A stretch of 64,000 nucleotides of DNA from Blastocatellia bacterium (lineage in GTDB: Bacteria > Acidobacteriota > Blastocatellia > Pyrinomonadales > Pyrinomonadaceae): positions 124,001 through 188,000 of the forward strand of contig PMSM01000006.1 of the NCBI GenBank assembly GCA_003168335.1. Direction: 5' to 3'. The notes under the pieces were generated by a model. The model searched no databases. It was not told where the DNA came from and worked only from the letters and a program-made list of their open reading frames with translations. A program made the translations under genes and the position numbers. Position 1 is the first letter of the stretch. Each line of letters opens with the position of its first letter. Of the stretch, positions 1 to 64,000 are shown one piece after another.

Positions 1-382
<382 letters not shown>

Positions 383-744
383 TTATCATCAAGCCTCGGT
401 GGCGCGAAGTGCAGCGGTCGCAATTTCAAAGGCTAAAGAATCAGAGCGCCAACGGCGCTAAATGCGAAAGCCCGGGCCAACGGCCCAGGGAAAGCATGGT
501 AAAAAGCGCAAGCGCTGAAGGCGCGGAATAGGGCGGCCGTCACGATCATTCTTTGTGGTTCGTCCCTGGGTTCCAATTTCGCGCCTTCAGCGCTCCCGAC
601 TCTCTTCTTGTCTTGTACCTGGCGCGTTGCGCCAGGCTGTTACCTTGCGCACCTTTGGTGCTTCAATTCATAACCTATAGCCTGGTCCGCTTTTTTTGAT
701 AGACTCCCGGTGTTTGATCGTCCTGCAATCGCGCTTACTTAACA

Positions 745-1512
745 ATGATGATGTCGCTCTCCGAACAAGATCACGAACCACTGGTCGAATTCCGCGACGT
801 AAGCTACGCGATCAACGGCGGGCGGCCGATCATCGATCACTTAAGTTTCGCCGTTGAGCGCGGCGAAACGTTTGTGCTGCTCGGCGAATCAGGCTGTGGA
901 AAAACGACGACGCTCAAGCTGGTCAATCGCCTGCTCGCGCCGACCTCGGGCGAGGTTAGGGTCGAAGGGAAAACGACGGCTGAGTGGGATGCCATTCGTC
1001 TGCGGCGCCGCACCGGCTATGTAATTCAGGAAGCCGGATTGTTTCCGCATTTCACCGTTGAGCAAAACGTCGCGCTGGTCCCAGCCCTCGAAGGCTGGGA
1101 CGAAGCGCGCGGGCGCGAACGCGTGCGCGAATTACTTTCGTTGGTTGGTTTGGATCCGGAGCGGTTCGCCCATCGTTACCCACGTGAATTATCCGGCGGG
1201 CAACGTCAACGCGTCGGCGTGGCGCGCGCGCTGGCCGCTGATCCGCCGCTGCTCTTAATGGACGAACCGTTTGGGGCATTGGATCCCCTGACACGCTCGT
1301 CGTTACAAAAAGAGTTTGTGGAATTAAAATCCCGTCTCGGCAAAACGGTGATCTTCGTGACGCACGATGTGCGCGAAGCACTGCTGCTCGGTTCGCGGAT
1401 TGCGCTGATGGATGCCGGAAAGGTCGTGCTGCTTGAGACGCCAAACGGATTCTTGAAGTCGGAAAACAAACTCGCGCGCGCGTACCTGGAAACCCTGCGG
1501 AGTGAGTTTTGA
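745..1512 (+). CDS. Osmoprotectant/glycine betaine-type ABC transporter ATP-binding protein (OpuBA/OpuCA-like)
   Basis: Walker A GESGCGKTTTLK, signature LSGGQRQRVGVARAL, Walker B LLLMDEPFGALDP; followed by a permease/SBP fusion of the OpuB type. Confidence 0.92.
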   Translation: MMMSLSEQDHEPLVEFRDVSYAINGGRPIIDHLSFAVERGETFVLLGESGCGKTTTLKLVNRLLAPTSGEVRVEGKTTAEWDAIRLRRRTGYVIQEAGLFPHFTVEQNVALVPALEGWDEARGRERVRELLSLVGLDPERFAHRYPRELSGGQRQRVGVARALAADPPLLLMDEPFGALDPLTRSSLQKEFVELKSRLGKTVIFVTHDVREALLLGSRIALMDAGKVVLLETPNGFLKSENKLARAYLETLRSEF

Positions 1513-1598
1513 TCCACAGATTACGCAAATTACACAGACCGAACGGTTCGATGCCGAATTTCCTTTCTGCGAAATCTGTGTAATCTGCGGATAAATCA

Positions 1599-3179
1599 AT
1601 GCTCGAATTTCTCAAAGCCAACTGGTCAGACATTCTCGCGCACATCGCGCAGCACCTGTGGCTGGTCTTCATCTCGATTGCCATAGCCGTGGTCATTGGC
1701 CTCCCGCTGGGAGTTCTGATCACGCGGCGAAAACGTCTGCGCGGGCCGGTGCTGGGAATTGCCAACGTGATGCAGACGATTCCCAGTCTGGCTCTGTTTG
1801 GCTTTCTGATTCCCCTCCCTTTCATCGGCGGCATCGGGCCGCGCACGGCCATCGTCGCGCTTGTCTTCTACGCGTTGCTCCCGATCATTCGCAACACCGT
1901 CACCGGAATTCTGGGCGTCGATCGCAACGTGCGCGAAGCGGCGGTGGCCATGGGAATGACTGATCGCCAGGTTCTGTTTCAGGTCGAGCTGCCGCTGGCG
2001 ATGAGCGTGATCCTGACCGGCGTCCGGGTCGCGGTAGTGATTACCATTGGCGTGGCCATCATCGCCGCCGAAGTCGGTGCCGGCGGTCTGGGTGAGTACA
2101 TCTTTCGCGGACTGCGGATGGATGATAACCGTTTGCTGCTCGCGGGCGCGGTGCCCTCGGCGCTGATGGCCCTGGTGGCAGACTTTGGTTTCAGCCTGAT
2201 CGAAAGACGCTTCGATTCCACCAACCCGCGCACCCGCGCAGGCAAACCTTTGCGCGCCCTGGCATGGGCCGTACTTGTCTTAGGCGTTGCGCTAATGGGC
2301 TACGCCGCCTGGCGCGGAATAAAAAGTCGATCGAGTTCGTCGCTTAGTCACGGCCACGTCACTGTCGGCTCGAAAGATTTTACTGAGTCAGTGCTGCTGG
2401 CCGAGATTGTTGCCCAGATGCTCGAAGCCCGGAACATCGAAGTCGATCGGCGTTTCGATCTCGGAGGAAATCTGGCGCACAGCGCTCTGGTCGGCGGCCA
2501 GATCGATCTTTACCCTGAATACACAGGCACGGCGTTCACCGCAATTCTTCATCATCAACCGATCACCGACCCGAAGGCCGTTTACGATCAAGTTCAGCGC
2601 GAATACTCAAGCCAGTTCAATCTTTGGGTGAGCGACCCGCTTGGTTTCGACAACACTTTCGCGATTCTGGTGCGTGGTGAAGACGCGCGGCGGCTCAATC
2701 TAAGAACGGTGTCCGGTGCGGCTACGCACGCGCGGCAATGGCACGCCGGCTTTGGCCATGACTTCATGGTGCGGCCGGACGGCTATGCGGGCTTCGCGCG
2801 CGCTTACGGATTGCAGTTCGCCGGCACAAGTGAAATGGCTCTCGATCTGACTTACACTGCGTTGGCCTCGCACAAAGTCGATCTGATTGCCGGGAACTCG
2901 ACCGATGGACGCATCGCGGCGCTCGATCTGGTACAGCTTGAAGATGACAAGCACTACTTTCCACCTTACGAAGCTGTCTTCATTATGCGTCCCACTGCCG
3001 ACGATGTGGTCAAGGACGAATATGTCCGTCGAAGACCGCTCATGGATATCATGGGGCGACTGGCCGGCGCGATTTCGACCGACGAAATGCGCAAGCTGAA
3101 CTTTGAAGTTGACGGCGCCAGGCGCGACAAGAAAGTTGTCGTGCACGAATGGCTGATCAAGAAAGGGTTTATCAACTGA
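1599..3179 (+). CDS. ABC transporter permease fused to a glycine betaine/quaternary-amine binding protein (OpuBB-OpuBC fusion)
   Basis: N-terminal BPD_transp_1-like membrane region (VMQTIPSLALFGFLIPLP), then an OpuAC-type SBP domain (VTVGSKDFTESVLLAEIVAQMLE...YPEYTGTAF). Confidence 0.92.
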   Translation: MLEFLKANWSDILAHIAQHLWLVFISIAIAVVIGLPLGVLITRRKRLRGPVLGIANVMQTIPSLALFGFLIPLPFIGGIGPRTAIVALVFYALLPIIRNTVTGILGVDRNVREAAVAMGMTDRQVLFQVELPLAMSVILTGVRVAVVITIGVAIIAAEVGAGGLGEYIFRGLRMDDNRLLLAGAVPSALMALVADFGFSLIERRFDSTNPRTRAGKPLRALAWAVLVLGVALMGYAAWRGIKSRSSSSLSHGHVTVGSKDFTESVLLAEIVAQMLEARNIEVDRRFDLGGNLAHSALVGGQIDLYPEYTGTAFTAILHHQPITDPKAVYDQVQREYSSQFNLWVSDPLGFDNTFAILVRGEDARRLNLRTVSGAATHARQWHAGFGHDFMVRPDGYAGFARAYGLQFAGTSEMALDLTYTALASHKVDLIAGNSTDGRIAALDLVQLEDDKHYFPPYEAVFIMRPTADDVVKDEYVRRRPLMDIMGRLAGAISTDEMRKLNFEVDGARRDKKVVVHEWLIKKGFIN

Positions 3180-4160
<981 letters not shown>

Positions 4161-4170
4161 CCCGTTTTCC

Positions 4171-4316
4171 CTGGGAGCGCGGACGTCTCGTCCGCACTGA
4201 GCGCGCAGCGCGAACATCAGTCAATCCAGATCAACAGGCTGGAATCGGAGGTAGTTATCCAACGATCCAACCTGCGCGCCGGCGGCGCGGTGCGGACGGG
4301 ACGTCCGCGCTCCCAG
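4171..4316. repeat. Inverted-repeat element, ~146 bp, 26-bp near-perfect arms
   Basis: Arms ctgggagcgcggacgtctcgtccgca (4171-4196) and tgcggacgggacgtccgcgctcccag (4291-4316), 25/26 complementary. Confidence 0.85.
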
Positions 4317-4521
4317 CGGTAACAAACGCCTTCGACGTCGTCATCCTCAATTTCCACAATCCCAAGTAGATCGCTCACAACCTTGGAAATCCTCAGCTCC
4401 TTCCGTTAATAATTCACCGGCCTCGCACGTCTTCCTGGTGGAACTTCCCGGACGGTTTTTCGTCTAAGGTTCAAACTTTTGCCGGCGCCTCGTCGTACTG
4501 GATTCTGATCGCTACGAGACC

Positions 4522-5766
4522 ATGCGCTATCTCTACTCAGTCTATTCCGACGCTGCCAGGATCGCGCTCCAGTCGATCCTGGCGCACAAGCTGCGGGCAT
4601 TTCTCACGCTGATTGGCATCATCATCGGCGTGGCTGCGGTGGTGGTCGTAGGCGCTTCAGTCAGCGGGTTGAACACTTACGTCACGGACAAGGTCGCCAA
4701 GTTGCTCGGCGCGAATCATTTCATGATGGCGCGCATCGCGTCTTCAAAACACCTTTCAGATGACGAGTTCGAACGGATGAACCGCCGCAATAAACGGCTG
4801 AACTGGGACGACTATGAATGGGTGAAAGAGCATTGCACGTCGTGCTCTGAAGTCGGAGTCGAGATTGGCACTCAGGTCGATCTGAAGCAGGACGGGATTG
4901 AGTTTCCCGGCGCGATTGTCTTTGGTGTCAGTGCGAACATGTCTGAGATTGAAGACAAGACGATCATCGACGGCCGCTTTATCTCGAACGATGAAGTGGA
5001 GCGCTCGGCATATGTCTGTGTGTTGGGCGGGGATATTAAGGACAAATACTTTCCGAATACTGATCCGATTGGCCAAACGCTGAAGGTCCGCGGCCTGCCC
5101 ATGCGCGTCGTCGGCGTGGAAGAAAAGCGCGGCGCCTTCTTTGGCGATTCGCTCGACCGGCACATTTACATTCCGGCGACCACTCACCTACAGATTTTTG
5201 GCCGCAATGGCTTGCAGATTCACGGTAAGGCCGGCACGCGCGAGAACTTTCAGCCGACCATCGAAGATGCGCGCTTGACGATGCGCAACAAACACCGTTT
5301 GAAAGGTAACGACGAAGACGATTTCGGGCTGGTCAACGTCGAGGAACTCAACAACCAGATCGATCAGTTTACCGGCAGCATCGCCGCCGTAGTTGTTCCG
5401 ATCACGCTGATCACGCTGATCGTCGGCGGCATTGTCGTCATGAACATCATGCTGGTGAGCGTAACGGAAAGAACCTTCGAAATTGGTTTGCGCAAAGCCG
5501 TCGGCGCCACGCGCAAGCAGATCCTGATGCAGTTTCTAATCGAGTCGGGAATGCTGTGCGCCTTTGGCGGCGTCATGGGACTGTTGGTGGCTTACGGAGT
5601 CACCACCCTGATCACGGCGCTGGCCGGAATCACGATGACCATTACGATTGGCTACATTCTTATGGCCCTGATCGTCTCGAGCGTCATCGGCATGATCGCC
5701 GGCATCTATCCGGCCTTCAAGGCCGCGCGATTGGATCCGATTATCGCGCTGACGAAAACGACTTGA
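4522..5766 (+). CDS. ABC transporter permease, MacB/FtsX family
   Basis: N-terminal [29 protein letters not shown], MacB periplasmic core, C-terminal [29 protein letters not shown]...[14 protein letters not shown]. Confidence 0.92.
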
Positions 5767-5778
5767 GCCTGACCATTT

Positions 5779-5848
5779 GTTTAGAGGCGGGCTACCGCCC
5801 GCCTGGTTTCGGGATGTATGACTGGCGGGCAGTAGCCCGCCTCTAAAC
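5779..5848. repeat. Palindromic element of the GTTTAGAG-CGGGCTA family
   Basis: gtttagaggcgggctaccgcccgcc (5779-5803) paired with ggcgggcagtagcccgcctctaaac (5824-5848). Confidence 0.85.
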
Positions 5849-5868
5849 AGCTAATCATAGGCTAGACC

Positions 5869-7143
5869 ATGAAACTTCGAATTCCCAAGATCCTGCTTCG
5901 CGAAACGGTCTCGATGGCCCTCGATAACGTGCGGTCCAACAAGTTCCGCAGTTTTCTCACCGTGCTGGGCATCGTGATCGGCGTGACGGCGGCAATCGTG
6001 GTCGCCTCGATACTCACCGGCATGCGCCAAAGCATCGTCGCTATCATCGAAGAGTACGGCACCAACAACATCTACGCTTTTCACCTGACGACGGGACCGC
6101 GAGTGAATTCGGATCGGGCCGAACGACTGCGTAAGCCCCTGACAGTTGCCGACGCCGACGCGATCAAAGCTCAGGCCGGCGCCGTTGAAGATTTAGCAGT
6201 TTGTGCGCCGAACGTTGGCTTCACGGGGGGATCGTTCGACGACAATATTAGTTACCAGGGACGGAACTATCGTTGGGGAAACACCCAGGGCGTGACGCCG
6301 AATTACGAGACGATTGTGAATATGACTATTCGCGAAGGCCGTTTTATTACTGAATCCGACGAAGACCAGCGCCGCAATGTCATGGTGATCGGCGTCAACG
6401 CCGCCGACGCGCTGTTTCCCGGACAGCAGAACAACATCGCAGGCACTGAGGTGCGCATGGGCGGCTTAAATTTTGAGATTGTCGGCGTCCTGGAGAAACG
6501 AAAGAGCGGTTTCTTTGGAGAGAACGAAGAAGATAACGCAGTCCTGATTCCGCTGCGCACCGCGCAAAAGGTCGCGCCCGGACGCGGTTGGCTGCTGTTC
6601 GTGATTCGTGCCCGCTCGGGGCAGCTCCCCGAGGCCCTGGCTCAGTCGGAGGATATTCTGCGCCGGCGGCGCAATGTAAAGTTTGGCGACACAAATAACT
6701 TTGACGTCAAGACTGCCGATAACTTTGTCACCCAATTTGACAGTATCTTTGCGATGATCGGCCTGGTGGCGATCGCGATTTCCAGCCTGGGGCTTTTGGT
6801 CGGCGGTATCGGCGTCATGAACATCATGCTGGTGAGCGTCACTGAACGCACGGCAGAGATCGGCATTCGCAAAGCGCTCGGCGCGCGCCGGCGCGACATC
6901 ACCAATCAGTTTCTATTTGAGGCCATGACCCTGACATTTCTCGGTGGGATGCTGGGCGTCGTGCTGGCCATCGGGATTAGCAAACTGATCATGTTTTTGT
7001 TTCCCAGCCTGCCCGCGTCGATTCCGATGTGGGCCGTAACGGCCGGAGTCACAGTGAGCACTGGAGTCGGATTGATCTTTGGCGTCTGGCCCGCGCGCAA
7101 AGCTGCGCGTCTGGATCCGATTGAATGTTTGCGATACGAGTGA
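5869..7143 (+). CDS. ABC transporter permease, MacB/FtsX family (second of tandem pair)
   Basis: [57 protein letters not shown]...[17 protein letters not shown]. Confidence 0.92.
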   Translation: MKLRIPKILLRETVSMALDNVRSNKFRSFLTVLGIVIGVTAAIVVASILTGMRQSIVAIIEEYGTNNIYAFHLTTGPRVNSDRAERLRKPLTVADADAIKAQAGAVEDLAVCAPNVGFTGGSFDDNISYQGRNYRWGNTQGVTPNYETIVNMTIREGRFITESDEDQRRNVMVIGVNAADALFPGQQNNIAGTEVRMGGLNFEIVGVLEKRKSGFFGENEEDNAVLIPLRTAQKVAPGRGWLLFVIRARSGQLPEALAQSEDILRRRRNVKFGDTNNFDVKTADNFVTQFDSIFAMIGLVAIAISSLGLLVGGIGVMNIMLVSVTERTAEIGIRKALGARRRDITNQFLFEAMTLTFLGGMLGVVLAIGISKLIMFLFPSLPASIPMWAVTAGVTVSTGVGLIFGVWPARKAARLDPIECLRYE

Positions 7144-7333
7144 TTCATAGATCATTTTCCAGTTACCATCTGCTCTCGCGAAGAGTGCCGGCAGTGCGGT
7201 CCCCGAGCACGTCAAGACTCCAGAGGATCACTGGCTGAACAGCGCAATCGTTGAATCGAATGGGCAGTTGCCGTAGAATCGCCGGAGTCAACTAGCTGAA
7301 CCTCTCCCCCACCCTCATTTTGGAGGTAACTCT

Positions 7334-9592
7334 ATGTCTAGAGCAGTTTTTCTATCTCTGTGCCTGACGGCTTCCCTCACGCTTCCCGCTCTTGCACAGC
7401 AACCGTCATCGCCATCGCCGGAACGAGAACGCGCACCGCAACAAAAACCGGCCGACAACGATCAGGACATCGTTAGGATCACTACAAACCTTGTGCAGGT
7501 GGACGCGGTCGTGACGAAGGACGGGAAACAGGTGACGGATCTCAAAGCCGAAGACTTTGAGATTTACGAAGATGGCCGGCCGCAATCGATTACCAATTTC
7601 TCTTACATATCAAACGTCCCGGGAATCGCTTCCTCCACCACTGCCGCGGCAAGACCGCCGGCTCGAATGGATACCACTGCGCCTGTAATTCCGGTCGTCC
7701 CACGCCCTTATGAGGCGCATCGAACCATCGCCCTGGTCGTCGATGATTTGGGAATGTCGCTTGAGAGCCTTGTTCAGGCGCGGCAGCAGCTTCGTAAATT
7801 CATCGACGAGCAGTTGGAACCAAACGATCTGGTCGCGATCATCCGCACCGGCGGAGACGTCGGCGCCCTCCAGCAGTTCACCACTGACAAGCGGCTCCTT
7901 CACAATGCGATCGACCATCTTCGGTGGAACCAATGCAGCCGAACCGGACTGTATGTCTTTACACCGCTGGGCTCGGAAAACGCGGGCGGTCCATGCGGCG
8001 GTCAATCAGGCTTTCTTGAAACGTTGCGGGTTCTTCGATTCATTGTGCAGGGCATGCGCGACTTACCTGGACGCAAATCCCTGATGGTCTTTTCCGACAA
8101 CCTTCCAATTGAGGAACAAGAGCCAAGTTTGCTTGCTACGCAGATTGCCCAGGAGCAAGAACAAGGTCCAAGTTCGCATCGTCCTACGCAGACCTCCGCC
8201 GATACCAGGGCAGCAGATAATGCCAGTGACGCGGGGTTAGGAAACTCAAACAATTATCTTACGCAGCTTCAAAAAGTAGCCGAACTGGCGATTCGCGGTT
8301 CTGTAGTCATCTACGCGGTAGATACGCGCGGACTGCAATACACCGGGCTCACCGCAGCGGATAAGGTGCCAGCGAGCCGAAACCCGGGCGGTCAAGCCAT
8401 GGCGATCATGACTTCTCGGTCGGACGCTCTGACTGCCGGCCGCGAAGGCGCTGACTTGATCGCCAGGGAAACGGGCGGATTCCTGATCCACAACTCAAAT
8501 GATTTCGGGATCAAACGAATGGTTGACGACCAGCGCGGTTACTATCTGGTTGGCTATCGCCCAACGGACGAATCCTTCAACCGGCATTTTCACCATATCA
8601 AGCTCAAGGTCAAGCGTGGCGGCATGACGGTGCGCACGCGCGCAGGCTTCTACGGCGTCAGCGAGGAGGAAGCACGGGCGAAGGAACCGACACCCGCGGA
8701 TCAGATGAACAAGGCGCTCATCTCACCGTTCGGTTCAAGCGACATTGGCGTGCGCCTGACGACGCTTTTCGTCGATACACCGAGCCTGGGCTCGCACTTG
8801 CGCGCGTTGCTTCACATCGGCGTTCATGACCTGACTTTCTCAGATGAGGCTGACGGTTGGCACGTGGCGAAGGTCGATTTGGGGTTTATTGTCTTCGGTG
8901 AAAATGGCACCGTCGCGCGTCAGGAAATCCTGACAGGAAACTTTAGACTTCGTGGCCAAACATACGATCGGGCGTTGCGTGACGGACTCGTCCGCACGCT
9001 GGACATACCGCTGAAACGGCCGGGTGTCTTTCAATTGCGGGTCGCTGTGCGCGATAAATCCTCAGCGCGGATTGGCGCGGCGGGCCAATTCATTCAAGTA
9101 CCAAACTTGCGGAACGAGCGGCTGGCACTCTCAGGCCTCGTCCTCTGGGCTTCCACGGGTTCGGTCCAGCAGGGCGCACCCAACGTACCGCCCGCCGGCA
9201 GCGATTCGTCTGCGTCATCAAATCCCGGTTTGCAAGCAGACGACAACAATGTGACTTCCGGCCCGGCGGTAAGGAAATTCCGGCCGGGAGCAAACGCTGC
9301 TTTTGCCTATTCGATTTACAATGCCCTGCTCGATCCCTCTACGCATCTGGCGCAACTAACGGCACAGGTACGCGTCTTCCGCGATGGCAAAGTCGTTTAC
9401 ACCGGTAATCCCCAGAAAATCGACGCCGCCGGTCAATCCGATCTGAAACGTATTGTGAGCACGGGTTGGCTACAACTTGGATCCGAGTTCGAGGCGGGCG
9501 ATTACGTTCTCCAAATCATTGTTACCGACCAGCTTGCCAGGGAAACCCAGCGAATCGCTACTCAGTGGGTCGACTTTGAGGTAGTGAAATGA
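7334..9592 (+). CDS. VWA domain-containing protein (acidobacterial VWFA-related type)
   Basis: Signal peptide, IVRITTNLVQVDAVVTKDGKQVTDLKAEDFEIYEDGRPQSI, ALVVDDLGMS, RDLPGRKSLMVFSDNLP, GYYLVGYRP. Confidence 0.88.
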   Translation: MSRAVFLSLCLTASLTLPALAQQPSSPSPERERAPQQKPADNDQDIVRITTNLVQVDAVVTKDGKQVTDLKAEDFEIYEDGRPQSITNFSYISNVPGIASSTTAAARPPARMDTTAPVIPVVPRPYEAHRTIALVVDDLGMSLESLVQARQQLRKFIDEQLEPNDLVAIIRTGGDVGALQQFTTDKRLLHNAIDHLRWNQCSRTGLYVFTPLGSENAGGPCGGQSGFLETLRVLRFIVQGMRDLPGRKSLMVFSDNLPIEEQEPSLLATQIAQEQEQGPSSHRPTQTSADTRAADNASDAGLGNSNNYLTQLQKVAELAIRGSVVIYAVDTRGLQYTGLTAADKVPASRNPGGQAMAIMTSRSDALTAGREGADLIARETGGFLIHNSNDFGIKRMVDDQRGYYLVGYRPTDESFNRHFHHIKLKVKRGGMTVRTRAGFYGVSEEEARAKEPTPADQMNKALISPFGSSDIGVRLTTLFVDTPSLGSHLRALLHIGVHDLTFSDEADGWHVAKVDLGFIVFGENGTVARQEILTGNFRLRGQTYDRALRDGLVRTLDIPLKRPGVFQLRVAVRDKSSARIGAAGQFIQVPNLRNERLALSGLVLWASTGSVQQGAPNVPPAGSDSSASSNPGLQADDNNVTSGPAVRKFRPGANAAFAYSIYNALLDPSTHLAQLTAQVRVFRDGKVVYTGNPQKIDAAGQSDLKRIVSTGWLQLGSEFEAGDYVLQIIVTDQLARETQRIATQWVDFEVVK

Positions 9593-9749
9593 TCTTCGGA
9601 ACGTCAGGAGCCGCGTGACTACTGCTTGCTCTTCTTGAGCGGTTCACCGCCCTCCATGGGGCAAAGTCTTATTCTTTGTCTTCAATGTTCAAATGACAAA
9701 TGGCGAATTCAAAAATGCAAATTAGAAACGGCTGTCTTGTTCCGCTCGT

Positions 9750-10547
9750 TTAGACCTCGTTCGTCGCCGCCTTCCGTTGCATTTCCTTCAAAGTTTCGGG
9801 AATGAATGAAGTGATCTGGTGGGTCGCGTTGCGACCATCGGCGAATGTCTGATACAGGGTGAAGTCGGGCAAAGACAGGCAGGTGAGCGGCGACTGGAGA
9901 TTGTAGCCGGTGTCGATTCCAATCGCGCTGTTGAATACATAAATCCCATGACGGCCCACGCGGCCCCGCCAGGGCAGAAACGGCGTCGGCGTATGACCAA
10001 AGACGCAGGGCTTGCCGTAATAGCTCTTGTAGAAATCCATGTCGCGCGTCCAGAGCAATGCATGGGGCGAACTCTCGCGCGGATGCTTTCCATTTTCCAA
10101 ACCTGCATGGACGTAAAGCGCGTATTCGTCTTCGTGGTACAGCGGCCGTTGCCGAAAGAACTCAATCTGATTAGCGGGAATCTTTTCTGCGATTAGATCG
10201 CGAGCGTTATCAAAGTCGGCTGCCGTGCGCAGACGCAGTGGTCTTTCGGTGTATTGCTCAAAGGTGCGCTCCCCGCCCGTCGCGGTCTCTACCCAGATCA
10301 TGTTGGCTTCATCGAGAAAATCGAGCAGCATCTGCTCGTGATTCCCGCGCAGACAAATCACATTTTCGGGATTGGCACTGCACAGAGTCAGAACCTGCTC
10401 GACGCAGCCGGGCACGTCCGGACCGCGATCAATCAGGTCACCCAGAAAGACCAGCTTGTCGGTAGACTCTTCACGCGGCAGCATGTCGAGCACGCCCGCA
10501 AGCTGAGCGCACCGGCCGTGAATATCGCCAACGACGAAGGTTTTCAT
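9750..10547 (-). CDS. Metallophosphoesterase / serine-threonine protein phosphatase family
   Basis: VVGDIHGRCAQL, FLGDLIDRGPD, RGNHEQ motifs. Confidence 0.93.
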   Translation of the reverse strand: MKTFVVGDIHGRCAQLAGVLDMLPREESTDKLVFLGDLIDRGPDVPGCVEQVLTLCSANPENVICLRGNHEQMLLDFLDEANMIWVETATGGERTFEQYTERPLRLRTAADFDNARDLIAEKIPANQIEFFRQRPLYHEDEYALYVHAGLENGKHPRESSPHALLWTRDMDFYKSYYGKPCVFGHTPTPFLPWRGRVGRHGIYVFNSAIGIDTGYNLQSPLTCLSLPDFTLYQTFADGRNATHQITSFIPETLKEMQRKAATNEV

Positions 10548-10557
10548 AGGGGAAATT

Positions 10558-10590
10558 CCCTCTCCCTCTGGGAGAGGGTTAGGGAGAGGG
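10558..10590. repeat. GGGAGAGG-type palindromic repeat, copy 1
   Basis: ccctctccctctgggagagggttagggagaggg. Confidence 0.85.
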
Positions 10591-10682
10591 CATGAGTACA
10601 GCGTCTGGCCTTCATTGTCTTTATTCCTTCTCGCTCCCGCCGGGGTCGGCGAGAGGGCCTGCTCTCTACGCTCAAGCTTCGC

Positions 10683-10721
10683 ACCCTCACCCCTGACCCC
10701 TCTCCCAAATTGGGAGAGGGG
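10683..10721. repeat. GGGAGAGG-type palindromic repeat, copy 2 (inverted relative to copy 1)
   Basis: accctcacccctgacccctctcccaaattgggagagggg. Confidence 0.85.
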
Positions 10722-10760
10722 AAATAAGAACAGCCAAAGGGTTTTAGTACACCTCGATTT

Positions 10761-11171
10761 CTACAAGCCCTCTCCCCCGGCCCCTCTCCCAGTGGGAGAG
10801 GGGAGAAATTTAGCAATTTCGTCGAGTGTTTTCTCAGGATCGTTGAGAATCCGCTCATTTGTGAACCGCAACACGCGCAAGCCTTGTGCGATCATGTATG
10901 CGTCGCGGTTTTGGTCATGATGCCACTGCTCATTTGGTTGATGCACTGGTCCGTCACACTCAATTGCTAACCGCGCCTCGTGACAATAGAAGTCTGCAAC
11001 GTAATCACCAAACTGATGTTGTCGTCTGAACTTGAACCCGAGTAACTGACGATTTCGAATTAGTTCCCAGAGCAGCGCTTCAGCGGATGTCTGTTTCTTT
11101 CTGAGTTCACGCGCACGTTCCTTCAACCCCGAAAACTGATATCCGCCACGGTACTGTCTTGCCTTTCTCAC
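10761..11171 (-). CDS. DUF559 domain-containing protein (endonuclease-fold, Vsr-like)
   Basis: ARELRKKQTSAEALLWELIRNRQLLGFKFRRQHQFGDYVADFYCHEARLAIECDG, a typical DUF559 signature; GTG start overlaps the upstream kinase stop. Confidence 0.92.
   Translation of the reverse strand: MRKARQYRGGYQFSGLKERARELRKKQTSAEALLWELIRNRQLLGFKFRRQHQFGDYVADFYCHEARLAIECDGPVHQPNEQWHHDQNRDAYMIAQGLRVLRFTNERILNDPEKTLDEIAKFLPSPTGRGAGGEGL
10768..10805. repeat. GGGAGAGG-type palindromic repeat, copy 3, overlapping the 3' end of the DUF559 gene
   Basis: cctctcccccggcccctctcccagtgggagaggggaga; the reverse strand encodes the C-terminus LPSPTGRGAGGEGL. Confidence 0.85.
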
Positions 11172-13621
11172 TACCGCTCCTCATCACCCGACATAGGAGT
11201 AACGATACTACCGATGATCTCTTGATACTCCGGATCGTTGCGCAGCGAATCCCAATTCTTGTCACGCTCGAACCATGGCTTGTTTTCGTTTCCCAGTTCG
11301 ATTGCGCGACGCAGCCACTTCAGGGCCGGCTCGCGCTCGCTTTCGAGCGCATAAGCCGACGCCAACCAGTAGGCGACGTCGTGATCGGTGTCCGCAGTCT
11401 TGATCACTTCCTCAGTTATTTGCGCCCGGGCTTCATCGTGCCAGCCGAGGGCACTCAGGAAGGTCGCATAGATGGGCCGGATGCCGTCGAGTTGCGGATG
11501 CTGTTCCAGAACTTGTTCGAGGATCTCGGCCGCCTTGACCGGCTCGCCGCGATAATAGAGCGCGCGGGCCCGGAAAGTTCTGATGAGCGGATGATCGGGT
11601 TCCATTGCGGCGCCCGCGTCAAGTTCGGCCAGTGCTTCATCGTAGCGCGCCTGGTAGGTGAGCAGCCGGGCGCGGTTGTAGCTAACCACCACCCGCTCCG
11701 CCGGATTCAAACGGGCCATCCGATCCAAACTGCGCAGCGCTTTGTCATAATCGCCATCGAGCCGCGCCAGTACGCCCCGAGCAAAGTGTACTCCGACATC
11801 GTTGGGTGCTTCCTGCTTCAATTGATCGGCCGTGCGCCGGGCTTTCTCTTTCTCGCCGCGCGCCAGATAGATGAAGACCATGTGCATGCGCGCCTCAAGC
11901 AAATGAGGATCGAGTGCCAGGGCCTGTTCGAATGCGGCCTCTGCCTGAGCGTGATCGTCGGGATCGCCAAAGCCTTTCATGACGCGATTGGCATAGGCGG
12001 CGCCGAGCGCGCTGTGGGCCAGGGCAAACGAAGGATCAAGATATGCCGCTCGCTCAAAGTGCTCGATCGCTTCGTCGATATCCTTGCGGGCGACGGTGTG
12101 ATAGACGTAGCGGCCCATACAATCGCGGCCCCGCAGGTACTCTTCGTAAGCCTCGGCGTTCGCGGTCTTCTGCTGTTCCAGCCAGACCTTCTCGTCAGAG
12201 GTCAGTTCCAGACGCAGGCCATCACAAATCTCCTGAGTAATAGTGTCCTGGACGTTGATGATGTCGGTGGCGTCGGCGTCAATGCGATCGCTCCAAAGCA
12301 AATCGCCAGAGTCCACGTCTACCAGTTGCGCGGTCACCCGAATGCGATCGCCGGCCCGCAGAAAGCCCGCGGACAGGACGGCGGCGACGCTCATCTCGCG
12401 TCCTGCCTGGCGCGGATCGACTTGTACGCCCTGATACTTAACGATTTCCGAAGAGGGCCGCACGACCAGCGAGCGTACCCGCGCTAGTTCCGTGATGACC
12501 GCATCCGCCAGCGAGAATTCGTAAAAGCTCGATTGCGAATCGTTGTTGAGATTTTTGAAAGGAAGAATAGCGACACTTTTGCGCTCACGATCACCGAGGC
12601 TGGTTATCGGAGTGTCGTGCATCGGGCGCTCGGAAGTTGAGAGGCGTTGGGGCGCGGTCCGCTCGCCGGTTTTGCCGCGCAGCCAGCGCAGGGCCCGTCC
12701 CATGCGACCGGTGCCCGAAAGATGGCGCGGCGCCACGTGCGTGATGGGTTCGAATCCCGGCGCGCCGCCAGCCTCGACTTCGCGCAGCACCGCGCGCAAG
12801 TCATCGCGGAGTTCGCCGACTTTCTGGTAGCGCTGCCTGGGATCTTTTGCCAGCGTGTGATCGAGAATTACCTGTAGTTCCGCTGGGGCTCCGCCCGGTC
12901 GCGCTTCAGCCAACGGCTCCGGCTCGTCGTGAAGTACGGCGTGACGCACATCGATGCTGGTCTTTCCCTGAAACGGCCAGGTGCCAGTAAGCATCTCGTA
13001 AAGCAGCACGCCGGTGGAAAAGATGTCCGCGCGCTCATCGACGCGATCTCCCCGCGCCTGCTCTGGCGCCGCGTACGTAGCCGTACCGTAAGGAATACCC
13101 AACTCAGTCAGGTCGGTATGATGGATCCCACCAGGACCCCTGCCTTCAGCATCCATAAGTTTTGCCAGGCCAAAGTCGAGGATCTTTACCTGACCGGATG
13201 GGGTGACCATGACGTTGCCGGCTTTGACGTCGCGGTGGATGATGCCGCGCGCGTGCGCCGCGGCCAGCGCATCGGCGACCTGAATGGTAATCGAGAGGGC
13301 ACTGCGCAAATCGAGCGGCCGTCCGTTGACCAGGTCTCGGACGTTCTTCCCTTCGACAAACTGCATTGCAATGAAGTGAACGCCGTCGATATCGTTCAAA
13401 TCGAAAATGGTGCAGATATTCGGGTGATCAAGCGCCGACGCCAGTCGCGCTTCGCGCTCGAACCGTTTGAGGTTGGCTTCTTTGACAGTTAGTTCCGGGG
13501 GTAGGACTTTGATAACGACCGCGCGGCCGAGTTTGGTGTCGGTCGCCTTATAAACGGTTCCCTGCCCGCCGGCGCCAATCTTTTCGAGGATTCGGTAATT
13601 CCCAAGTTTTGCGCCGATCAT
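11171..13621 (-). CDS. Serine/threonine protein kinase (PknB type) with C-terminal TolB/FlgO-like and TPR regions
   Basis: YRILEKIGAGGQGTVYKA, HRDVKAGNVM, DFGLAKL; VAILPFKNLNNDSQSSFYEFSLADAVITELA; multiple TPR-like repeats. Confidence 0.93.
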   Translation of the reverse strand: MIGAKLGNYRILEKIGAGGQGTVYKATDTKLGRAVVIKVLPPELTVKEANLKRFEREARLASALDHPNICTIFDLNDIDGVHFIAMQFVEGKNVRDLVNGRPLDLRSALSITIQVADALAAAHARGIIHRDVKAGNVMVTPSGQVKILDFGLAKLMDAEGRGPGGIHHTDLTELGIPYGTATYAAPEQARGDRVDERADIFSTGVLLYEMLTGTWPFQGKTSIDVRHAVLHDEPEPLAEARPGGAPAELQVILDHTLAKDPRQRYQKVGELRDDLRAVLREVEAGGAPGFEPITHVAPRHLSGTGRMGRALRWLRGKTGERTAPQRLSTSERPMHDTPITSLGDRERKSVAILPFKNLNNDSQSSFYEFSLADAVITELARVRSLVVRPSSEIVKYQGVQVDPRQAGREMSVAAVLSAGFLRAGDRIRVTAQLVDVDSGDLLWSDRIDADATDIINVQDTITQEICDGLRLELTSDEKVWLEQQKTANAEAYEEYLRGRDCMGRYVYHTVARKDIDEAIEHFERAAYLDPSFALAHSALGAAYANRVMKGFGDPDDHAQAEAAFEQALALDPHLLEARMHMVFIYLARGEKEKARRTADQLKQEAPNDVGVHFARGVLARLDGDYDKALRSLDRMARLNPAERVVVSYNRARLLTYQARYDEALAELDAGAAMEPDHPLIRTFRARALYYRGEPVKAAEILEQVLEQHPQLDGIRPIYATFLSALGWHDEARAQITEEVIKTADTDHDVAYWLASAYALESEREPALKWLRRAIELGNENKPWFERDKNWDSLRNDPEYQEIIGSIVTPMSGDEER

Positions 13622-13709
13622 TCCTGGCTATATTAAACTCCCGCGACGCGATGACTGCAACCGATCCGGGTTTGAGTGAGTATCTAGTCGCACATCAAGT
13701 AAGGACAAT

Positions 13710-13823
13710 CTCATTAGCACCTTGCTTCAGCAAGGTGTTATCAGGCGCGCGCCGGATCAGTCAACCGTTGGGTTAGATCATCAGTGCTCTCGTGGCACCT
13801 CGCTCAAGCGAGGTGCGAATGAG
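13710..13823. repeat. Inverted-repeat element with internal hairpins in each arm
   Basis: ctcattagcaccttgcttcagcaaggtg (13710-13737) against ggcacctcgctcaagcgaggtgcgaatgag (13794-13823). Confidence 0.75.
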
Positions 13824-13843
13824 ACCAGGTCAGTCAGTTCCGC

Positions 13844-15070
13844 TCATCTCATCCCATGAGCGATCTTCGTCGCTTCCGGCAGTCCACGCAAACGCAGCAT
13901 CGAAATCACGCCGAACAAAGGTCCGGGCGCGAGAATCATGAACGCATAGCGCCAGCCAACCAGATTGACGAAGCGCGGGATCAACTCAATCGAGATCGTC
14001 GTCAACAGAAACCCGAGACACGTTTGAATCGTCAGCGCCGTGCCGATGTACTGTGGATCCCCAAGCTCGGTCACGCAAGCCGAGAATTGGGCTGAGTCCG
14101 CAACCACGCTCGCTCCCCAAATCGCCGCGACGAGCAAAAGCAGGATCGGACTTGCGCCGAACGTGAAACCAATAACCAGACAGCAACTGCCGCTGATCGC
14201 CATCGCCCATGAGGTAACGACGGTGCGGCCGGCACGGTCAGCAATTAGCCCCGCGATGACGCAGCCCGCGGCGCCGCAACCGATCACCAGGAACGAAGCG
14301 ACTTCGGCCAGTGACGAGTCGCTCTTGCGAAGTGACAGGCTGGCGCGAATCATAAACGGGATCCATGTCCACATCGCGTAGAGTTCCCACATGTGACCTA
14401 AGTAACCCAGGTTCGCCAGACGCATACCGCGATTACCAAAAACTTTGGCGACTTGTTTCCAATCAAAGCGCGCCGCCGGCAACGCGTACGGTCCATCGCC
14501 GACAAAGAACAGCACGACCAGACCACCGATGACCGCGAGCAACGAGATGAACAGCACGTTGTGGCGCCAGTTCTGGCTGCCAAGTCCGTTAACCAGATAA
14601 GGCGTCGCTTTGCCCAGCGTCAGTGAGCCGACCAGCACTCCGAGCGCCAGCCCGCGTCCGTGTCGAAACCACGTGGCCAGAATTTTCATTGCGGGCGGAT
14701 AAACACCAGCCAAGAACATACCCGTAAGAAAGCGCAAAGAAATTCCTACGGACACATCATGGGCAAAGAATCCGAAGGCGCCATTGCAGATGGCCGCGGC
14801 GATCGCTGTCAGGGTGAACAAATGACGGGGGCTGATGACATCGGGAAGATTCAGGAGCGCGCTCAGCAAAGTTCCGGCGACAAAGCCGAGTTGCACCGAG
14901 AGCGTCAGCCAACTCGCTGCACCTTCACTTAAATTCCATTCTTTCGTCAGTGCCGGCACCACAGCCGAGCCACTGAACCAAAGCGACATGCCCAGCAGTT
15001 CAGCTAGCGCCAGCAACGCGAGCGTGCGCCAGCGTGACGTGTTTGAATTCTCAGACGAAGGAATTTGCAA
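13844..15070 (-). CDS. MFS transporter
   Basis: About 12 hydrophobic segments; LLGMSLWFSGSAVVPALTKEWNLSEGAASWLTLSVQLGFVAGTLLSA; GLIADRAGRT. Confidence 0.9.
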   Translation of the reverse strand: MQIPSSENSNTSRWRTLALLALAELLGMSLWFSGSAVVPALTKEWNLSEGAASWLTLSVQLGFVAGTLLSALLNLPDVISPRHLFTLTAIAAAICNGAFGFFAHDVSVGISLRFLTGMFLAGVYPPAMKILATWFRHGRGLALGVLVGSLTLGKATPYLVNGLGSQNWRHNVLFISLLAVIGGLVVLFFVGDGPYALPAARFDWKQVAKVFGNRGMRLANLGYLGHMWELYAMWTWIPFMIRASLSLRKSDSSLAEVASFLVIGCGAAGCVIAGLIADRAGRTVVTSWAMAISGSCCLVIGFTFGASPILLLLVAAIWGASVVADSAQFSACVTELGDPQYIGTALTIQTCLGFLLTTISIELIPRFVNLVGWRYAFMILAPGPLFGVISMLRLRGLPEATKIAHGMR

Positions 15071-15111
15071 GCCGGAGATTGTAACGCAAAGGTGAAGGCG
15101 CGTGTTTAGTA

Positions 15112-15295
15112 AAACATTCGCGGCTTTGCCGCCGCACAGTGCGGAAAGCCTATGGCTTTCCGGCAGCCACTTTCATTTTTCTATGAGGCTGCGCCTCGTC
15201 ACTTCAGCGAAGCAGAGCCTCGCAAAGAGATTCAACTACTCCATCCCCGGAAAGGCGAAGCCTTTCTGCACTGGCTGGGCGGCTGAGCCGCTAAG
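15112..15295. repeat. Cluster of short palindromes (REP-like), intergenic
   Basis: gcggctttgccgc, ggaaagcctatggctttcc, gaggctgcgcctc, ggaaaggcgaagcctttc, gcggctgagccgc in about 180 bp. Confidence 0.7.
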
Positions 15296-15339
15296 AACAA
15301 ATGACTTTTGATTGGTCGGGTGCAGGAGAACGATTGCAT

Positions 15340-17037
15340 CTATGCCACCGCTTCAATTCGCGGCCTGACGAAAGTGGGCGGAAGTACTTCGCGGGTGCGC
15401 TTGCAACGCTTGTCAGCATACATAGCCCGATCGGCGAGGGCCATTAATTCTTCAATTGAGTGGCTCGCTTCATCGTCGAAGTGTGCGAGGCCGACGCTGA
15501 TCGACAAATCGTAAGGACGATTTCGCCGCGAGTTGCAGGCAGTAAACTTTTCCTGCAGGCGAAGCGTGAGTGATTCCGCTTCTTCCTCGGGACCGATTGC
15601 GGCCAGCACGACAAACTCGTCGCCGCCGAGACGTGCCAGAATGTCAGAGCTGCGGAACGCTTCCTTGAAAATTTCAGCAGCCGTAACCAGGGCCCGGTCA
15701 CCTTCGTGGTGGCCCAGCGAGTCGTTAATCTCTTTCAATCCGTCGAGGTCGGCATAGAGGATCACCGGCACCTTTTCGTTGCGGCGGATGGCCGCCAGGT
15801 GCTGCTCCGTCACTGCCAGGAAACCGCGCCGGTTATAAAGACCGGTGAGTTCATCGACGAGCGAGAGGCTCTGTAGCGCCGCCTCAGCACGTTTCCGCTC
15901 AGTGATGTCCTGAATCTGAAAGATGAAATGCGCGGGATTGTTATCTGAGTCGCGCACCAGCGAAACACTATTCAAAGCCCAGACGATCTGGCCAAGGCGA
16001 TGCACGTAACGCTTTTCGACCTGCGACGTCGGCGTTTCGCCCTGCATCAGGCGATAGAGGTTAGCCAGGTCGCTCCCCAAATCATCGGCATGGGTAACAG
16101 CCTGGAAGTTTGAACCCAGCAACTCCTGCTCGCTATATCCGATCAGTTCGCACAACGAACGGTTCACGCGCAGCCACGCGCCCTGCGGCGAAACCAGGGC
16201 CATGCCGATGGCGGCATAGTCAAAAGCATTGCGAAAGTGTTCTTCGGTTTCCCGCAACGCTCTGCCGATGCGTTCCTGTTCGGCGATGTGGCGGTTGAGT
16301 TCCTCGACGTGACGGCGCGCCAGTTCGGCTTGCGCGGCGGCGCCCTCGACGTTTTTCATGTACGTCCAGTAAGTGAAGTAGACGATCGCGATGATCGGAA
16401 TCGTGGCGCTAAAAGCAAAGAAGCCAACGTTGCCGATGAACCGGGCGACGATGCCCGCCGCCGAGGCGCCCGCGAAATATGTAAGCGACGTCCACATGAA
16501 GTTCTTTCGCCAGGTGGACCAGACAGGTTCGCCGGCTTTGAGCGCGGAACTCGTGGCCACGAGAATCGAATTGACTGCATACTGCACGACCGCCATGGCG
16601 CAAAGCGCGACCACATAGTTGGAAGAATAAACGTCGCGCCACGTAAGCGTTTCTCCAAAGCAAAGCCGCAGGGTCCAAACCGTAAGGAACGTTGCGCACG
16701 CCATGACGCCGGCATTGAAAAGATGCGTTTGCACTTTGTTGCTAATGCGCACCGAGGAACAAAGCGCTTCGGTAGTGGCGAGCACGATGGCTGCCTCTCC
16801 GCCGAAAAGCAGCAGCGACAGGAACACGAACGTGTCTGAAACCGAGATGTGGGCTTTGACGCGCGGGATCGGAATGCTCAAACGCGGACCGATCAGGACG
16901 GTGGCGAGGGCCAACAGCAGGAAGCGAATATCAATCTGTGCGAAGGACAGGCGAGCGCCTGAGAACACCACGACGGCGGTGCCGGCGGTGATCACGATCC
17001 AAACAAAAATGTGGTTTAGTCGGGAGGTACGCATCAT
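15340..17037 (-). CDS. Membrane-anchored PAS-GGDEF diguanylate cyclase
   Basis: N-terminal MASE-like membrane region, PAS (FRNAFDYAAIGMALVSPQGAWLRVN), GGDEF motif present as LGGDEF (DILARLGGDEFVVLA). Confidence 0.93.
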   Translation of the reverse strand: MMRTSRLNHIFVWIVITAGTAVVVFSGARLSFAQIDIRFLLLALATVLIGPRLSIPIPRVKAHISVSDTFVFLSLLLFGGEAAIVLATTEALCSSVRISNKVQTHLFNAGVMACATFLTVWTLRLCFGETLTWRDVYSSNYVVALCAMAVVQYAVNSILVATSSALKAGEPVWSTWRKNFMWTSLTYFAGASAAGIVARFIGNVGFFAFSATIPIIAIVYFTYWTYMKNVEGAAAQAELARRHVEELNRHIAEQERIGRALRETEEHFRNAFDYAAIGMALVSPQGAWLRVNRSLCELIGYSEQELLGSNFQAVTHADDLGSDLANLYRLMQGETPTSQVEKRYVHRLGQIVWALNSVSLVRDSDNNPAHFIFQIQDITERKRAEAALQSLSLVDELTGLYNRRGFLAVTEQHLAAIRRNEKVPVILYADLDGLKEINDSLGHHEGDRALVTAAEIFKEAFRSSDILARLGGDEFVVLAAIGPEEEAESLTLRLQEKFTACNSRRNRPYDLSISVGLAHFDDEASHSIEELMALADRAMYADKRCKRTREVLPPTFVRPRIEAVA

Positions 17038-17226
17038 TCAAGCGGGCGGGAGGAGACCTCCGCCCCATGCGCGCAATTCGCAACGAGCGTTCCACGCCCA
17101 GATAGCTGAAATCCTTGAGCAAAAATGAGAATCTTCCCGGCGAGACCAGTTGGAGTGGTCAGAAAGGTAACATCAATGTGGCGGGCGTTACTCAATCTGA
17201 ACGGTCGCGGCCGATCTTTCGCGCTG

Positions 17227-17278
17227 GTTTAGAGTCGGGCTAACGCCCGACCAGGCAGCCGGTTGCCCCCTTCTAAAC
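17227..17278. repeat. Palindromic element of the GTTTAGAG-CGGGCTA family
   Basis: gtttagagtcgggctaacgcccga...cttctaaac. Confidence 0.7.
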
Positions 17279-17424
17279 CACTTTATTTCGGCAAAACGAA
17301 TCCGAGTGAAGTCGGTACTCCAGGCATCAATTTTGAGTCAGCGCCGCCACTGCGTTAGAATCCAACGCCCGTCTTGATTTAATCAGCGGCCGCACAGAAC
17401 GAAGACCTCAAAGAACTAAACCAG

Positions 17425-19104
17425 ATGTTAGCAATGCTTGCCACGAATGTTAGTCCGCTTACGAGCAGTCTCTGTATCGAGTCTGGCGCGTACTGCGTTC
17501 ATCCCCTGACGGGCAATCTTTGCATTGACTCTCCCGGGTTCTGCGACCTCATTGACAAGACTTCGGCGAACATCAGCCCGCTCTATCAACTCGATGCTTT
17601 CGATTGGACCGTCCTGATCATTTACTTTGGCATCCTGACGGTCCTGGCGATCTATGGCATCTATCGCGTCAAGCAAGTGATTGATTTCTGGCGATACTCG
17701 AGGTTCCCGCCCAAACCAAAGGGCGAGTTCACCGCCGGCGAGTTGCCACACATCACGGTGCAACTTCCACTCTTCAACGAGATGTACGTGGTCGAACGTC
17801 TGGTCAAAGCTGTGACCGAGATCGATTACCCCCGCGACTACATGGAAATTCAGGTGCTGGACGATTCAACCGATGAAACGGTGGGCATCGCGCGCGCGAC
17901 GGTCGCGAAGTACGCGGCCCGGGGTTTCGACATCCACTACATTCATCGTGACGATCGCACGGGGTTCAAGGCGGGCGCTCTCGAGAACGGCATGAAGACC
18001 GCGAAAGGAAGATTGATTGCGATCTTCGATGCCGACTTTGTGCCTAAGCCGGATTTCCTGCGCAAGCTGATTCACCACTTCACTGATCCGATCGTCGGCT
18101 GCGCTCAGATGCGCTGGTCGCACATCAACGGTTCTTACAACCTGCTGACCCGCCTGCAGACCATCATGCTCGATGGGCACTTTGTGGTTGAGCAAACCAC
18201 CCGGAATCGCTCCGGGAATTTCTTCAACTTCAATGGCACTGCGGGAATCTGGCGGCGCGAAGCGATTGAGATGAGCGGCGGCTGGCAGCACGACACGCTC
18301 ACCGAAGACACCGACTTGAGTTTTCGAGCACAGTTGATGGGCTGGCGATTCGTTTATCTGCTGGACGAAGAAGCGCCAGCGGAAATCCCGGTTGAGATCA
18401 ATGCCTTCAAAGCGCAACAGCGCCGTTGGGCCAAGGGCGTACTGCAAGTTTGGTTCAAGCTTTACAAGCGCATCTGGGCCGCGCCGCTGCCGCTGCGGGT
18501 AAAACTTGAGATGTTCTTTCGCTTGACGGGCAACATCAGCTACCCGCTGATGATCGTGGCCAGCTTCATGCAGTTTCCGCTGTTGCTGGTGCGATACAAC
18601 CAGGGTCTGCACCAACTGATGATGCTCGATGTGCCGTTGCTTTTCTTCTCGACAGTTTCGGTAGTCCTTTTTTACGGCACGGCCGTCTGGTATCTGGACA
18701 AGAAACGGGGCATGCGTTTACTGCATTTGCCGCTGGTGATGGGCCTCGGGATTGGACTGGCTTTCTCGAACGCGCGCGCAGTATTGGAGGCGCTGGCCGG
18801 CGTCAAGTCTGACTTTGTGCGCACGCCGAAGTACCAGGTCGAAAAAACTGACGATGAATCCTGGAAGAAAAAGAAATACCAGCGCAAGCATGGCTGGCTG
18901 CCGCTGCTCGAGTTGAGCTTTGCGCTTTATTTTGTTTTGGCGATTGCTTACGCGGTGCGCATGCACATGTGGGGTCCGATTGCGTTTCTGCTTTTGTTCT
19001 GCTTCGGCTATGGGTACATGGGGACGATGAGTTTGCTGCAAACCGCCGGCGGTCAGCGCCTGAGTTCGGTCTGGCGTCGAGGCGGGGCAGTAGCCCGACC
19101 GTAA
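17425..19104 (+). CDS. Membrane glycosyltransferase family 2 (cellulose synthase-like)
   Basis: TVQLPLFNEMYVVERLVKAVTEIDYPRDYMEIQVLDDSTDET, DADFVPKPDFL, TEDTDLSFRAQLMGWRF, QQRRWAKG; several C-terminal TM segments. Confidence 0.93.
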   Translation: MLAMLATNVSPLTSSLCIESGAYCVHPLTGNLCIDSPGFCDLIDKTSANISPLYQLDAFDWTVLIIYFGILTVLAIYGIYRVKQVIDFWRYSRFPPKPKGEFTAGELPHITVQLPLFNEMYVVERLVKAVTEIDYPRDYMEIQVLDDSTDETVGIARATVAKYAARGFDIHYIHRDDRTGFKAGALENGMKTAKGRLIAIFDADFVPKPDFLRKLIHHFTDPIVGCAQMRWSHINGSYNLLTRLQTIMLDGHFVVEQTTRNRSGNFFNFNGTAGIWRREAIEMSGGWQHDTLTEDTDLSFRAQLMGWRFVYLLDEEAPAEIPVEINAFKAQQRRWAKGVLQVWFKLYKRIWAAPLPLRVKLEMFFRLTGNISYPLMIVASFMQFPLLLVRYNQGLHQLMMLDVPLLFFSTVSVVLFYGTAVWYLDKKRGMRLLHLPLVMGLGIGLAFSNARAVLEALAGVKSDFVRTPKYQVEKTDDESWKKKKYQRKHGWLPLLELSFALYFVLAIAYAVRMHMWGPIAFLLLFCFGYGYMGTMSLLQTAGGQRLSSVWRRGGAVARP

Positions 19105-19298
19105 GACAGGACTCATGAAAATGCTCCGGAACATTGCCCTTCCCTCACGGTCGGGCCGGTGCGCCGGGCGCTCACGGGGGAGCGTTCATCAAAGTTGGTC
19201 GTAACCCGATTCCCGCTCGGCGCGTCTTAGGTACCGAACTCGCAATTAGAGTCTCGATCGCGCAGACAAGCGAATACACACTAACGGAGGAATTTCTA

Positions 19299-19835
19299 AT
19301 GAAAAGACTGTTCTTGATTGCCGGACTGATGACCGCGTTCGGGCTCGCCGTGTTGGCCGCCAGCGCTGCATCAGCTAATTTCGCCGGCACCTGGTCGCTG
19401 GACAAAGCGAAGAGCCAGGGCCTTAACCCTCGTCTTCAGGGCGCTGACAAAGTGACGTGGACGATCACGCAGGACGCTGCGACGATGTCCATCGACCAGA
19501 AAGTGGAAGGCGGACAGCCGCCGGCTGGTGGCGGTGGTGGTGGCGGCGGCGCACGGCCTCCGGCTGGTCCCACAGCTTACAAGCTTGACGGCAGTGAAAC
19601 TTCTGCGGAGATGGGACAAGGTGGAAAAATGACGCTCAAAGCCACTTGGGCCGGCGATGCTCTCGAGTTGTCGAGGAAGACCAGCTTCACCGCTCAAGAT
19701 GGTAGTGAACGTACCAGCAACACCACGCAGAAGCTGTCACTGTCAGGCGACGGCAAAGTTCTGACCGCTGTCGTCCACAGTGAAGGTGGCCGAGGCGGCC
19801 CGACGGACTCGACACTGGTCTTCAACAAGCAGTAG
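19299..19835 (+). CDS. Secreted hypothetical protein with Gly-rich linker (tandem paralog 1)
   Basis: RBS ggagga upstream of ATG 19299; MKRLFLIAGLMTAFGLAVLAASAASANFAGTWSLDKAKS...PPAGGGGGGGGARPPAG. The ORF-track start at 19134 is probably too far upstream. Confidence 0.85.
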   Translation: MKRLFLIAGLMTAFGLAVLAASAASANFAGTWSLDKAKSQGLNPRLQGADKVTWTITQDAATMSIDQKVEGGQPPAGGGGGGGGARPPAGPTAYKLDGSETSAEMGQGGKMTLKATWAGDALELSRKTSFTAQDGSERTSNTTQKLSLSGDGKVLTAVVHSEGGRGGPTDSTLVFNKQ

Positions 19836-19856
19836 GTTTTAACGGAGGATTTTTTA

Positions 19857-20402
19857 ATGAGAAGATTGTTTTTGATTGCCGGATTGATGACCGCGTTCGG
19901 GCTCGCCGTATTGGCAGCCAGTGCGGCCGCGCCGGCCAATTTTGCCGGCACCTGGGCGCTGGACAAGACCAAGAGCACGGGCCTTTCGACGCGCCTTCAA
20001 AACGCCGAGAGCGTAACGTGGACCATCACCCAGGATGACAAACAGATCTCAATCGAGTCGAAGGTGACCGGCGGTCAACCACCGGCAGGTGGCGGTGGTG
20101 GAGGCGGCGGTGGTGGACAAGGCCGGGGCGCGGGAGGTCCACAAACCTACACCCTCGACGGTAAAGAGGTCACGACCGAGGCCATGGGTGGCACCGCCAC
20201 AATGAAGGCCACCTGGTCGAGCGACGGCAAGACTTTGGAGCTTTCGAGCGTGCGTGCGGGCAGCTTCAACGGCAACGATTTTAAGGCTACCGCGGTTGAT
20301 AAGTTGTCACTTTCAAGCGATGGTAAAGTCCTAACCGTGAACCGCCACACCGAGGGCACTCGCGGCAACGCCGACTCGATGATGGTTCTTAACAAGCAGT
20401 AA
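19857..20402 (+). CDS. Secreted hypothetical protein with Gly-rich linker (tandem paralog 2)
   Basis: MRRLFLIAGLMTAFGLAVLAASAAAPANFAGTWALDKTKSTGL...; strong similarity to the preceding gene, ends NKQ in both. Confidence 0.87.
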   Translation: MRRLFLIAGLMTAFGLAVLAASAAAPANFAGTWALDKTKSTGLSTRLQNAESVTWTITQDDKQISIESKVTGGQPPAGGGGGGGGGGQGRGAGGPQTYTLDGKEVTTEAMGGTATMKATWSSDGKTLELSSVRAGSFNGNDFKATAVDKLSLSSDGKVLTVNRHTEGTRGNADSMMVLNKQ

Positions 20403-20437
20403 GCGAACGTCCGGATCGGATTTACTAATCGCGGTGG

Positions 20438-20464
20438 AGTTGCAAGGTCATTTACCTTGCAACT
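20438..20464 (+). terminator. Probable terminator hairpin after the tandem paralogs
   Basis: agttgcaaggtcatttaccttgcaact: 10-bp stem, short loop. Confidence 0.6.
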
Positions 20465-20532
20465 TTGCCGCGCTTTCATTTTGGCGCATAAATTCCTAGC
20501 GCAGCGAACTCAACAAAGCTACAATCGGCCGA

Positions 20533-21552
20533 GTGCCGACGCGATTCAAATGGAGTCTCATTTCGGATGAGCGACTGCTCGACACCCGTATCTGCGATCT
20601 GCCGATACGGATCAAGGGATCGTTTTTTGAACCTCATATTAAGCGTCTCTACAGCGAATTAAACGACCGCGGCATTCGCTTTAAGCCGCACGTCTGGTTG
20701 TCGGCGGAATGGTTTACGCCCGACGGTGTTCCCGGATTTGCAATTCCTTTTTATCTGACGCATCCGCGGTTGATGCGGCTGGAACGAAAGCAGATGCTGG
20801 AACTCGAAGGCGGCACGGACGTCGAGTGCATGCGCATCCTGCGTCACGAAGCCGGCCATGCCATCGACAACGCCTTTCGCCTTCATTTCAAGCGGCGCTG
20901 GCATCAAATCTTCGGTTTATTCACTCAACGTTACCCCGATTCCTACAAGCCAAAACCGAACAGCCGCCGCTATGTGCTCAACCTTGACGCGTGGTACGCG
21001 CAGGCGCACCCGGCGGAAGATTTCGCCGAAACGTTTGCGGTTTGGCTGCAGCCACGCTCAAACTGGCGCCGGCGCTATCGTAATTGGCCGGCCTTGCGCA
21101 AACTCGAATACATTGATGAAGTGTTGAAAGAGATCTCAGGAACGCGACCGAAGAACCGCGTGCGCAGAAAAGTCGAAACGTTACCTGAGATCAAAACTAC
21201 GTTGCGCGAGCACTATGTGCGCAAGCAGCGGCTATACGAATTTCAGTGGCCGGCTTACCTGGACGCCGACTTGCGCCGCATCTTCTCTTTCGACCCACGG
21301 CATAAATCGCGCATGACGGCGGCGAGTTTTCTTCGCTCCATCAAGCGCGAATGCGAGCAACTGGTGGGCGACGGCACGGGCGTGCACAAGTACGCCATCG
21401 ATCATGTGTATAAACTGATGATCGAGCGCGCCGGCCAATTGAAACTACGCGTTACCGGCAGCCGTGAACAGGCCAAACGCGAAACAATGATCATGCTCAC
21501 GGCGCAAACCATGAACGTGGTCCATTCCGGTTATCACAGGATTTCATTGTGA
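20533..21552 (+). CDS. Putative zinc-binding metallopeptidase
   Basis: MRILRHEAGHAIDNAF (HExxH), downstream HPAEDFAETFAVWL. Confidence 0.82.
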   Translation: MPTRFKWSLISDERLLDTRICDLPIRIKGSFFEPHIKRLYSELNDRGIRFKPHVWLSAEWFTPDGVPGFAIPFYLTHPRLMRLERKQMLELEGGTDVECMRILRHEAGHAIDNAFRLHFKRRWHQIFGLFTQRYPDSYKPKPNSRRYVLNLDAWYAQAHPAEDFAETFAVWLQPRSNWRRRYRNWPALRKLEYIDEVLKEISGTRPKNRVRRKVETLPEIKTTLREHYVRKQRLYEFQWPAYLDADLRRIFSFDPRHKSRMTAASFLRSIKRECEQLVGDGTGVHKYAIDHVYKLMIERAGQLKLRVTGSREQAKRETMIMLTAQTMNVVHSGYHRISL

Positions 21553-22580
21553 GCGCAGAAACCTTCAAAAAACTTCGAGTCATCGTTCTGTGCCATGAAG
21601 ATCTGGTTCCGCCCGACAGCCTCGAAGGTCTGACCGCGAAAGAAGTGGCGCCCTTCAAGACAGAATGGGACGTAATCTCGACCCTCAAAAAGATCGGCCA
21701 CGATGTGTCGCCCGTGGGTGTTTACAACAACCTGGGAGTGATCGGCAATGCGCTGATGGAACATAAGCCGCACATCGCTTTCAACCTGCTGGAAGAATTT
21801 CATGGCTATCCTTTGTACGACCAGCACGTGGTCAGCTATCTCGAGCTGATGAAGCAGCCGTACACCGGCTGCAATCCCCGCGGGCTGACCATCTGTCGCG
21901 ACAAGGCGCTGTCCAAGATGGTGCTTGCTTACCATCGCATTCACGTACCCGCCTTTGCCGTCTTTCACATGAACCGAAAAGTGAAACGATCGAAGCGGCT
22001 GAAGTTTCCGCTGCTGGTGAAATCAATCAGCGAGGAAGGTTCAGTCGGGATCGCGCGCGCCTCGATCGTGAATGACGATGCCAAGCTGGCCGAGCGCGTC
22101 GAGTTCATTCATCGCGTAACCAAGACGCACGCAATTGCCGAGCAGTACATCGCCGGCCGCGAGATCTACGTGAGCGTGATCGGCAATCAGCGCCTGCAAA
22201 CCTACACGCCGTGGGAACTGGTGATTGAAAAACTCCCCGAGGGCGCGCCCAACATCGCCACCTCAAAGCTGAAATGGGATCCAGCCTATCAGGAAAAAGT
22301 CGGGGTGGTAACGAAAGCGGCTGAACTCGACAAAGCCATGTGCGAGAAGATCGAACGGCTTTCCAAGAGAATCTATCGGACGCTTTTTTTGAGTGGGTAT
22401 GCGCGGCTGGACTATCGCGTGACTGAGGACGGGAACATCTATGTGCTGGAAGCGAATCCCAACCCGCAGATTGCTCACGCGGAAGATTTCGCCGACTCAG
22501 CCAAGCACTGCGGCGTCGACTATGCCGGCTTACTGCAAAAGATCATCGCGCTGGGTTTGAGATATCGCACCGGCGCTTAG
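21549..22580 (+). CDS. ATP-grasp ligase, D-alanine-D-alanine ligase-like
   Basis: GCNPRGLTICRDKALSKMVL, FPLLVKSISEEGSVGIARAS, YARLDYRVTEDGNIYVLEANPNPQIA; overlaps the upstream gene by 4 nt. Confidence 0.85.
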   Translation: MSAETFKKLRVIVLCHEDLVPPDSLEGLTAKEVAPFKTEWDVISTLKKIGHDVSPVGVYNNLGVIGNALMEHKPHIAFNLLEEFHGYPLYDQHVVSYLELMKQPYTGCNPRGLTICRDKALSKMVLAYHRIHVPAFAVFHMNRKVKRSKRLKFPLLVKSISEEGSVGIARASIVNDDAKLAERVEFIHRVTKTHAIAEQYIAGREIYVSVIGNQRLQTYTPWELVIEKLPEGAPNIATSKLKWDPAYQEKVGVVTKAAELDKAMCEKIERLSKRIYRTLFLSGYARLDYRVTEDGNIYVLEANPNPQIAHAEDFADSAKHCGVDYAGLLQKIIALGLRYRTGA

Positions 22581-22635
22581 TAGCACAGACTTCAGTCTGT
22601 GATTGCCTCGGGCCACAGACTAAAGTCTACGCTAC
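22580..22635. repeat. Short palindromic element (GTAGCACAGACT...AGTCTACGCTAC)
   Basis: gtagcacagacttcagtctgtg / cacagactaaagtctacgctac. Confidence 0.75.
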
Positions 22636-22698
22636 AAAAAGAAACGCGCCCCGGAACATCGTGTTCCGAAGCGCGCCCCCCGCGACGATTTAACAACG

Positions 22699-23088
22699 CT
22701 AGTTATTACCTGTTACTGCTCCGCCGCTTGCACCTACCACCACGTCCTGATTCGAACCCCCAAAGGTAACGCTGATCAGTTCGGCAATGCTGTTTTTGTC
22801 GATGGTCCTGACTGCCGTGTCTTTGGCTTTCTCACTACGCGGCTGGAGGTGCGCAGTAGTTTTGGCCTTTACCTTGCCGTTCTTCATGATGGCCAACTCG
22901 CCACTCTCTTCATTGAATTTGAGTTGGTAATCTCCGGCTTTCACCAGCGTGCCGTTCACCATTACATCCGACGGGAACGTCACGTTTTCCGTTTTGACTT
23001 TGTCCTTGGCCGCGGCAAAAACGGCGATCGACGCGAGCGCGCAAATCATCAGTGCCGCGAGTGTGCTCTTCAAAAAAACTTTCATCAC
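22699..23088 (-). CDS. Small secreted hypothetical protein
   Basis: Signal peptide MMKVFLKSTLAALMICALASIAVFAAA; VTFPSDVMVNGTLVKAGDYQLKFNEESGELAIMKNGKVKAKT. Confidence 0.8.
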   Translation of the reverse strand: MMKVFLKSTLAALMICALASIAVFAAAKDKVKTENVTFPSDVMVNGTLVKAGDYQLKFNEESGELAIMKNGKVKAKTTAHLQPRSEKAKDTAVRTIDKNSIAELISVTFGGSNQDVVVGASGGAVTGNN

Positions 23089-23274
23089 TTTCCTCCCTGT
23101 TGTTTTCCACCCCTGCTCTAACGCCCTGGCGCTCGAGCTTCTCTGTTCGTTGTCTAGTTAGTGATAACGCAGGTCGAAAGGTTGCAGTTTCAAAATTAAC
23201 ATTTGCCTGACACTTAACTGATGAAAGTGTATGCAAAGTTGTAGGAACATCCAAAGAAGTGAACGAACGATTTA

Positions 23275-24171
23275 TCATTTGCCGATATTTTCAGGATCCA
23301 GCCAATCACGCGTCATATCGCACCACAACACCAGCCCCCGCCATGAATTGAAACGAGCATAGAAACGTGAAATCTTTTTGTCGCTCGCGACCCGACCGTG
23401 GTTGCGCAAACGCGCAAACTGCGCGCGCGTCCATGAATCCAGCGCCAGACCGTCGTAACGTCCAATTAGCTTCATCAAGTTCTCGGCCGCATAGTTGCCA
23501 ACACCTTTGACGCTTTTCATTTCTTTGATCAACTCGTCCGGTGCAAGGCCGCTGGTGAGCCAGCTCTCGACATTGAGCGATCCCGATGCGACTCGCTGCG
23601 CCAGCTCTTTCAAATAAGGCGACCGATAGCCGGAGCGAATCCTGTCGCGAAAAAACTTTTCCGGTTTTTGGGCCATGGCTGCGGCCGTGGGAAAAGATTT
23701 ACGGCCATCTGACGATTGGCGACCCAGTTCGTTTACCAGCCCGCTGATCATTTTCTCCGTCAGCGCCCAGGAACAATTCGTGGTGCAGAGCATTTTCACC
23801 AGGTCTTCGAAAACCGTAGGCGATCGCAACAGCCGTCCCGCGCCCTGATGTGCAACCCAGGCAAACTCCGGATTGGCCGCTACGGTCTGGTAAAACTCGC
23901 GCAGGTCGTCATCCAGACGGAGGATATGTCGAATGTCGCGCTCGATCTCGCGGGCTGCTTTCTTGCCCAGCCGCCGCGAGGTACTAACTTTGATGGCGCC
24001 ATGGGTCGAGGAAAGCTTGACGGTTACAGGTTCAGTCTGGCCGCCGTCGAGCACGCGAACCAAAGTCCAACTCTTCTTGTCCAACTCGAAAGGCAACAGC
24101 GCGTACCAGCCGTGGCTGAGGACGGTGCGGCGAAAGTTGAAATCGCGGGGCGTCTTGATCGTGAGATCCAT
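23275..24171 (-). CDS. HhH-GPD superfamily DNA glycosylase-like protein
   Basis: From ATG 24171: MDLTIKTPRDFNFRRTVLSHGWYALLPF...; LVKMLCTTNCSW, helix-hairpin-helix MKSVKGVGNYAAENLMKLIGRYDGLALDSW. Confidence 0.85.
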   Translation of the reverse strand: MDLTIKTPRDFNFRRTVLSHGWYALLPFELDKKSWTLVRVLDGGQTEPVTVKLSSTHGAIKVSTSRRLGKKAAREIERDIRHILRLDDDLREFYQTVAANPEFAWVAHQGAGRLLRSPTVFEDLVKMLCTTNCSWALTEKMISGLVNELGRQSSDGRKSFPTAAAMAQKPEKFFRDRIRSGYRSPYLKELAQRVASGSLNVESWLTSGLAPDELIKEMKSVKGVGNYAAENLMKLIGRYDGLALDSWTRAQFARLRNHGRVASDKKISRFYARFNSWRGLVLWCDMTRDWLDPENIGK

Positions 24172-24420
24172 AGAAATCCTTTTCCATATTAGAAGTTTCG
24201 GTGATGCTGTTGGCCATTGAAATGGCAAGGCAACTGAAATGTAAGAAAGGCGGTACACGCGGCCTGTATGTATCAAGTGCGGTCAACATGATGCTTGACC
24301 AATCAGGCCCTCGGGACTAGACTTTCGACATTACCAAGATGAACGGAAGGCTGTACTCGCTGGCTCCTAAATCACTTGGTTCTCAGCGGGCGAAGAGTCA
24401 ACACGGACTCTCTACAGTTA

Positions 24421-24505
24421 AGGTGCTTAAGCACCGTTTCCAAAAATAGCTGCCGGAGCTTTCCGGTGCGCGCTCCGTCGCCCCGCAGGGAAGCCTTGCG
24501 GGGCG
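24421..24505 (-). terminator. Hairpin cluster downstream of terC, probable terminator
   Basis: cgccccgca...tgcggggcg stem (24479-24505); then, on the minus strand, ccggaaagctccgg followed by a TTTTT run. Confidence 0.5.
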
Positions 24506-24526
24506 ATGTCGTGTCTGGGGTGGGGT

Positions 24527-25561
24527 TTACTCTGAACTTTCTGGCCCGCCCTGCGGCGGCCAAATCAGCGAGGCGCCTACCGAAGCCAACAACACCGCCG
24601 CTACCACCCCAAGCGCAATGCCAATCGGAATATCATGGACTCCGCGGACAATGTCCCCAAGTGCTTTGTATCCCAGGGCATAAAAACCGGTCGCGAGCAG
24701 CGCGGTCAATAATGGTAGAAGCATCTTGACGCCAATGAAACTCAGGACAATGCCAAGGCCGACCTTGAGGTAGTGAAACTTTTCGACTACCCCTGCCAAG
24801 AGAAAGTAAAAGGTCCGTAAGCCAAGAATAGCGAAGACATTTGAGGTGTAAACGATGAAGCGATCAGTCGTGACGCCAAAGATCGCCGGAATTGAATCGA
24901 CCGCGAAAACCAAATCGGTCACCTCGACGACGATCAGCACCAGCAGCAGCAGCGTGCCCACGCGTTTTCCGTCAATGACGGTGAAGAATTTCCGCCGCTC
25001 GTAATGACGCGTAATCGGAACGTAGCGCGCGATGAACCGCACCGCGAGATTCTCCTCCGGCTCAACTACCGTTTCGCCGCCGCGCAGCATTTGCAGACCC
25101 GTATAAATTAGAAACGCGCCGAATATGTATATGATCCAGAAGAAGCGATCGAGGAGGGCCGCGCCGGCCAGAATCATCGCGACCCGCATTACCAGCGCGC
25201 CGAGCACGCCCCAGTAAAGGACCCGGTGCTGATATTTCGGAGGGACTTTGAAGTAAGAAAAGATCAGCAGGAAGACAAACAGGTTATCGACGGAAAGCGA
25301 GAGCTCGATCAGATAGCCGGCAAGAAACTCAAGGCCCTTCTGGTGGCGCGCCGCGCCAAACAACTCCCATCCCAGCGGACCAAATAGCAGCCCGGCGAAG
25401 AGCAGGGCCAGCGTCACCCAGACGACGCTCCAGACAGCGGCGTTCCGGTAACTGATTTCGTGGGGTTTGCGATTAAACAGGCCCAGGTCGATCGCCAGCA
25501 TCACGAGGATGAAAATACAAAAGCCCACCCAGGCCAGTGTCGAAGTTGCGAGCGAGTGCAT
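24527..25561 (-). CDS. TerC/Alx family integral membrane protein
   Basis: LSLSVDNLFVFLLIFSYF, TDLVFAVDSIPAIFGVTTDRFIVYTSNVFAILGLRTFYFLLAG. Confidence 0.95.
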   Translation of the reverse strand: MHSLATSTLAWVGFCIFILVMLAIDLGLFNRKPHEISYRNAAVWSVVWVTLALLFAGLLFGPLGWELFGAARHQKGLEFLAGYLIELSLSVDNLFVFLLIFSYFKVPPKYQHRVLYWGVLGALVMRVAMILAGAALLDRFFWIIYIFGAFLIYTGLQMLRGGETVVEPEENLAVRFIARYVPITRHYERRKFFTVIDGKRVGTLLLLVLIVVEVTDLVFAVDSIPAIFGVTTDRFIVYTSNVFAILGLRTFYFLLAGVVEKFHYLKVGLGIVLSFIGVKMLLPLLTALLATGFYALGYKALGDIVRGVHDIPIGIALGVVAAVLLASVGASLIWPPQGGPESSE

Positions 25562-25761
25562 CTAGGGAGCTAAAATATCACTCGCCCTGCAACCCACGCA
25601 AAACGCAAAGTTCGGAATACCGCCTTTAGTCGGGTTCTGGCCACGCGCGAAAGCGACTGAAGTCCGTACTCCTAACGTCTCGATCGCGGTCGCAAGTTGC
25701 AGCTAGCGGTTCGCTCATCTAGAATTCGTGGTTTCGGAATCCTTGGAAAAGGTTTACATAC

Positions 25762-27804
25762 ATGCTCAAACAACTAAGCCGCTTTGAACGCACCAGCAAA
25801 GTCCTGATTCTGGGATTTGTCGGACTGATGGCGGTCAGCCTCGTTCTCTTTTTCAGACCGAACAGCGGATCTTCAACCATCGAGCCAACCAAAAGCACCG
25901 AGGTACTCGCGACTGTGGGCGGCGCCGAAATCACCGTGGGCGACTTCGCTACTCAGAAGCAGAATATTCAAACTCAATTCAGTCGCTTCGGTGGACAGGT
26001 GAGTTTGACCCAGATGGGTTACACCGACGAACGGATTCTCGACAGTTTGATCTTAAAGAAAGTGACCGTACAGGAGGCCGCGCGGCTGGGGCTGGGCGCC
26101 TCTGAAGCCGAAGTCAAAGACAGGATCGCCAAGATGTTCATCGACCCGTCGGGAAAGTTTCTGCTCGCAGATGCTTCCGGGAAACTGGACATGAGCAAGT
26201 ACCAGGAGCGAGTTGGCGACGTGGGCGTCTTTGAACGCGGGGTGGCCGAAGATATCGCGCGGGAAAAGCTCGAGGCATTCGTGGCGGCCAGCGTGCGCAT
26301 TTCAGAAGACGAGGTACAACAAGAGTACAAGCGCAAGAATACAAATTTTGATCTGACCTACGTTGTGGTTTCAGCCGACAAGTTGGCGGAGAAGATTCAA
26401 CCCACGGATGACGAGTTGAAGGCGTATTACGATAAGCACAAAACCGACTACAACATTCTGGTGCCGCAGAAGAAAATCAAGTACGTTTTCATTGATCAGG
26501 ATAAGTCGGGCCAGAAGCTGCAAATATCGGACAAAGAGTTACACGACGAGTATGACTCTCTGAAACCTGAATACAAGCAGGCCGGTGTTAAGGTCCAGCA
26601 GATTGTTTTGAAAGTCGCGCGCCCGGATCTCGACGCCACGGTCAAAGCGAAAGCGGATGGGCTGGTGGCCAGGGCCCGCGGAGATCAGGAAACAGCCACG
26701 GAAGAAGCGTTCGCCGAACTGGCCAAGGGCAATTCCGAAGATCCCGCCACCGCAAAAAATGGTGGTCTTGTGAATGGGGTGGTGAAGAAGAACCCCAACA
26801 AGTCAGACGACCCCTATCAGCAAGTGCTCGACCTGCAACCCGGTGATGTCACCGACGCGATCAAATTCAAGAACGCTTATTTTATCCTCCGTCGTGGCGA
26901 AGCGGTGCCTAAGACTTTCGAAGATGCCAGGGAAGAATTAAGGGTCTCTCTGCGCAATCGCCGGGGCTATACCGAAGCGCAGAAACTTGCTCAACGCGCT
27001 CAGGATCGCTTGAAAGAGATCAAAGATCCGCAGAAGGTCGCGCAAGAGTTCGCCGCTGAGGCGAACATGACGCCCGCCGACATGGTGCGCGAGACGCCCT
27101 TCGTGAAACCGGGCGATGACGTGCCCAACATTGGCAGCTCGCAGCAATTCGAAGAAGTGATCGCGTCACTGAATAATCCCAACGACGTCGGCGATCGTAC
27201 CGGCATCAAGAATGGTTTCGCGATTCCGATGCTGGTTGAGAAGAAGGGTCCGCGCATTCCGGAGTTCGATGAAGTCAAAGACAAGGTGACGCAAGCCGTC
27301 AAGACGGAGAAGGCAAAATCGCAGTTGGAAGACAAAGCGAAAGAGCTGATCGCCAATGCCAAAGCCCCGGGTGATTTGAAAGCAGGAGCGGCCAAGCTGG
27401 GCCTGGAAGCAAAAGCCGAAGCGAACTATAAACTGGCAACCCCGCTCGGCGAAGCCGGATCGAGCAGCCTGCTGGACGGGCCACTCTACGCCGCGAAGTC
27501 TGGCGAGGTACTCAAGACGCCGGTCTTTCTGAACCAGAATTATCTTGTGATCGGCGTCAACACCCGCACCGAAGCCGACCTGGCGGAATTTGCCAAGCAG
27601 CGCGAGTCCTTGATGCAGAGCGCGCTCACGGAACGAAAGAACCAGGTCTTTGATGACTATCTGACCGCGGTGCAGCGCGGCATGGAGCAAGCCGGCAAGA
27701 TCAAGATCTACAAGGATGTGCTGGCGGGCATGCAGGAAGAAGAAGCGCCGGAAGCCCTGCCTCAACGGCGTCCGCCTTTGCAGTTACCTAAGAAGCAAGG
27801 CTAG
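25762..27804 (+). CDS. Peptidylprolyl isomerase (SurA/PpiD-like), membrane-anchored
   Basis: N-terminal TM, SurA_N-like ILDSLILKKVTVQEAARLGL, parvulin-like NSEDPATAKNGGLVNGVVKKN...DVTDAIKFKNAYFILRR. Confidence 0.88.
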   Translation: MLKQLSRFERTSKVLILGFVGLMAVSLVLFFRPNSGSSTIEPTKSTEVLATVGGAEITVGDFATQKQNIQTQFSRFGGQVSLTQMGYTDERILDSLILKKVTVQEAARLGLGASEAEVKDRIAKMFIDPSGKFLLADASGKLDMSKYQERVGDVGVFERGVAEDIAREKLEAFVAASVRISEDEVQQEYKRKNTNFDLTYVVVSADKLAEKIQPTDDELKAYYDKHKTDYNILVPQKKIKYVFIDQDKSGQKLQISDKELHDEYDSLKPEYKQAGVKVQQIVLKVARPDLDATVKAKADGLVARARGDQETATEEAFAELAKGNSEDPATAKNGGLVNGVVKKNPNKSDDPYQQVLDLQPGDVTDAIKFKNAYFILRRGEAVPKTFEDAREELRVSLRNRRGYTEAQKLAQRAQDRLKEIKDPQKVAQEFAAEANMTPADMVRETPFVKPGDDVPNIGSSQQFEEVIASLNNPNDVGDRTGIKNGFAIPMLVEKKGPRIPEFDEVKDKVTQAVKTEKAKSQLEDKAKELIANAKAPGDLKAGAAKLGLEAKAEANYKLATPLGEAGSSSLLDGPLYAAKSGEVLKTPVFLNQNYLVIGVNTRTEADLAEFAKQRESLMQSALTERKNQVFDDYLTAVQRGMEQAGKIKIYKDVLAGMQEEEAPEALPQRRPPLQLPKKQG

Positions 27805-27823
27805 GCAGGACAACGGCGAGTAC

Positions 27824-28837
27824 TTAGCCAAAATCACGAATGTCGCGAAACGGCGTCTCGGTATCGTCAAAGTCCGGGCGGTAATAAAACGAGGCGCCGT
27901 CATACTCCTGCATCCATCCTTCTTCCATGCCCAACTCATCCAGCGCCGCGACCGCGCGCAGCCACTCGGTTTCTCTGATCCGCCGCGACAGCAAAGCGTA
28001 ACGCTGATTAGTTCCGGCCACGTTCGTCGGATAGTACTGGGCCATCAGCGAGACGGCGACGCGCGGGCTGAGTTCGCCATGAATCCAACGCAGCGATTCG
28101 CGCACGCCGCCCACTTCGTTCGGCAAGACCAACAAACGAATCACCAGGCCCCGCTGCAGCAAACCGTCTTCGTCGTAGACGAGCTCGTGGCCCATCTGAC
28201 GGTACATTTCGGCGATCGCGGCGCGCGAAACCGACGCGTAACTGCGGACCTTTGAATACAAGTAACCCGCTTCGTCTTCGGCATATTTCAAATCAGGCAG
28301 ATAGACATCAACGATGCCGTCGAGCAGCCTTAATACTTCAACTGAGTCGTACGCGTTGGTGTTGTAAACAATCGGGAGGCGCAGACCCTGGTCCGCGGCC
28401 AGCAGAATCGCGCGCGCCATCTGGGGCGCAAAATGTGTGGGCGAGACAAAGTTGAGGTTGTGGCATCCGCGCGTTTGCAGCTCGAGCATCATCTCGGCCA
28501 GGCGTTCGTGTGTCACTTCGTTTTTGATTTGCTCTTTGTGGGTCTGCGAGATCTGATAGTTCTGACAGTAGACGCAGCGCAAGTTGCAGTTGCCGAAGAA
28601 AATATTGCCCGCCCCGCGCGTCCCGACCAGCGGCGGCTCTTCGCCGAAGTGCGGCGTGTAAGAAGAAACGATCGGCAAGCGGCCTGAATAGCACGCCGCG
28701 ATTTCGTCCTGCAATCTGTTGTTGAAACAGTCGCGCGGACAAACCGTGCAACGCTCAAGCAAAGCTTCCAGTGCTGCGACGCGACGATGCAATTCGCCCG
28801 AGCGCAGCAGGCTGAGATATGAAGCTTGTGTCTTCAT
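27824..28837 (-). CDS. Radical SAM protein (PflA-like activase family)
   Basis: CTVCPRDC, FFGNCNLRCVYCQNYQIS (CxxxCxxC), NLNFVSPTHFAPQMARAI, YLPDLKYAEDEAG. Confidence 0.92.
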   Translation of the reverse strand: MKTQASYLSLLRSGELHRRVAALEALLERCTVCPRDCFNNRLQDEIAACYSGRLPIVSSYTPHFGEEPPLVGTRGAGNIFFGNCNLRCVYCQNYQISQTHKEQIKNEVTHERLAEMMLELQTRGCHNLNFVSPTHFAPQMARAILLAADQGLRLPIVYNTNAYDSVEVLRLLDGIVDVYLPDLKYAEDEAGYLYSKVRSYASVSRAAIAEMYRQMGHELVYDEDGLLQRGLVIRLLVLPNEVGGVRESLRWIHGELSPRVAVSLMAQYYPTNVAGTNQRYALLSRRIRETEWLRAVAALDELGMEEGWMQEYDGASFYYRPDFDDTETPFRDIRDFG

Positions 28838-28847
28838 TCGAGTTCTT

Positions 28848-28940
28848 TCTCCCTCTCCCTTTGGGAGAGGGTTGGGGAGAGGGTTTGATGCTGAGCCTTC
28901 TTACTCCCTCTCCCCGGCCCTCTCCCAAAGGGAGAGGGAG
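28848..28940. repeat. GGGAGAGG-type palindromic repeat doublet (inverted pair)
   Basis: tctccctctccctttgggagagggttggggagaggg (28848-28883) and ccctctccccggccctctcccaaagggagagggag (28906-28940). Confidence 0.88.
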
Positions 28941-28967
28941 TCTTTCAGCAGAATGCAATTTTCACGA

Positions 28968-29099
28968 CTAATCTTTTTTCTTCCGGAAATGAACGTAATG
29001 CGTCTCCTCAACCAGTTCTTTCGGGACGAGACGCTTGCTGGTGCGCCAGATGAAATCCATTTCGGCGTGCGTCGTGCTAAGCGCGGCGGGCGTGATCAT
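28968..29099 (-). CDS. Possible small protein (43 aa) or remnant
   Basis: MITPAALSTTHAEMDFIWRTSKRLVPKELVEETHYVHFRKKKD; below the ORF-track length cutoff. Confidence 0.3.
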   Translation of the reverse strand: MITPAALSTTHAEMDFIWRTSKRLVPKELVEETHYVHFRKKKD

Positions 29100-29266
29100 C
29101 GCGGTTAAGACCGCGAGCGATGATGACAGTCCGTCCATTGAAATAGAATTTAGCGGCTTGGGTGGGTTGAGGGCAACTGAGTTGATAACATTAACCGACG
29201 CGGGTGAGTCGTTAAAAGAGCCGGGAGCGGAAGCAACTGGACCGTGCGGGACAGCTCACTCTCTCC

Positions 29267-29659
29267 TCAATGAATCAGTTTTATCAGAAGGATCACAGCT
29301 CCGGCAATCAAGAATCCGGGGAGCAGATTCGCCTCTCCGGATGATCCAGCATATTTTACCTGCTTTACCTCAGAGTAAGTGATGACTATCCGATTCGTCA
29401 GCGTCGCCGTTCGGTCCCCCTTCACGGGTGCCCGCAGCACAACGCTATCTTCACCTATTTCTCCAATGCGCCCGCTCAGTTTTCTGCCGTCGCATAATTT
29501 CACTATCACAGGGGCGTCTACTCCAAGCTTGCTAATTTCTCGCTTGATTTTGGCCACCGACTGGTCTTGGCCCTTAGGGTTCTTTCCGTAGACGGAATCA
29601 ACCGCGAGCGCGCCACTCGAGAGCAAGATCAGCATCAACGATAAAAGCTTCTTCAGCAT
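29267..29659 (-). CDS. Small secreted hypothetical protein
   Basis: From ATG 29659: MLKKLLSLMLILLSSGALAVDSVYG...VIVKLCDGRKLSGRIGEIGEDSVVLRAPVKGD, C-terminal hydrophobic segment. Confidence 0.7.
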   Translation of the reverse strand: MLKKLLSLMLILLSSGALAVDSVYGKNPKGQDQSVAKIKREISKLGVDAPVIVKLCDGRKLSGRIGEIGEDSVVLRAPVKGDRTATLTNRIVITYSEVKQVKYAGSSGEANLLPGFLIAGAVILLIKLIH

Positions 29660-29890
29660 AGATCCCTCCAGCACGTGGCCTGTATTACTTCACAGGGGCA
29701 AGTATCTTATTTGGAGGCGCTGACACTGGTCATGGCGATTGTGGCGCTTCTTTAACTGTCACATCAAAGATAAGGATAAGCTTCTTACGCCAGGGTTTGG
29801 TTGAATCCCGCGCCGTTTGCAAACGGCATCAGCACCCAATCGCCGGCGGCGCGCTACGTCACATCGCGCCTGTGATATCCTCCGCTGACC

Positions 29891-30853
29891 ATGCGCTTGT
29901 GGCTTTCAAAAAGCAGCGAAGTTCCACTGCGTGAGCAACTGGTCAGACAGATACGGCTGGGGATCGTGAGCGGTGATCTGAAGGTCCGCCAAAAGCTCCC
30001 CAGCACTCGCGAGCTGGCCCTTCGCTTTCATATCCATTCAAACACTGTCAGCGCTGCTTATCGCGAACTGCACCGGACCGGCTGGGTGGAATTTCGCAAA
30101 GGCAGCGGTGTCTACGTTCGCGGGCGCTCAGCCGATCAAACGCTTGACGAGAACCTCGGCCTGGATCAACTGCTTGCGAAATTCTTCAACACAGCCCGCA
30201 CCAGAGGACATTCGCTGCGCGAAATCCAATCGCGGTTGAAGCACTGGCTGACGCTGCAAGCGCCGGATCATTTTCTGGTGATCGATCCTGATCCAGAACT
30301 GCGCCGCATCTTGATGACTGAGATCGAGGGAGCCACGCAGGTCCGTGCCGTAGGAGCGAGCCTGGATGATTGTGGCAACGCTGAAATGCTAACGGGCGCC
30401 GCGCCCGTAACAATGTATGGCCAGATCGAACAAGTTCGCGCCGCGCTGCCACCTGCTATCGACGTCGTGGCCTTGCATTCCCGTTCAATACCCGAATCCC
30501 TACAGGGCCAGACGCGGCCTTCCGCCGACGAGGTCATTGCGATCGTCTCTTGCTGGCCGGAATTCCTGCGCTGGGCGCACACCATTCTTGTGGCTGCCGG
30601 TCTGGATCCCGACACGCTCAGCTTTCGCGACGCCCGCGAGCGAGGTTGGCAACGAGGCTTGCGGTCCGCGGCTCTGGTGGTGACCGACTCACACATGATT
30701 GATGAACTGCCGGTAGGTTGCGAAGTGCGTCTCTTCAAGATTCTATCCGATTCGTCGCTGGCAGAACTCCGGCAGCTCGCCAAGCAATTCCTGAACGCCG
30801 GCAAAGCACCATCAGCCAGCGCCACCCGTGCTCGCCGAGCAGCACGGTTGTGA
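29891..30853 (+). CDS. GntR family transcriptional regulator
   Basis: PLREQLVRQIRLGIVSGDLKVRQKLPSTRELALRFHIHSNTVSAAYRELHRTGWVEFRKGSGVYV wHTH. Confidence 0.92.
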   Translation: MRLWLSKSSEVPLREQLVRQIRLGIVSGDLKVRQKLPSTRELALRFHIHSNTVSAAYRELHRTGWVEFRKGSGVYVRGRSADQTLDENLGLDQLLAKFFNTARTRGHSLREIQSRLKHWLTLQAPDHFLVIDPDPELRRILMTEIEGATQVRAVGASLDDCGNAEMLTGAAPVTMYGQIEQVRAALPPAIDVVALHSRSIPESLQGQTRPSADEVIAIVSCWPEFLRWAHTILVAAGLDPDTLSFRDARERGWQRGLRSAALVVTDSHMIDELPVGCEVRLFKILSDSSLAELRQLAKQFLNAGKAPSASATRARRAARL

Positions 30854-31185
30854 CAATCAAGACACCGACCGCGCGAATGGGCGACCTTCTCACTATTAGG
30901 GCAATTAAGAAGATCGTCGCACTGTGGGAGGTCGTCGATCATTGAGCCATGCGGCTTGCCGAAGCGAGCGACTCAATCTACCATCGCGCCTGGCCAGGAG
31001 CTTCTGGAAACGACGATGCAACCCCGTTGGGGTTGGGTCCGTCTTTAAATCAATCCGAGGGTAGCGGCGCGGCAACCCTGGGCTGTTTGCCGTGACCGCT
31101 CTGCGGTCAAGGCGTTGGAAGCTCCGAACTTGATCTAGGCTTTCTTAATTGAGTTACTCAGGTTTAAGTTGGTAAGACCGACGCT

Positions 31186-32781
31186 ATGCCATCTAACAAA
31201 ACCACCGATTCTCTGATCGCCTGGCTGCCGGATCTAATCTTCACCGGCGAGCGATTCGAAAGCGGGCTGGCTCTGGTCTGCAATCCATCCGGCCGGATTG
31301 AGCGGCTGGCGCGCATCGATGAACTGAAGGATGAGAAAAGAATTAGCCTGCCGAAACGGGCGTTGCTGCCGGGGATGGTCAATGCGCACTCGCATGCTTT
31401 CCAACGCGTGTTGAGAGGCAGAACGGAATACCAATCTCGCCGCGTACCGTTTAGCGGCGGGCTACTGCCCGCCGAGTCGGGCGGTAGCCCGACTCTAAAC
31501 GCGGAGGTGAGCAGAGACAGTTTTTGGACCTGGCGCGAGGTGATGTACTCGGCGGCGACGCGTCTCACGCCGGAAGATATTTACGACGCTTCCCGCATGG
31601 CGTTTCTCGAGATGGCCCTCGGCGGCATCACCGCTGTCGGTGAGTTTCACTATCTTCACCACGCGCCCGACGGCACGCCTTACGACGATCCGAACCTGCT
31701 GGCGAAAGAAGTTGTGCGCGCGGCGGGCGATGTCGGCTTGCGGATCGCGTTGTTGAGAGTCGCTTACGCCCGATCGGGTTTTCAGACTGGGGCGAACCCG
31801 AAGCAAGCACGTTTCATTGAAAGCGATCCGGAAACTTATCTGGGCAATCTAGAGAAATTGATTGCCGACCTTGCTCGTGTCAGAAGCCCGACCGTCAGGG
31901 AGGGCTCTCCGCATCACGAGGCCCTCCCTGACGGTCGGGCTTCTGACACCGCATGGGTTGGGGTGGCGCCCCACAGCGTACGGGCCGTGCCGCTCGACTA
32001 TCTGCGCACAGTCGTCGCCTACGCAAATCAAACCGATCTGAAAGTTCACATGCACGTCGCCGAACAACCGGCGGAAGTCTCAGCCTGCGTCGAAGAATAT
32101 GGCCGCACGCCGATCGCCTTGCTGCAATCCGAAGGGCTCTTGAGCAAACGCTTCACAGCGGTGCACGCGATCCACGTGACGCCCAAGGCCATTCCTGCTT
32201 TTGCGCGCACCGGCGCAATGGTTTGCGCCTGTCCCACTACCGAGCGAAACCTGGGCGACGGCGTGGTACCCGCCGACGAATATTTCAAACACGACGTGCC
32301 GATCTGTCTCGGCACCGACAGCCATGCCCAGATCGATTTGCTGGAAGATGCACGTGAACTTGAGTACCACTTGCGTCTGCAGAAACTCGAGCGGGCCGTG
32401 CTCAGTATCAGAAGCCCGACCGCTAGAGAGGACCGGTCGCCCGAGGAAACTGATGATGCCCTCCCTCACGGTCGGGCTTCTGACACTGCTGCCTTGTTAT
32501 TCGCTTGCGCCACCGCTAACGGCGCGCGCAGCATTGGTTCGCCAAATGGCTCGCTTGAATCCGGAAAGGCCGCGGATTTTTTCACGGTCGCTCTCGATGA
32601 TCCTTCAATCACCGGATCGTCAGACGAGGACTTACTTTCGGGTATCGTGTTTTCTTTGTCGCGCGCGGCCGTGCGCGAGGTCGTGGTTTCAGGCAAGCCG
32701 ATCGTCTCAGAAGGTCAACACCTGGTCCAGGAAGAGGTGGTAGAAAGATTCAAGGACTTGCAGCGGCGACTGTGGAATTGA
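31186..32781 (+). CDS. hutF: Formimidoylglutamate deiminase-like amidohydrolase, carrying three in-frame palindromic insertions
   Basis: LLPGMVNAHSHAFQRVLRGRTE, DSFWTWREVMYSAA, GITAVGEFHYLHH, GVAPHSVRAV, HMHVAEQPAEV, CPTTERNLGDG, LGTDSHAQIDLLEDARELEY. Confidence 0.85.
   Translation: MPSNKTTDSLIAWLPDLIFTGERFESGLALVCNPSGRIERLARIDELKDEKRISLPKRALLPGMVNAHSHAFQRVLRGRTEYQSRRVPFSGGLLPAESGGSPTLNAEVSRDSFWTWREVMYSAATRLTPEDIYDASRMAFLEMALGGITAVGEFHYLHHAPDGTPYDDPNLLAKEVVRAAGDVGLRIALLRVAYARSGFQTGANPKQARFIESDPETYLGNLEKLIADLARVRSPTVREGSPHHEALPDGRASDTAWVGVAPHSVRAVPLDYLRTVVAYANQTDLKVHMHVAEQPAEVSACVEEYGRTPIALLQSEGLLSKRFTAVHAIHVTPKAIPAFARTGAMVCACPTTERNLGDGVVPADEYFKHDVPICLGTDSHAQIDLLEDARELEYHLRLQKLERAVLSIRSPTAREDRSPEETDDALPHGRASDTAALLFACATANGARSIGSPNGSLESGKAADFFTVALDDPSITGSSDEDLLSGIVFSLSRAAVREVVVSGKPIVSEGQHLVQEEVVERFKDLQRRLWN
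31449..31500. repeat. Palindromic element (GTTTAGCGGCGGGCTA... family) inside the hutF-like ORF
   Basis: gtttagcggcgggctactgcccgccgagtcgggcggtagcccgactctaaac, read in frame. Confidence 0.88.
31877..31949. repeat. Palindromic element with perfect 29-bp arms inside the hutF-like ORF
   Basis: gtgtcagaagcccgaccgtcagggagggc (31877-31905) / 15-nt loop / gccctccctgacggtcgggcttctgacac (31921-31949). Confidence 0.95.
32406..32487. repeat. Second, diverged copy of the same palindrome inside the hutF-like ORF
   Basis: tatcagaagcccgaccgctagagagg ... gccctccctcacggtcgggcttctgaca. Confidence 0.9.
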
Positions 32782-32880
32782 ATAAGCTATGGAGTGCGCC
32801 GGCAGAGAAAAGCGGCGACGGCGCTTTATGTCCGACAAACTTCAGTTTGTCGCTTTAACTTGAGTAGAAGTCAGGGCAAC

Positions 32881-33132
32881 GACAAACTGAAGGAAACTCT
32901 GATCAAGTACTTTCGACGCGCAGCGTCGGTATGAATTTAGCCCGGCCTTTCAAGGCCGGGAAGCGGCAACGAGGTGTTCTCGTCGCGTAGCGACGCCTGA
33001 AACCAAGGGATTCAATCGTCGCTACGCGACGAGAACAGAGACTAACCTGATCCCGGCGTTGAAACGCCGGGCTAAGTTCATGCGGACGCTACGCGTCCAA
33101 GACACTTGGTCAGAGGTTCCTGAAGTTTGTCG
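32881..33132. repeat. Long foldback element (~80-bp arms) with an inner palindrome
   Basis: Arm gacaaactgaaggaaactctgatcaagtactttcgacgcgcagcgtcggtatgaatttagcccggcc... pairs with the complement of 33053-33132; inner gttctcgtcgcgtagcgacg/cgtcgctacgcgacgagaac. Confidence 0.85.
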
Positions 33133-33203
33133 GACCACAATACCCAAAGCGGCGTCTCCCGATGAATCGGGATTGCCGCCGCACTCCAAATTTGGTCGAG
33201 ATC

Positions 33204-34337
33204 ATGACCGTCCAGGAAACTTTAAAAGATCTGGTCGCCATCGATTCCGTCTCGGCGCGCTCGAACGCCGAGATCATCTCCTATCTCGCCAAGCGCTGCG
33301 AGACGGCCGGGTTCACTGTCAAGCGCTTCCCCTATGTCGACGCCGCCGGCGTCGAAAAGATCAATCTCGTCGCCGTGGCGCAGACTTCAGTCTCTGATCC
33401 AAACACGGTCATCGAGCTTGCGCTTGTCGGACACACCGACACGGTGCCTTACCATCCGGCATGGATCGAGGCGCTGCGCCTGACGGAAAAAGATGGGGAG
33501 CTTTTTGGCCGCGGCGCGTGCGACACGAAAGCATTCATCTCATCCGCTCTCACCGCCGTCGAAAGGACCGATCTCTCAAAGTTGAAAAAGCCTCTGGCGC
33601 TGGTGTTTACCGCGGATGAAGAGGTCGGCTGCCTGGGCGCCAAACGACTGGCGCAGGCCCGCGCCTTCACCGCGCGTTATGCCATCGTCGGCGAGCCTAC
33701 TTCACTGCAACCGATGCGCGCTGGGAAAGGTTATTGCCTGGCTCAGATCACGGTGCGCGGCCGCGAAGCGCACAGTGCCTATCCGCAACTGGGCGCATCG
33801 GCGATCTTTCGCGCGGCACGTTTGCTTGGACGCATCGAACAGATCGCGGGCGAGTTGAAGCACGATCAGCGCGCCGGTTTCGATCCGCCATACACCACCA
33901 TGAATGTTGGTTTGATCGAAGGCGGCACGGCGAAGAACATAGTTGCGGGAGAATGCCGCCTCACACTCGAGTGGCGGACGATTCCGGGACAGGAATCTGA
34001 TTACGCACTGGATCTTGTCCGGCAGGCCGCCGCAGATTTGCACCACCAGGATGCGGATTTCATCTGCGAGATCGACGCCGCTCGCGCGGATGAAAGTTTT
34101 GAGACGCGCGCTGATTCTGAGTTAGTACGGTTCCTGGAAGGGTCGTCCGGCCAAGCATCAGGAACTGTCGCGTTCGGCACCGAAGCACCGAGCATGATCG
34201 ATCTCGACGCCGAAGCCGTCGTCTTCGGGCCGGGCGACATTCGCGTCGCCCATCGCACTGGCGAATTCGTCCCCATCGATCAACTCAACGATTGCGTGCG
34301 CATCTTGCTCCGCGCAATCGACCGCTTCTGTTGTTGA
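33204..34337 (+). CDS. argE: Acetylornithine deacetylase / M20 family peptidase
   Basis: ALVGHTDTVPYH, LFGRGACDTKAFIS, FTADEEVGCLGAK, VGEPTSLQPMRAGKG, TEAPSM; start set at ATG 33204 (MTVQETLKDLVAIDSVSARSN). Confidence 0.88.
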   Translation: MTVQETLKDLVAIDSVSARSNAEIISYLAKRCETAGFTVKRFPYVDAAGVEKINLVAVAQTSVSDPNTVIELALVGHTDTVPYHPAWIEALRLTEKDGELFGRGACDTKAFISSALTAVERTDLSKLKKPLALVFTADEEVGCLGAKRLAQARAFTARYAIVGEPTSLQPMRAGKGYCLAQITVRGREAHSAYPQLGASAIFRAARLLGRIEQIAGELKHDQRAGFDPPYTTMNVGLIEGGTAKNIVAGECRLTLEWRTIPGQESDYALDLVRQAAADLHHQDADFICEIDAARADESFETRADSELVRFLEGSSGQASGTVAFGTEAPSMIDLDAEAVVFGPGDIRVAHRTGEFVPIDQLNDCVRILLRAIDRFCC

Positions 34338-34535
34338 CAGCTTATTTACGTAGTCTCGCAAATAATTTGCGCGCTGCGAACTGTATCTGTTTGGACAAAC
34401 CTGCTTAACCAACTAAGCAAGAAACATTTCTTGACGCAGCTAAGACCTAAGGCGTATAAGGTCTCACATCACACGCCAGGCCAAAGGGAAGACTCTCATG
34501 AGAAGGCTTAAGCTTGTCCTCTGGTCGGAGAAAAC

Positions 34536-35141
34536 ATGAACAAGAACACTTCAAGAATCGCGCTCGCCCTGACGCTTCTCCTAACTCTCGCTTTTCAGAC
34601 GAGCTTGGGACAGCAGGTTGCGCCCGAGGCACCAAGAGTACCCGGGAGGAGCATTGCCGTCGTGCCTTACTATCACCCGAGCGGGGGCTGCCACCCTGTT
34701 GAGGTAAAGGTCATAGCCCTCGGCGGACAGCCTCAGGGCGCGTTGCTGGCCCAAATCACAATCGAGAGCTTTTCAGCCAAGCCGGTTCGGGCGGTGAAAA
34801 TAGGTTGGAATGTTTACAGAAGCGATGTAGGAGTTCGGAAATCGCTGTCGCCCTGTGGCGTCACAGCAGAGGCGGTGGAGGTTTTACTTTCCGGGATAAC
34901 GCCGCTTATCGAAGTGGGCGAGTTGCTCAAAAGGGAGACCGTCAACATCAGCACGAATCCGCCACGGATTCCAATGCCCGGACTTAGAACAGTCTTTGTT
35001 GATCAGCCACTTATTACGTTGGATGAGGTTAGGTCGCTGAGAGAAGATGGTAAGGCGTTCAAAGATGATTGCACAGTTCTTGTGTACATCTCTGAGATAG
35101 ACTTCAGCGATGGCACGCAGTGGGAAGGAAAGGTGAAGTGA
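34536..35141 (+). CDS. Secreted hypothetical protein
   Basis: Signal peptide MNKNTSRIALALTLLLTLAFQTSLGQ, no recognised domain. Confidence 0.75.
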   Translation: MNKNTSRIALALTLLLTLAFQTSLGQQVAPEAPRVPGRSIAVVPYYHPSGGCHPVEVKVIALGGQPQGALLAQITIESFSAKPVRAVKIGWNVYRSDVGVRKSLSPCGVTAEAVEVLLSGITPLIEVGELLKRETVNISTNPPRIPMPGLRTVFVDQPLITLDEVRSLREDGKAFKDDCTVLVYISEIDFSDGTQWEGKVK

Positions 35142-35189
35142 AGCATAAGCAGCGCCTTCAACCAGGGTCTAAGCAGCGACACTTATGAA

Positions 35190-35387
35190 ATGACTTTCGA
35201 ATCGAAAGGCTTCGCTTTCCTTAGGGTGATCGGGATCAAAGTTGGCGAGAAGGTCGCTGTTATCGTCACTGCGATTTTAGAACTCTGGAGAGCCGTGGAA
35301 ACTTTCGGTGTCATCTCCATCATGGAACCGGTCGAGACAACTACGACAACCTTCAACGGTGACTTGATCTGGCGACTCCCTCATTAG
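35190..35387 (+). CDS. Short hypothetical ORF (weak)
   Basis: Open 65-codon frame in a gap between two same-strand genes; no recognised motif. Confidence 0.25.
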   Translation: MTFESKGFAFLRVIGIKVGEKVAVIVTAILELWRAVETFGVISIMEPVETTTTTFNGDLIWRLPH

Positions 35388-35425
35388 CGAATAAATCAAG
35401 AGTTGCAGTCCTGAGCGTTCGCGAA

Positions 35426-37387
35426 TTGGCGCTCGCCATTCGCTGGCGTATCATGTCTCTTTCCAAACCACTCGGAGTCCATATGAAGAATAGATTTGGC
35501 ATCGTACTGCTCACCGCGGCCGCTTTCATTGTCTTTCAAGCCGCATTCGTTAACGCCAGAACACCCATCAGCCCGCCGCCCGCGGCCATCACGCTGTCGG
35601 TCGATGCCACTGAAGCGCCGCGCAAACTTTTTCATGCGCGGATGACGATACCGGTTTCGCCCGGGCCGTTGACTCTGGTTTATCCGAAGTGGATTCCCGG
35701 CGAACACGGACCAACCGGACCGATCGTCAACCTCGCCGGATTGAAACTCACCGCGGGCGGGAAGTCCGTCCCCTGGCGGCGCGACGACGTGGACATGTAT
35801 GCGTTTCATCTTGAAGTGCCCCCCGGCGCCAAAGAACTTGAGGTGGCACTCGATTTTCTTTCGCCGACGTTTGCCGGCGGCTTCACGGCCGGCGCCTCGA
35901 CGACCTCGCATTTGGCGATCGTTACCTGGAACCAGTTGCTGCTTTATCCCGAAGGCTCAAACATCAGCGACGTTACTTTCAAAGCGAATTTGCATCTCCC
36001 CGCGGGTTGGAAGTTCGGCACCTCTCTTCCGGTCGCCGGTCAGTCAGCAAGCAAAGTTGAGTTTGCTCCAGTATCGCTCGAAAGACTGGTTGACTCGCCG
36101 GTGCTCGCAGGCGAGTACTTTCTCGTCATTCCCCTGGCGGCGAATCCGCCTAACGAGATCGACATCGCCGCCGACAATCGCGCCGACCTGGAAATCAGTG
36201 CGGAGTTAACGACCACCCTGAAGCGCGTCGTCAGCGAAGCGACTTCTCTGTTTGGCGCGACGCATTACGAGCACTATCACTTTCTGCTGACGCTGAGCGA
36301 TCACACGGCGCACTTCGGACTTGAGCATCACGAATCGAACGACAGTCGAGTGCCTGAACGCGCGCTGCTTGAGCCGGCCTTGCGTGACGTGGCGCTGGGC
36401 GTGCTGCCACACGAGTTTGTGCACTCGTGGAATGGAAAGTATCGCCGGCCGGCCGGATTGGCGACGACGAATTATCAGGAGCCGATGAAGGGCGAGCTGC
36501 TCTGGGTTTACGAAGGGCTGACGCAGTATCTCGGCAATTTGCTGGCGGCCCGCAGCGGGCTGTGGACGCCACAACAGTATCGCGATCACCTTGCCGAAAT
36601 CGCCGCCGATCTCGATCACAGGCCCGGGCGTCTGTGGCGGCCGCTGATTGATACCACGATCGCGGCCCAGGTTCTGTACGGCGCGCCCGGCGAATGGAAT
36701 TCCTCGCGCCGGGGCGTCGACTTTTACGATGAAGGCTGGCTGATCTGGCTGGATACCGACACCAAGATTCGCGAATTGACGGGCGGCAAGCGCTCGCTCG
36801 ACGATTTCTGCAAGCGGTTTCATGGGGCGCCCAGCACGCCGCCGATGGTCAAAACCTACGTGTTCGAGGATGTCGTGGCGGCTCTGAATGACGTCGCGCC
36901 TTTCGACTGGCGAACTTTTTTGCTGACGCGTTTGAATACGATGGACTTCCATGCGCCGCTCGGTGGCATCGAAAGGGGCGGTTGGAAACTGGCTTATGAA
37001 CCGACGCCCAGCGGGTTTTTGAAAGACCTGGAGCAGGTGCGCGAGGGCATTGAAATGGGCTATTCCATTGGGTTGCGGCTCAATGAAGACGGCTCGATCG
37101 CCGACGTAATCGAGGGCCTGGCCGCCGCCAAAGCCGGGATCGGACCGGGCATGAAGATTCTCGCCTGCAACGGCAAAGCATACTCGGCAGAAGTTCTGCG
37201 CGACTCTGTGAAAGCCACGACCGATCCGAAGCAGCGGCGAATTGATCTGCTGATTGACAATGAAGGACAGGTCGCAACTTATCAACTGACATACGGCGAA
37301 GGCGAGAAGTATCCGGTGCTGGAGCGCGATCAATCAAAGGGTGACACGCTGTCGAAAATCATCGCACCGTTGACGTGGAGCCGGTGA
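35426..37387 (+). CDS. M61 glycyl aminopeptidase-like protease with C-terminal PDZ
   Basis: VLPHEFVHSWNGKYRRPAGL (HExxH), ELLWVYEGLTQYLG, PDZ-like DVIEGLAAAKAGIGPGMKILACNGKAYS. Signal peptide starts near MKNRFGIVLLTAAAFIVFQ. Confidence 0.92.
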   Translation: MALAIRWRIMSLSKPLGVHMKNRFGIVLLTAAAFIVFQAAFVNARTPISPPPAAITLSVDATEAPRKLFHARMTIPVSPGPLTLVYPKWIPGEHGPTGPIVNLAGLKLTAGGKSVPWRRDDVDMYAFHLEVPPGAKELEVALDFLSPTFAGGFTAGASTTSHLAIVTWNQLLLYPEGSNISDVTFKANLHLPAGWKFGTSLPVAGQSASKVEFAPVSLERLVDSPVLAGEYFLVIPLAANPPNEIDIAADNRADLEISAELTTTLKRVVSEATSLFGATHYEHYHFLLTLSDHTAHFGLEHHESNDSRVPERALLEPALRDVALGVLPHEFVHSWNGKYRRPAGLATTNYQEPMKGELLWVYEGLTQYLGNLLAARSGLWTPQQYRDHLAEIAADLDHRPGRLWRPLIDTTIAAQVLYGAPGEWNSSRRGVDFYDEGWLIWLDTDTKIRELTGGKRSLDDFCKRFHGAPSTPPMVKTYVFEDVVAALNDVAPFDWRTFLLTRLNTMDFHAPLGGIERGGWKLAYEPTPSGFLKDLEQVREGIEMGYSIGLRLNEDGSIADVIEGLAAAKAGIGPGMKILACNGKAYSAEVLRDSVKATTDPKQRRIDLLIDNEGQVATYQLTYGEGEKYPVLERDQSKGDTLSKIIAPLTWSR

Positions 37388-37468
37388 GGCGACGGTTGTT
37401 TTGGCCATCGGTTGGCGATCAGACAACGGTCCAGAAAGCATTCCACCAGCGCCGAAGGCGCGGCATAT

Positions 37469-37647
37469 TAATAGCCCCGGGCGTAAGCCCGGGGATCAAA
37501 GCCAGACAAAATCATAAGCCCGCGAAGCGGGCGACAGAAAAATCCTAACTCTGCGGAAGTGATCATCAATGAAAAGTCTTTCGCCCCTTCGGGGCTCGCA
37601 GTCATATTCCAGTAAATCTTTCCCCGGGCTTACGCCCGGGGCTATTA
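37469..37647. repeat. Palindromic element, perfect 26-bp terminal arms, overlapping the start of the next ORF
   Basis: taatagccccgggcgtaagcccgggg (37469-37494) / ccccgggcttacgcccggggctatta (37622-37647), with inner gcccgcgaagcgggc and gccccttcggggc hairpins. Confidence 0.92.
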
Positions 37648-38855
37648 CCTTCCGCCCACTTCGTGGGCTGGTTGTCTTACCTTGCTTACGAAGTCTCTTC
37701 GGCATCTTGATTTTGCTAGGCTCGCTTTCAGCAGTCATCGCCCAAACCACCAGCACACCATTCCCACAGGCGACCGAGCTGCAACAGGGACCGCCGCTGA
37801 CGAATCAGGAATTCGTGCAGCTGCTCTTTCAATTGCCAAAGCATCCGGAAGGACGCGACAAACTGATCGACGACGTCAGAAAGCGCGGCATCGCTTTTCC
37901 CCTGACCGACGGTCTGCGATCGCTCGTGGCGACAAAGAGCGGTAACGACTCGCTGCTCAGGCACACGCTGGAAGAAGCCGACCGCCGGCGCACAAATCCG
38001 GTGGTCGCGTCTCTACCACCAACCAGTGAAGGGCTTGACCTGCTCGAACAAACTCGGAAGGCCACGCTGGGCGCCGCTGAGAAGATGCCCGATTATTTGG
38101 TGAAGGAGCAGATCGTCCGATATGTGGCCGAAGGCAATACCAGAAACTGGCGACCCGACGACCATCTGACGGTAGCCGTTAGTTATCGTCAGAGTGCCGG
38201 TGAAGATTACAAACTTCTCTCCATCAATGGCGTTCCGCCGAACGAAAACCAAAGCTATGGGATGAAGCTGGGCGGGACAACTTCCGCCGGCGAATATGTT
38301 TCCATTTTGCGCGATCTGTTCGGTCCGGAGAGTCGCGCGGAATTTAACATGGTCGACACGGACACGTTGCGCGGGCGACGAACAATCATCTACGAATATG
38401 AAGTGAAGAAAGAGTTTTCTCACAGCACTCTGGGGTGGGGCGAACGCGGCTCGACGCCTCTACGTACCATCGCTGGGTATCGAGGGAGAATCTGGGTCGA
38501 TCGCGAGCAGAATCGCGTACTCAGGTTGGAAGAAATCAGCACTGAGATCGAGCCGGGGTTTCCCATTACCGCAGCCAGCCAGGTAATTGACTACGAGTGG
38601 GTGACGATCAACCAGCAGCAACACCTGCTGCCTTCACACGCCGTCGTAGAACTTACGGATCGCGTTCGCGCGCAAACTGAGCAGACGCGCAACGACATTC
38701 TTTTCCGCGGCTATCGCAAGTTCGGCACGGAAGTAAAGATCACCGAAGTCGACGAAAAAGATTTTCCACCCGACAAGCCTGAACCGAACGAGCCGCCCAA
38801 GCCGGAGACGGCGCCGACACTCAAGCCACCACCGCCAAAGAAGCCGAATCCATGA
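37569..38855 (+). CDS. Secreted hypothetical protein; called N-terminus lies in the palindromic element
   Basis: Hydrophobic signal LFGILILLGSLSAVIAQ from about 37690 onwards; the preceding MKSLSPLRGSQSYSSKSFPGLTPGAITFRPLRG is repeat-encoded, so the true start may be downstream. Confidence 0.75.
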   Translation: MKSLSPLRGSQSYSSKSFPGLTPGAITFRPLRGLVVLPCLRSLFGILILLGSLSAVIAQTTSTPFPQATELQQGPPLTNQEFVQLLFQLPKHPEGRDKLIDDVRKRGIAFPLTDGLRSLVATKSGNDSLLRHTLEEADRRRTNPVVASLPPTSEGLDLLEQTRKATLGAAEKMPDYLVKEQIVRYVAEGNTRNWRPDDHLTVAVSYRQSAGEDYKLLSINGVPPNENQSYGMKLGGTTSAGEYVSILRDLFGPESRAEFNMVDTDTLRGRRTIIYEYEVKKEFSHSTLGWGERGSTPLRTIAGYRGRIWVDREQNRVLRLEEISTEIEPGFPITAASQVIDYEWVTINQQQHLLPSHAVVELTDRVRAQTEQTRNDILFRGYRKFGTEVKITEVDEKDFPPDKPEPNEPPKPETAPTLKPPPPKKPNP

Positions 38856-38898
38856 AGATGAGTCTCAGGGCAGTAGACGGACCCTTAGGGAGGGCTTT

Positions 38899-39348
38899 TC
38901 ATAGCTGGGAAAGATAACGCCGAATGCCCGCAAACGTATCGCGCCATCCCACTTCACAGCCCGCATAGAACTCGTCGGCAGCGCAATCCACCGGAAAGCC
39001 GTCCTGCACCACTTGCAGTGACGTCTTCCCCGGCCCGATGGAATTCACGGTGAATTCACTGGTAAGGTTCGCGGCAAACCGCAGCGATCCACTACGCGCA
39101 AAATACTCGAAGTCGGAAAACACGATCCGCTTTGGCGGATCGAAAACGCTCATGCGGCCCGCGGTGATGAAATCGGGCAAGTCTTCTTCACCCCAAAGGC
39201 CGACCCAGACTCCGCCCGGCTTCGGATTGACGATGACGTGCGATGCTCCCCACCACTCCCGGATCGCGCTCGGCGTATGCAGCAACGCAAAAACCGTTTC
39301 CGGATCAGCATCGAAGACTTCCTCGTGAATGTGTTTGCGAGTTGTCAT
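38899..39348 (-). CDS. SRPBCC (AHSA1-like) domain protein
   Basis: From ATG 39348: MTTRKHIHEEVFDADPETVFALLHTPSAIREWWGASHVIVNPKPGGVWVGLWGEEDLPDFITAGRMSVFDPPKRIVFSDFEYF; the ORF-track extension upstream is antisense-frame overlap with the permease gene. Confidence 0.87.
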   Translation of the reverse strand: MTTRKHIHEEVFDADPETVFALLHTPSAIREWWGASHVIVNPKPGGVWVGLWGEEDLPDFITAGRMSVFDPPKRIVFSDFEYFARSGSLRFAANLTSEFTVNSIGPGKTSLQVVQDGFPVDCAADEFYAGCEVGWRDTFAGIRRYLSQL

Positions 39349-39353
39349 TACAA

Positions 39354-41009
39354 CTACCTCAGGCCTAAAGAAAGTAAGTCCTCGCCGGCGCGAACCAGCG
39401 GACGATTTCTGATCGTGCGGGTAAAGATCCAGTGCAGCAGTCCCATTACTACCAATTCGATCGCGACCAGGACCAAAAGATACCCCGACGTCCATGCCAG
39501 CCACGAAATTCCCACAACTCCCAGCATCGCAAACATCGTCAGAAACATCAGCCACATGTTGCGCGAATACTGTTCCCCGCGGGTGGCCGGCCGCGAGAGT
39601 GGCAGGTATTCCTCCAACAATCCCGGCAGCAGTGAGAGCGTGGGAATTGCGATCAGGCCCGGCACCGTCAACAGCAGCGATTCGCGACCGCCCGGAGCCA
39701 GATACGCAATCAAGATCCCGGCCAGGCAGATTGAAGGAACCAGGAGATAGAAGATGATTGCCTTGCGCACACCGTGAAAGACGGGCGCGGCGCTGGATAA
39801 TGGCGCAACCGCAAAGATGTCCGCGGCTGCGTAGTGCGGCGACATTCGCAACGTCTCTAAAGCTGAGATCGGCATCGACCCCAGCATCCAAATTGTCATC
39901 AGGGGCATGAACGCGGAAAAAACGCCACGATTACGATCGAGCAGGCTGATCAAAGGAAACACCAGAAAGATACTCAAGGAAGGATACAGGCGAAGCTTGA
40001 TGTCGCGATCGCGTCGCATGTAAACCGCGGCCAGTCGAAATGCCCAGCGCTCGATGGGGTCTCGCAGCCACCAGCGCAGGATCGGATTGCGGATGGATGT
40101 CGAACGGCTGCGCACGCGCGTTGGTTTCGGCGTGCGGCTGCGGCTCTCACTTAATCTGGTCAATCCCTCGCCGTAACTCGGCGCCAGCCGGCCAATCGCC
40201 ACGTACGCCAACCCCGCGGTAAACACCAAACCACAGACAACCAGGGGCACGGCATCGGCAACCGGCAGACCACCTGCTACCGATGAATCGATTCCGGCGA
40301 ACCAAGCGGGTGGCAACGGCAAGAGATACCGGGCATAGGGTTCAAAGGTCAGCCCCTCAAACCGCTGCAGCAGGCGCGGCACGACTTGATAACCTCCGAT
40401 GAACAGGATCGACATACCCACCTGTGACCAGGCTGCGAAGTTGTCGAACTTTTCGCGATCGAGGAACTTGATCACCAGGCCATAAGTGCAGACGACCGCA
40501 GCCGCGCAGAACACGCAGAGCATCGTGATCGAAATCACGTGCACGAGCGGGAACCACGGTCGCGCGCCGCGCGCAGCCAGGCCAAAGAAAGTCGGGAACA
40601 GGTTCAGCGCTCCGGCGAGAATGAGCGTGAACGCGATCAGGTTCAGGGATTTTGCCAACAGCAATGTCCGGGGATGAATAGGCCGATGCAGGAGCACGTC
40701 GCTCTCGTTCGTATTGAAGAGAATGTCTCCTGACTCGGCGGTCAGCGCCATGCCCACGACAAAGAATGTCATCGAGTGCAGCATGACGGTGTAAGTAAAC
40801 ACGTCCAGCTGAATCCTCAAGAGCATCAGTCCGTTCATTAGCCCGAGGAATAGATACATGCCCAGCACGAAGAAAATACTGCGGGGCTTACCACCGCGCC
40901 CCATCGACTGCGTAACGCGACCGCGCGTACTCAAACGGAAGTAGCACTTCAGCAACGCCCAAAGTTGCCGGCGGTCTATCGTTCCAGTTTGGGCCGTTGT
41001 GTTCTTCAT
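39354..41009 (-). CDS. ABC transporter permease (integral membrane)
   Basis: Many TM segments; adjacent to an ABC ATPase; start set at ATG 41009 to avoid overlapping the ATPase. Confidence 0.82.
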   Translation of the reverse strand: MKNTTAQTGTIDRRQLWALLKCYFRLSTRGRVTQSMGRGGKPRSIFFVLGMYLFLGLMNGLMLLRIQLDVFTYTVMLHSMTFFVVGMALTAESGDILFNTNESDVLLHRPIHPRTLLLAKSLNLIAFTLILAGALNLFPTFFGLAARGARPWFPLVHVISITMLCVFCAAAVVCTYGLVIKFLDREKFDNFAAWSQVGMSILFIGGYQVVPRLLQRFEGLTFEPYARYLLPLPPAWFAGIDSSVAGGLPVADAVPLVVCGLVFTAGLAYVAIGRLAPSYGEGLTRLSESRSRTPKPTRVRSRSTSIRNPILRWWLRDPIERWAFRLAAVYMRRDRDIKLRLYPSLSIFLVFPLISLLDRNRGVFSAFMPLMTIWMLGSMPISALETLRMSPHYAAADIFAVAPLSSAAPVFHGVRKAIIFYLLVPSICLAGILIAYLAPGGRESLLLTVPGLIAIPTLSLLPGLLEEYLPLSRPATRGEQYSRNMWLMFLTMFAMLGVVGISWLAWTSGYLLVLVAIELVVMGLLHWIFTRTIRNRPLVRAGEDLLSLGLR

Positions 41010-41025
41010 ACCCGAGGAGAGCACC

Positions 41026-41796
41026 TTATCTGGAGAGGGCGCGAGCAAACTCTTCGGCGCGCGCCAGGAGATTTTCCGTGGCCGTCAATTTGTTGAAGAC
41101 GTGCTCCAGCGACTGTTGGCCGGTTTGTTCCATGAGTTGTGTGACCGTGCCGTCAGCGACAATCGATCCCTCGTGAATGATCACGACCCGCTCGCAGATC
41201 CGTTCGACGACGTCGAGAATGTGTGAGCAGTAGACGATCGTTTTGCCTTCGTGGGCCAAAGACGTAATTAATGTCTTCAGACTAAGTGCGGCGTTGGCGT
41301 CGAGGCCATTCAGCGGCTCATCAAAGAAAACTATGTCCGGGTTATGCAGCAGCGCGGCGGTGATCACTACTTTCTGCCGCATGCCTTTTGAATAGGCAGA
41401 CAGCTGTTTGTCCTGCAGGGTGTCCGTCGTGAGATCAAAGAACTGTCCAAAGCGCTCAATGCGCGCGGTCGCTTCGCTCTCAGGAATGTGATAGAGGGCC
41501 GCGACCAGTTGCAGGTATTCCCACGCGGTCAGTGATTCAAAGACCGCGCCGGTTTCCGGCACATACCCAATGATTCGTTTGACGCTGAGTGGATCCTTGA
41601 TGACATCAAAGCCGCCCACCTCTGCCGTGCCGGATGTAGGCATCAACATCCCGGTCAGAATCTTGATGGTCGTGCTCTTGCCCGCGCCGTTCGGGCCCAG
41701 CAAGCCGACCAGTTGTCCGGCCGGAATATCCAGATCGATTTCCCGCACCGCCACCTGCCGGCCAAACTCTTTTGAAAGGTGACGGATCTTGATCAT
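41026..41796 (-). CDS. ABC transporter ATP-binding protein
   Basis: LLGPNGAGKSTTIKILTGMLMPTSG, YSKGMRQKVVITAAL, IVFFDEPLNGLDANAA. Confidence 0.94.
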   Translation of the reverse strand: MIKIRHLSKEFGRQVAVREIDLDIPAGQLVGLLGPNGAGKSTTIKILTGMLMPTSGTAEVGGFDVIKDPLSVKRIIGYVPETGAVFESLTAWEYLQLVAALYHIPESEATARIERFGQFFDLTTDTLQDKQLSAYSKGMRQKVVITAALLHNPDIVFFDEPLNGLDANAALSLKTLITSLAHEGKTIVYCSHILDVVERICERVVIIHEGSIVADGTVTQLMEQTGQQSLEHVFNKLTATENLLARAEEFARALSR

Positions 41797-41823
41797 GAGA
41801 GGACCGAGAGCGTCGTTGGATAC

Positions 41824-42151
41824 TTAGAACAAAGTCAGAATTCCAATAACCTTGTCCCGACCAAGAGCTTCGATGTCGGACTTGTGATCGCGAAGTATCG
41901 CTTCAATGTCTGCTGCAATTTCCGCGGCGTATCCAAATTACTTTCGGAGGAAAGCCCAGCAGTATACAGAGGTCACTGAAGTCCGAGTCTTTGGTAACGA
42001 TCACGAAACCATCGCGAGCCGCGTAGTCGCGCATTTCCTTGTCAGGCGCAAGATCGATGCCCAGCTGGTAAACGTGATTTGAATCCGGATAGAGATCAGC
42101 GAGACGTTCGACTAATTTCGGCGACAGGTTTTGATCAAACAGCAGCTTCAC
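41824..42151 (-). pseudogene. DUF5615 PIN-like toxin, frameshifted near the C-terminus
   Basis: Frame 1: MKLLFDQNLSPKLVERLADLYPDSNHVYQLG...IVTKDSDFSDLCILLGFPPKVIWIRRGNCS then stop after RH; the +1 frame continues ADIEAILRDHKSDIEALGRDKVIGILTLF-stop. Confidence 0.8.
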
Positions 42152-42372
42152 GCCTCGACCACCATCAAGCGCTTCTCCCGGTCAGCGGCGTAACTTAGAC
42201 ACGCGAGAATATCCTCTTTCGTGAGGTATGGAAAATCTGCGAGAACCTCTTCCTGTGTCATGCCGGAAGCGAGGTATTCCAACACATCGTAAACCGTGAT
42301 GCGCATTCCGCGAATGCAAGGCTTGCCGCCGCGCTTTCCGGGCTCGATCGTGATGATGTCCTGGTAGCTCAT
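42148..42372 (-). CDS. DUF433 domain protein (antitoxin partner of DUF5615)
   Basis: IITIEPGKRGGKPCIRGMRITVYDVLEYLASGMTQEEVLADFPYLTKEDILACLSYAADREK; overlaps the downstream gene by 4 nt. Confidence 0.93.
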   Translation of the reverse strand: MSYQDIITIEPGKRGGKPCIRGMRITVYDVLEYLASGMTQEEVLADFPYLTKEDILACLSYAADREKRLMVVEA

Positions 42373-42632
42373 GTCGTGATACTAAAGCGGGAATGCGGTG
42401 GCAGGCAAGGACTTCTGTCGTGCCCACGGCACTCATTTCGGACATTTAACCCGTTGTTTTCTGGCCGTATCGAAGTTGAAGAGCCAGTATTTCCTTCAGC
42501 GAGTCAGGGAAAACAAACTCGTACGCTAGGTCACCATTGGGAAGGCTCCGCTGTGCGAACCGAGCTTTTGGTAACCAAAGGGCCTCAATGGAGCCGACAA
42601 ACAATTCGAATTCGTCGAGCGGCAGTTGTCCA

Positions 42633-42737
42633 TCAAACTGTATCCAGGCTCTCCACCAGAAGATCGGCAAGTCTGGCGCGCGATTCAACCGGTAAGTTCA
42701 TGGCTTGCTCAGCCACTTGTTCGATGGTTGTGCTCAT
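42633..42737 (-). pseudogene. Truncated addiction-module component (TIGR02574-type)
   Basis: MSTTIEQVAEQAMNLPVESRARLADLLVESLDTV-stop; the N-terminal motif of this family without its C-terminal half. Confidence 0.65.
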
Positions 42738-42798
42738 CGGTTCCAAAGATACGCCTGTAGACCAAGAGTGCTCAAGCGCTTTTAAACTTCCACTTCTC

Positions 42799-43015
42799 AC
42801 TGTCCCGGCGCGATCGTCGATCCCTTATCGATCTTTGCTCCCAGCTTCGCCACCCACAGGCCTGAGTTGATGTCGTTGAAATCGATCAGGCCTTTGTTTG
42901 GTTGTGCGCCCCAGCTGAACTGCAGGTTCGGGCGATACCCTTCCGGGTCGCTGGTCCAAACCCTTCCGATCTCGCGTCCCTGACGACAAAGATCGCCCCG
43001 CCAATTATTCGCTGC
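42799..43015 (-). pseudogene. Possible 3' remnant of a decayed coding region
   Basis: Reverse-strand open frame SAANNWRGDLCRQGREIGRVWTSDPEGYRPNLQFSWGAQPNKGLIDFNDINSGLWVAKLGAKIDKGSTIAPGQ-stop with no evident start. Confidence 0.35.
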
Positions 43016-43277
43016 ACTGCGAAAAAGGCAAAGGTCGCCAAAAGAGCTTTCCCTTTCGCGGGGCTTTGCGTCTTCTCCTGGCGCTCTCGGCGGTGGAGCT
43101 TTGAATCAAAACACGCAACTTGAACTCTGCCCCGAGCTGCCTCATCATAATTCGCCGGACTTTCATTTATGGCTAATCTCGCCCGGCGACACCGCGAAAA
43201 TATGCGCCGCCACTTTGAGCGCTGTATTGAATGGATGAAAACGCGCTAATATGCTCACCCGATTTTGAGGAGAAGAA

Positions 43278-43862
43278 ATGAGATTGCTACGGACCCTGAT
43301 TTTCGCGACCGCGTCGCTGTTACTTGTCGTCGGCGCTTTGGCGCAGAACCCCAACATCAAACATTTTGACAAAGATGGTCTGTCATTCGACTATCCAGCC
43401 AATTGGCAGTTCAGCGACCAGAGCACGGGACAGATGCAATTCATAGAACTGGCCCAGGGTGACGTGGTGATTCGCGTTCGATCGCCGCGCGAATGGTTGA
43501 AGACACCGGAAAAGGAAGCGCACGCAAAGAAGCTCATCCAGGATCAATACGTAGATGCCTTTGTCACCAGCGTCGAACAAGCCGGCATGCACCCCAAGCG
43601 ATCGACCGTTACTACTCAGATTGCAGGAGCGGATGCCGACGGCGCCAGGGTGCGCGCGGTGTTGGACGGCGCCGTGGGAGGCATGGATTCGTACTACCGC
43701 ATCATCTCGGACAGATTCGCCCAAATGTCAATTCTCGGTTCGGAAAAGGACATCACAAAGACAGCGCCAGTCTGGGACATGATCCAAAAGAGCTTAAAGA
43801 TCGAGCCTCCACCGCAACCACAACCGACGCCGCAACCGTCACCGGCAAAAGGAAAGCCGTGA
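43278..43862 (+). CDS. Secreted hypothetical protein (tandem paralog 1; KGLSFDYPA-type)
   Basis: Signal peptide; [19 protein letters not shown]; Pro/Gln-rich tail. Confidence 0.82.
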   Translation: MRLLRTLIFATASLLLVVGALAQNPNIKHFDKDGLSFDYPANWQFSDQSTGQMQFIELAQGDVVIRVRSPREWLKTPEKEAHAKKLIQDQYVDAFVTSVEQAGMHPKRSTVTTQIAGADADGARVRAVLDGAVGGMDSYYRIISDRFAQMSILGSEKDITKTAPVWDMIQKSLKIEPPPQPQPTPQPSPAKGKP

Positions 43863-43942
43863 TTGCTCGACCAGAAAGCAGGCCTCGGATCTTCCCGAAA
43901 GGGCCTCGGCAGAGTCGCAGCGTGTAGAATGGACCAAAACGT

Positions 43943-44551
43943 ATGATGAAAAGGTTTTTCACGCTGCTCATGACTGTCATGACTCTGGCGTTAGGTCAGT
44001 TGGCTTTCGCCCAGGCACCCGCCCAGGACCTAAAACACTTTGCCGGGAAGGGACTGTCGTTCGATTATCCCGCAACGATTGAGTTGGACGACCGCAGCGG
44101 CGCTAACGGTCAGCATCTGGTGATCGCGAGTACAAGTAGAGCGCAAATAATGATCGTTTCTCGGTATACGCAAATCAACTCTGCCGAACAACTCGCGGCG
44201 GTCAGACACGAGGTCGTCGACAGCTTTATTGAAACGATGTGGCAACAGATTCACGATACGGATCCGAATGTCTCGCGCACGCCGGCGCAGATCGAGGTAG
44301 CCGGCGCGCAGGCAACGGGCGTGCGGTTGCGGGCGGTCCTGAACAACGAGCCCGGCAACGCAGAGATTTACTCGCTGCAACTCGGTCCGCGATTGGTGAT
44401 GCTTTCTTTGATTGGCACTGACACAGAGATCGCCGCTACTGCTTCGGCCTGGCTGGCCATTCGCCGCAGTCTGAAAATAGAGGCGAGCGCACAACCCGTG
44501 GCCGTCGCCCCGGAATCCGCCGCAACTCTTTCCGGCGCAGCCCAGCGGTAG
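43943..44551 (+). CDS. Secreted hypothetical protein (tandem paralog 2; KGLSFDYPA-type)
   Basis: [34 protein letters not shown]; same architecture as 43278-43862. Confidence 0.82.
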
Positions 44552-44622
44552 TGTGAAGGAGCCCGATCCATCTGATAGGATCCAGAAGCAATCTCAACCC
44601 GAAATCATTTGGAGCAGAAAAA

Positions 44623-45741
44623 GTGATTATTGGACTTCCGAAAGAAATCAAGGACAACGAATACCGCGTCGGCCTGACGCCTGCTGGCGTGCGCGGGCTG
44701 ACTGACGCGGGCCACCAGGTACTGGTAGAAGCGACCGCGGGCGAAGGATCCGGATTCGAAGATTCTTTGTACAACCGGGCCGGTGCCGGCATCACTGAAT
44801 CAGCCGATAAAGTCTGGGCTGAGGCCGAGATGATCGTCAAAGTAAAGGAGCCGATCGCGCCAGAGTACCCCCGCATGCGCGCAGGACAGTTGCTGTTTAC
44901 TTATCTTCATCTGGCTCCCGACAGCGGATTAACGGAAGAGTTGCTGCAGCGAAAAGTCACCGGCGTGGCCTATGAAACCATAACCGATCGACGCGGGACG
45001 CTGCCGCTACTAACGCCGATGTCGGAAGTCGCCGGCCGCATGGCGATCCAGGTGGGCGCTCATTATTTGGAAAAGATGAGCGGCGGACGCGGCATCCTCC
45101 TCGGCGGAGTGCCGGGTGTGCCGGCCGCGCGCGTAGTGATCATCGGCGGCGGCGTAGTAGGAACCAACGCCGCTAAGATCGCCGTCGGGATGGGCGCGCA
45201 CGTTACCATCATCGATAACAATCTCGATCGGCTGCGCGAGCTGGACGACATATTTCTGTCAAAGATCGCCACGCTGGCATCGAGTGCTTACATGATTCAC
45301 GACGCGGTCTCTTCGGCCGATCTGATTATCGGCGCAGTGCTGGTGCCCGGGGCCGCGGCACCCCGATTGGTTACGCGCAACATGCTCAAAGACGTAACCG
45401 ACGGTTCGGTGATAGTTGACGTGGCAGTCGATCAGGGTGGTTGTGTCGAGACTACGCATCCGACAACCCATTCCGATCCGACCTTCTATGTCGAAGGCGT
45501 GCTGCACTACTGTGTCGCCAACATGCCTGGCGCCGTGCCCCGCACTTCAACGTTCGCGCTGACGAACTCTACTCTTCCTTACGCGCTTAAACTGGCGAAC
45601 AATGGTTTTGAGGTTGCGGTAAACAGCGATCCGGGATTAGCCGCAGGAGTGAACACTTACGCCGGCAAATTGACCTACGAAGCTGTGGCGATTTCGCAGG
45701 GACGCGAGTACACGCCGCTCGGGTCGCTGCTGGGCGCGTAG
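44623..45741 (+). CDS. ald: Alanine dehydrogenase
   Basis: GTG start; [87 protein letters not shown]. Confidence 0.96.
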
Positions 45742-45826
45742 TAAGGACTCGTTGAACTGACTTTTTTATTAGAGAGCCCCGAGGATTCGACTGCGGTGCC
45801 GGCAGTTTCCAGATAGACTTGCCTTG

Positions 45827-46270
45827 CTATTGACCCTGGCCCAAAAGGCCGGCCAAACAACTTTTCAATTCTTCCGCCTTCACCGGCTTGTAAAGAAAGA
45901 CATCGATCAGATTTTTCTCCCTGCCGGCCGCTTCTTTGTTGTCCTGTCCGGTCAACAAAACAATCGGTAGGTGGGACAGCTTCTGATTGCTGCGCAGGAA
46001 ACGAGCAAGTTCCTGACCGCTGAGATTTGGCATCACCGCGTCAGTGACTACCACGTCAATCTGGGAAGAAAGAGCGAGCTTCATCGCCTCCAGCCCGTCG
46101 GTGGCGGTTATGACCGTATAGCCAGATCGCTGCAGCGTAACTTCGAGATAGCGACGAACAGAGCGATCATCTTCGACCAGCAGCACGCACGGTTGTAGCG
46201 GCGCCTTGGCAACATCCACGGCCTCATTCTGACCTGTACTGGCGGAAGATGACTGTCGTTCCTGGCTCAT
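45827..46270 (-). CDS. Response regulator receiver protein (single domain)
   Basis: VLLVEDDRSVRRYLEVTLQRSGYTVITATDGLEAM...DVVVTDAVMPNLSGQELARFLR...LPIVLLTGQ...LYKPVKAEEL. Confidence 0.94.
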   Translation of the reverse strand: MSQERQSSSASTGQNEAVDVAKAPLQPCVLLVEDDRSVRRYLEVTLQRSGYTVITATDGLEAMKLALSSQIDVVVTDAVMPNLSGQELARFLRSNQKLSHLPIVLLTGQDNKEAAGREKNLIDVFLYKPVKAEELKSCLAGLLGQGQ

Positions 46271-46501
46271 TTAGATTGCATCCGCAAGCTGAATTTTGAA
46301 TTGGATGAGGGGCGATTCGCAAAGTCTTTATACATCAGAGAATAAATCCTACTTCAGACAAAGCGAGAGTAAGCTGAGCGTCATTTCTTGTCAACGAGGC
46401 CCCGGCTCATCAACAAAAGAACGCGGCCTTTGCTATACTTTCACCTTCGCTTTGGTCCGGCATTCCCATCCGGGAGGGCCGGTTACCCGGGAAAGTCCTA
46501 A

Positions 46502-47884
46502 ATGTACGAATTCGCAGTCACGCCGGCAGTAACCCAAATTCGCCGCCGCGGTGTCGAAATCTCAGAAGTCACCGCCGGGAGCCTGGGCGCTGAGCTGGAA
46601 CTCGAGCCAGGCGATCGCATCATGCGCGTCAACGGCCGGGTGGTGCGCGATTATCTGGACTTTCGCTTTCAAGCTGCGGGCGAAACCGATCTGGTCATCG
46701 ACATCCGCAAGCGCACCGGTGAAGACTGGGAGCTGAACATTGAACGCGACGAGGCTGAAGCGTTTGGCCTCAGTTTCGAACAGATCGTCCCGCGGCAATG
46801 TGCCAACGAATGTCTCTTCTGTTTCTGCAAAGGTAATCCTGAGACGGCGCGTCCTTCGCTGTTCGTGCGCGACGAAGATGTGCGCCTTTCATTTCTTTAC
46901 GGCAACTACACGACGCTAACGTCGATTTCTGAAGACGAAATGCAGCGCGTGATAGAACAAAGGTTGTCGCCACAATACGTCTCTGTTCACGCTACGGATC
47001 TTGAGGTGCGGGCTTACTTACTTGGCGTTGACCAACAGCGCGCGGACATTACTGCAAAGATGCGGCAGATGCTCGACGCCGGAATTGAAATTCACGCCCA
47101 GGTGGTGCTTTGCCCTGAGATCAACGACGGTGAAATTCTGCGGCGGACGATTTACGACCTGGCGAAGCTGCATCCGCGGGTGCGTAGCGTCGCCATCGTG
47201 CCGCTCGGGTTGACTCGTTATTTGAACGATGAACGATTGACGCCGGTGACTTCGGAATTCTGCCGGCGCACGATCAATGAAGTCTCGTTGATCCAGGCCG
47301 ATTTGCGCGCGCGCCTGGGAACCACATTCGCGTTTCTTGGTGATGAGATTTACCTGCGCGCCGGCCGCGCCGTGCCCGCGCGGAAGCATTACGGCGATTA
47401 CCCGCAGATTGAAGACGGCATCGGCATGGTGCGCAGCTTTGCAAACGAGTTTGAAAGGCTGGTGCGCCGGCTTGAGTTCAAGCCTTTACGGAATCCTGAA
47501 AAGCTTTTCGGCACGATCATGAGCGGAACGATTTTCGCTCCCGTCCTGCGAAAGCAGGTCGAGCGAATCAACCGCCGTTTTGATACGCGGCTGCAAGTCG
47601 TTGCGGTCGAGAATGAATACTTTGGCGGTGATGTCAGCGTTGCCGGGCTGTTAACCGGCGGGGACTTCGTCGCGGCGCGCGAACAGGTGCGCGGTGAGTT
47701 CGCGATCATTCCGCGAGTGGCGCTGAAGAGCGACGAGCCGATAATGCTCGATGGCATGCGATTAGAGGAAGTGCAAAAGCGGTTTGCGGTGCCACTCTAC
47801 GCATTCGACTTTGCATCGCTCGCCGCCGCCATCGAAACCGGATTCGTTGATGAGAGCCGGGCCGCGTTAGGTGAAGCAGCTTAG
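46502..47884 (+). CDS. DUF512 family PDZ/radical SAM protein
   Basis: N-terminal PDZ-like GSLGAELELEPGDRIMRVNGRVVRDYLDF, CANECLFCFCKGNP, RLSFLYGNYTTLTSI, YVSVHATDLEVR. Confidence 0.92.
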   Translation: MYEFAVTPAVTQIRRRGVEISEVTAGSLGAELELEPGDRIMRVNGRVVRDYLDFRFQAAGETDLVIDIRKRTGEDWELNIERDEAEAFGLSFEQIVPRQCANECLFCFCKGNPETARPSLFVRDEDVRLSFLYGNYTTLTSISEDEMQRVIEQRLSPQYVSVHATDLEVRAYLLGVDQQRADITAKMRQMLDAGIEIHAQVVLCPEINDGEILRRTIYDLAKLHPRVRSVAIVPLGLTRYLNDERLTPVTSEFCRRTINEVSLIQADLRARLGTTFAFLGDEIYLRAGRAVPARKHYGDYPQIEDGIGMVRSFANEFERLVRRLEFKPLRNPEKLFGTIMSGTIFAPVLRKQVERINRRFDTRLQVVAVENEYFGGDVSVAGLLTGGDFVAAREQVRGEFAIIPRVALKSDEPIMLDGMRLEEVQKRFAVPLYAFDFASLAAAIETGFVDESRAALGEAA

Positions 47885-47934
47885 CTTTTGAAATTGAACT
47901 CTCGCAAGACGTCGGCTCTGTATGAGATCGGGCT

Positions 47935-47986
47935 GTTTAGAAGCGGGCTACTGCCCGCTTAGCCGGGCGGTAGCCCGACTCTAAAC
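47935..47986. repeat. Palindromic element of the GTTTAGAG-CGGGCTA family
   Basis: gtttagaagcgggctactgcccgcttagccgggcggtagcccgactctaaac. Confidence 0.85.
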
Positions 47987-48002
47987 ATATCAACTTCAAA
48001 AG

Positions 48003-48578
48003 ATGAGCGAGCCAAACCAGGATAAAAAAATTCTTGACGTTGGTTGTGGCTGGAACAAGACGCCCGGCGCAATTGGCATCGATTCAAACCCCAGGGCTCA
48101 CGCCGATGTAATCCACGATCTAGGTGTTCTTCCTTATCCGTTCGCGAATGATGAGTTCGACCATGTGGTCTGCCGCCATGTCGCCGAGCACGTGCCCGAT
48201 GTGATGGCCTTCGTTACCGAGCTTTATCGGATCACCAGACCCGGCGGTCGGATTAGTATCACGACTCCACATTATTCGAATCCGGATTGGCCGACCGACC
48301 CAACGCACCGCAATCACTTCAACTGCTACTCGTTCAATTGCTTCATCGAAGCGCGCCAGGTCTTTCCGTTCTACACCGAGGTAAGGCTAAAGCCGATACG
48401 CACCTATGTATCCCTGGCAAACCTGTGGCGTGTCACAGGGCTTGAGCTAATCGTGAATCTCGATCAGCACTGGCCGGGCCTCAGATTTACACGAAAATTT
48501 TGGGAGTTTTATCTCAGCCTTATCTTCCGGGGCAAGGAATTGCGCTTTGAGTTTGAGGTAATGAAACCGGCTTCCTGA
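48003..48578 (+). CDS. Class I SAM-dependent methyltransferase
   Basis: KILDVGCGWNKTPGAIGIDSNP, FANDEFDHVVCRHVAEHVPDVMAFVTELYRITRPGGRISITTPHYSN. Confidence 0.9.
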   Translation: MSEPNQDKKILDVGCGWNKTPGAIGIDSNPRAHADVIHDLGVLPYPFANDEFDHVVCRHVAEHVPDVMAFVTELYRITRPGGRISITTPHYSNPDWPTDPTHRNHFNCYSFNCFIEARQVFPFYTEVRLKPIRTYVSLANLWRVTGLELIVNLDQHWPGLRFTRKFWEFYLSLIFRGKELRFEFEVMKPAS

Positions 48579-48783
48579 CTGAGATCCGGGCCGAATTAGC
48601 AATTGCATGGGATTCCGCTGGCCTTCGGTCGCGTCACCCCGTTCTGAATTCAGAAACCTGAACATAAATCCGATTTTTCGTTTATTATTCCCGGCTTACT
48701 CGCGCTTATTTCTAATAATGCTTAGGTCTAGATCCCCCTCATGGCAAGGGCATAACGTTTGCTGTTTGACTGGTGTCACGCCT

Positions 48784-49797
48784 ATGCCCAGGATTCAAGC
48801 AAGTGTCAGGGTCGCTGTAACTACGCTCGCGGTTCTTATTTTGTGCGTCTCAGCTTCGGCGCAAAGAGGAAGAGCAACCAGCCAGGAGAGCGATAAGACA
48901 GGGCTTGGCAGCATTCGGGGCCGAATAGTTCTGCCAGGGGGGGCCTTTTTCAATGAAAGCGTCAAACTCACTCTCGAAACTCTGCGCGAGACAATTTCGG
49001 TAATCTATACAGATACTCAGGGTCAGTTTGAATTCCCAGGTTTAGCGCCTGGTAACTATAGGATTGAGATCGAAGGCGACCGGCAGAGGTTTGAGGTCAG
49101 CACCGAATCAGTCCAGGTCTTTAAGGGGACGCCCTCGGTAGTAACGCCTACGCTCAAAGAGAAAGTGTCTGCGGTGAACCCGGCGAGCGCGGCGAAGACC
49201 GCATCGGTTACAGAACTCGCACAGAACATTCCCTCCGGCGCGAAGAAAGAATTTGATAAAGCGAGCAAAGTCGCCAACGCGGGCAACGCCGAAGAGGCAA
49301 TCGCCCATTTGCGGAAGGCCATCGCGCTCTATCCTGAGTTCGCAATGGCGCGGAACGATCTTGGCGCGCAATTGCTCGGACTGGGAAAACTCGATGAAGC
49401 GGCCGATGAACTTCGCCGAGCCATTGCCCTTGACGAAAAGGCTTTCAATCCCAAATTGAACCTGGGAATCGTGCTCGTACAGCAGCACCGCTTCGCAGAA
49501 GCGACCGACGTTCTCGGCAAGGCTCTTTCCTTAGAGGCAGGCTCTCCTGCTGCGCGGCTCTATTCGGGCCTTGCTCTGATGGGTCTGGGAAGACTCGAAG
49601 CTGCCGAAAAAGAACTGCGAACCGCTTACTCGCTCGGAGGCACTCAGTACGCGCTGGCGCTTTTCCATCTGGGTCAGCTTTATATGAATAGAGGAGATCG
49701 GGAATCGGCCCATCGGGCCTTTGAAGAATACCTAAGAGATGTTCCTAACGCAGCCAATGCTGATCAAGTGCGCAAGATGATCGCCATGCTGCGATAA
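48784..49797 (+). CDS. TPR protein with N-terminal carboxypeptidase-regulatory-like domain
   Basis: Signal peptide after MPRIQASVRVAVTTLAVLILCVSASAQ; GSIRGRIVLPGGAFFNESVKLTLE...QFEFPGLAPGNYRIEIEG; then TPRs. Confidence 0.85.
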   Translation: MPRIQASVRVAVTTLAVLILCVSASAQRGRATSQESDKTGLGSIRGRIVLPGGAFFNESVKLTLETLRETISVIYTDTQGQFEFPGLAPGNYRIEIEGDRQRFEVSTESVQVFKGTPSVVTPTLKEKVSAVNPASAAKTASVTELAQNIPSGAKKEFDKASKVANAGNAEEAIAHLRKAIALYPEFAMARNDLGAQLLGLGKLDEAADELRRAIALDEKAFNPKLNLGIVLVQQHRFAEATDVLGKALSLEAGSPAARLYSGLALMGLGRLEAAEKELRTAYSLGGTQYALALFHLGQLYMNRGDRESAHRAFEEYLRDVPNAANADQVRKMIAMLR

Positions 49798-49868
49798 CCC
49801 GGCCGCAGAGAAGTCGGATCGACTTCTTTGAGGCTTTTGCCAGAACAAACTACATTTAGGAGGCAAAG

Positions 49869-52800
49869 ATGAGGACTTCACATTTCGCGAGATCGTTGGC
49901 CATGTTTACGGCATTTGCGCTCTCGCTGATCGCAATGGTTTTTCTCTTTAGCGCGTCGGTGATGGCCCAAGCCACCACTGGCAGGCTGACGGGCACAGTA
50001 GTAGATCCCAATGGCGGCGTCGTTGCCGGGACAACCGTTACCGCAAAAAACGCGGCCACCGGCGTTGAAAAACAGTTCGTCACCGGCACCGATGGGGGCT
50101 TCGTTATTACGGATTTACAACCCGGCAAGTACACGGTTACCGCCGCCCCCACTTCCGGCTTTAGCACCAAAGTTCTAACCGGAGTTGACGTGAAGGTTGG
50201 CGAAGCCACTGACCTCAAGATTGCCCTGGAACTTGGTCAACCAAGCGCCGTCGTTACCATTACGGCGAACACCGAAGAAGTGATGCAGACCACTTCCCAG
50301 CAATCAACCAGTTTTGAGACTCGCAAAGTTGAAGACTTACCGTCAAACGCGGCCGGCGGTGGTATTGACACCCTGGCGCTGCTGGCCCCGGGAGTTGTTC
50401 CGGGCTTTGGCAACGTCAACGGGAATGGCGTGACCCTTTCGGTCAACGGCAACCGCGCCCGCTCAAACAACTTCACCCTGGACGGTACCGACAACAATGA
50501 CCTCTCAGTTGGCGGTCCGAGTTTCTTCGTCGATAACCAGGATGCAGTGCAGGAATTCCAAATCATCACCAACAACTTCTCGGCCCAGTACGGCCGCAAC
50601 CTGGGCGCGGTGGTCAACATCATCACCAAGGGCGGGACGAACGAGTTCCACGGTTCCGGCTTTGAATTTCACCGCAACTCGAGTTCCCTCGACGCCATGA
50701 CAAATGACGAGCGTGCCGATCCAGCTCGTGGCCGGCGCGACAAGTTCGTCAGCAACGTTTTTGGCGGCACCTTTGGCGGTCCCATCATCAAGAACAAAGC
50801 GTTCTTCTTTGTTGACGGTCAGCTTATCCGCCAGCGGCAGAACTTTTCTTTTTCGACCGGCCCCGTGATCACCGCACCAGGCCTGGCGTCGCTAGCCGCG
50901 GCCTTCCCGGGCAATCCGGCGATTGGCGCTCTCGTGAATCAGAGCCTGGTGGCGCTGCAGCCAAGCGTTCGCGTGACGACGGCATTAGGCAACATCTGCT
51001 TCCCGCTTGATTTCAACGTGGCATGCGCCGGGGCGAACGCGCTGAATGTTCCGGCGGCACTCGTGAGCTGGATCCTTCCGCTGCCGTTCAATCAGAAGGA
51101 ATACGGCCTGCGCGGCGACTTCAACCCTACCAACAAGGACAGCTTTAACGTCAAGTACCGCTATCAACAATCGCCGGAAACGGGTTCAAACTCCGGGTCG
51201 AATGGCTTCTTTGGCGATATTCCGTTCACCAGCAAAGACCTCAATGGAGCATGGACGCGTCAGATTAACAGCCATGTCACCAACGAGCTCAAGGCGGCGT
51301 GGCAGAAACTTGCAGTCACGTTTGGGGGCTGCACGGGTGGGGTTACCCCCCTCAGGGGTTGCATTCCCGACACCAGCTTGATTGACAAGGCCTTCACCAA
51401 CATCTCCTTCGCCGGGATTCGCGCCTCTGGGCTTACTCTTCAGACAATTGGTCCAGCCACTAACCTTCCGCAGGGCCGTACCGTGCGCGTCGCGCAGTTG
51501 TCCGACAATCTCTCCTGGGTCAGGGGAAAACACTCGATGATCATGGGTATTGATTACCGCAACCTTGGCAACTCGGTCCCGTTTTTGCCGAACCTCAACG
51601 GCCAATTCAAGTTCAGCACTACGGCCCGCCTCGTTGCCAACTCTCCGAGTTCTGTCATCCTGGTTGGCGGCCAGCCGACAATCCAATACAAGGAGACCGA
51701 TCAGTTCTACTTCTTCCAGGATAACTGGAAGTTTCGCGAGAATCTGACCCTGGAACTCGGTGTGCGCTATGAAAACACCGGGCAGCCAATCAATACGCTG
51801 GCTGCTATCAGCCTCGCCACCGAGAGCAACCCGGCCACGGCACTCTGGCTCCAGAGCCTGCCGCTGGCCTCGCGTACTTTCCCGAAACTACCGGTCGATA
51901 ACAACAACTTCGCTCCTCGACTGGGTATCGCGTGGTCACCGCACATGGGTGAGGGCAAATTTGCCAAGATGGCTTTTGGTGACCGAGACGCTACGGTCAT
52001 TCGCGCCGGATATTCCATCGCTTATGATCCGGCGTTTTACAACATTCTGTTGAACGTCTCGACCTCGTCGCCGATTGTGTTCAATAACACGATCACCAAT
52101 ACCGGTACCAATGCGGCTCCGCTTTTCCGCCTCCCGGCCAACCCGACCGGCGACGTGGTGCGCGCCGCCCTGGGCGCCTTCCTGCAGAAGAACACATTTG
52201 ACCCGCGTTTCTTCTCGCAGACGACAGTGGGCAATGACTTCCATGCACCGATGGCGCAGCAGTGGTCATTCAGCATTCAGCGCCAGATTAATCGGAACAA
52301 CGTGGCTGAGGTGCGCTACGTTGGTAACCACGGCAGCGGGCTTTTCCAGAGCATCAATCGCAACCCGTCGATCGCGGCGTTATATAACGGTATCCCTGAT
52401 ATCGGCGGCGGCTTCGGCGCCTTCCCGGCTTTCCGCAACCTTCTTCCCGCGGGTGCCACGCCACAAGTTTGCGTGGACAATCCAGCCACCCCCGGGGTTA
52501 ACGAAGGTGTCTGCAACGGGCGTCTTCTGCCACAAGGACTGCTCCGCACTCGCGAGAATACCGCCACCTCGGACTACCATGGCTTGCAGGCGCGCTACAA
52601 CGGAAGAGTCTTTAACCAGCTCACGCTCGGCGCGGCCTATACCTACAGCAAGACCATCGACAATGCGTCGGAAATCTTCTCGTTCGGCGAGGGCGCATTT
52701 GCTCAGAACCCATTTAGCGTCCAACAGGGTGAGAGGGGTCTGTCGGGCAACGATCGTCGACACGCCAGTGCCTTTAACTTTATCTGGGACGTGCCGATGT

Positions 52801-53495
52801 ATAAGAGTGAGAAAGGACTCGTTGGCCATGCCCTGGGAGGCTGGCAGTTCAACGGTACGTACAACCTGGCGAGCGGCCAACCGTTTACTCCTTCGCAGTT
52901 CTGCAACTTCGCCTGTGTTGGTATCGACTATCAGGACGACTCATTCCAGGGCACCTTTGTTGGTTTGGACCAGCTTCGTCCGTTCTGGGGTAACCCGAAG
53001 GCGCCCAAGGACCAAGTGGGCATTACTGCCACTGACGCGGGCCTCGTCTTCTTCGGGTCGCCGGTCCCGGCCAGCCCGACCGGGTTATACTCGCTTAATG
53101 CATTGAACGCTACGGGTTCTCTCGTACCGGTGACGGCGTCGGCCGTGCGCTACATCTACAACGGTATTGGGGCCGCGCGGCAGTTCGGCACACCGTACGG
53201 TGACGTCGGTCGCAACACAGCGCGTGGACCAGCACTGAACCAGTTGAACATCGGCATCTTCAAGAACACGAAGCTGCGCGAGAACGTTCGGCTGCAGTTA
53301 CGTGCTGAACTATTCAACGCGCTCAACCATCCGAACCCCGGCTTTGGCGTATCCGCTGGCGCCAGCCTTCCGGATACCACGATTGAAGACGCCGGCAACA
53401 CACCGGCACCTGCCGGCTTCAACGCCTTCAACGACAAGAGGGCCATGAACTTGAGCAGCCGCCGTATTCAGTTCGGCATCCGCCTTACCTTCTAA
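49869..53495 (+). CDS. TonB-dependent receptor with N-terminal carboxypeptidase-regulatory domain (Oar-like)
   Basis: GRLTGTVVDPNGGVVAGTTVTAKNAATG, plug VEDLPSNAAGG...FTLDGTDNNDLSVGGPS...GRNLGAVVNIITKGGTNEFHGSGFEFHRN, C-terminal IQFGIRLTF. Confidence 0.94.
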   Translation: MRTSHFARSLAMFTAFALSLIAMVFLFSASVMAQATTGRLTGTVVDPNGGVVAGTTVTAKNAATGVEKQFVTGTDGGFVITDLQPGKYTVTAAPTSGFSTKVLTGVDVKVGEATDLKIALELGQPSAVVTITANTEEVMQTTSQQSTSFETRKVEDLPSNAAGGGIDTLALLAPGVVPGFGNVNGNGVTLSVNGNRARSNNFTLDGTDNNDLSVGGPSFFVDNQDAVQEFQIITNNFSAQYGRNLGAVVNIITKGGTNEFHGSGFEFHRNSSSLDAMTNDERADPARGRRDKFVSNVFGGTFGGPIIKNKAFFFVDGQLIRQRQNFSFSTGPVITAPGLASLAAAFPGNPAIGALVNQSLVALQPSVRVTTALGNICFPLDFNVACAGANALNVPAALVSWILPLPFNQKEYGLRGDFNPTNKDSFNVKYRYQQSPETGSNSGSNGFFGDIPFTSKDLNGAWTRQINSHVTNELKAAWQKLAVTFGGCTGGVTPLRGCIPDTSLIDKAFTNISFAGIRASGLTLQTIGPATNLPQGRTVRVAQLSDNLSWVRGKHSMIMGIDYRNLGNSVPFLPNLNGQFKFSTTARLVANSPSSVILVGGQPTIQYKETDQFYFFQDNWKFRENLTLELGVRYENTGQPINTLAAISLATESNPATALWLQSLPLASRTFPKLPVDNNNFAPRLGIAWSPHMGEGKFAKMAFGDRDATVIRAGYSIAYDPAFYNILLNVSTSSPIVFNNTITNTGTNAAPLFRLPANPTGDVVRAALGAFLQKNTFDPRFFSQTTVGNDFHAPMAQQWSFSIQRQINRNNVAEVRYVGNHGSGLFQSINRNPSIAALYNGIPDIGGGFGAFPAFRNLLPAGATPQVCVDNPATPGVNEGVCNGRLLPQGLLRTRENTATSDYHGLQARYNGRVFNQLTLGAAYTYSKTIDNASEIFSFGEGAFAQNPFSVQQGERGLSGNDRRHASAFNFIWDVPMYKSEKGLVGHALGGWQFNGTYNLASGQPFTPSQFCNFACVGIDYQDDSFQGTFVGLDQLRPFWGNPKAPKDQVGITATDAGLVFFGSPVPASPTGLYSLNALNATGSLVPVTASAVRYIYNGIGAARQFGTPYGDVGRNTARGPALNQLNIGIFKNTKLRENVRLQLRAELFNALNHPNPGFGVSAGASLPDTTIEDAGNTPAPAGFNAFNDKRAMNLSSRRIQFGIRLTF

Positions 53496-53528
53496 CTCCG
53501 GCTGCATAACAGCAGCCACTAACCTTAG

Positions 53529-53568
53529 ATGGAGGAGAGTTTTCCAAAACTCTCCTCCATTTTGTTTT
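53529..53568 (+). terminator. Rho-independent terminator of the TonB-receptor gene
   Basis: atggaggagagttttccaaaactctcctccat followed by tttgtttt. Confidence 0.9.
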
Positions 53569-53659
53569 GGGTTGGGAAGATCGGACGGGCAGGGCTATTC
53601 AGAGAGTTCGCGAATGTCCGATCGTGCGGACGGTTCACTTGATGCGCAAAGGTTTCTCT

Positions 53660-54718
53660 TCACTTCGTCTTCCGGTAGATATAACTCTTGCGTGCTCGCA
53701 CAGCCACCCTGGGGGCGCTCACCTGCACTTTCAATTCACGTTTGGTTCCGTCCACGTTCTGATTCTTTGGATAGTAGCCGAGCGTGTATTCCCGACTTAA
53801 TTCCAACGCAATCCGCGCGAACGATCGCGACAGGTTCTTTACGCTGTCGGTGTACTCGAAGCGCCCGCCGGTTTTTTCCGCCAGCAATCGCAGGTAGAGC
53901 GTGGCCCGCTTGTAAGCTTCGCTTGCCAGTTCGCCGCCCTTCGTCATGTGGGCCGTCTGGTTAAAATTTCCATTCCCATAGGTTTCCCGCGAGGGATTGT
54001 CCACAAAGTCTCCGTAGGTGTTGTACTGAATAGGATAGATCGGCGCGTCCAACTGTTCCGCGGCGCGTACTGTGCCGGCGTAGGTTCCGACCGTGCTGGT
54101 GGTATCAACGCCGTCGGTGAGTAAAACAATTGTCTTGCGCCCACTGATCCGATTGAGTTGATAACTAATGACAGCATCGACTGCGTCGTAGAGACTCGTA
54201 CCACCACCCGACCGAGTTTGGCTGATAGCCTGGCGCAGAACGGCTCGATCATTCGTCGCTTCGGCTAACACCTGCACGCGCTTATCAAATGCGATCACCA
54301 GCATGCGGTCGTCGGCACCCAGCTGATCAATGAAAGCCACCGCCGCATTTTGAATCTGCTGGAGTTTGAATTGCGTGGAATCGCTGAGATCAAGCAGCAG
54401 CGCAACCGTAAGCGGCTGCTCGGCGGATTCAGAACGCGGGCTGTTTGTTTCTGCTGGAGATTCGAAATAAACGATCTCCTGTTCGACTCCATCTTCGTAC
54501 AGATGAAACGCTTCGCGGCGCAAATTCAGAACGGATTTGCCCTTGCGATCCTTGACGCTGACGGGAACGGTAACGAAAGTTGTATTGACGCGGATGACGT
54601 CGTCCTGCGTTGATTGTTCGCCGGCCTGAGGCAGGTCCTTTTTCTGGGCGCGAGATGAGGAGTCGGTAATGACCGCGGCGATCAGAAAAGCAAGAACTAA
54701 GCGGGAGGCTTTTGCCAT
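53660..54718 (-). CDS. VWA domain-containing protein (acidobacterial VWFA-related type)
   Basis: From ATG 54718: MAKASRLVLAFLIAAV..., VSVKDRKGKSVLNLRREAFHLYEDGVEQEIVYF, VALLLDLSDS, GRKTIVLLTDGVDTTS. Confidence 0.88.
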   Translation of the reverse strand: MAKASRLVLAFLIAAVITDSSSRAQKKDLPQAGEQSTQDDVIRVNTTFVTVPVSVKDRKGKSVLNLRREAFHLYEDGVEQEIVYFESPAETNSPRSESAEQPLTVALLLDLSDSTQFKLQQIQNAAVAFIDQLGADDRMLVIAFDKRVQVLAEATNDRAVLRQAISQTRSGGGTSLYDAVDAVISYQLNRISGRKTIVLLTDGVDTTSTVGTYAGTVRAAEQLDAPIYPIQYNTYGDFVDNPSRETYGNGNFNQTAHMTKGGELASEAYKRATLYLRLLAEKTGGRFEYTDSVKNLSRSFARIALELSREYTLGYYPKNQNVDGTKRELKVQVSAPRVAVRARKSYIYRKTK

Positions 54719-54856
54719 AATTCGATCCAGGCGAGACGACCCTGGTACTTCGGTCAAATACGAAGCACGGGTTCGAATCAAAAATCAACAGCTCCGTTGA
54801 CCAGCATCTTCGGAAGATCGAACTCAAATTTGGAAATTGCCACCGGGCTGTCCTGC

Positions 54857-56980
54857 CTAATTCACTACCGTAAAGTCAACGCTACGCCAAACCGTCTGAT
54901 GCTTCTTGTCGGCCAGAGGATCGGTGACCACAAGCGTCAGCACATAGCGCCCGGGATTTACTTTTGAGAGTCCCATCTGACCAATTCTCAGAAGTTGTCC
55001 GGCACTACTCCCCGGAGTTTTCACCGGTTGCTCTGGCTCCTGGAAGAGCACCTTATCTCCCTGGCTGACGAACAGCCGCGAGCTGACCTGGGCCTTGCTG
55101 CCGTCGCTCTTCGCATTATATACAACTGCTGCGTAGCGGAGGTCCTGGTTGCGAGAAATTACTCGCGCCGCAGAAAGTTGCTGTGGATTTTTGGGGGTGC
55201 CTGTCGGATTGATTTCATAGAGAAGTATGCTGCTCATGGTGATCTGTTTATTATTGAGGTCAGGCACTTCGAAGTATTTTGAAACGGTGCCGATATTCCC
55301 GGTATCAACTTCGCGGACGACGAGCCGAACCTGATAATAACCCGGCGGTAGTTGCGTGCTCGCCGTGTAACTCAGCCCAGTCAACAGAGCGTGTTGATAA
55401 TCTGCTTCCGTTAGAGTGGCCTTAACCGTCTGACTGATGCCGCCCCTTACGCGTCCCAATTGATCGAAGACAAAACCGACCACATCAAAAGCGGACTGAT
55501 ACTTCCCTTCCGGATCGCGCTTAAGATTCAGCCTATGCGCATCAATGAATGTATTGATGTCCAGTTGGGCCTGATTATTGGGCAGGAACGTGTACTGAAG
55601 TTCTGCCGCGATGTCCAGGTCACGTCTGGCTAACGGCGATTTGGCCGCGTAAATAATCTCCTCTTCCTTAGTTGCTGGTTTCTTCACGTTATCTTCGCGC
55701 GCAAAATAGCCCCCGGCGGCGTAAACACGTGTTCCGCTGCGCCGAACTTTTACTTCCAGTTTATGGAACTTGCGATCAAACTTTTCCGACGGTCTGTAAG
55801 CCAGGCGGTAGTACCCTTTGCTGCGGTTCAGTACTCTATCCAGGCCCGCGCTGAAATTGTTTGAGTTGATGACCGAGACTCCTCCGGTATCACCGGCGAG
55901 GGCACTCAGTGTCAGTTGTTCCGTCAGGGGCCTATCGCCCAGCAGCGCCAGATCAGGCCCCCGTCCGGCGGTGTTGGTGTCACCTCCGGCGGACGTGCCG
56001 CCTCCCAGAGCGCTCTTGCCGGGAGTGACTGTAAAACTGGCCACGACGCCAGTTGCTCTGAGGCCACGAATGTCCATTGTATTAATGACGACGCCGGAAC
56101 GCATCGCGTTATCTTTAAGGATGTTGAAGAGTTGACCAATGTCGCCCACTATGGTGCCGCTCTCTACGTCAAAGAGCGGCAACCCGCCGGAGACCAGAAC
56201 CAAACTCTTGCGCCCCGGTACTTGCCGTAAACTGTCAACCACATTATTGGATACCGAAAGGGCAAGCATCGCTCGAGGAATCTGATTGGTACCTTCGCTG
56301 GGGCCCGCGAACTCTGAACCTGAATTTATGGTCTGAGTCGCGGTGGCGTCGGCAAATGGCGACGGCGGAGCAGAGATTCGACCAGTGTCATCACCTCCGA
56401 ATGAAAGGTACGGAGGAATCGATTGCACGCCAAGCTGTGCAATGGCGCGCTTCAAGATCTGTCGATCCGTGGTGAATTGTTCCAGCAAACCCTTTCCGCC
56501 GACGGTCCTTACGATCGCGACCAGGTCGCCACCCTGCATCTTGTTAGTGACAAAGTCGGAAAGCAGATCCCGCACCCGCGGCATTTCTTCGGGCGGAATC
56601 GTAACGTCGTCGACTACAAATGCAATCACGCGTTTGACATCTCTGGCGGTAAGATCCCGAGCCACCGATGAGTCAACACCAGGAGCCGTCCTGGCTATGC
56701 CATTCAAAGCGTTATTCGGCTGCGAAGATTCTGTACTGACAAACTCAGCGAATTTAAGATCCTGTTTGTGGCCATTATCATATAGTTCAAAGTCCCCGAG
56801 TTTGAGATCGGGAACAATGCGTTCATTCTTGTCGGTGACGACGATGTCGGTTTGGACCAGCTCTGTCGTGATGCGCACCACATCTTCGGGTGAAACTTGC
56901 GGTGGATTTTGCGGAGTTTGCGCCACCACTGAGCACAGAGTCATTCCGGCTGACAGCATTAAGGAGACAATTCGTTTCAT
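54857..56980 (-). CDS. VWA domain-containing protein (acidobacterial VWFA-related type)
   Basis: From ATG 56980: MKRIVSLMLSAGMTLCSVVAQTPQ..., VVRITTELVQTDIVVTDKNERIVPDLKLGDFELYDNGHKQDLKF, RQVPGRKSLVLVSGGLPLF, GYYRLAYRPS. Confidence 0.88.
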   Translation of the reverse strand: MKRIVSLMLSAGMTLCSVVAQTPQNPPQVSPEDVVRITTELVQTDIVVTDKNERIVPDLKLGDFELYDNGHKQDLKFAEFVSTESSQPNNALNGIARTAPGVDSSVARDLTARDVKRVIAFVVDDVTIPPEEMPRVRDLLSDFVTNKMQGGDLVAIVRTVGGKGLLEQFTTDRQILKRAIAQLGVQSIPPYLSFGGDDTGRISAPPSPFADATATQTINSGSEFAGPSEGTNQIPRAMLALSVSNNVVDSLRQVPGRKSLVLVSGGLPLFDVESGTIVGDIGQLFNILKDNAMRSGVVINTMDIRGLRATGVVASFTVTPGKSALGGGTSAGGDTNTAGRGPDLALLGDRPLTEQLTLSALAGDTGGVSVINSNNFSAGLDRVLNRSKGYYRLAYRPSEKFDRKFHKLEVKVRRSGTRVYAAGGYFAREDNVKKPATKEEEIIYAAKSPLARRDLDIAAELQYTFLPNNQAQLDINTFIDAHRLNLKRDPEGKYQSAFDVVGFVFDQLGRVRGGISQTVKATLTEADYQHALLTGLSYTASTQLPPGYYQVRLVVREVDTGNIGTVSKYFEVPDLNNKQITMSSILLYEINPTGTPKNPQQLSAARVISRNQDLRYAAVVYNAKSDGSKAQVSSRLFVSQGDKVLFQEPEQPVKTPGSSAGQLLRIGQMGLSKVNPGRYVLTLVVTDPLADKKHQTVWRSVDFTVVN

Positions 56981-57069
56981 AGCCACACCTCTCATTGTTT
57001 CCGATTCGTTCTTACTTAGACGCACGGGCTTCCGGGGTGGGACGATTATATTTTATTCTTCGATTCAAT

Positions 57070-57113
57070 ACTAACGTTTCATCGCCGAAGGACTAACGTT
57101 TCATCGCCGAAGG
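57070..57113. repeat. Two perfect 22-bp direct repeats in tandem
   Basis: actaacgtttcatcgccgaagg repeated immediately (57070-57091, 57092-57113). Confidence 0.9.
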
Positions 57114-57155
57114 CTGCAGAACGGTCGGTAGCATTCTTGTAACGACTCGGACTCT

Positions 57156-57405
57156 ATAAGCAAGGCCATCGCAAGACTCCTTCTCTGCTTCCACCTATGC
57201 GTGGGCCTGGCGTTCGCGCAAGCTGGCCAAAACCCGAAGCCCGCCGAAGAAAAGTGAACAATGCAGTAAAGGTCTACACCGATTTGGCGCAGACTGACGT
57301 GAAGGTCTTTAACAGGCAGCGACGCTTTGTAAGTGGTCTTAAGCGCGAGATTTCGAGCTTCGGGTAGACGGAAAACTTCAGCCTCAACCTGCTCAGGGAG
57401 CGTTC
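57156..57405 (+). pseudogene. Decayed VWA-family gene remnant (signal peptide + N-terminal motif, stop and frameshift)
   Basis: SKAIARLLLCFHLCVGLAFAQAGQNPKPAEEK-stop, then VNNAVKVYTDLAQTDVKVFNRQRRFVSGLKRE, frameshift, DFELRVDGKLQP. Confidence 0.7.
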
Positions 57406-57681
57406 ATTTATTCGTATAATCTTCCAAATCTGGCAACATTCGGGTTGTCTCTCAAAAAGAAGACCCAAGACAATGCCTGAGAATTTAGGTGAAGCGCAGG
57501 GATTGTTTGTGACGGTATGCTTCTTGCTCGCTTTGAGCGGCACGACCATCAGAGTCGGCGTGTTAGTTCCCCATCCGATGCGTACTGGAACGTAATCCAA
57601 GTGGAGAATGGACTGGCTTCCCCGGCGCGGTTTCGCGGTAAGGAGTCACGCTTGCAATTAAAAACCTTGAAGGAGTTCACT

Positions 57682-60600
57682 ATGATCAAAAGATTTGGCT
57701 TTACCTGGCTGGCGTTGTGCCTGTTTGCGGTGACAGCGTTGGCGCAAACATCCAATACAGGCACTCTCGTAGGCACCGTCTCCGGACCCGATGGAGTGAT
57801 TCCGGGCGCGTCCGTGACGGTCACTGACAATCAAACCAAGAAAGAACGAACAGTGTTAACGAACGGTGAGGGGGGCTTCAATCTCTCTCAGCTTGACTTC
57901 GGAACCTACACGGTCAAAGTAACGGCGACAGGTTTCAAGACCTACACGGCTACTGATTTGAGGCTTGATGCGGGTCGCGAATACTCGCTCAACCCGACAC
58001 TTGAAGTTGGGTCGATTCAGGAGACTGTGACCGTAATTGCCGGCGCAGAGGTGATCAATTCGACCAATGCCGCGATGTCCAGTACCGTTTCTACCAAGGA
58101 CGTCAAGGAGCTCCCGATCAACGGTCGCAACCCGCTCTCTCTGCTCAGCACCCTGGCGGGCGTCAATCCTACCAGCGCTTCGATCAACGGCCAGCGCAGC
58201 GAGGTTACAAACTACACGCGCGACGGCTTGAATGTGCAGGACAACTTTATCCGCAACGGGGGCTTCGTGCAGGATCGCCCGACGGTTGACGACACGGGCG
58301 AGTTTACCGCAATCTTGCAGAACGCCGGCGCGGAATTCAGCAGTTCACAGACCGTGCAGCTCGTGACGCCGCGCGGCGGCGCCGCCTTTCACGGAGCGCT
58401 CTATGAGTTCAACCGCAATTCCAAGTTCACTGCTAATGGGTTCTTTAACAATCTTAATGCCGTGCCGCGCCCGTTCTTGAACCGGAATCAGTTCGGCGGC
58501 ACCATCAGCGGCCCAGTTCCCTTGCCGCGATTCAGAGAGGGTGGGCACGCCCTCATCAAGAAGCACGCCTTCTTTTTCTTCAATAGTGAAATATTCAGAC
58601 AAGCCGCGCAGTTTTCGGGGAGCGCCACGACCCTGCTCCCCCAGGCGCAAGCTGGCAATTTCACTTACGCCGCAACTTGCACCACTGCGACTTGCCCCGC
58701 AGGCATTACCCCTGGGCAATTGATAACCGTCAGCGCCCTGACAGGCGCGGGGCTCCTGCCGGGCGCTGCGTTCGCTACCGCGGGTGGCGCGATGTCGATT
58801 GATCCTCTGATCGCGAGCCGCATCTTGAGCAGGCTGCCGACCGCTGGCAACGGCCTCACCACCGGAACCAACTTCACGCAGGTGTTGAACTTCAACGTTG
58901 CGAATCCCGTCACCCGCAACGCGGAAACGGGACGTTTCGACGTTCAGGTCAACGACCGCAACGCCTTCAACATCGTCTATAAGCGTACTACTGAGAACAA
59001 CGCCCGCACCGATCTCAATTATAGCTTCCAGACTTCACCCTGGGCCTTTCAAGGCGCCACGACTAAGCTCTACATTGGGGCTTACAACTGGACACCGACA
59101 CCCAGCTTCTCGAACGAAGTTCGCGGTGGCTACCAGTACAGCAATCCGTTCTTTCATCAGGGCGGCGTGGCGACGGACTTCATAATTGGCGCGCTCGGTG
59201 TGCAAACCCAGGGCCAGGATACCCTTGCCGGGATCATTACCGACCCGGAGGGCCAATTCCGCGACCAGGGTCGTAACACCTCTTACTATAATATCCAGGA
59301 CAACGCCAGCTACACTCGGGGCAACCACTCGTTCCGCCTCGGCTTCAACCGAGACGCGTACAAGATCGTCGCGCTGAACGCAGCTAATACGACCCCGATT
59401 TATACGCTCACTACGACGGGTAACCCGAACACGCCTGGCCTTACAACCGGGCTCTTCAACGGTGGTATCAGCGCTACCGACTTGGCGCGCATCAATAGCT
59501 TGCGCTACCTTCTTACCGGCCAGATCGGAGCCGCATCCGTTGCGACCAATCTTGTCGATCTAGCAACGGGTTTCAAGCCGGGAGCGCTGTCGGTTCACGA
59601 CTTTCGCTATTCGATCTACTCCGGTTATGGTCAGGATCAGTGGCGGGTTTCACCGCGGTTGACGCTGAATCTGGGTCTTCGCTACGACTTATACACTCCG
59701 CTTAAAAATCCTGACAAAGTTTACCTGGAATCGCAGGTGGCTCAGGGCCAAACGCTGACGCAAGCCGCGCTTAACCCTAACGGTGTCTATCAGGGCATCG
59801 GCGGCAACATAGGCAACCCGGGGGCTTTCTTCGCGGCCGACAAGAATAACTTCGGACCGACTGTCAGCATCGCCTGGTCGCCTCAGTTTCACGGCATGCT
59901 TGGCAAACTGCTCCCCGGCGATGGCAAAACGGTCTTCCGCGGGGGCTACCGGATTAGCTACAACAATCTTGACTTCGTCCGAACGCCTGACAACGCCTTA
60001 GGTCAACTTGTGGGGTTAGGCACGCAGAACGTCAACGCGTTCCAAAATGGAGTTGCGCAGCTCCGGGCGATCTTGACCCCCCGGCCTGACGCCTCGACTT
60101 TCATAGCAGTGCCGGGAAACTTCCCGACGCCTGTGGTGCCAACCCTGCCCATCTCATACGCGACCAACAACGCGTTGGCCGCTAAACAAGGCTTGGTCTG
60201 GGTGTTCGATCCGCACATTCAGGCGCCGATGGTGCACGAATATAACGTCGGCATCCAGCGTGAGATTGGCTGGAAGTCAGTCCTCGAAGTGCGGTACGTA
60301 GGAAGCAGAAGTAACCAGCTCTGGCGATCAGTCGATAGCAATCAGGTTGATATCCGTAGCAACGGCTTCCTGGCTGACTTTAACCGCGCGCGGAGCAACT
60401 GCATCGCGCAGGGTACGTTTATTGGCGCATCCAATCCGCTATTAGGTTGCACGAACGCGTCATTCAACCCGGCCATTCCTGGCAGCCAGGCATTGTCGGT
60501 ATTCCCGCTTTTGCCGAGCGGCGGATTACTTAACAATGCAACCATCCTCGGCCAGATTCAGCAGAACGTTCCGGCTGACTTGGCGGTCACCTACATCATT

Positions 60601-61572
60601 AACAACCTGGCCACCGGGGTGAATTTCCTGGCGAACCCAAATGCGTTCGTGGCCAACGTAACCTCAAACGGTGGCCTTTACCGTTACAATTCGCTTCAGG
60701 TGGAGATGCGCCGGCGCTACGAAAACGGCTTCTCCTTCGAGGCCAATTACACCTTCCAGAAGATTCTGGCGGACACAACGCAGGATGGTCAGGGAGCCGT
60801 TGATCCATATCTGGACAACCAAAACCAGAAGCTCAACTACGCCCGTCCTACCTATGACCGCACCCACACGGTAAATGCCACCATGAACCTCGATCTGCCA
60901 TTCGGTCGCGGGCGTCGTTGGGTGAACAGTGGGGGCATAGCCAGCAAGATCCTTGGCGGGTTCCAGGTCACGTCGATCTTCAACATCAGCTCGGGCGCGC
61001 CGATCTCGATTCTCGACAATCGCGGCACTCTTAACCGCACCGGGCGCTCGGGACTTCAGCCGGCAACCTCGAACTTGACTACCAAACAGATCAAGGCGCT
61101 GATCGGCGTCTTCAAGACGCCTAACGGGGTCTTCTTTATTGATCCCAAGGTGTTGCAAGCCACATCTAGCGTTACCGGTCCCAATGTTTTTTATGATCTG
61201 AGGCAGGCGCTGCCTGCGGGTATTAGTTTCAACTCTCTGACCATTCGCGGCGCGAGTCCGATTGGCACGGCGCCGTTCGCGGGACAGGTCTTCTTCCTGA
61301 ACGATGCGGGATCGACGGGCAATTTGCCGATGAACTTCATCAACGGCCCAGTATACTTCAATTGGAACGGCGGGCTCTTCAGGAACATCAGCTTCTCTGA
61401 AGGTAAGCGGACACTGCAAATCCGCATGGAGATGTTCAACGTGCTCAACAACCCGCAATTCAATCTCGGCGAGGGCAGCGGAGTCTTCAATGTCAACAGC
61501 ACGAGCTTCGGTCGCGTTGGCTCAACCTTCTCGGCGCGCATCATCCAGTTCGGCGCGCGCTTTGACTTCTAA
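57682..61572 (+). CDS. TonB-dependent receptor with N-terminal carboxypeptidase-regulatory domain (Oar-like)
   Basis: ATG 57682 MIKRFGFTWLALCLFAVTALAQTSNTGTLVGTVSGPDGVIPGASVTVTDNQTKKERTV...; KELPINGRNPLSLLSTLAGV; C-terminal IIQFGARFDF. Confidence 0.94.
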   Translation: MIKRFGFTWLALCLFAVTALAQTSNTGTLVGTVSGPDGVIPGASVTVTDNQTKKERTVLTNGEGGFNLSQLDFGTYTVKVTATGFKTYTATDLRLDAGREYSLNPTLEVGSIQETVTVIAGAEVINSTNAAMSSTVSTKDVKELPINGRNPLSLLSTLAGVNPTSASINGQRSEVTNYTRDGLNVQDNFIRNGGFVQDRPTVDDTGEFTAILQNAGAEFSSSQTVQLVTPRGGAAFHGALYEFNRNSKFTANGFFNNLNAVPRPFLNRNQFGGTISGPVPLPRFREGGHALIKKHAFFFFNSEIFRQAAQFSGSATTLLPQAQAGNFTYAATCTTATCPAGITPGQLITVSALTGAGLLPGAAFATAGGAMSIDPLIASRILSRLPTAGNGLTTGTNFTQVLNFNVANPVTRNAETGRFDVQVNDRNAFNIVYKRTTENNARTDLNYSFQTSPWAFQGATTKLYIGAYNWTPTPSFSNEVRGGYQYSNPFFHQGGVATDFIIGALGVQTQGQDTLAGIITDPEGQFRDQGRNTSYYNIQDNASYTRGNHSFRLGFNRDAYKIVALNAANTTPIYTLTTTGNPNTPGLTTGLFNGGISATDLARINSLRYLLTGQIGAASVATNLVDLATGFKPGALSVHDFRYSIYSGYGQDQWRVSPRLTLNLGLRYDLYTPLKNPDKVYLESQVAQGQTLTQAALNPNGVYQGIGGNIGNPGAFFAADKNNFGPTVSIAWSPQFHGMLGKLLPGDGKTVFRGGYRISYNNLDFVRTPDNALGQLVGLGTQNVNAFQNGVAQLRAILTPRPDASTFIAVPGNFPTPVVPTLPISYATNNALAAKQGLVWVFDPHIQAPMVHEYNVGIQREIGWKSVLEVRYVGSRSNQLWRSVDSNQVDIRSNGFLADFNRARSNCIAQGTFIGASNPLLGCTNASFNPAIPGSQALSVFPLLPSGGLLNNATILGQIQQNVPADLAVTYIINNLATGVNFLANPNAFVANVTSNGGLYRYNSLQVEMRRRYENGFSFEANYTFQKILADTTQDGQGAVDPYLDNQNQKLNYARPTYDRTHTVNATMNLDLPFGRGRRWVNSGGIASKILGGFQVTSIFNISSGAPISILDNRGTLNRTGRSGLQPATSNLTTKQIKALIGVFKTPNGVFFIDPKVLQATSSVTGPNVFYDLRQALPAGISFNSLTIRGASPIGTAPFAGQVFFLNDAGSTGNLPMNFINGPVYFNWNGGLFRNISFSEGKRTLQIRMEMFNVLNNPQFNLGEGSGVFNVNSTSFGRVGSTFSARIIQFGARFDF

Positions 61573-61605
61573 TCCCAGCCTGACTTTCAGGTTGCTTTAG
61601 CAAAT

Positions 61606-61652
61606 CGGGCGTTGCGTCTTTCTTTCGAAAGACGCAACGCCCGTAGTTTTTT
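61606..61652 (+). terminator. Rho-independent terminator of the second TonB-receptor gene
   Basis: cgggcgttgcgtctttctttcgaaagacgcaacgcccg tagtttttt. Confidence 0.92.
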
Positions 61653-61779
61653 CACTTCTCTATCCTGCCTTCGACTCCAACCGCCTTTGAGGAGAACCGT
61701 GCTTTAGCCCGCCCCACGCGGATCGCTTTACAACGACTTTTCCGAGCGTGCCTCCCGCAGCAGGCGAATGAGCAAACAA

Positions 61780-62700
61780 CTATTGCTTTGTGTTCACGTT
61801 GAAAGTGGCGGCGGGAATTGGTTGATTGAAAGCAAATTCGGTTAGCGTAAACTCCCAGTCCACTATGAGCCGGCCGGCCCGGGTATCCAGGTCCAACCCA
61901 ACCTTATAGGTGTGTGGCAGAGTTAACCCGCTCTCCTTTTTGAAGTCAGAGAACTGTTCCACCAGCTTATAGCGCGCCGGTCTCTGCTGCCCCGAAGCGT
62001 CAATAGCGCCGCTCTGTGAGGCGCTCGATGGTCGGCTCGAACCAATGACCCCGGTGCCCAAACCGGCAGAGATAACGCGCGTGTATTCGGTCCGCACATG
62101 TTGAAAGGTTTCTGTGTCGAAGAAGAGACTGATCTCCAGATCAGAGCTGCCGCGCGGGATATACTTGAGCTCATGAAGCGACTTGCCGTCTATTTTCTTA
62201 ATACCGCGGTACTCGAGCTTCGCTTTCTTCTCGGATAAATTCAGCAGCGGCCAGGCATCCGAGAGCGTGCCGCCGACGAGGCCGTCCTTAATAATATTTT
62301 GGTGGGTCAGGAGAAAGTCGCCCCAATACCCGTGGACTCCCGGACGCACAAAGCCGACCGTCAAGTCCCGACCATCAAATCCGAACTTCTCCTGGTAACT
62401 GTCGGCGTTCTCAAAGCCCAATCCGATCATGTTTTTGTTACCGTCGGAAGCCATGACGGCGCGCCCGCTGAACTTTGCGGTGCCCGGCGAGCGCAAAATG
62501 GCAACAACCGTACCGGCGGCGATGCGGCTGTGAACAGATGCGCGCGTTTCGGCTGACCCGATCGAGTCCAGGTGCTTTGCGACGATCTCTTCGGGCTGCA
62601 GCTTATCTCCGGCCAGCGAATAGTAAGGTATTACCAGGGCAGTCATAGCCAGCAAGGTGGCGATACATAACCTATAGGTTCGAACGCGACTTTTCTTCAC
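61780..62700 (-). CDS. Secreted hypothetical protein, LolA-like outer-membrane-lipoprotein-sorting fold (tentative)
   Basis: GTG start near 62700: (M)KKSRVRTYRLCIATLLAMTALVIPYYSLAGDKLQPEEIVAKHLDSIG...KIDGKSLHELKYIPRGSSDLEISLFFDTETFQHVRTEYTRV. Confidence 0.7.
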   Translation of the reverse strand: MKKSRVRTYRLCIATLLAMTALVIPYYSLAGDKLQPEEIVAKHLDSIGSAETRASVHSRIAAGTVVAILRSPGTAKFSGRAVMASDGNKNMIGLGFENADSYQEKFGFDGRDLTVGFVRPGVHGYWGDFLLTHQNIIKDGLVGGTLSDAWPLLNLSEKKAKLEYRGIKKIDGKSLHELKYIPRGSSDLEISLFFDTETFQHVRTEYTRVISAGLGTGVIGSSRPSSASQSGAIDASGQQRPARYKLVEQFSDFKKESGLTLPHTYKVGLDLDTRAGRLIVDWEFTLTEFAFNQPIPAATFNVNTKQ

Positions 62701-62866
62701 TTTTTTCTCCTCAGATATCAATAGCAACTCCGACTGGAGTGTTTTCCTTATGTCACAAAAGTCTGCCGTGTGCAAGACCGATGGCCAGAAAACTTGCGGT
62801 GACGCCGCAAAACAAAAGCGGCGGAACATAACATCCCGCCGCTTCCTTGCTGCCGACTACCTTCTA

Positions 62867-63529
62867 CTAGTTAGTAATCGTGCCGCTGACTGTCTGACTC
62901 CAGGGGCCTGTTTCGCCGCGCGTGCTCACCCAACGCAGCATGTAATAAGCAGTCTTGCCCGCCTGGCTGCCGTCAAACTCCGCCATATAAGGAGTGCGCG
63001 TGTCCGTGGCGAGATATTTCAGCTCGCTCGGATCGGCCGGCGGCGGGCCGTCAATCTTCACCCAGATTTCGCAGCCCTGCACGCCGTCAGGCTTGGCCCG
63101 GCTGGCCGGTGTGAGTTCATCAACGAAAGCAATCGTGTGTTGCAGACGTTGACTGGTGTCGACGGTCGCCACCGGTTTTGTGTCTGGCGCGCCTACGGCC
63201 GTGCGCGTTCCGGACCGCACAGTGATTGCCAGTGAGCTTCGCTGCGCATCGGTGACGGACGGGTTCGTCTGAATTCGCGCGACCAGCGTTCGCGTCAGAT
63301 CTTCGGTTGTGCCGCGCTTGCCGTCTTTCATCGCGCGCGTGCCCCGCGCCTGTGCCTGCATCGCATCGTTCGCTGCCCGCGCCGTGTCGAAATCTGTGGT
63401 GGCCGTTTGCACCGGTGTGATGTCTGCGGCGGTTAAACCCAACGCAGCGCTATTGGCGCTGGCATACGTAATGAAATTCTGTAACCAGTCACTGAATTCA
63501 GCATCTGATCTGGGAATAAAGTCGCTCAT
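62867..63529 (-). CDS. Hypothetical protein
   Basis: From ATG 63529: MSDFIPRSDAEFSDWLQNFITYASANSAALGLTAADITPVQTATTDFDTARAAND...; RBS-like gga upstream. Confidence 0.8.
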   Translation of the reverse strand: MSDFIPRSDAEFSDWLQNFITYASANSAALGLTAADITPVQTATTDFDTARAANDAMQAQARGTRAMKDGKRGTTEDLTRTLVARIQTNPSVTDAQRSSLAITVRSGTRTAVGAPDTKPVATVDTSQRLQHTIAFVDELTPASRAKPDGVQGCEIWVKIDGPPPADPSELKYLATDTRTPYMAEFDGSQAGKTAYYMLRWVSTRGETGPWSQTVSGTITN

Positions 63530-63643
63530 GTTTTTCTCCTTTGTCATGGGAGGACGATCCTCGCGGGGGCGTGGGAGGACTAATCCTCGGGTTGATTAGT
63601 GAGGAAGCAACGGGGCGAGGTCGCTTCCGACCTGGAATCTCCC

Positions 63644-63915
63644 GGGAACGTTCGGCCGTCACCTGGGAACAGATGATCGGTGCTTTGGCCCGGACGGTCC
63701 GTGCTGACTAATTCCGGCACGGTCCGAAGCACGAGTGACGCGTGGCGGGGCACCGCTGATCCGGAGACCGGCACGGGTCATGTGTTGGTGTGTGCGCGTG
63801 TCCCGGGCTTTGGCCCGCACCGTCCGTTGGCCGGGACTTTTCAAACGTTCCTCGGAATAGCTGAACCGTTCCCGGGCACGAATCAGCCGTTATTCGGAAC
63901 AGCTCATCCGTTCCG
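63644..63915. repeat. Degenerate in-phase 21-bp periodic array (~13 units)
   Basis: Best units: gggaacgttcggccgtcacct, gggaacagatgatcggtgctt, ggcaccgctgatccggagacc, cggaatagctgaaccgttccc, gggcacgaatcagccgttatt, cggaacagctcatccgttccg; starts separated by multiples of 21 (one 20-nt unit). Confidence 0.65.
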
Positions 63916-64000
63916 ATTAGGTGCCGCGAAATCGGCCGAAAAGACGACAATTCCGTAGTAACTACCCACCCAGGCTCGTGCTAATTGTTTTTGATTGATT

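Follow-up and report, generated by a model that had tools for sequence, protein, structure and literature searches.

In-frame palindromic repeats of the REP type in hutF and other conserved genes of an acidobacterial lineage

Background

Tagged REPs have been described in many phyla, as have head-to-head dimers of such units (Di Nocera et al. 2013, PMC3733652). The same paper reports degenerate terminal tags (GYAG, GYRG, GTRG, and GTMG) besides GTAG, REPs that lie wholly inside ORFs and add 20-30 residues (with two dimers in one uvrA gene of Opitutus terrae), and intragenic repeats of Rickettsia conorii that are equated with RPE-4 and RPE-6; its main text mentions Acidobacteria solely in connection with transposases whose terminal inverted repeats are long. 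In Rickettsia japonica, Rickettsia palindromic elements (RPEs) of the same or of other groups occupy the same sites in orthologues, a pattern for which the choice between an insertion hotspot and common descent was left open (PMC3767692). Within the open literature that treats Acidobacteria together with REPs, we found no description of the repeat family reported here (family A).

The stretch of DNA analyzed here (the window; 64,000 nucleotides of contig PMSM01000006.1, from a soil Blastocatellia bacterium) contains a histidine-breakdown gene, hutF, with three palindromic inserts. These resemble the intragenic GTAG REP dimers as presented in PMC3733652 (tagged stem-loops of 20-40 nt that form head-to-head dimers and are mostly intergenic) and, like the two uvrA genes of O. 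terrae treated in the same source, the hutF gene carries several inserts predicted to be translated. Intragenic translated REPs have been known since 2013, and what we add is a series of orthologues and the number of host genes. Unlike the REPs set out in that paper, family A has different units and belongs to a different phylum, and the orthologue series is genus-wide, covering decay, empty sites, and the re-use of loops by several families. The inserts are also like RPE-4, RPE-6, and RPE-7 of Rickettsia (PMC3767692), which are in-frame palindromes in ORFs, solvent-exposed, and inserted at the same sites in orthologues; RPEs are stated to measure 100-150 bp, however, whereas family-A units are about 29 nt long, mostly intergenic, and found in an unrelated lineage, and we do not claim RPE membership for them.

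Results

The hutF gene and its three inserts

The features of the locus are as follows (positions are those of the window).

31186..32781, + strand: hutF, formimidoylglutamate deiminase, 531 aa, host of three palindromic inserts
31449..31500, no strand assigned: insert S1, in-frame head-to-head dimer of REP family B (GTTTAGMGKCGGGCTACTGCCCG), spanning approximately residues 88-105
31877..31905, + strand: insert S2, first family-A REP unit, tail GTGTCAGAA plus hairpin GCCCGACCGTCAGGGAGGGC
31906..31920, + strand: S2 spacer, 15 nt, unlike between species
31921..31949, - strand: insert S2, second family-A REP unit, inverted
32405..32433, + strand: insert S3, first family-A REP unit, diverged (40.5 bits)
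32458..32486, - strand: insert S3, second family-A REP unit, inverted (50.9 bits), preceded by a 24-nt spacer

A first-pass annotation, made from the sequence alone, had described a perfect palindrome with 29-nt arms and a 15-nt loop at 31877-31949, read through in frame by a hutF-like gene, and both statements hold. The S2 arms are complementary at 29/29 nt (100%) with 15 nt between them; the predicted RNA fold of S2 has an energy of -70.7 kcal/mol, compared with an average of -26.2 for shuffled sequences (z -14); and S2 adds 25 residues, R231-T255 (RVRSPTVREGSPHHEALPDGRASDT), to an ORF that is open for all 531 residues and whose product scores above cut-off against both NCBIfam NF006681 (492.7 bits; cut-off 362) and TIGR02022 hutF (463.8 bits; cut-off 413). 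The peptide that had been pointed out on the opposite strand is indeed encoded, as a trivial outcome of palindrome symmetry. Besides S2, the ORF holds a second family-A dimer (S3, a less perfect palindrome) and the family-B dimer S1, both in frame. The 16-nt core TCAGAAGCCCGACCGT has 73 matches in the genome at one mismatch or fewer as against a single match for the reversed control, which excludes a chance origin of the S2 palindrome. An Rfam search of 31000-33200 matched no family to the hutF inserts.

Palindromes are known to break assemblies, and two other genomes of the genus (G001 and G004) do have N gaps at all three inserts (G001; contig 30, L318) and a contig break inside S3 (G004; L319 and L320), so that an assembly artefact or a pseudogene has to be weighed. 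We regard this as extremely improbable, given that the ORF is full length, the family score exceeds the cut-off, the catalytic residues are invariant (H68, H70, H288, H290, E293, H327, and D378 are among the invariant alignment columns), and independent genomes carry inserts at the same sites. The ends are duplicated at the assembly gaps of L318, L319, and L320.

Further inverted repeats lie in the window. Directly downstream of hutF is a nested palindrome of about 400 bp (32790-33188) consisting of outer arms TGGAGTGCGCCGGCA, then GTCCGACAAACTTCAG, 82-nt arms at 83%, and 30-nt arms. The 82-nt arms match the Acido-Lenti-1 RNA (RF01687) in opposite orientations, just below the gathering cut-off, and for this reason the Acido-Lenti-1 sRNA of Rfam may itself be a palindromic repeat. 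Another strong inverted repeat, with 35-nt arms CTCCCTCTCCCTTTGGGAGAGGG, is intergenic at 28849-28940.

Anatomy and copy number of family A

A family-A unit of about 29 nt consists of a conserved 5' tail (GTGTCAGAA) and an imperfect hairpin, GCCC..CC-GTNA-GG..GGGC, whose stem is interrupted by a 2x2 internal loop. A covariance model (calibrated short, with E-values that are rough) finds at least 150 units in the genome, grouped into 106 clusters. Across the 161 units contained in the stretches fetched around all family-A clusters, 119 have CC/GG as the inner stem pair and 30 have GC/GC, so that the two sides of the stem have changed in a compensatory way. Two main tail forms occur, GTGTCAGAAG and GGGGCAGTAG; the latter defines a subfamily, A2, with a GTAG tag (56 of the 161), the tag of family A, including hutF S2, being GAAG and not GTAG. 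Units occur singly and as head-to-head dimers (46 head-to-head pairs and 6 tail-to-tail pairs), with head-to-head spacers that peak at 14-15 nt and are unrelated in sequence. Family A thus shows the hallmarks of REPs and BIMEs: a stem-loop unit of 20-40 nt in many copies, inverted dimers with short spacers, and a mainly extragenic location. Judged by its sequence, each S2 arm is a REP-like unit and the S2 palindrome is a head-to-head REP dimer.

All seven genomes of the genus contain family A; in other families of the class it occurs patchily, and the genomes G022 and G045 are rich in it. Sequence logos of family-A flanks revealed no clear target motif. We found no support for spacers being captured target DNA, since the S3 spacers of G001 and G002 appear to share a common ancestor. 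Four long dimers (L197, L231, L249, and L258) have spacers of 68-80 nt with common stretches such as GCTCGCGGGTC, and are perhaps a parental form.

Placement relative to genes

Most family-A copies are intergenic. We called a cluster in-gene when its two flanks were both coding and shared one open frame, using a frame-aware hexamer score; at least 18 of the 106 clusters lie in frame inside genes on this measure, two of them in hutF, compared with 55% of random window positions scored by the same detector (P about 1e-15; the hexamer coding model is small and home-made, and may miss in-gene copies), indicating that genes are strongly avoided by family A. No disrupted gene was found among the family-A clusters: three apparent frameshifts are junctions between genes, and in the single stop-containing case the repeat sits just ahead of the ORF. 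For family B, one of 30 sampled clusters was called in-gene, namely the one in hutF.

A genome search for the palindrome within other ORFs places family-A repeats in frame inside other conserved genes as well. Hosts that match curated family models are MetG (methionyl-tRNA synthetase), MutM, PFOR (pyruvate:ferredoxin oxidoreductase), ThiL (thiamine-phosphate kinase), Mfd, PBP1A, BshC, RlmD, 2-oxoglutarate dehydrogenase E1, an A2M protein, and a SpoIID/transpeptidase protein; an aconitase-family protein is a further host. The metG gene is single-copy (the sole gene in the genome above the metG cut-off). As with RPEs, the insertions are in frame and leave the ORF unbroken. These gene contexts support the reading that palindromic repeats are translated in frame inside conserved genes and, because the same repeats occur in other housekeeping genes, that the lineage recurrently adds short protein loops, much as Rickettsia does.

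The first-pass annotation had gone further, suggesting an element selected or shaped to be translatable, and a specialization for protein-coding genes of this kind is what was first proposed for RPEs. It could account for the in-frame copies in many housekeeping genes and for the two hutF arm frames (VRSPTVREG and ALPDGRASD), which are open in 98-100% of units, but it is at odds with the strong depletion from genes, with the use of five of the six arm frames among in-gene copies, and with the six-frame mean openness of the arms (about 0.71, not above the 0.81 of shuffled arms). We therefore judge it very unlikely. The in-frame state is most readily attributed to selection acting on the host gene once a repeat has inserted, and translatability seems to filter the surviving copies rather than being a property shaped into the element. 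The resemblance to RPEs that had been noted stands with respect to behavior (in frame, in an unrelated phylum); the closer relatives are intragenic REP dimers and not RPEs as such.

Orthologues across the genus

Comparison with HutF orthologues of six further genomes in the genus (giving the set G000 to G006) showed that the same loops carry inserts, decayed to differing degrees. S1 and S3 are present in G000, G001, G002, and G004, and S1 is absent from the orthologues of G003, G005, and G006; S2 is present in G000-G004, and G006 retains a relic of one arm. At the S3 position of G003 and G006 (L286 and L289), TCTCAAG heptamers in a run (SQVSSLKSQ) take the place of REPs. HutF proteins from genera outside have no such repeats, yet their S2 and S3 loops differ in length. 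This variation, seen at both loops in all HutF orthologues, could be taken to mean that the insert is an ancestral protein segment, palindromic by accident, but that reading is refuted by the recurrence of the same sequence at about 100 unrelated places and by the HutF family members outside the genus that do not have it, and its probability is virtually nil.

The HutF tree groups G001 with G002 (88% support; several other within-genus nodes are weak), and the repeat subtypes at the inserts disagree with it: S2 of G001 has a GGGGCACTA-type tail and perfect cores, and S2 of G002 has a decayed first arm of the GTGTCAGAA type. Where synonymous sites have reached saturation, the arms still retain the sequence of the family, with third-position identity between species of 16/19 compared with 45-49% for the gene (P 0.0006-0.002); the S2 spacers, in contrast, are unalike between species. 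Subtypes that depart from the tree, together with near-consensus arms, suggest that one loop has been inserted into repeatedly or its resident copy overwritten, and the sequence comparison points to recurrent insertion or conversion at permissive HutF loops. Near-consensus arms might also be expected if the hairpin were kept in the mRNA by selection (as a translational pause, for mRNA stability, or for gyrase binding), an explanation with which conserved third positions and a non-conserved spacer agree. Orthologues in G004, G005, and G006 have, however, lost one arm or the whole insert, and the same loop is occupied by different families and orientations, so that no particular hairpin is required; we consider selection for the hairpin quite unlikely.

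A comparable pattern is seen in other genes. In mutM, the palindrome at the loop differs among G000, G001, G003, and G006. In the radical-SAM gene, G000, G002, and G003 carry dimers at a site that is empty in G004. Other GC-rich palindromes (GCGGGCATCCTGCCCGC, GCGGACGTCCCGTCCGC, and GGCGGGACGCCCGC) are in frame in mutM of G003 and G001 (L331 and L332) and in metG of G004 (L324); they occupy the same protein loops as inserts elsewhere, and are apparently further REP families.

Position of the inserts in the protein

Aligned with a solved HutF that lacks them (3mdu), all three inserts fall at or beside gaps. In a structure model of HutF built from 51 sequences (pLDDT 80, pTM 0.83), the inserts coincide with low-confidence segments (78-115, 234-253, 410-414, and 421-428) between well-folded parts, which fits disordered surface loops, although low model confidence alone is no proof of disorder. 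An earlier model from nine sequences (pLDDT 50) was too poor to use.

Candidate mobilizer

The genome has 14 Y1_Tnp matches. One of these Y1 transposase genes (L040) lies between inverted family-B units, as in RAYT/REPtron systems, and L040:1423-2077 (G000:C8 about 359897-360551) is a complete REPtron candidate; from this arrangement, L040 is a candidate autonomous unit for family B, the family of S1. For family A, no RAYT flanked by its units was found among the 14 Y1_Tnp matches in this genome.

Discussion

The repeat family, its dimer organization, its occurrence in frame within hutF and further conserved genes, and the insertion sites that genomes of the genus have in common are direct observations. 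On these grounds S2 is, with high probability, a head-to-head dimer of REP units of about 29 nt that inserted at a length-variable surface loop, the surviving copies having been filtered. From the anatomy of the units and the REP literature, a RAYT/Y1 transposase would move family-A units as single-stranded hairpins, directed neither to frame nor to genes; gene-breaking copies would be purged, and in-frame copies in disordered loops would persist. The same loops would then be re-used, or a resident copy overwritten from the genomic pool, which would hold the arms close to consensus and leave the spacer free to drift. More tentatively, permissive loops of housekeeping proteins might be standing landing sites into which several REP families are inserted, overwritten, and lost, with in-gene copies homogenized with the pool; we consider this possible, but would not yet favor it.

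The findings extend translated intragenic palindromes, as predicted from these genes, to essential genes and to a lineage of Acidobacteria in which several REP families occur. For annotation and modelling of genes from this group, REP inserts explain contig breaks and odd insertions. Seven genomes with common sites form a series (empty, fresh, decayed, and replaced) for testing neutral debris, homogenization, and loop seeding against one another and, if permissive loops are indeed standing landing sites, REP turnover would be a continuing source of protein loop evolution.
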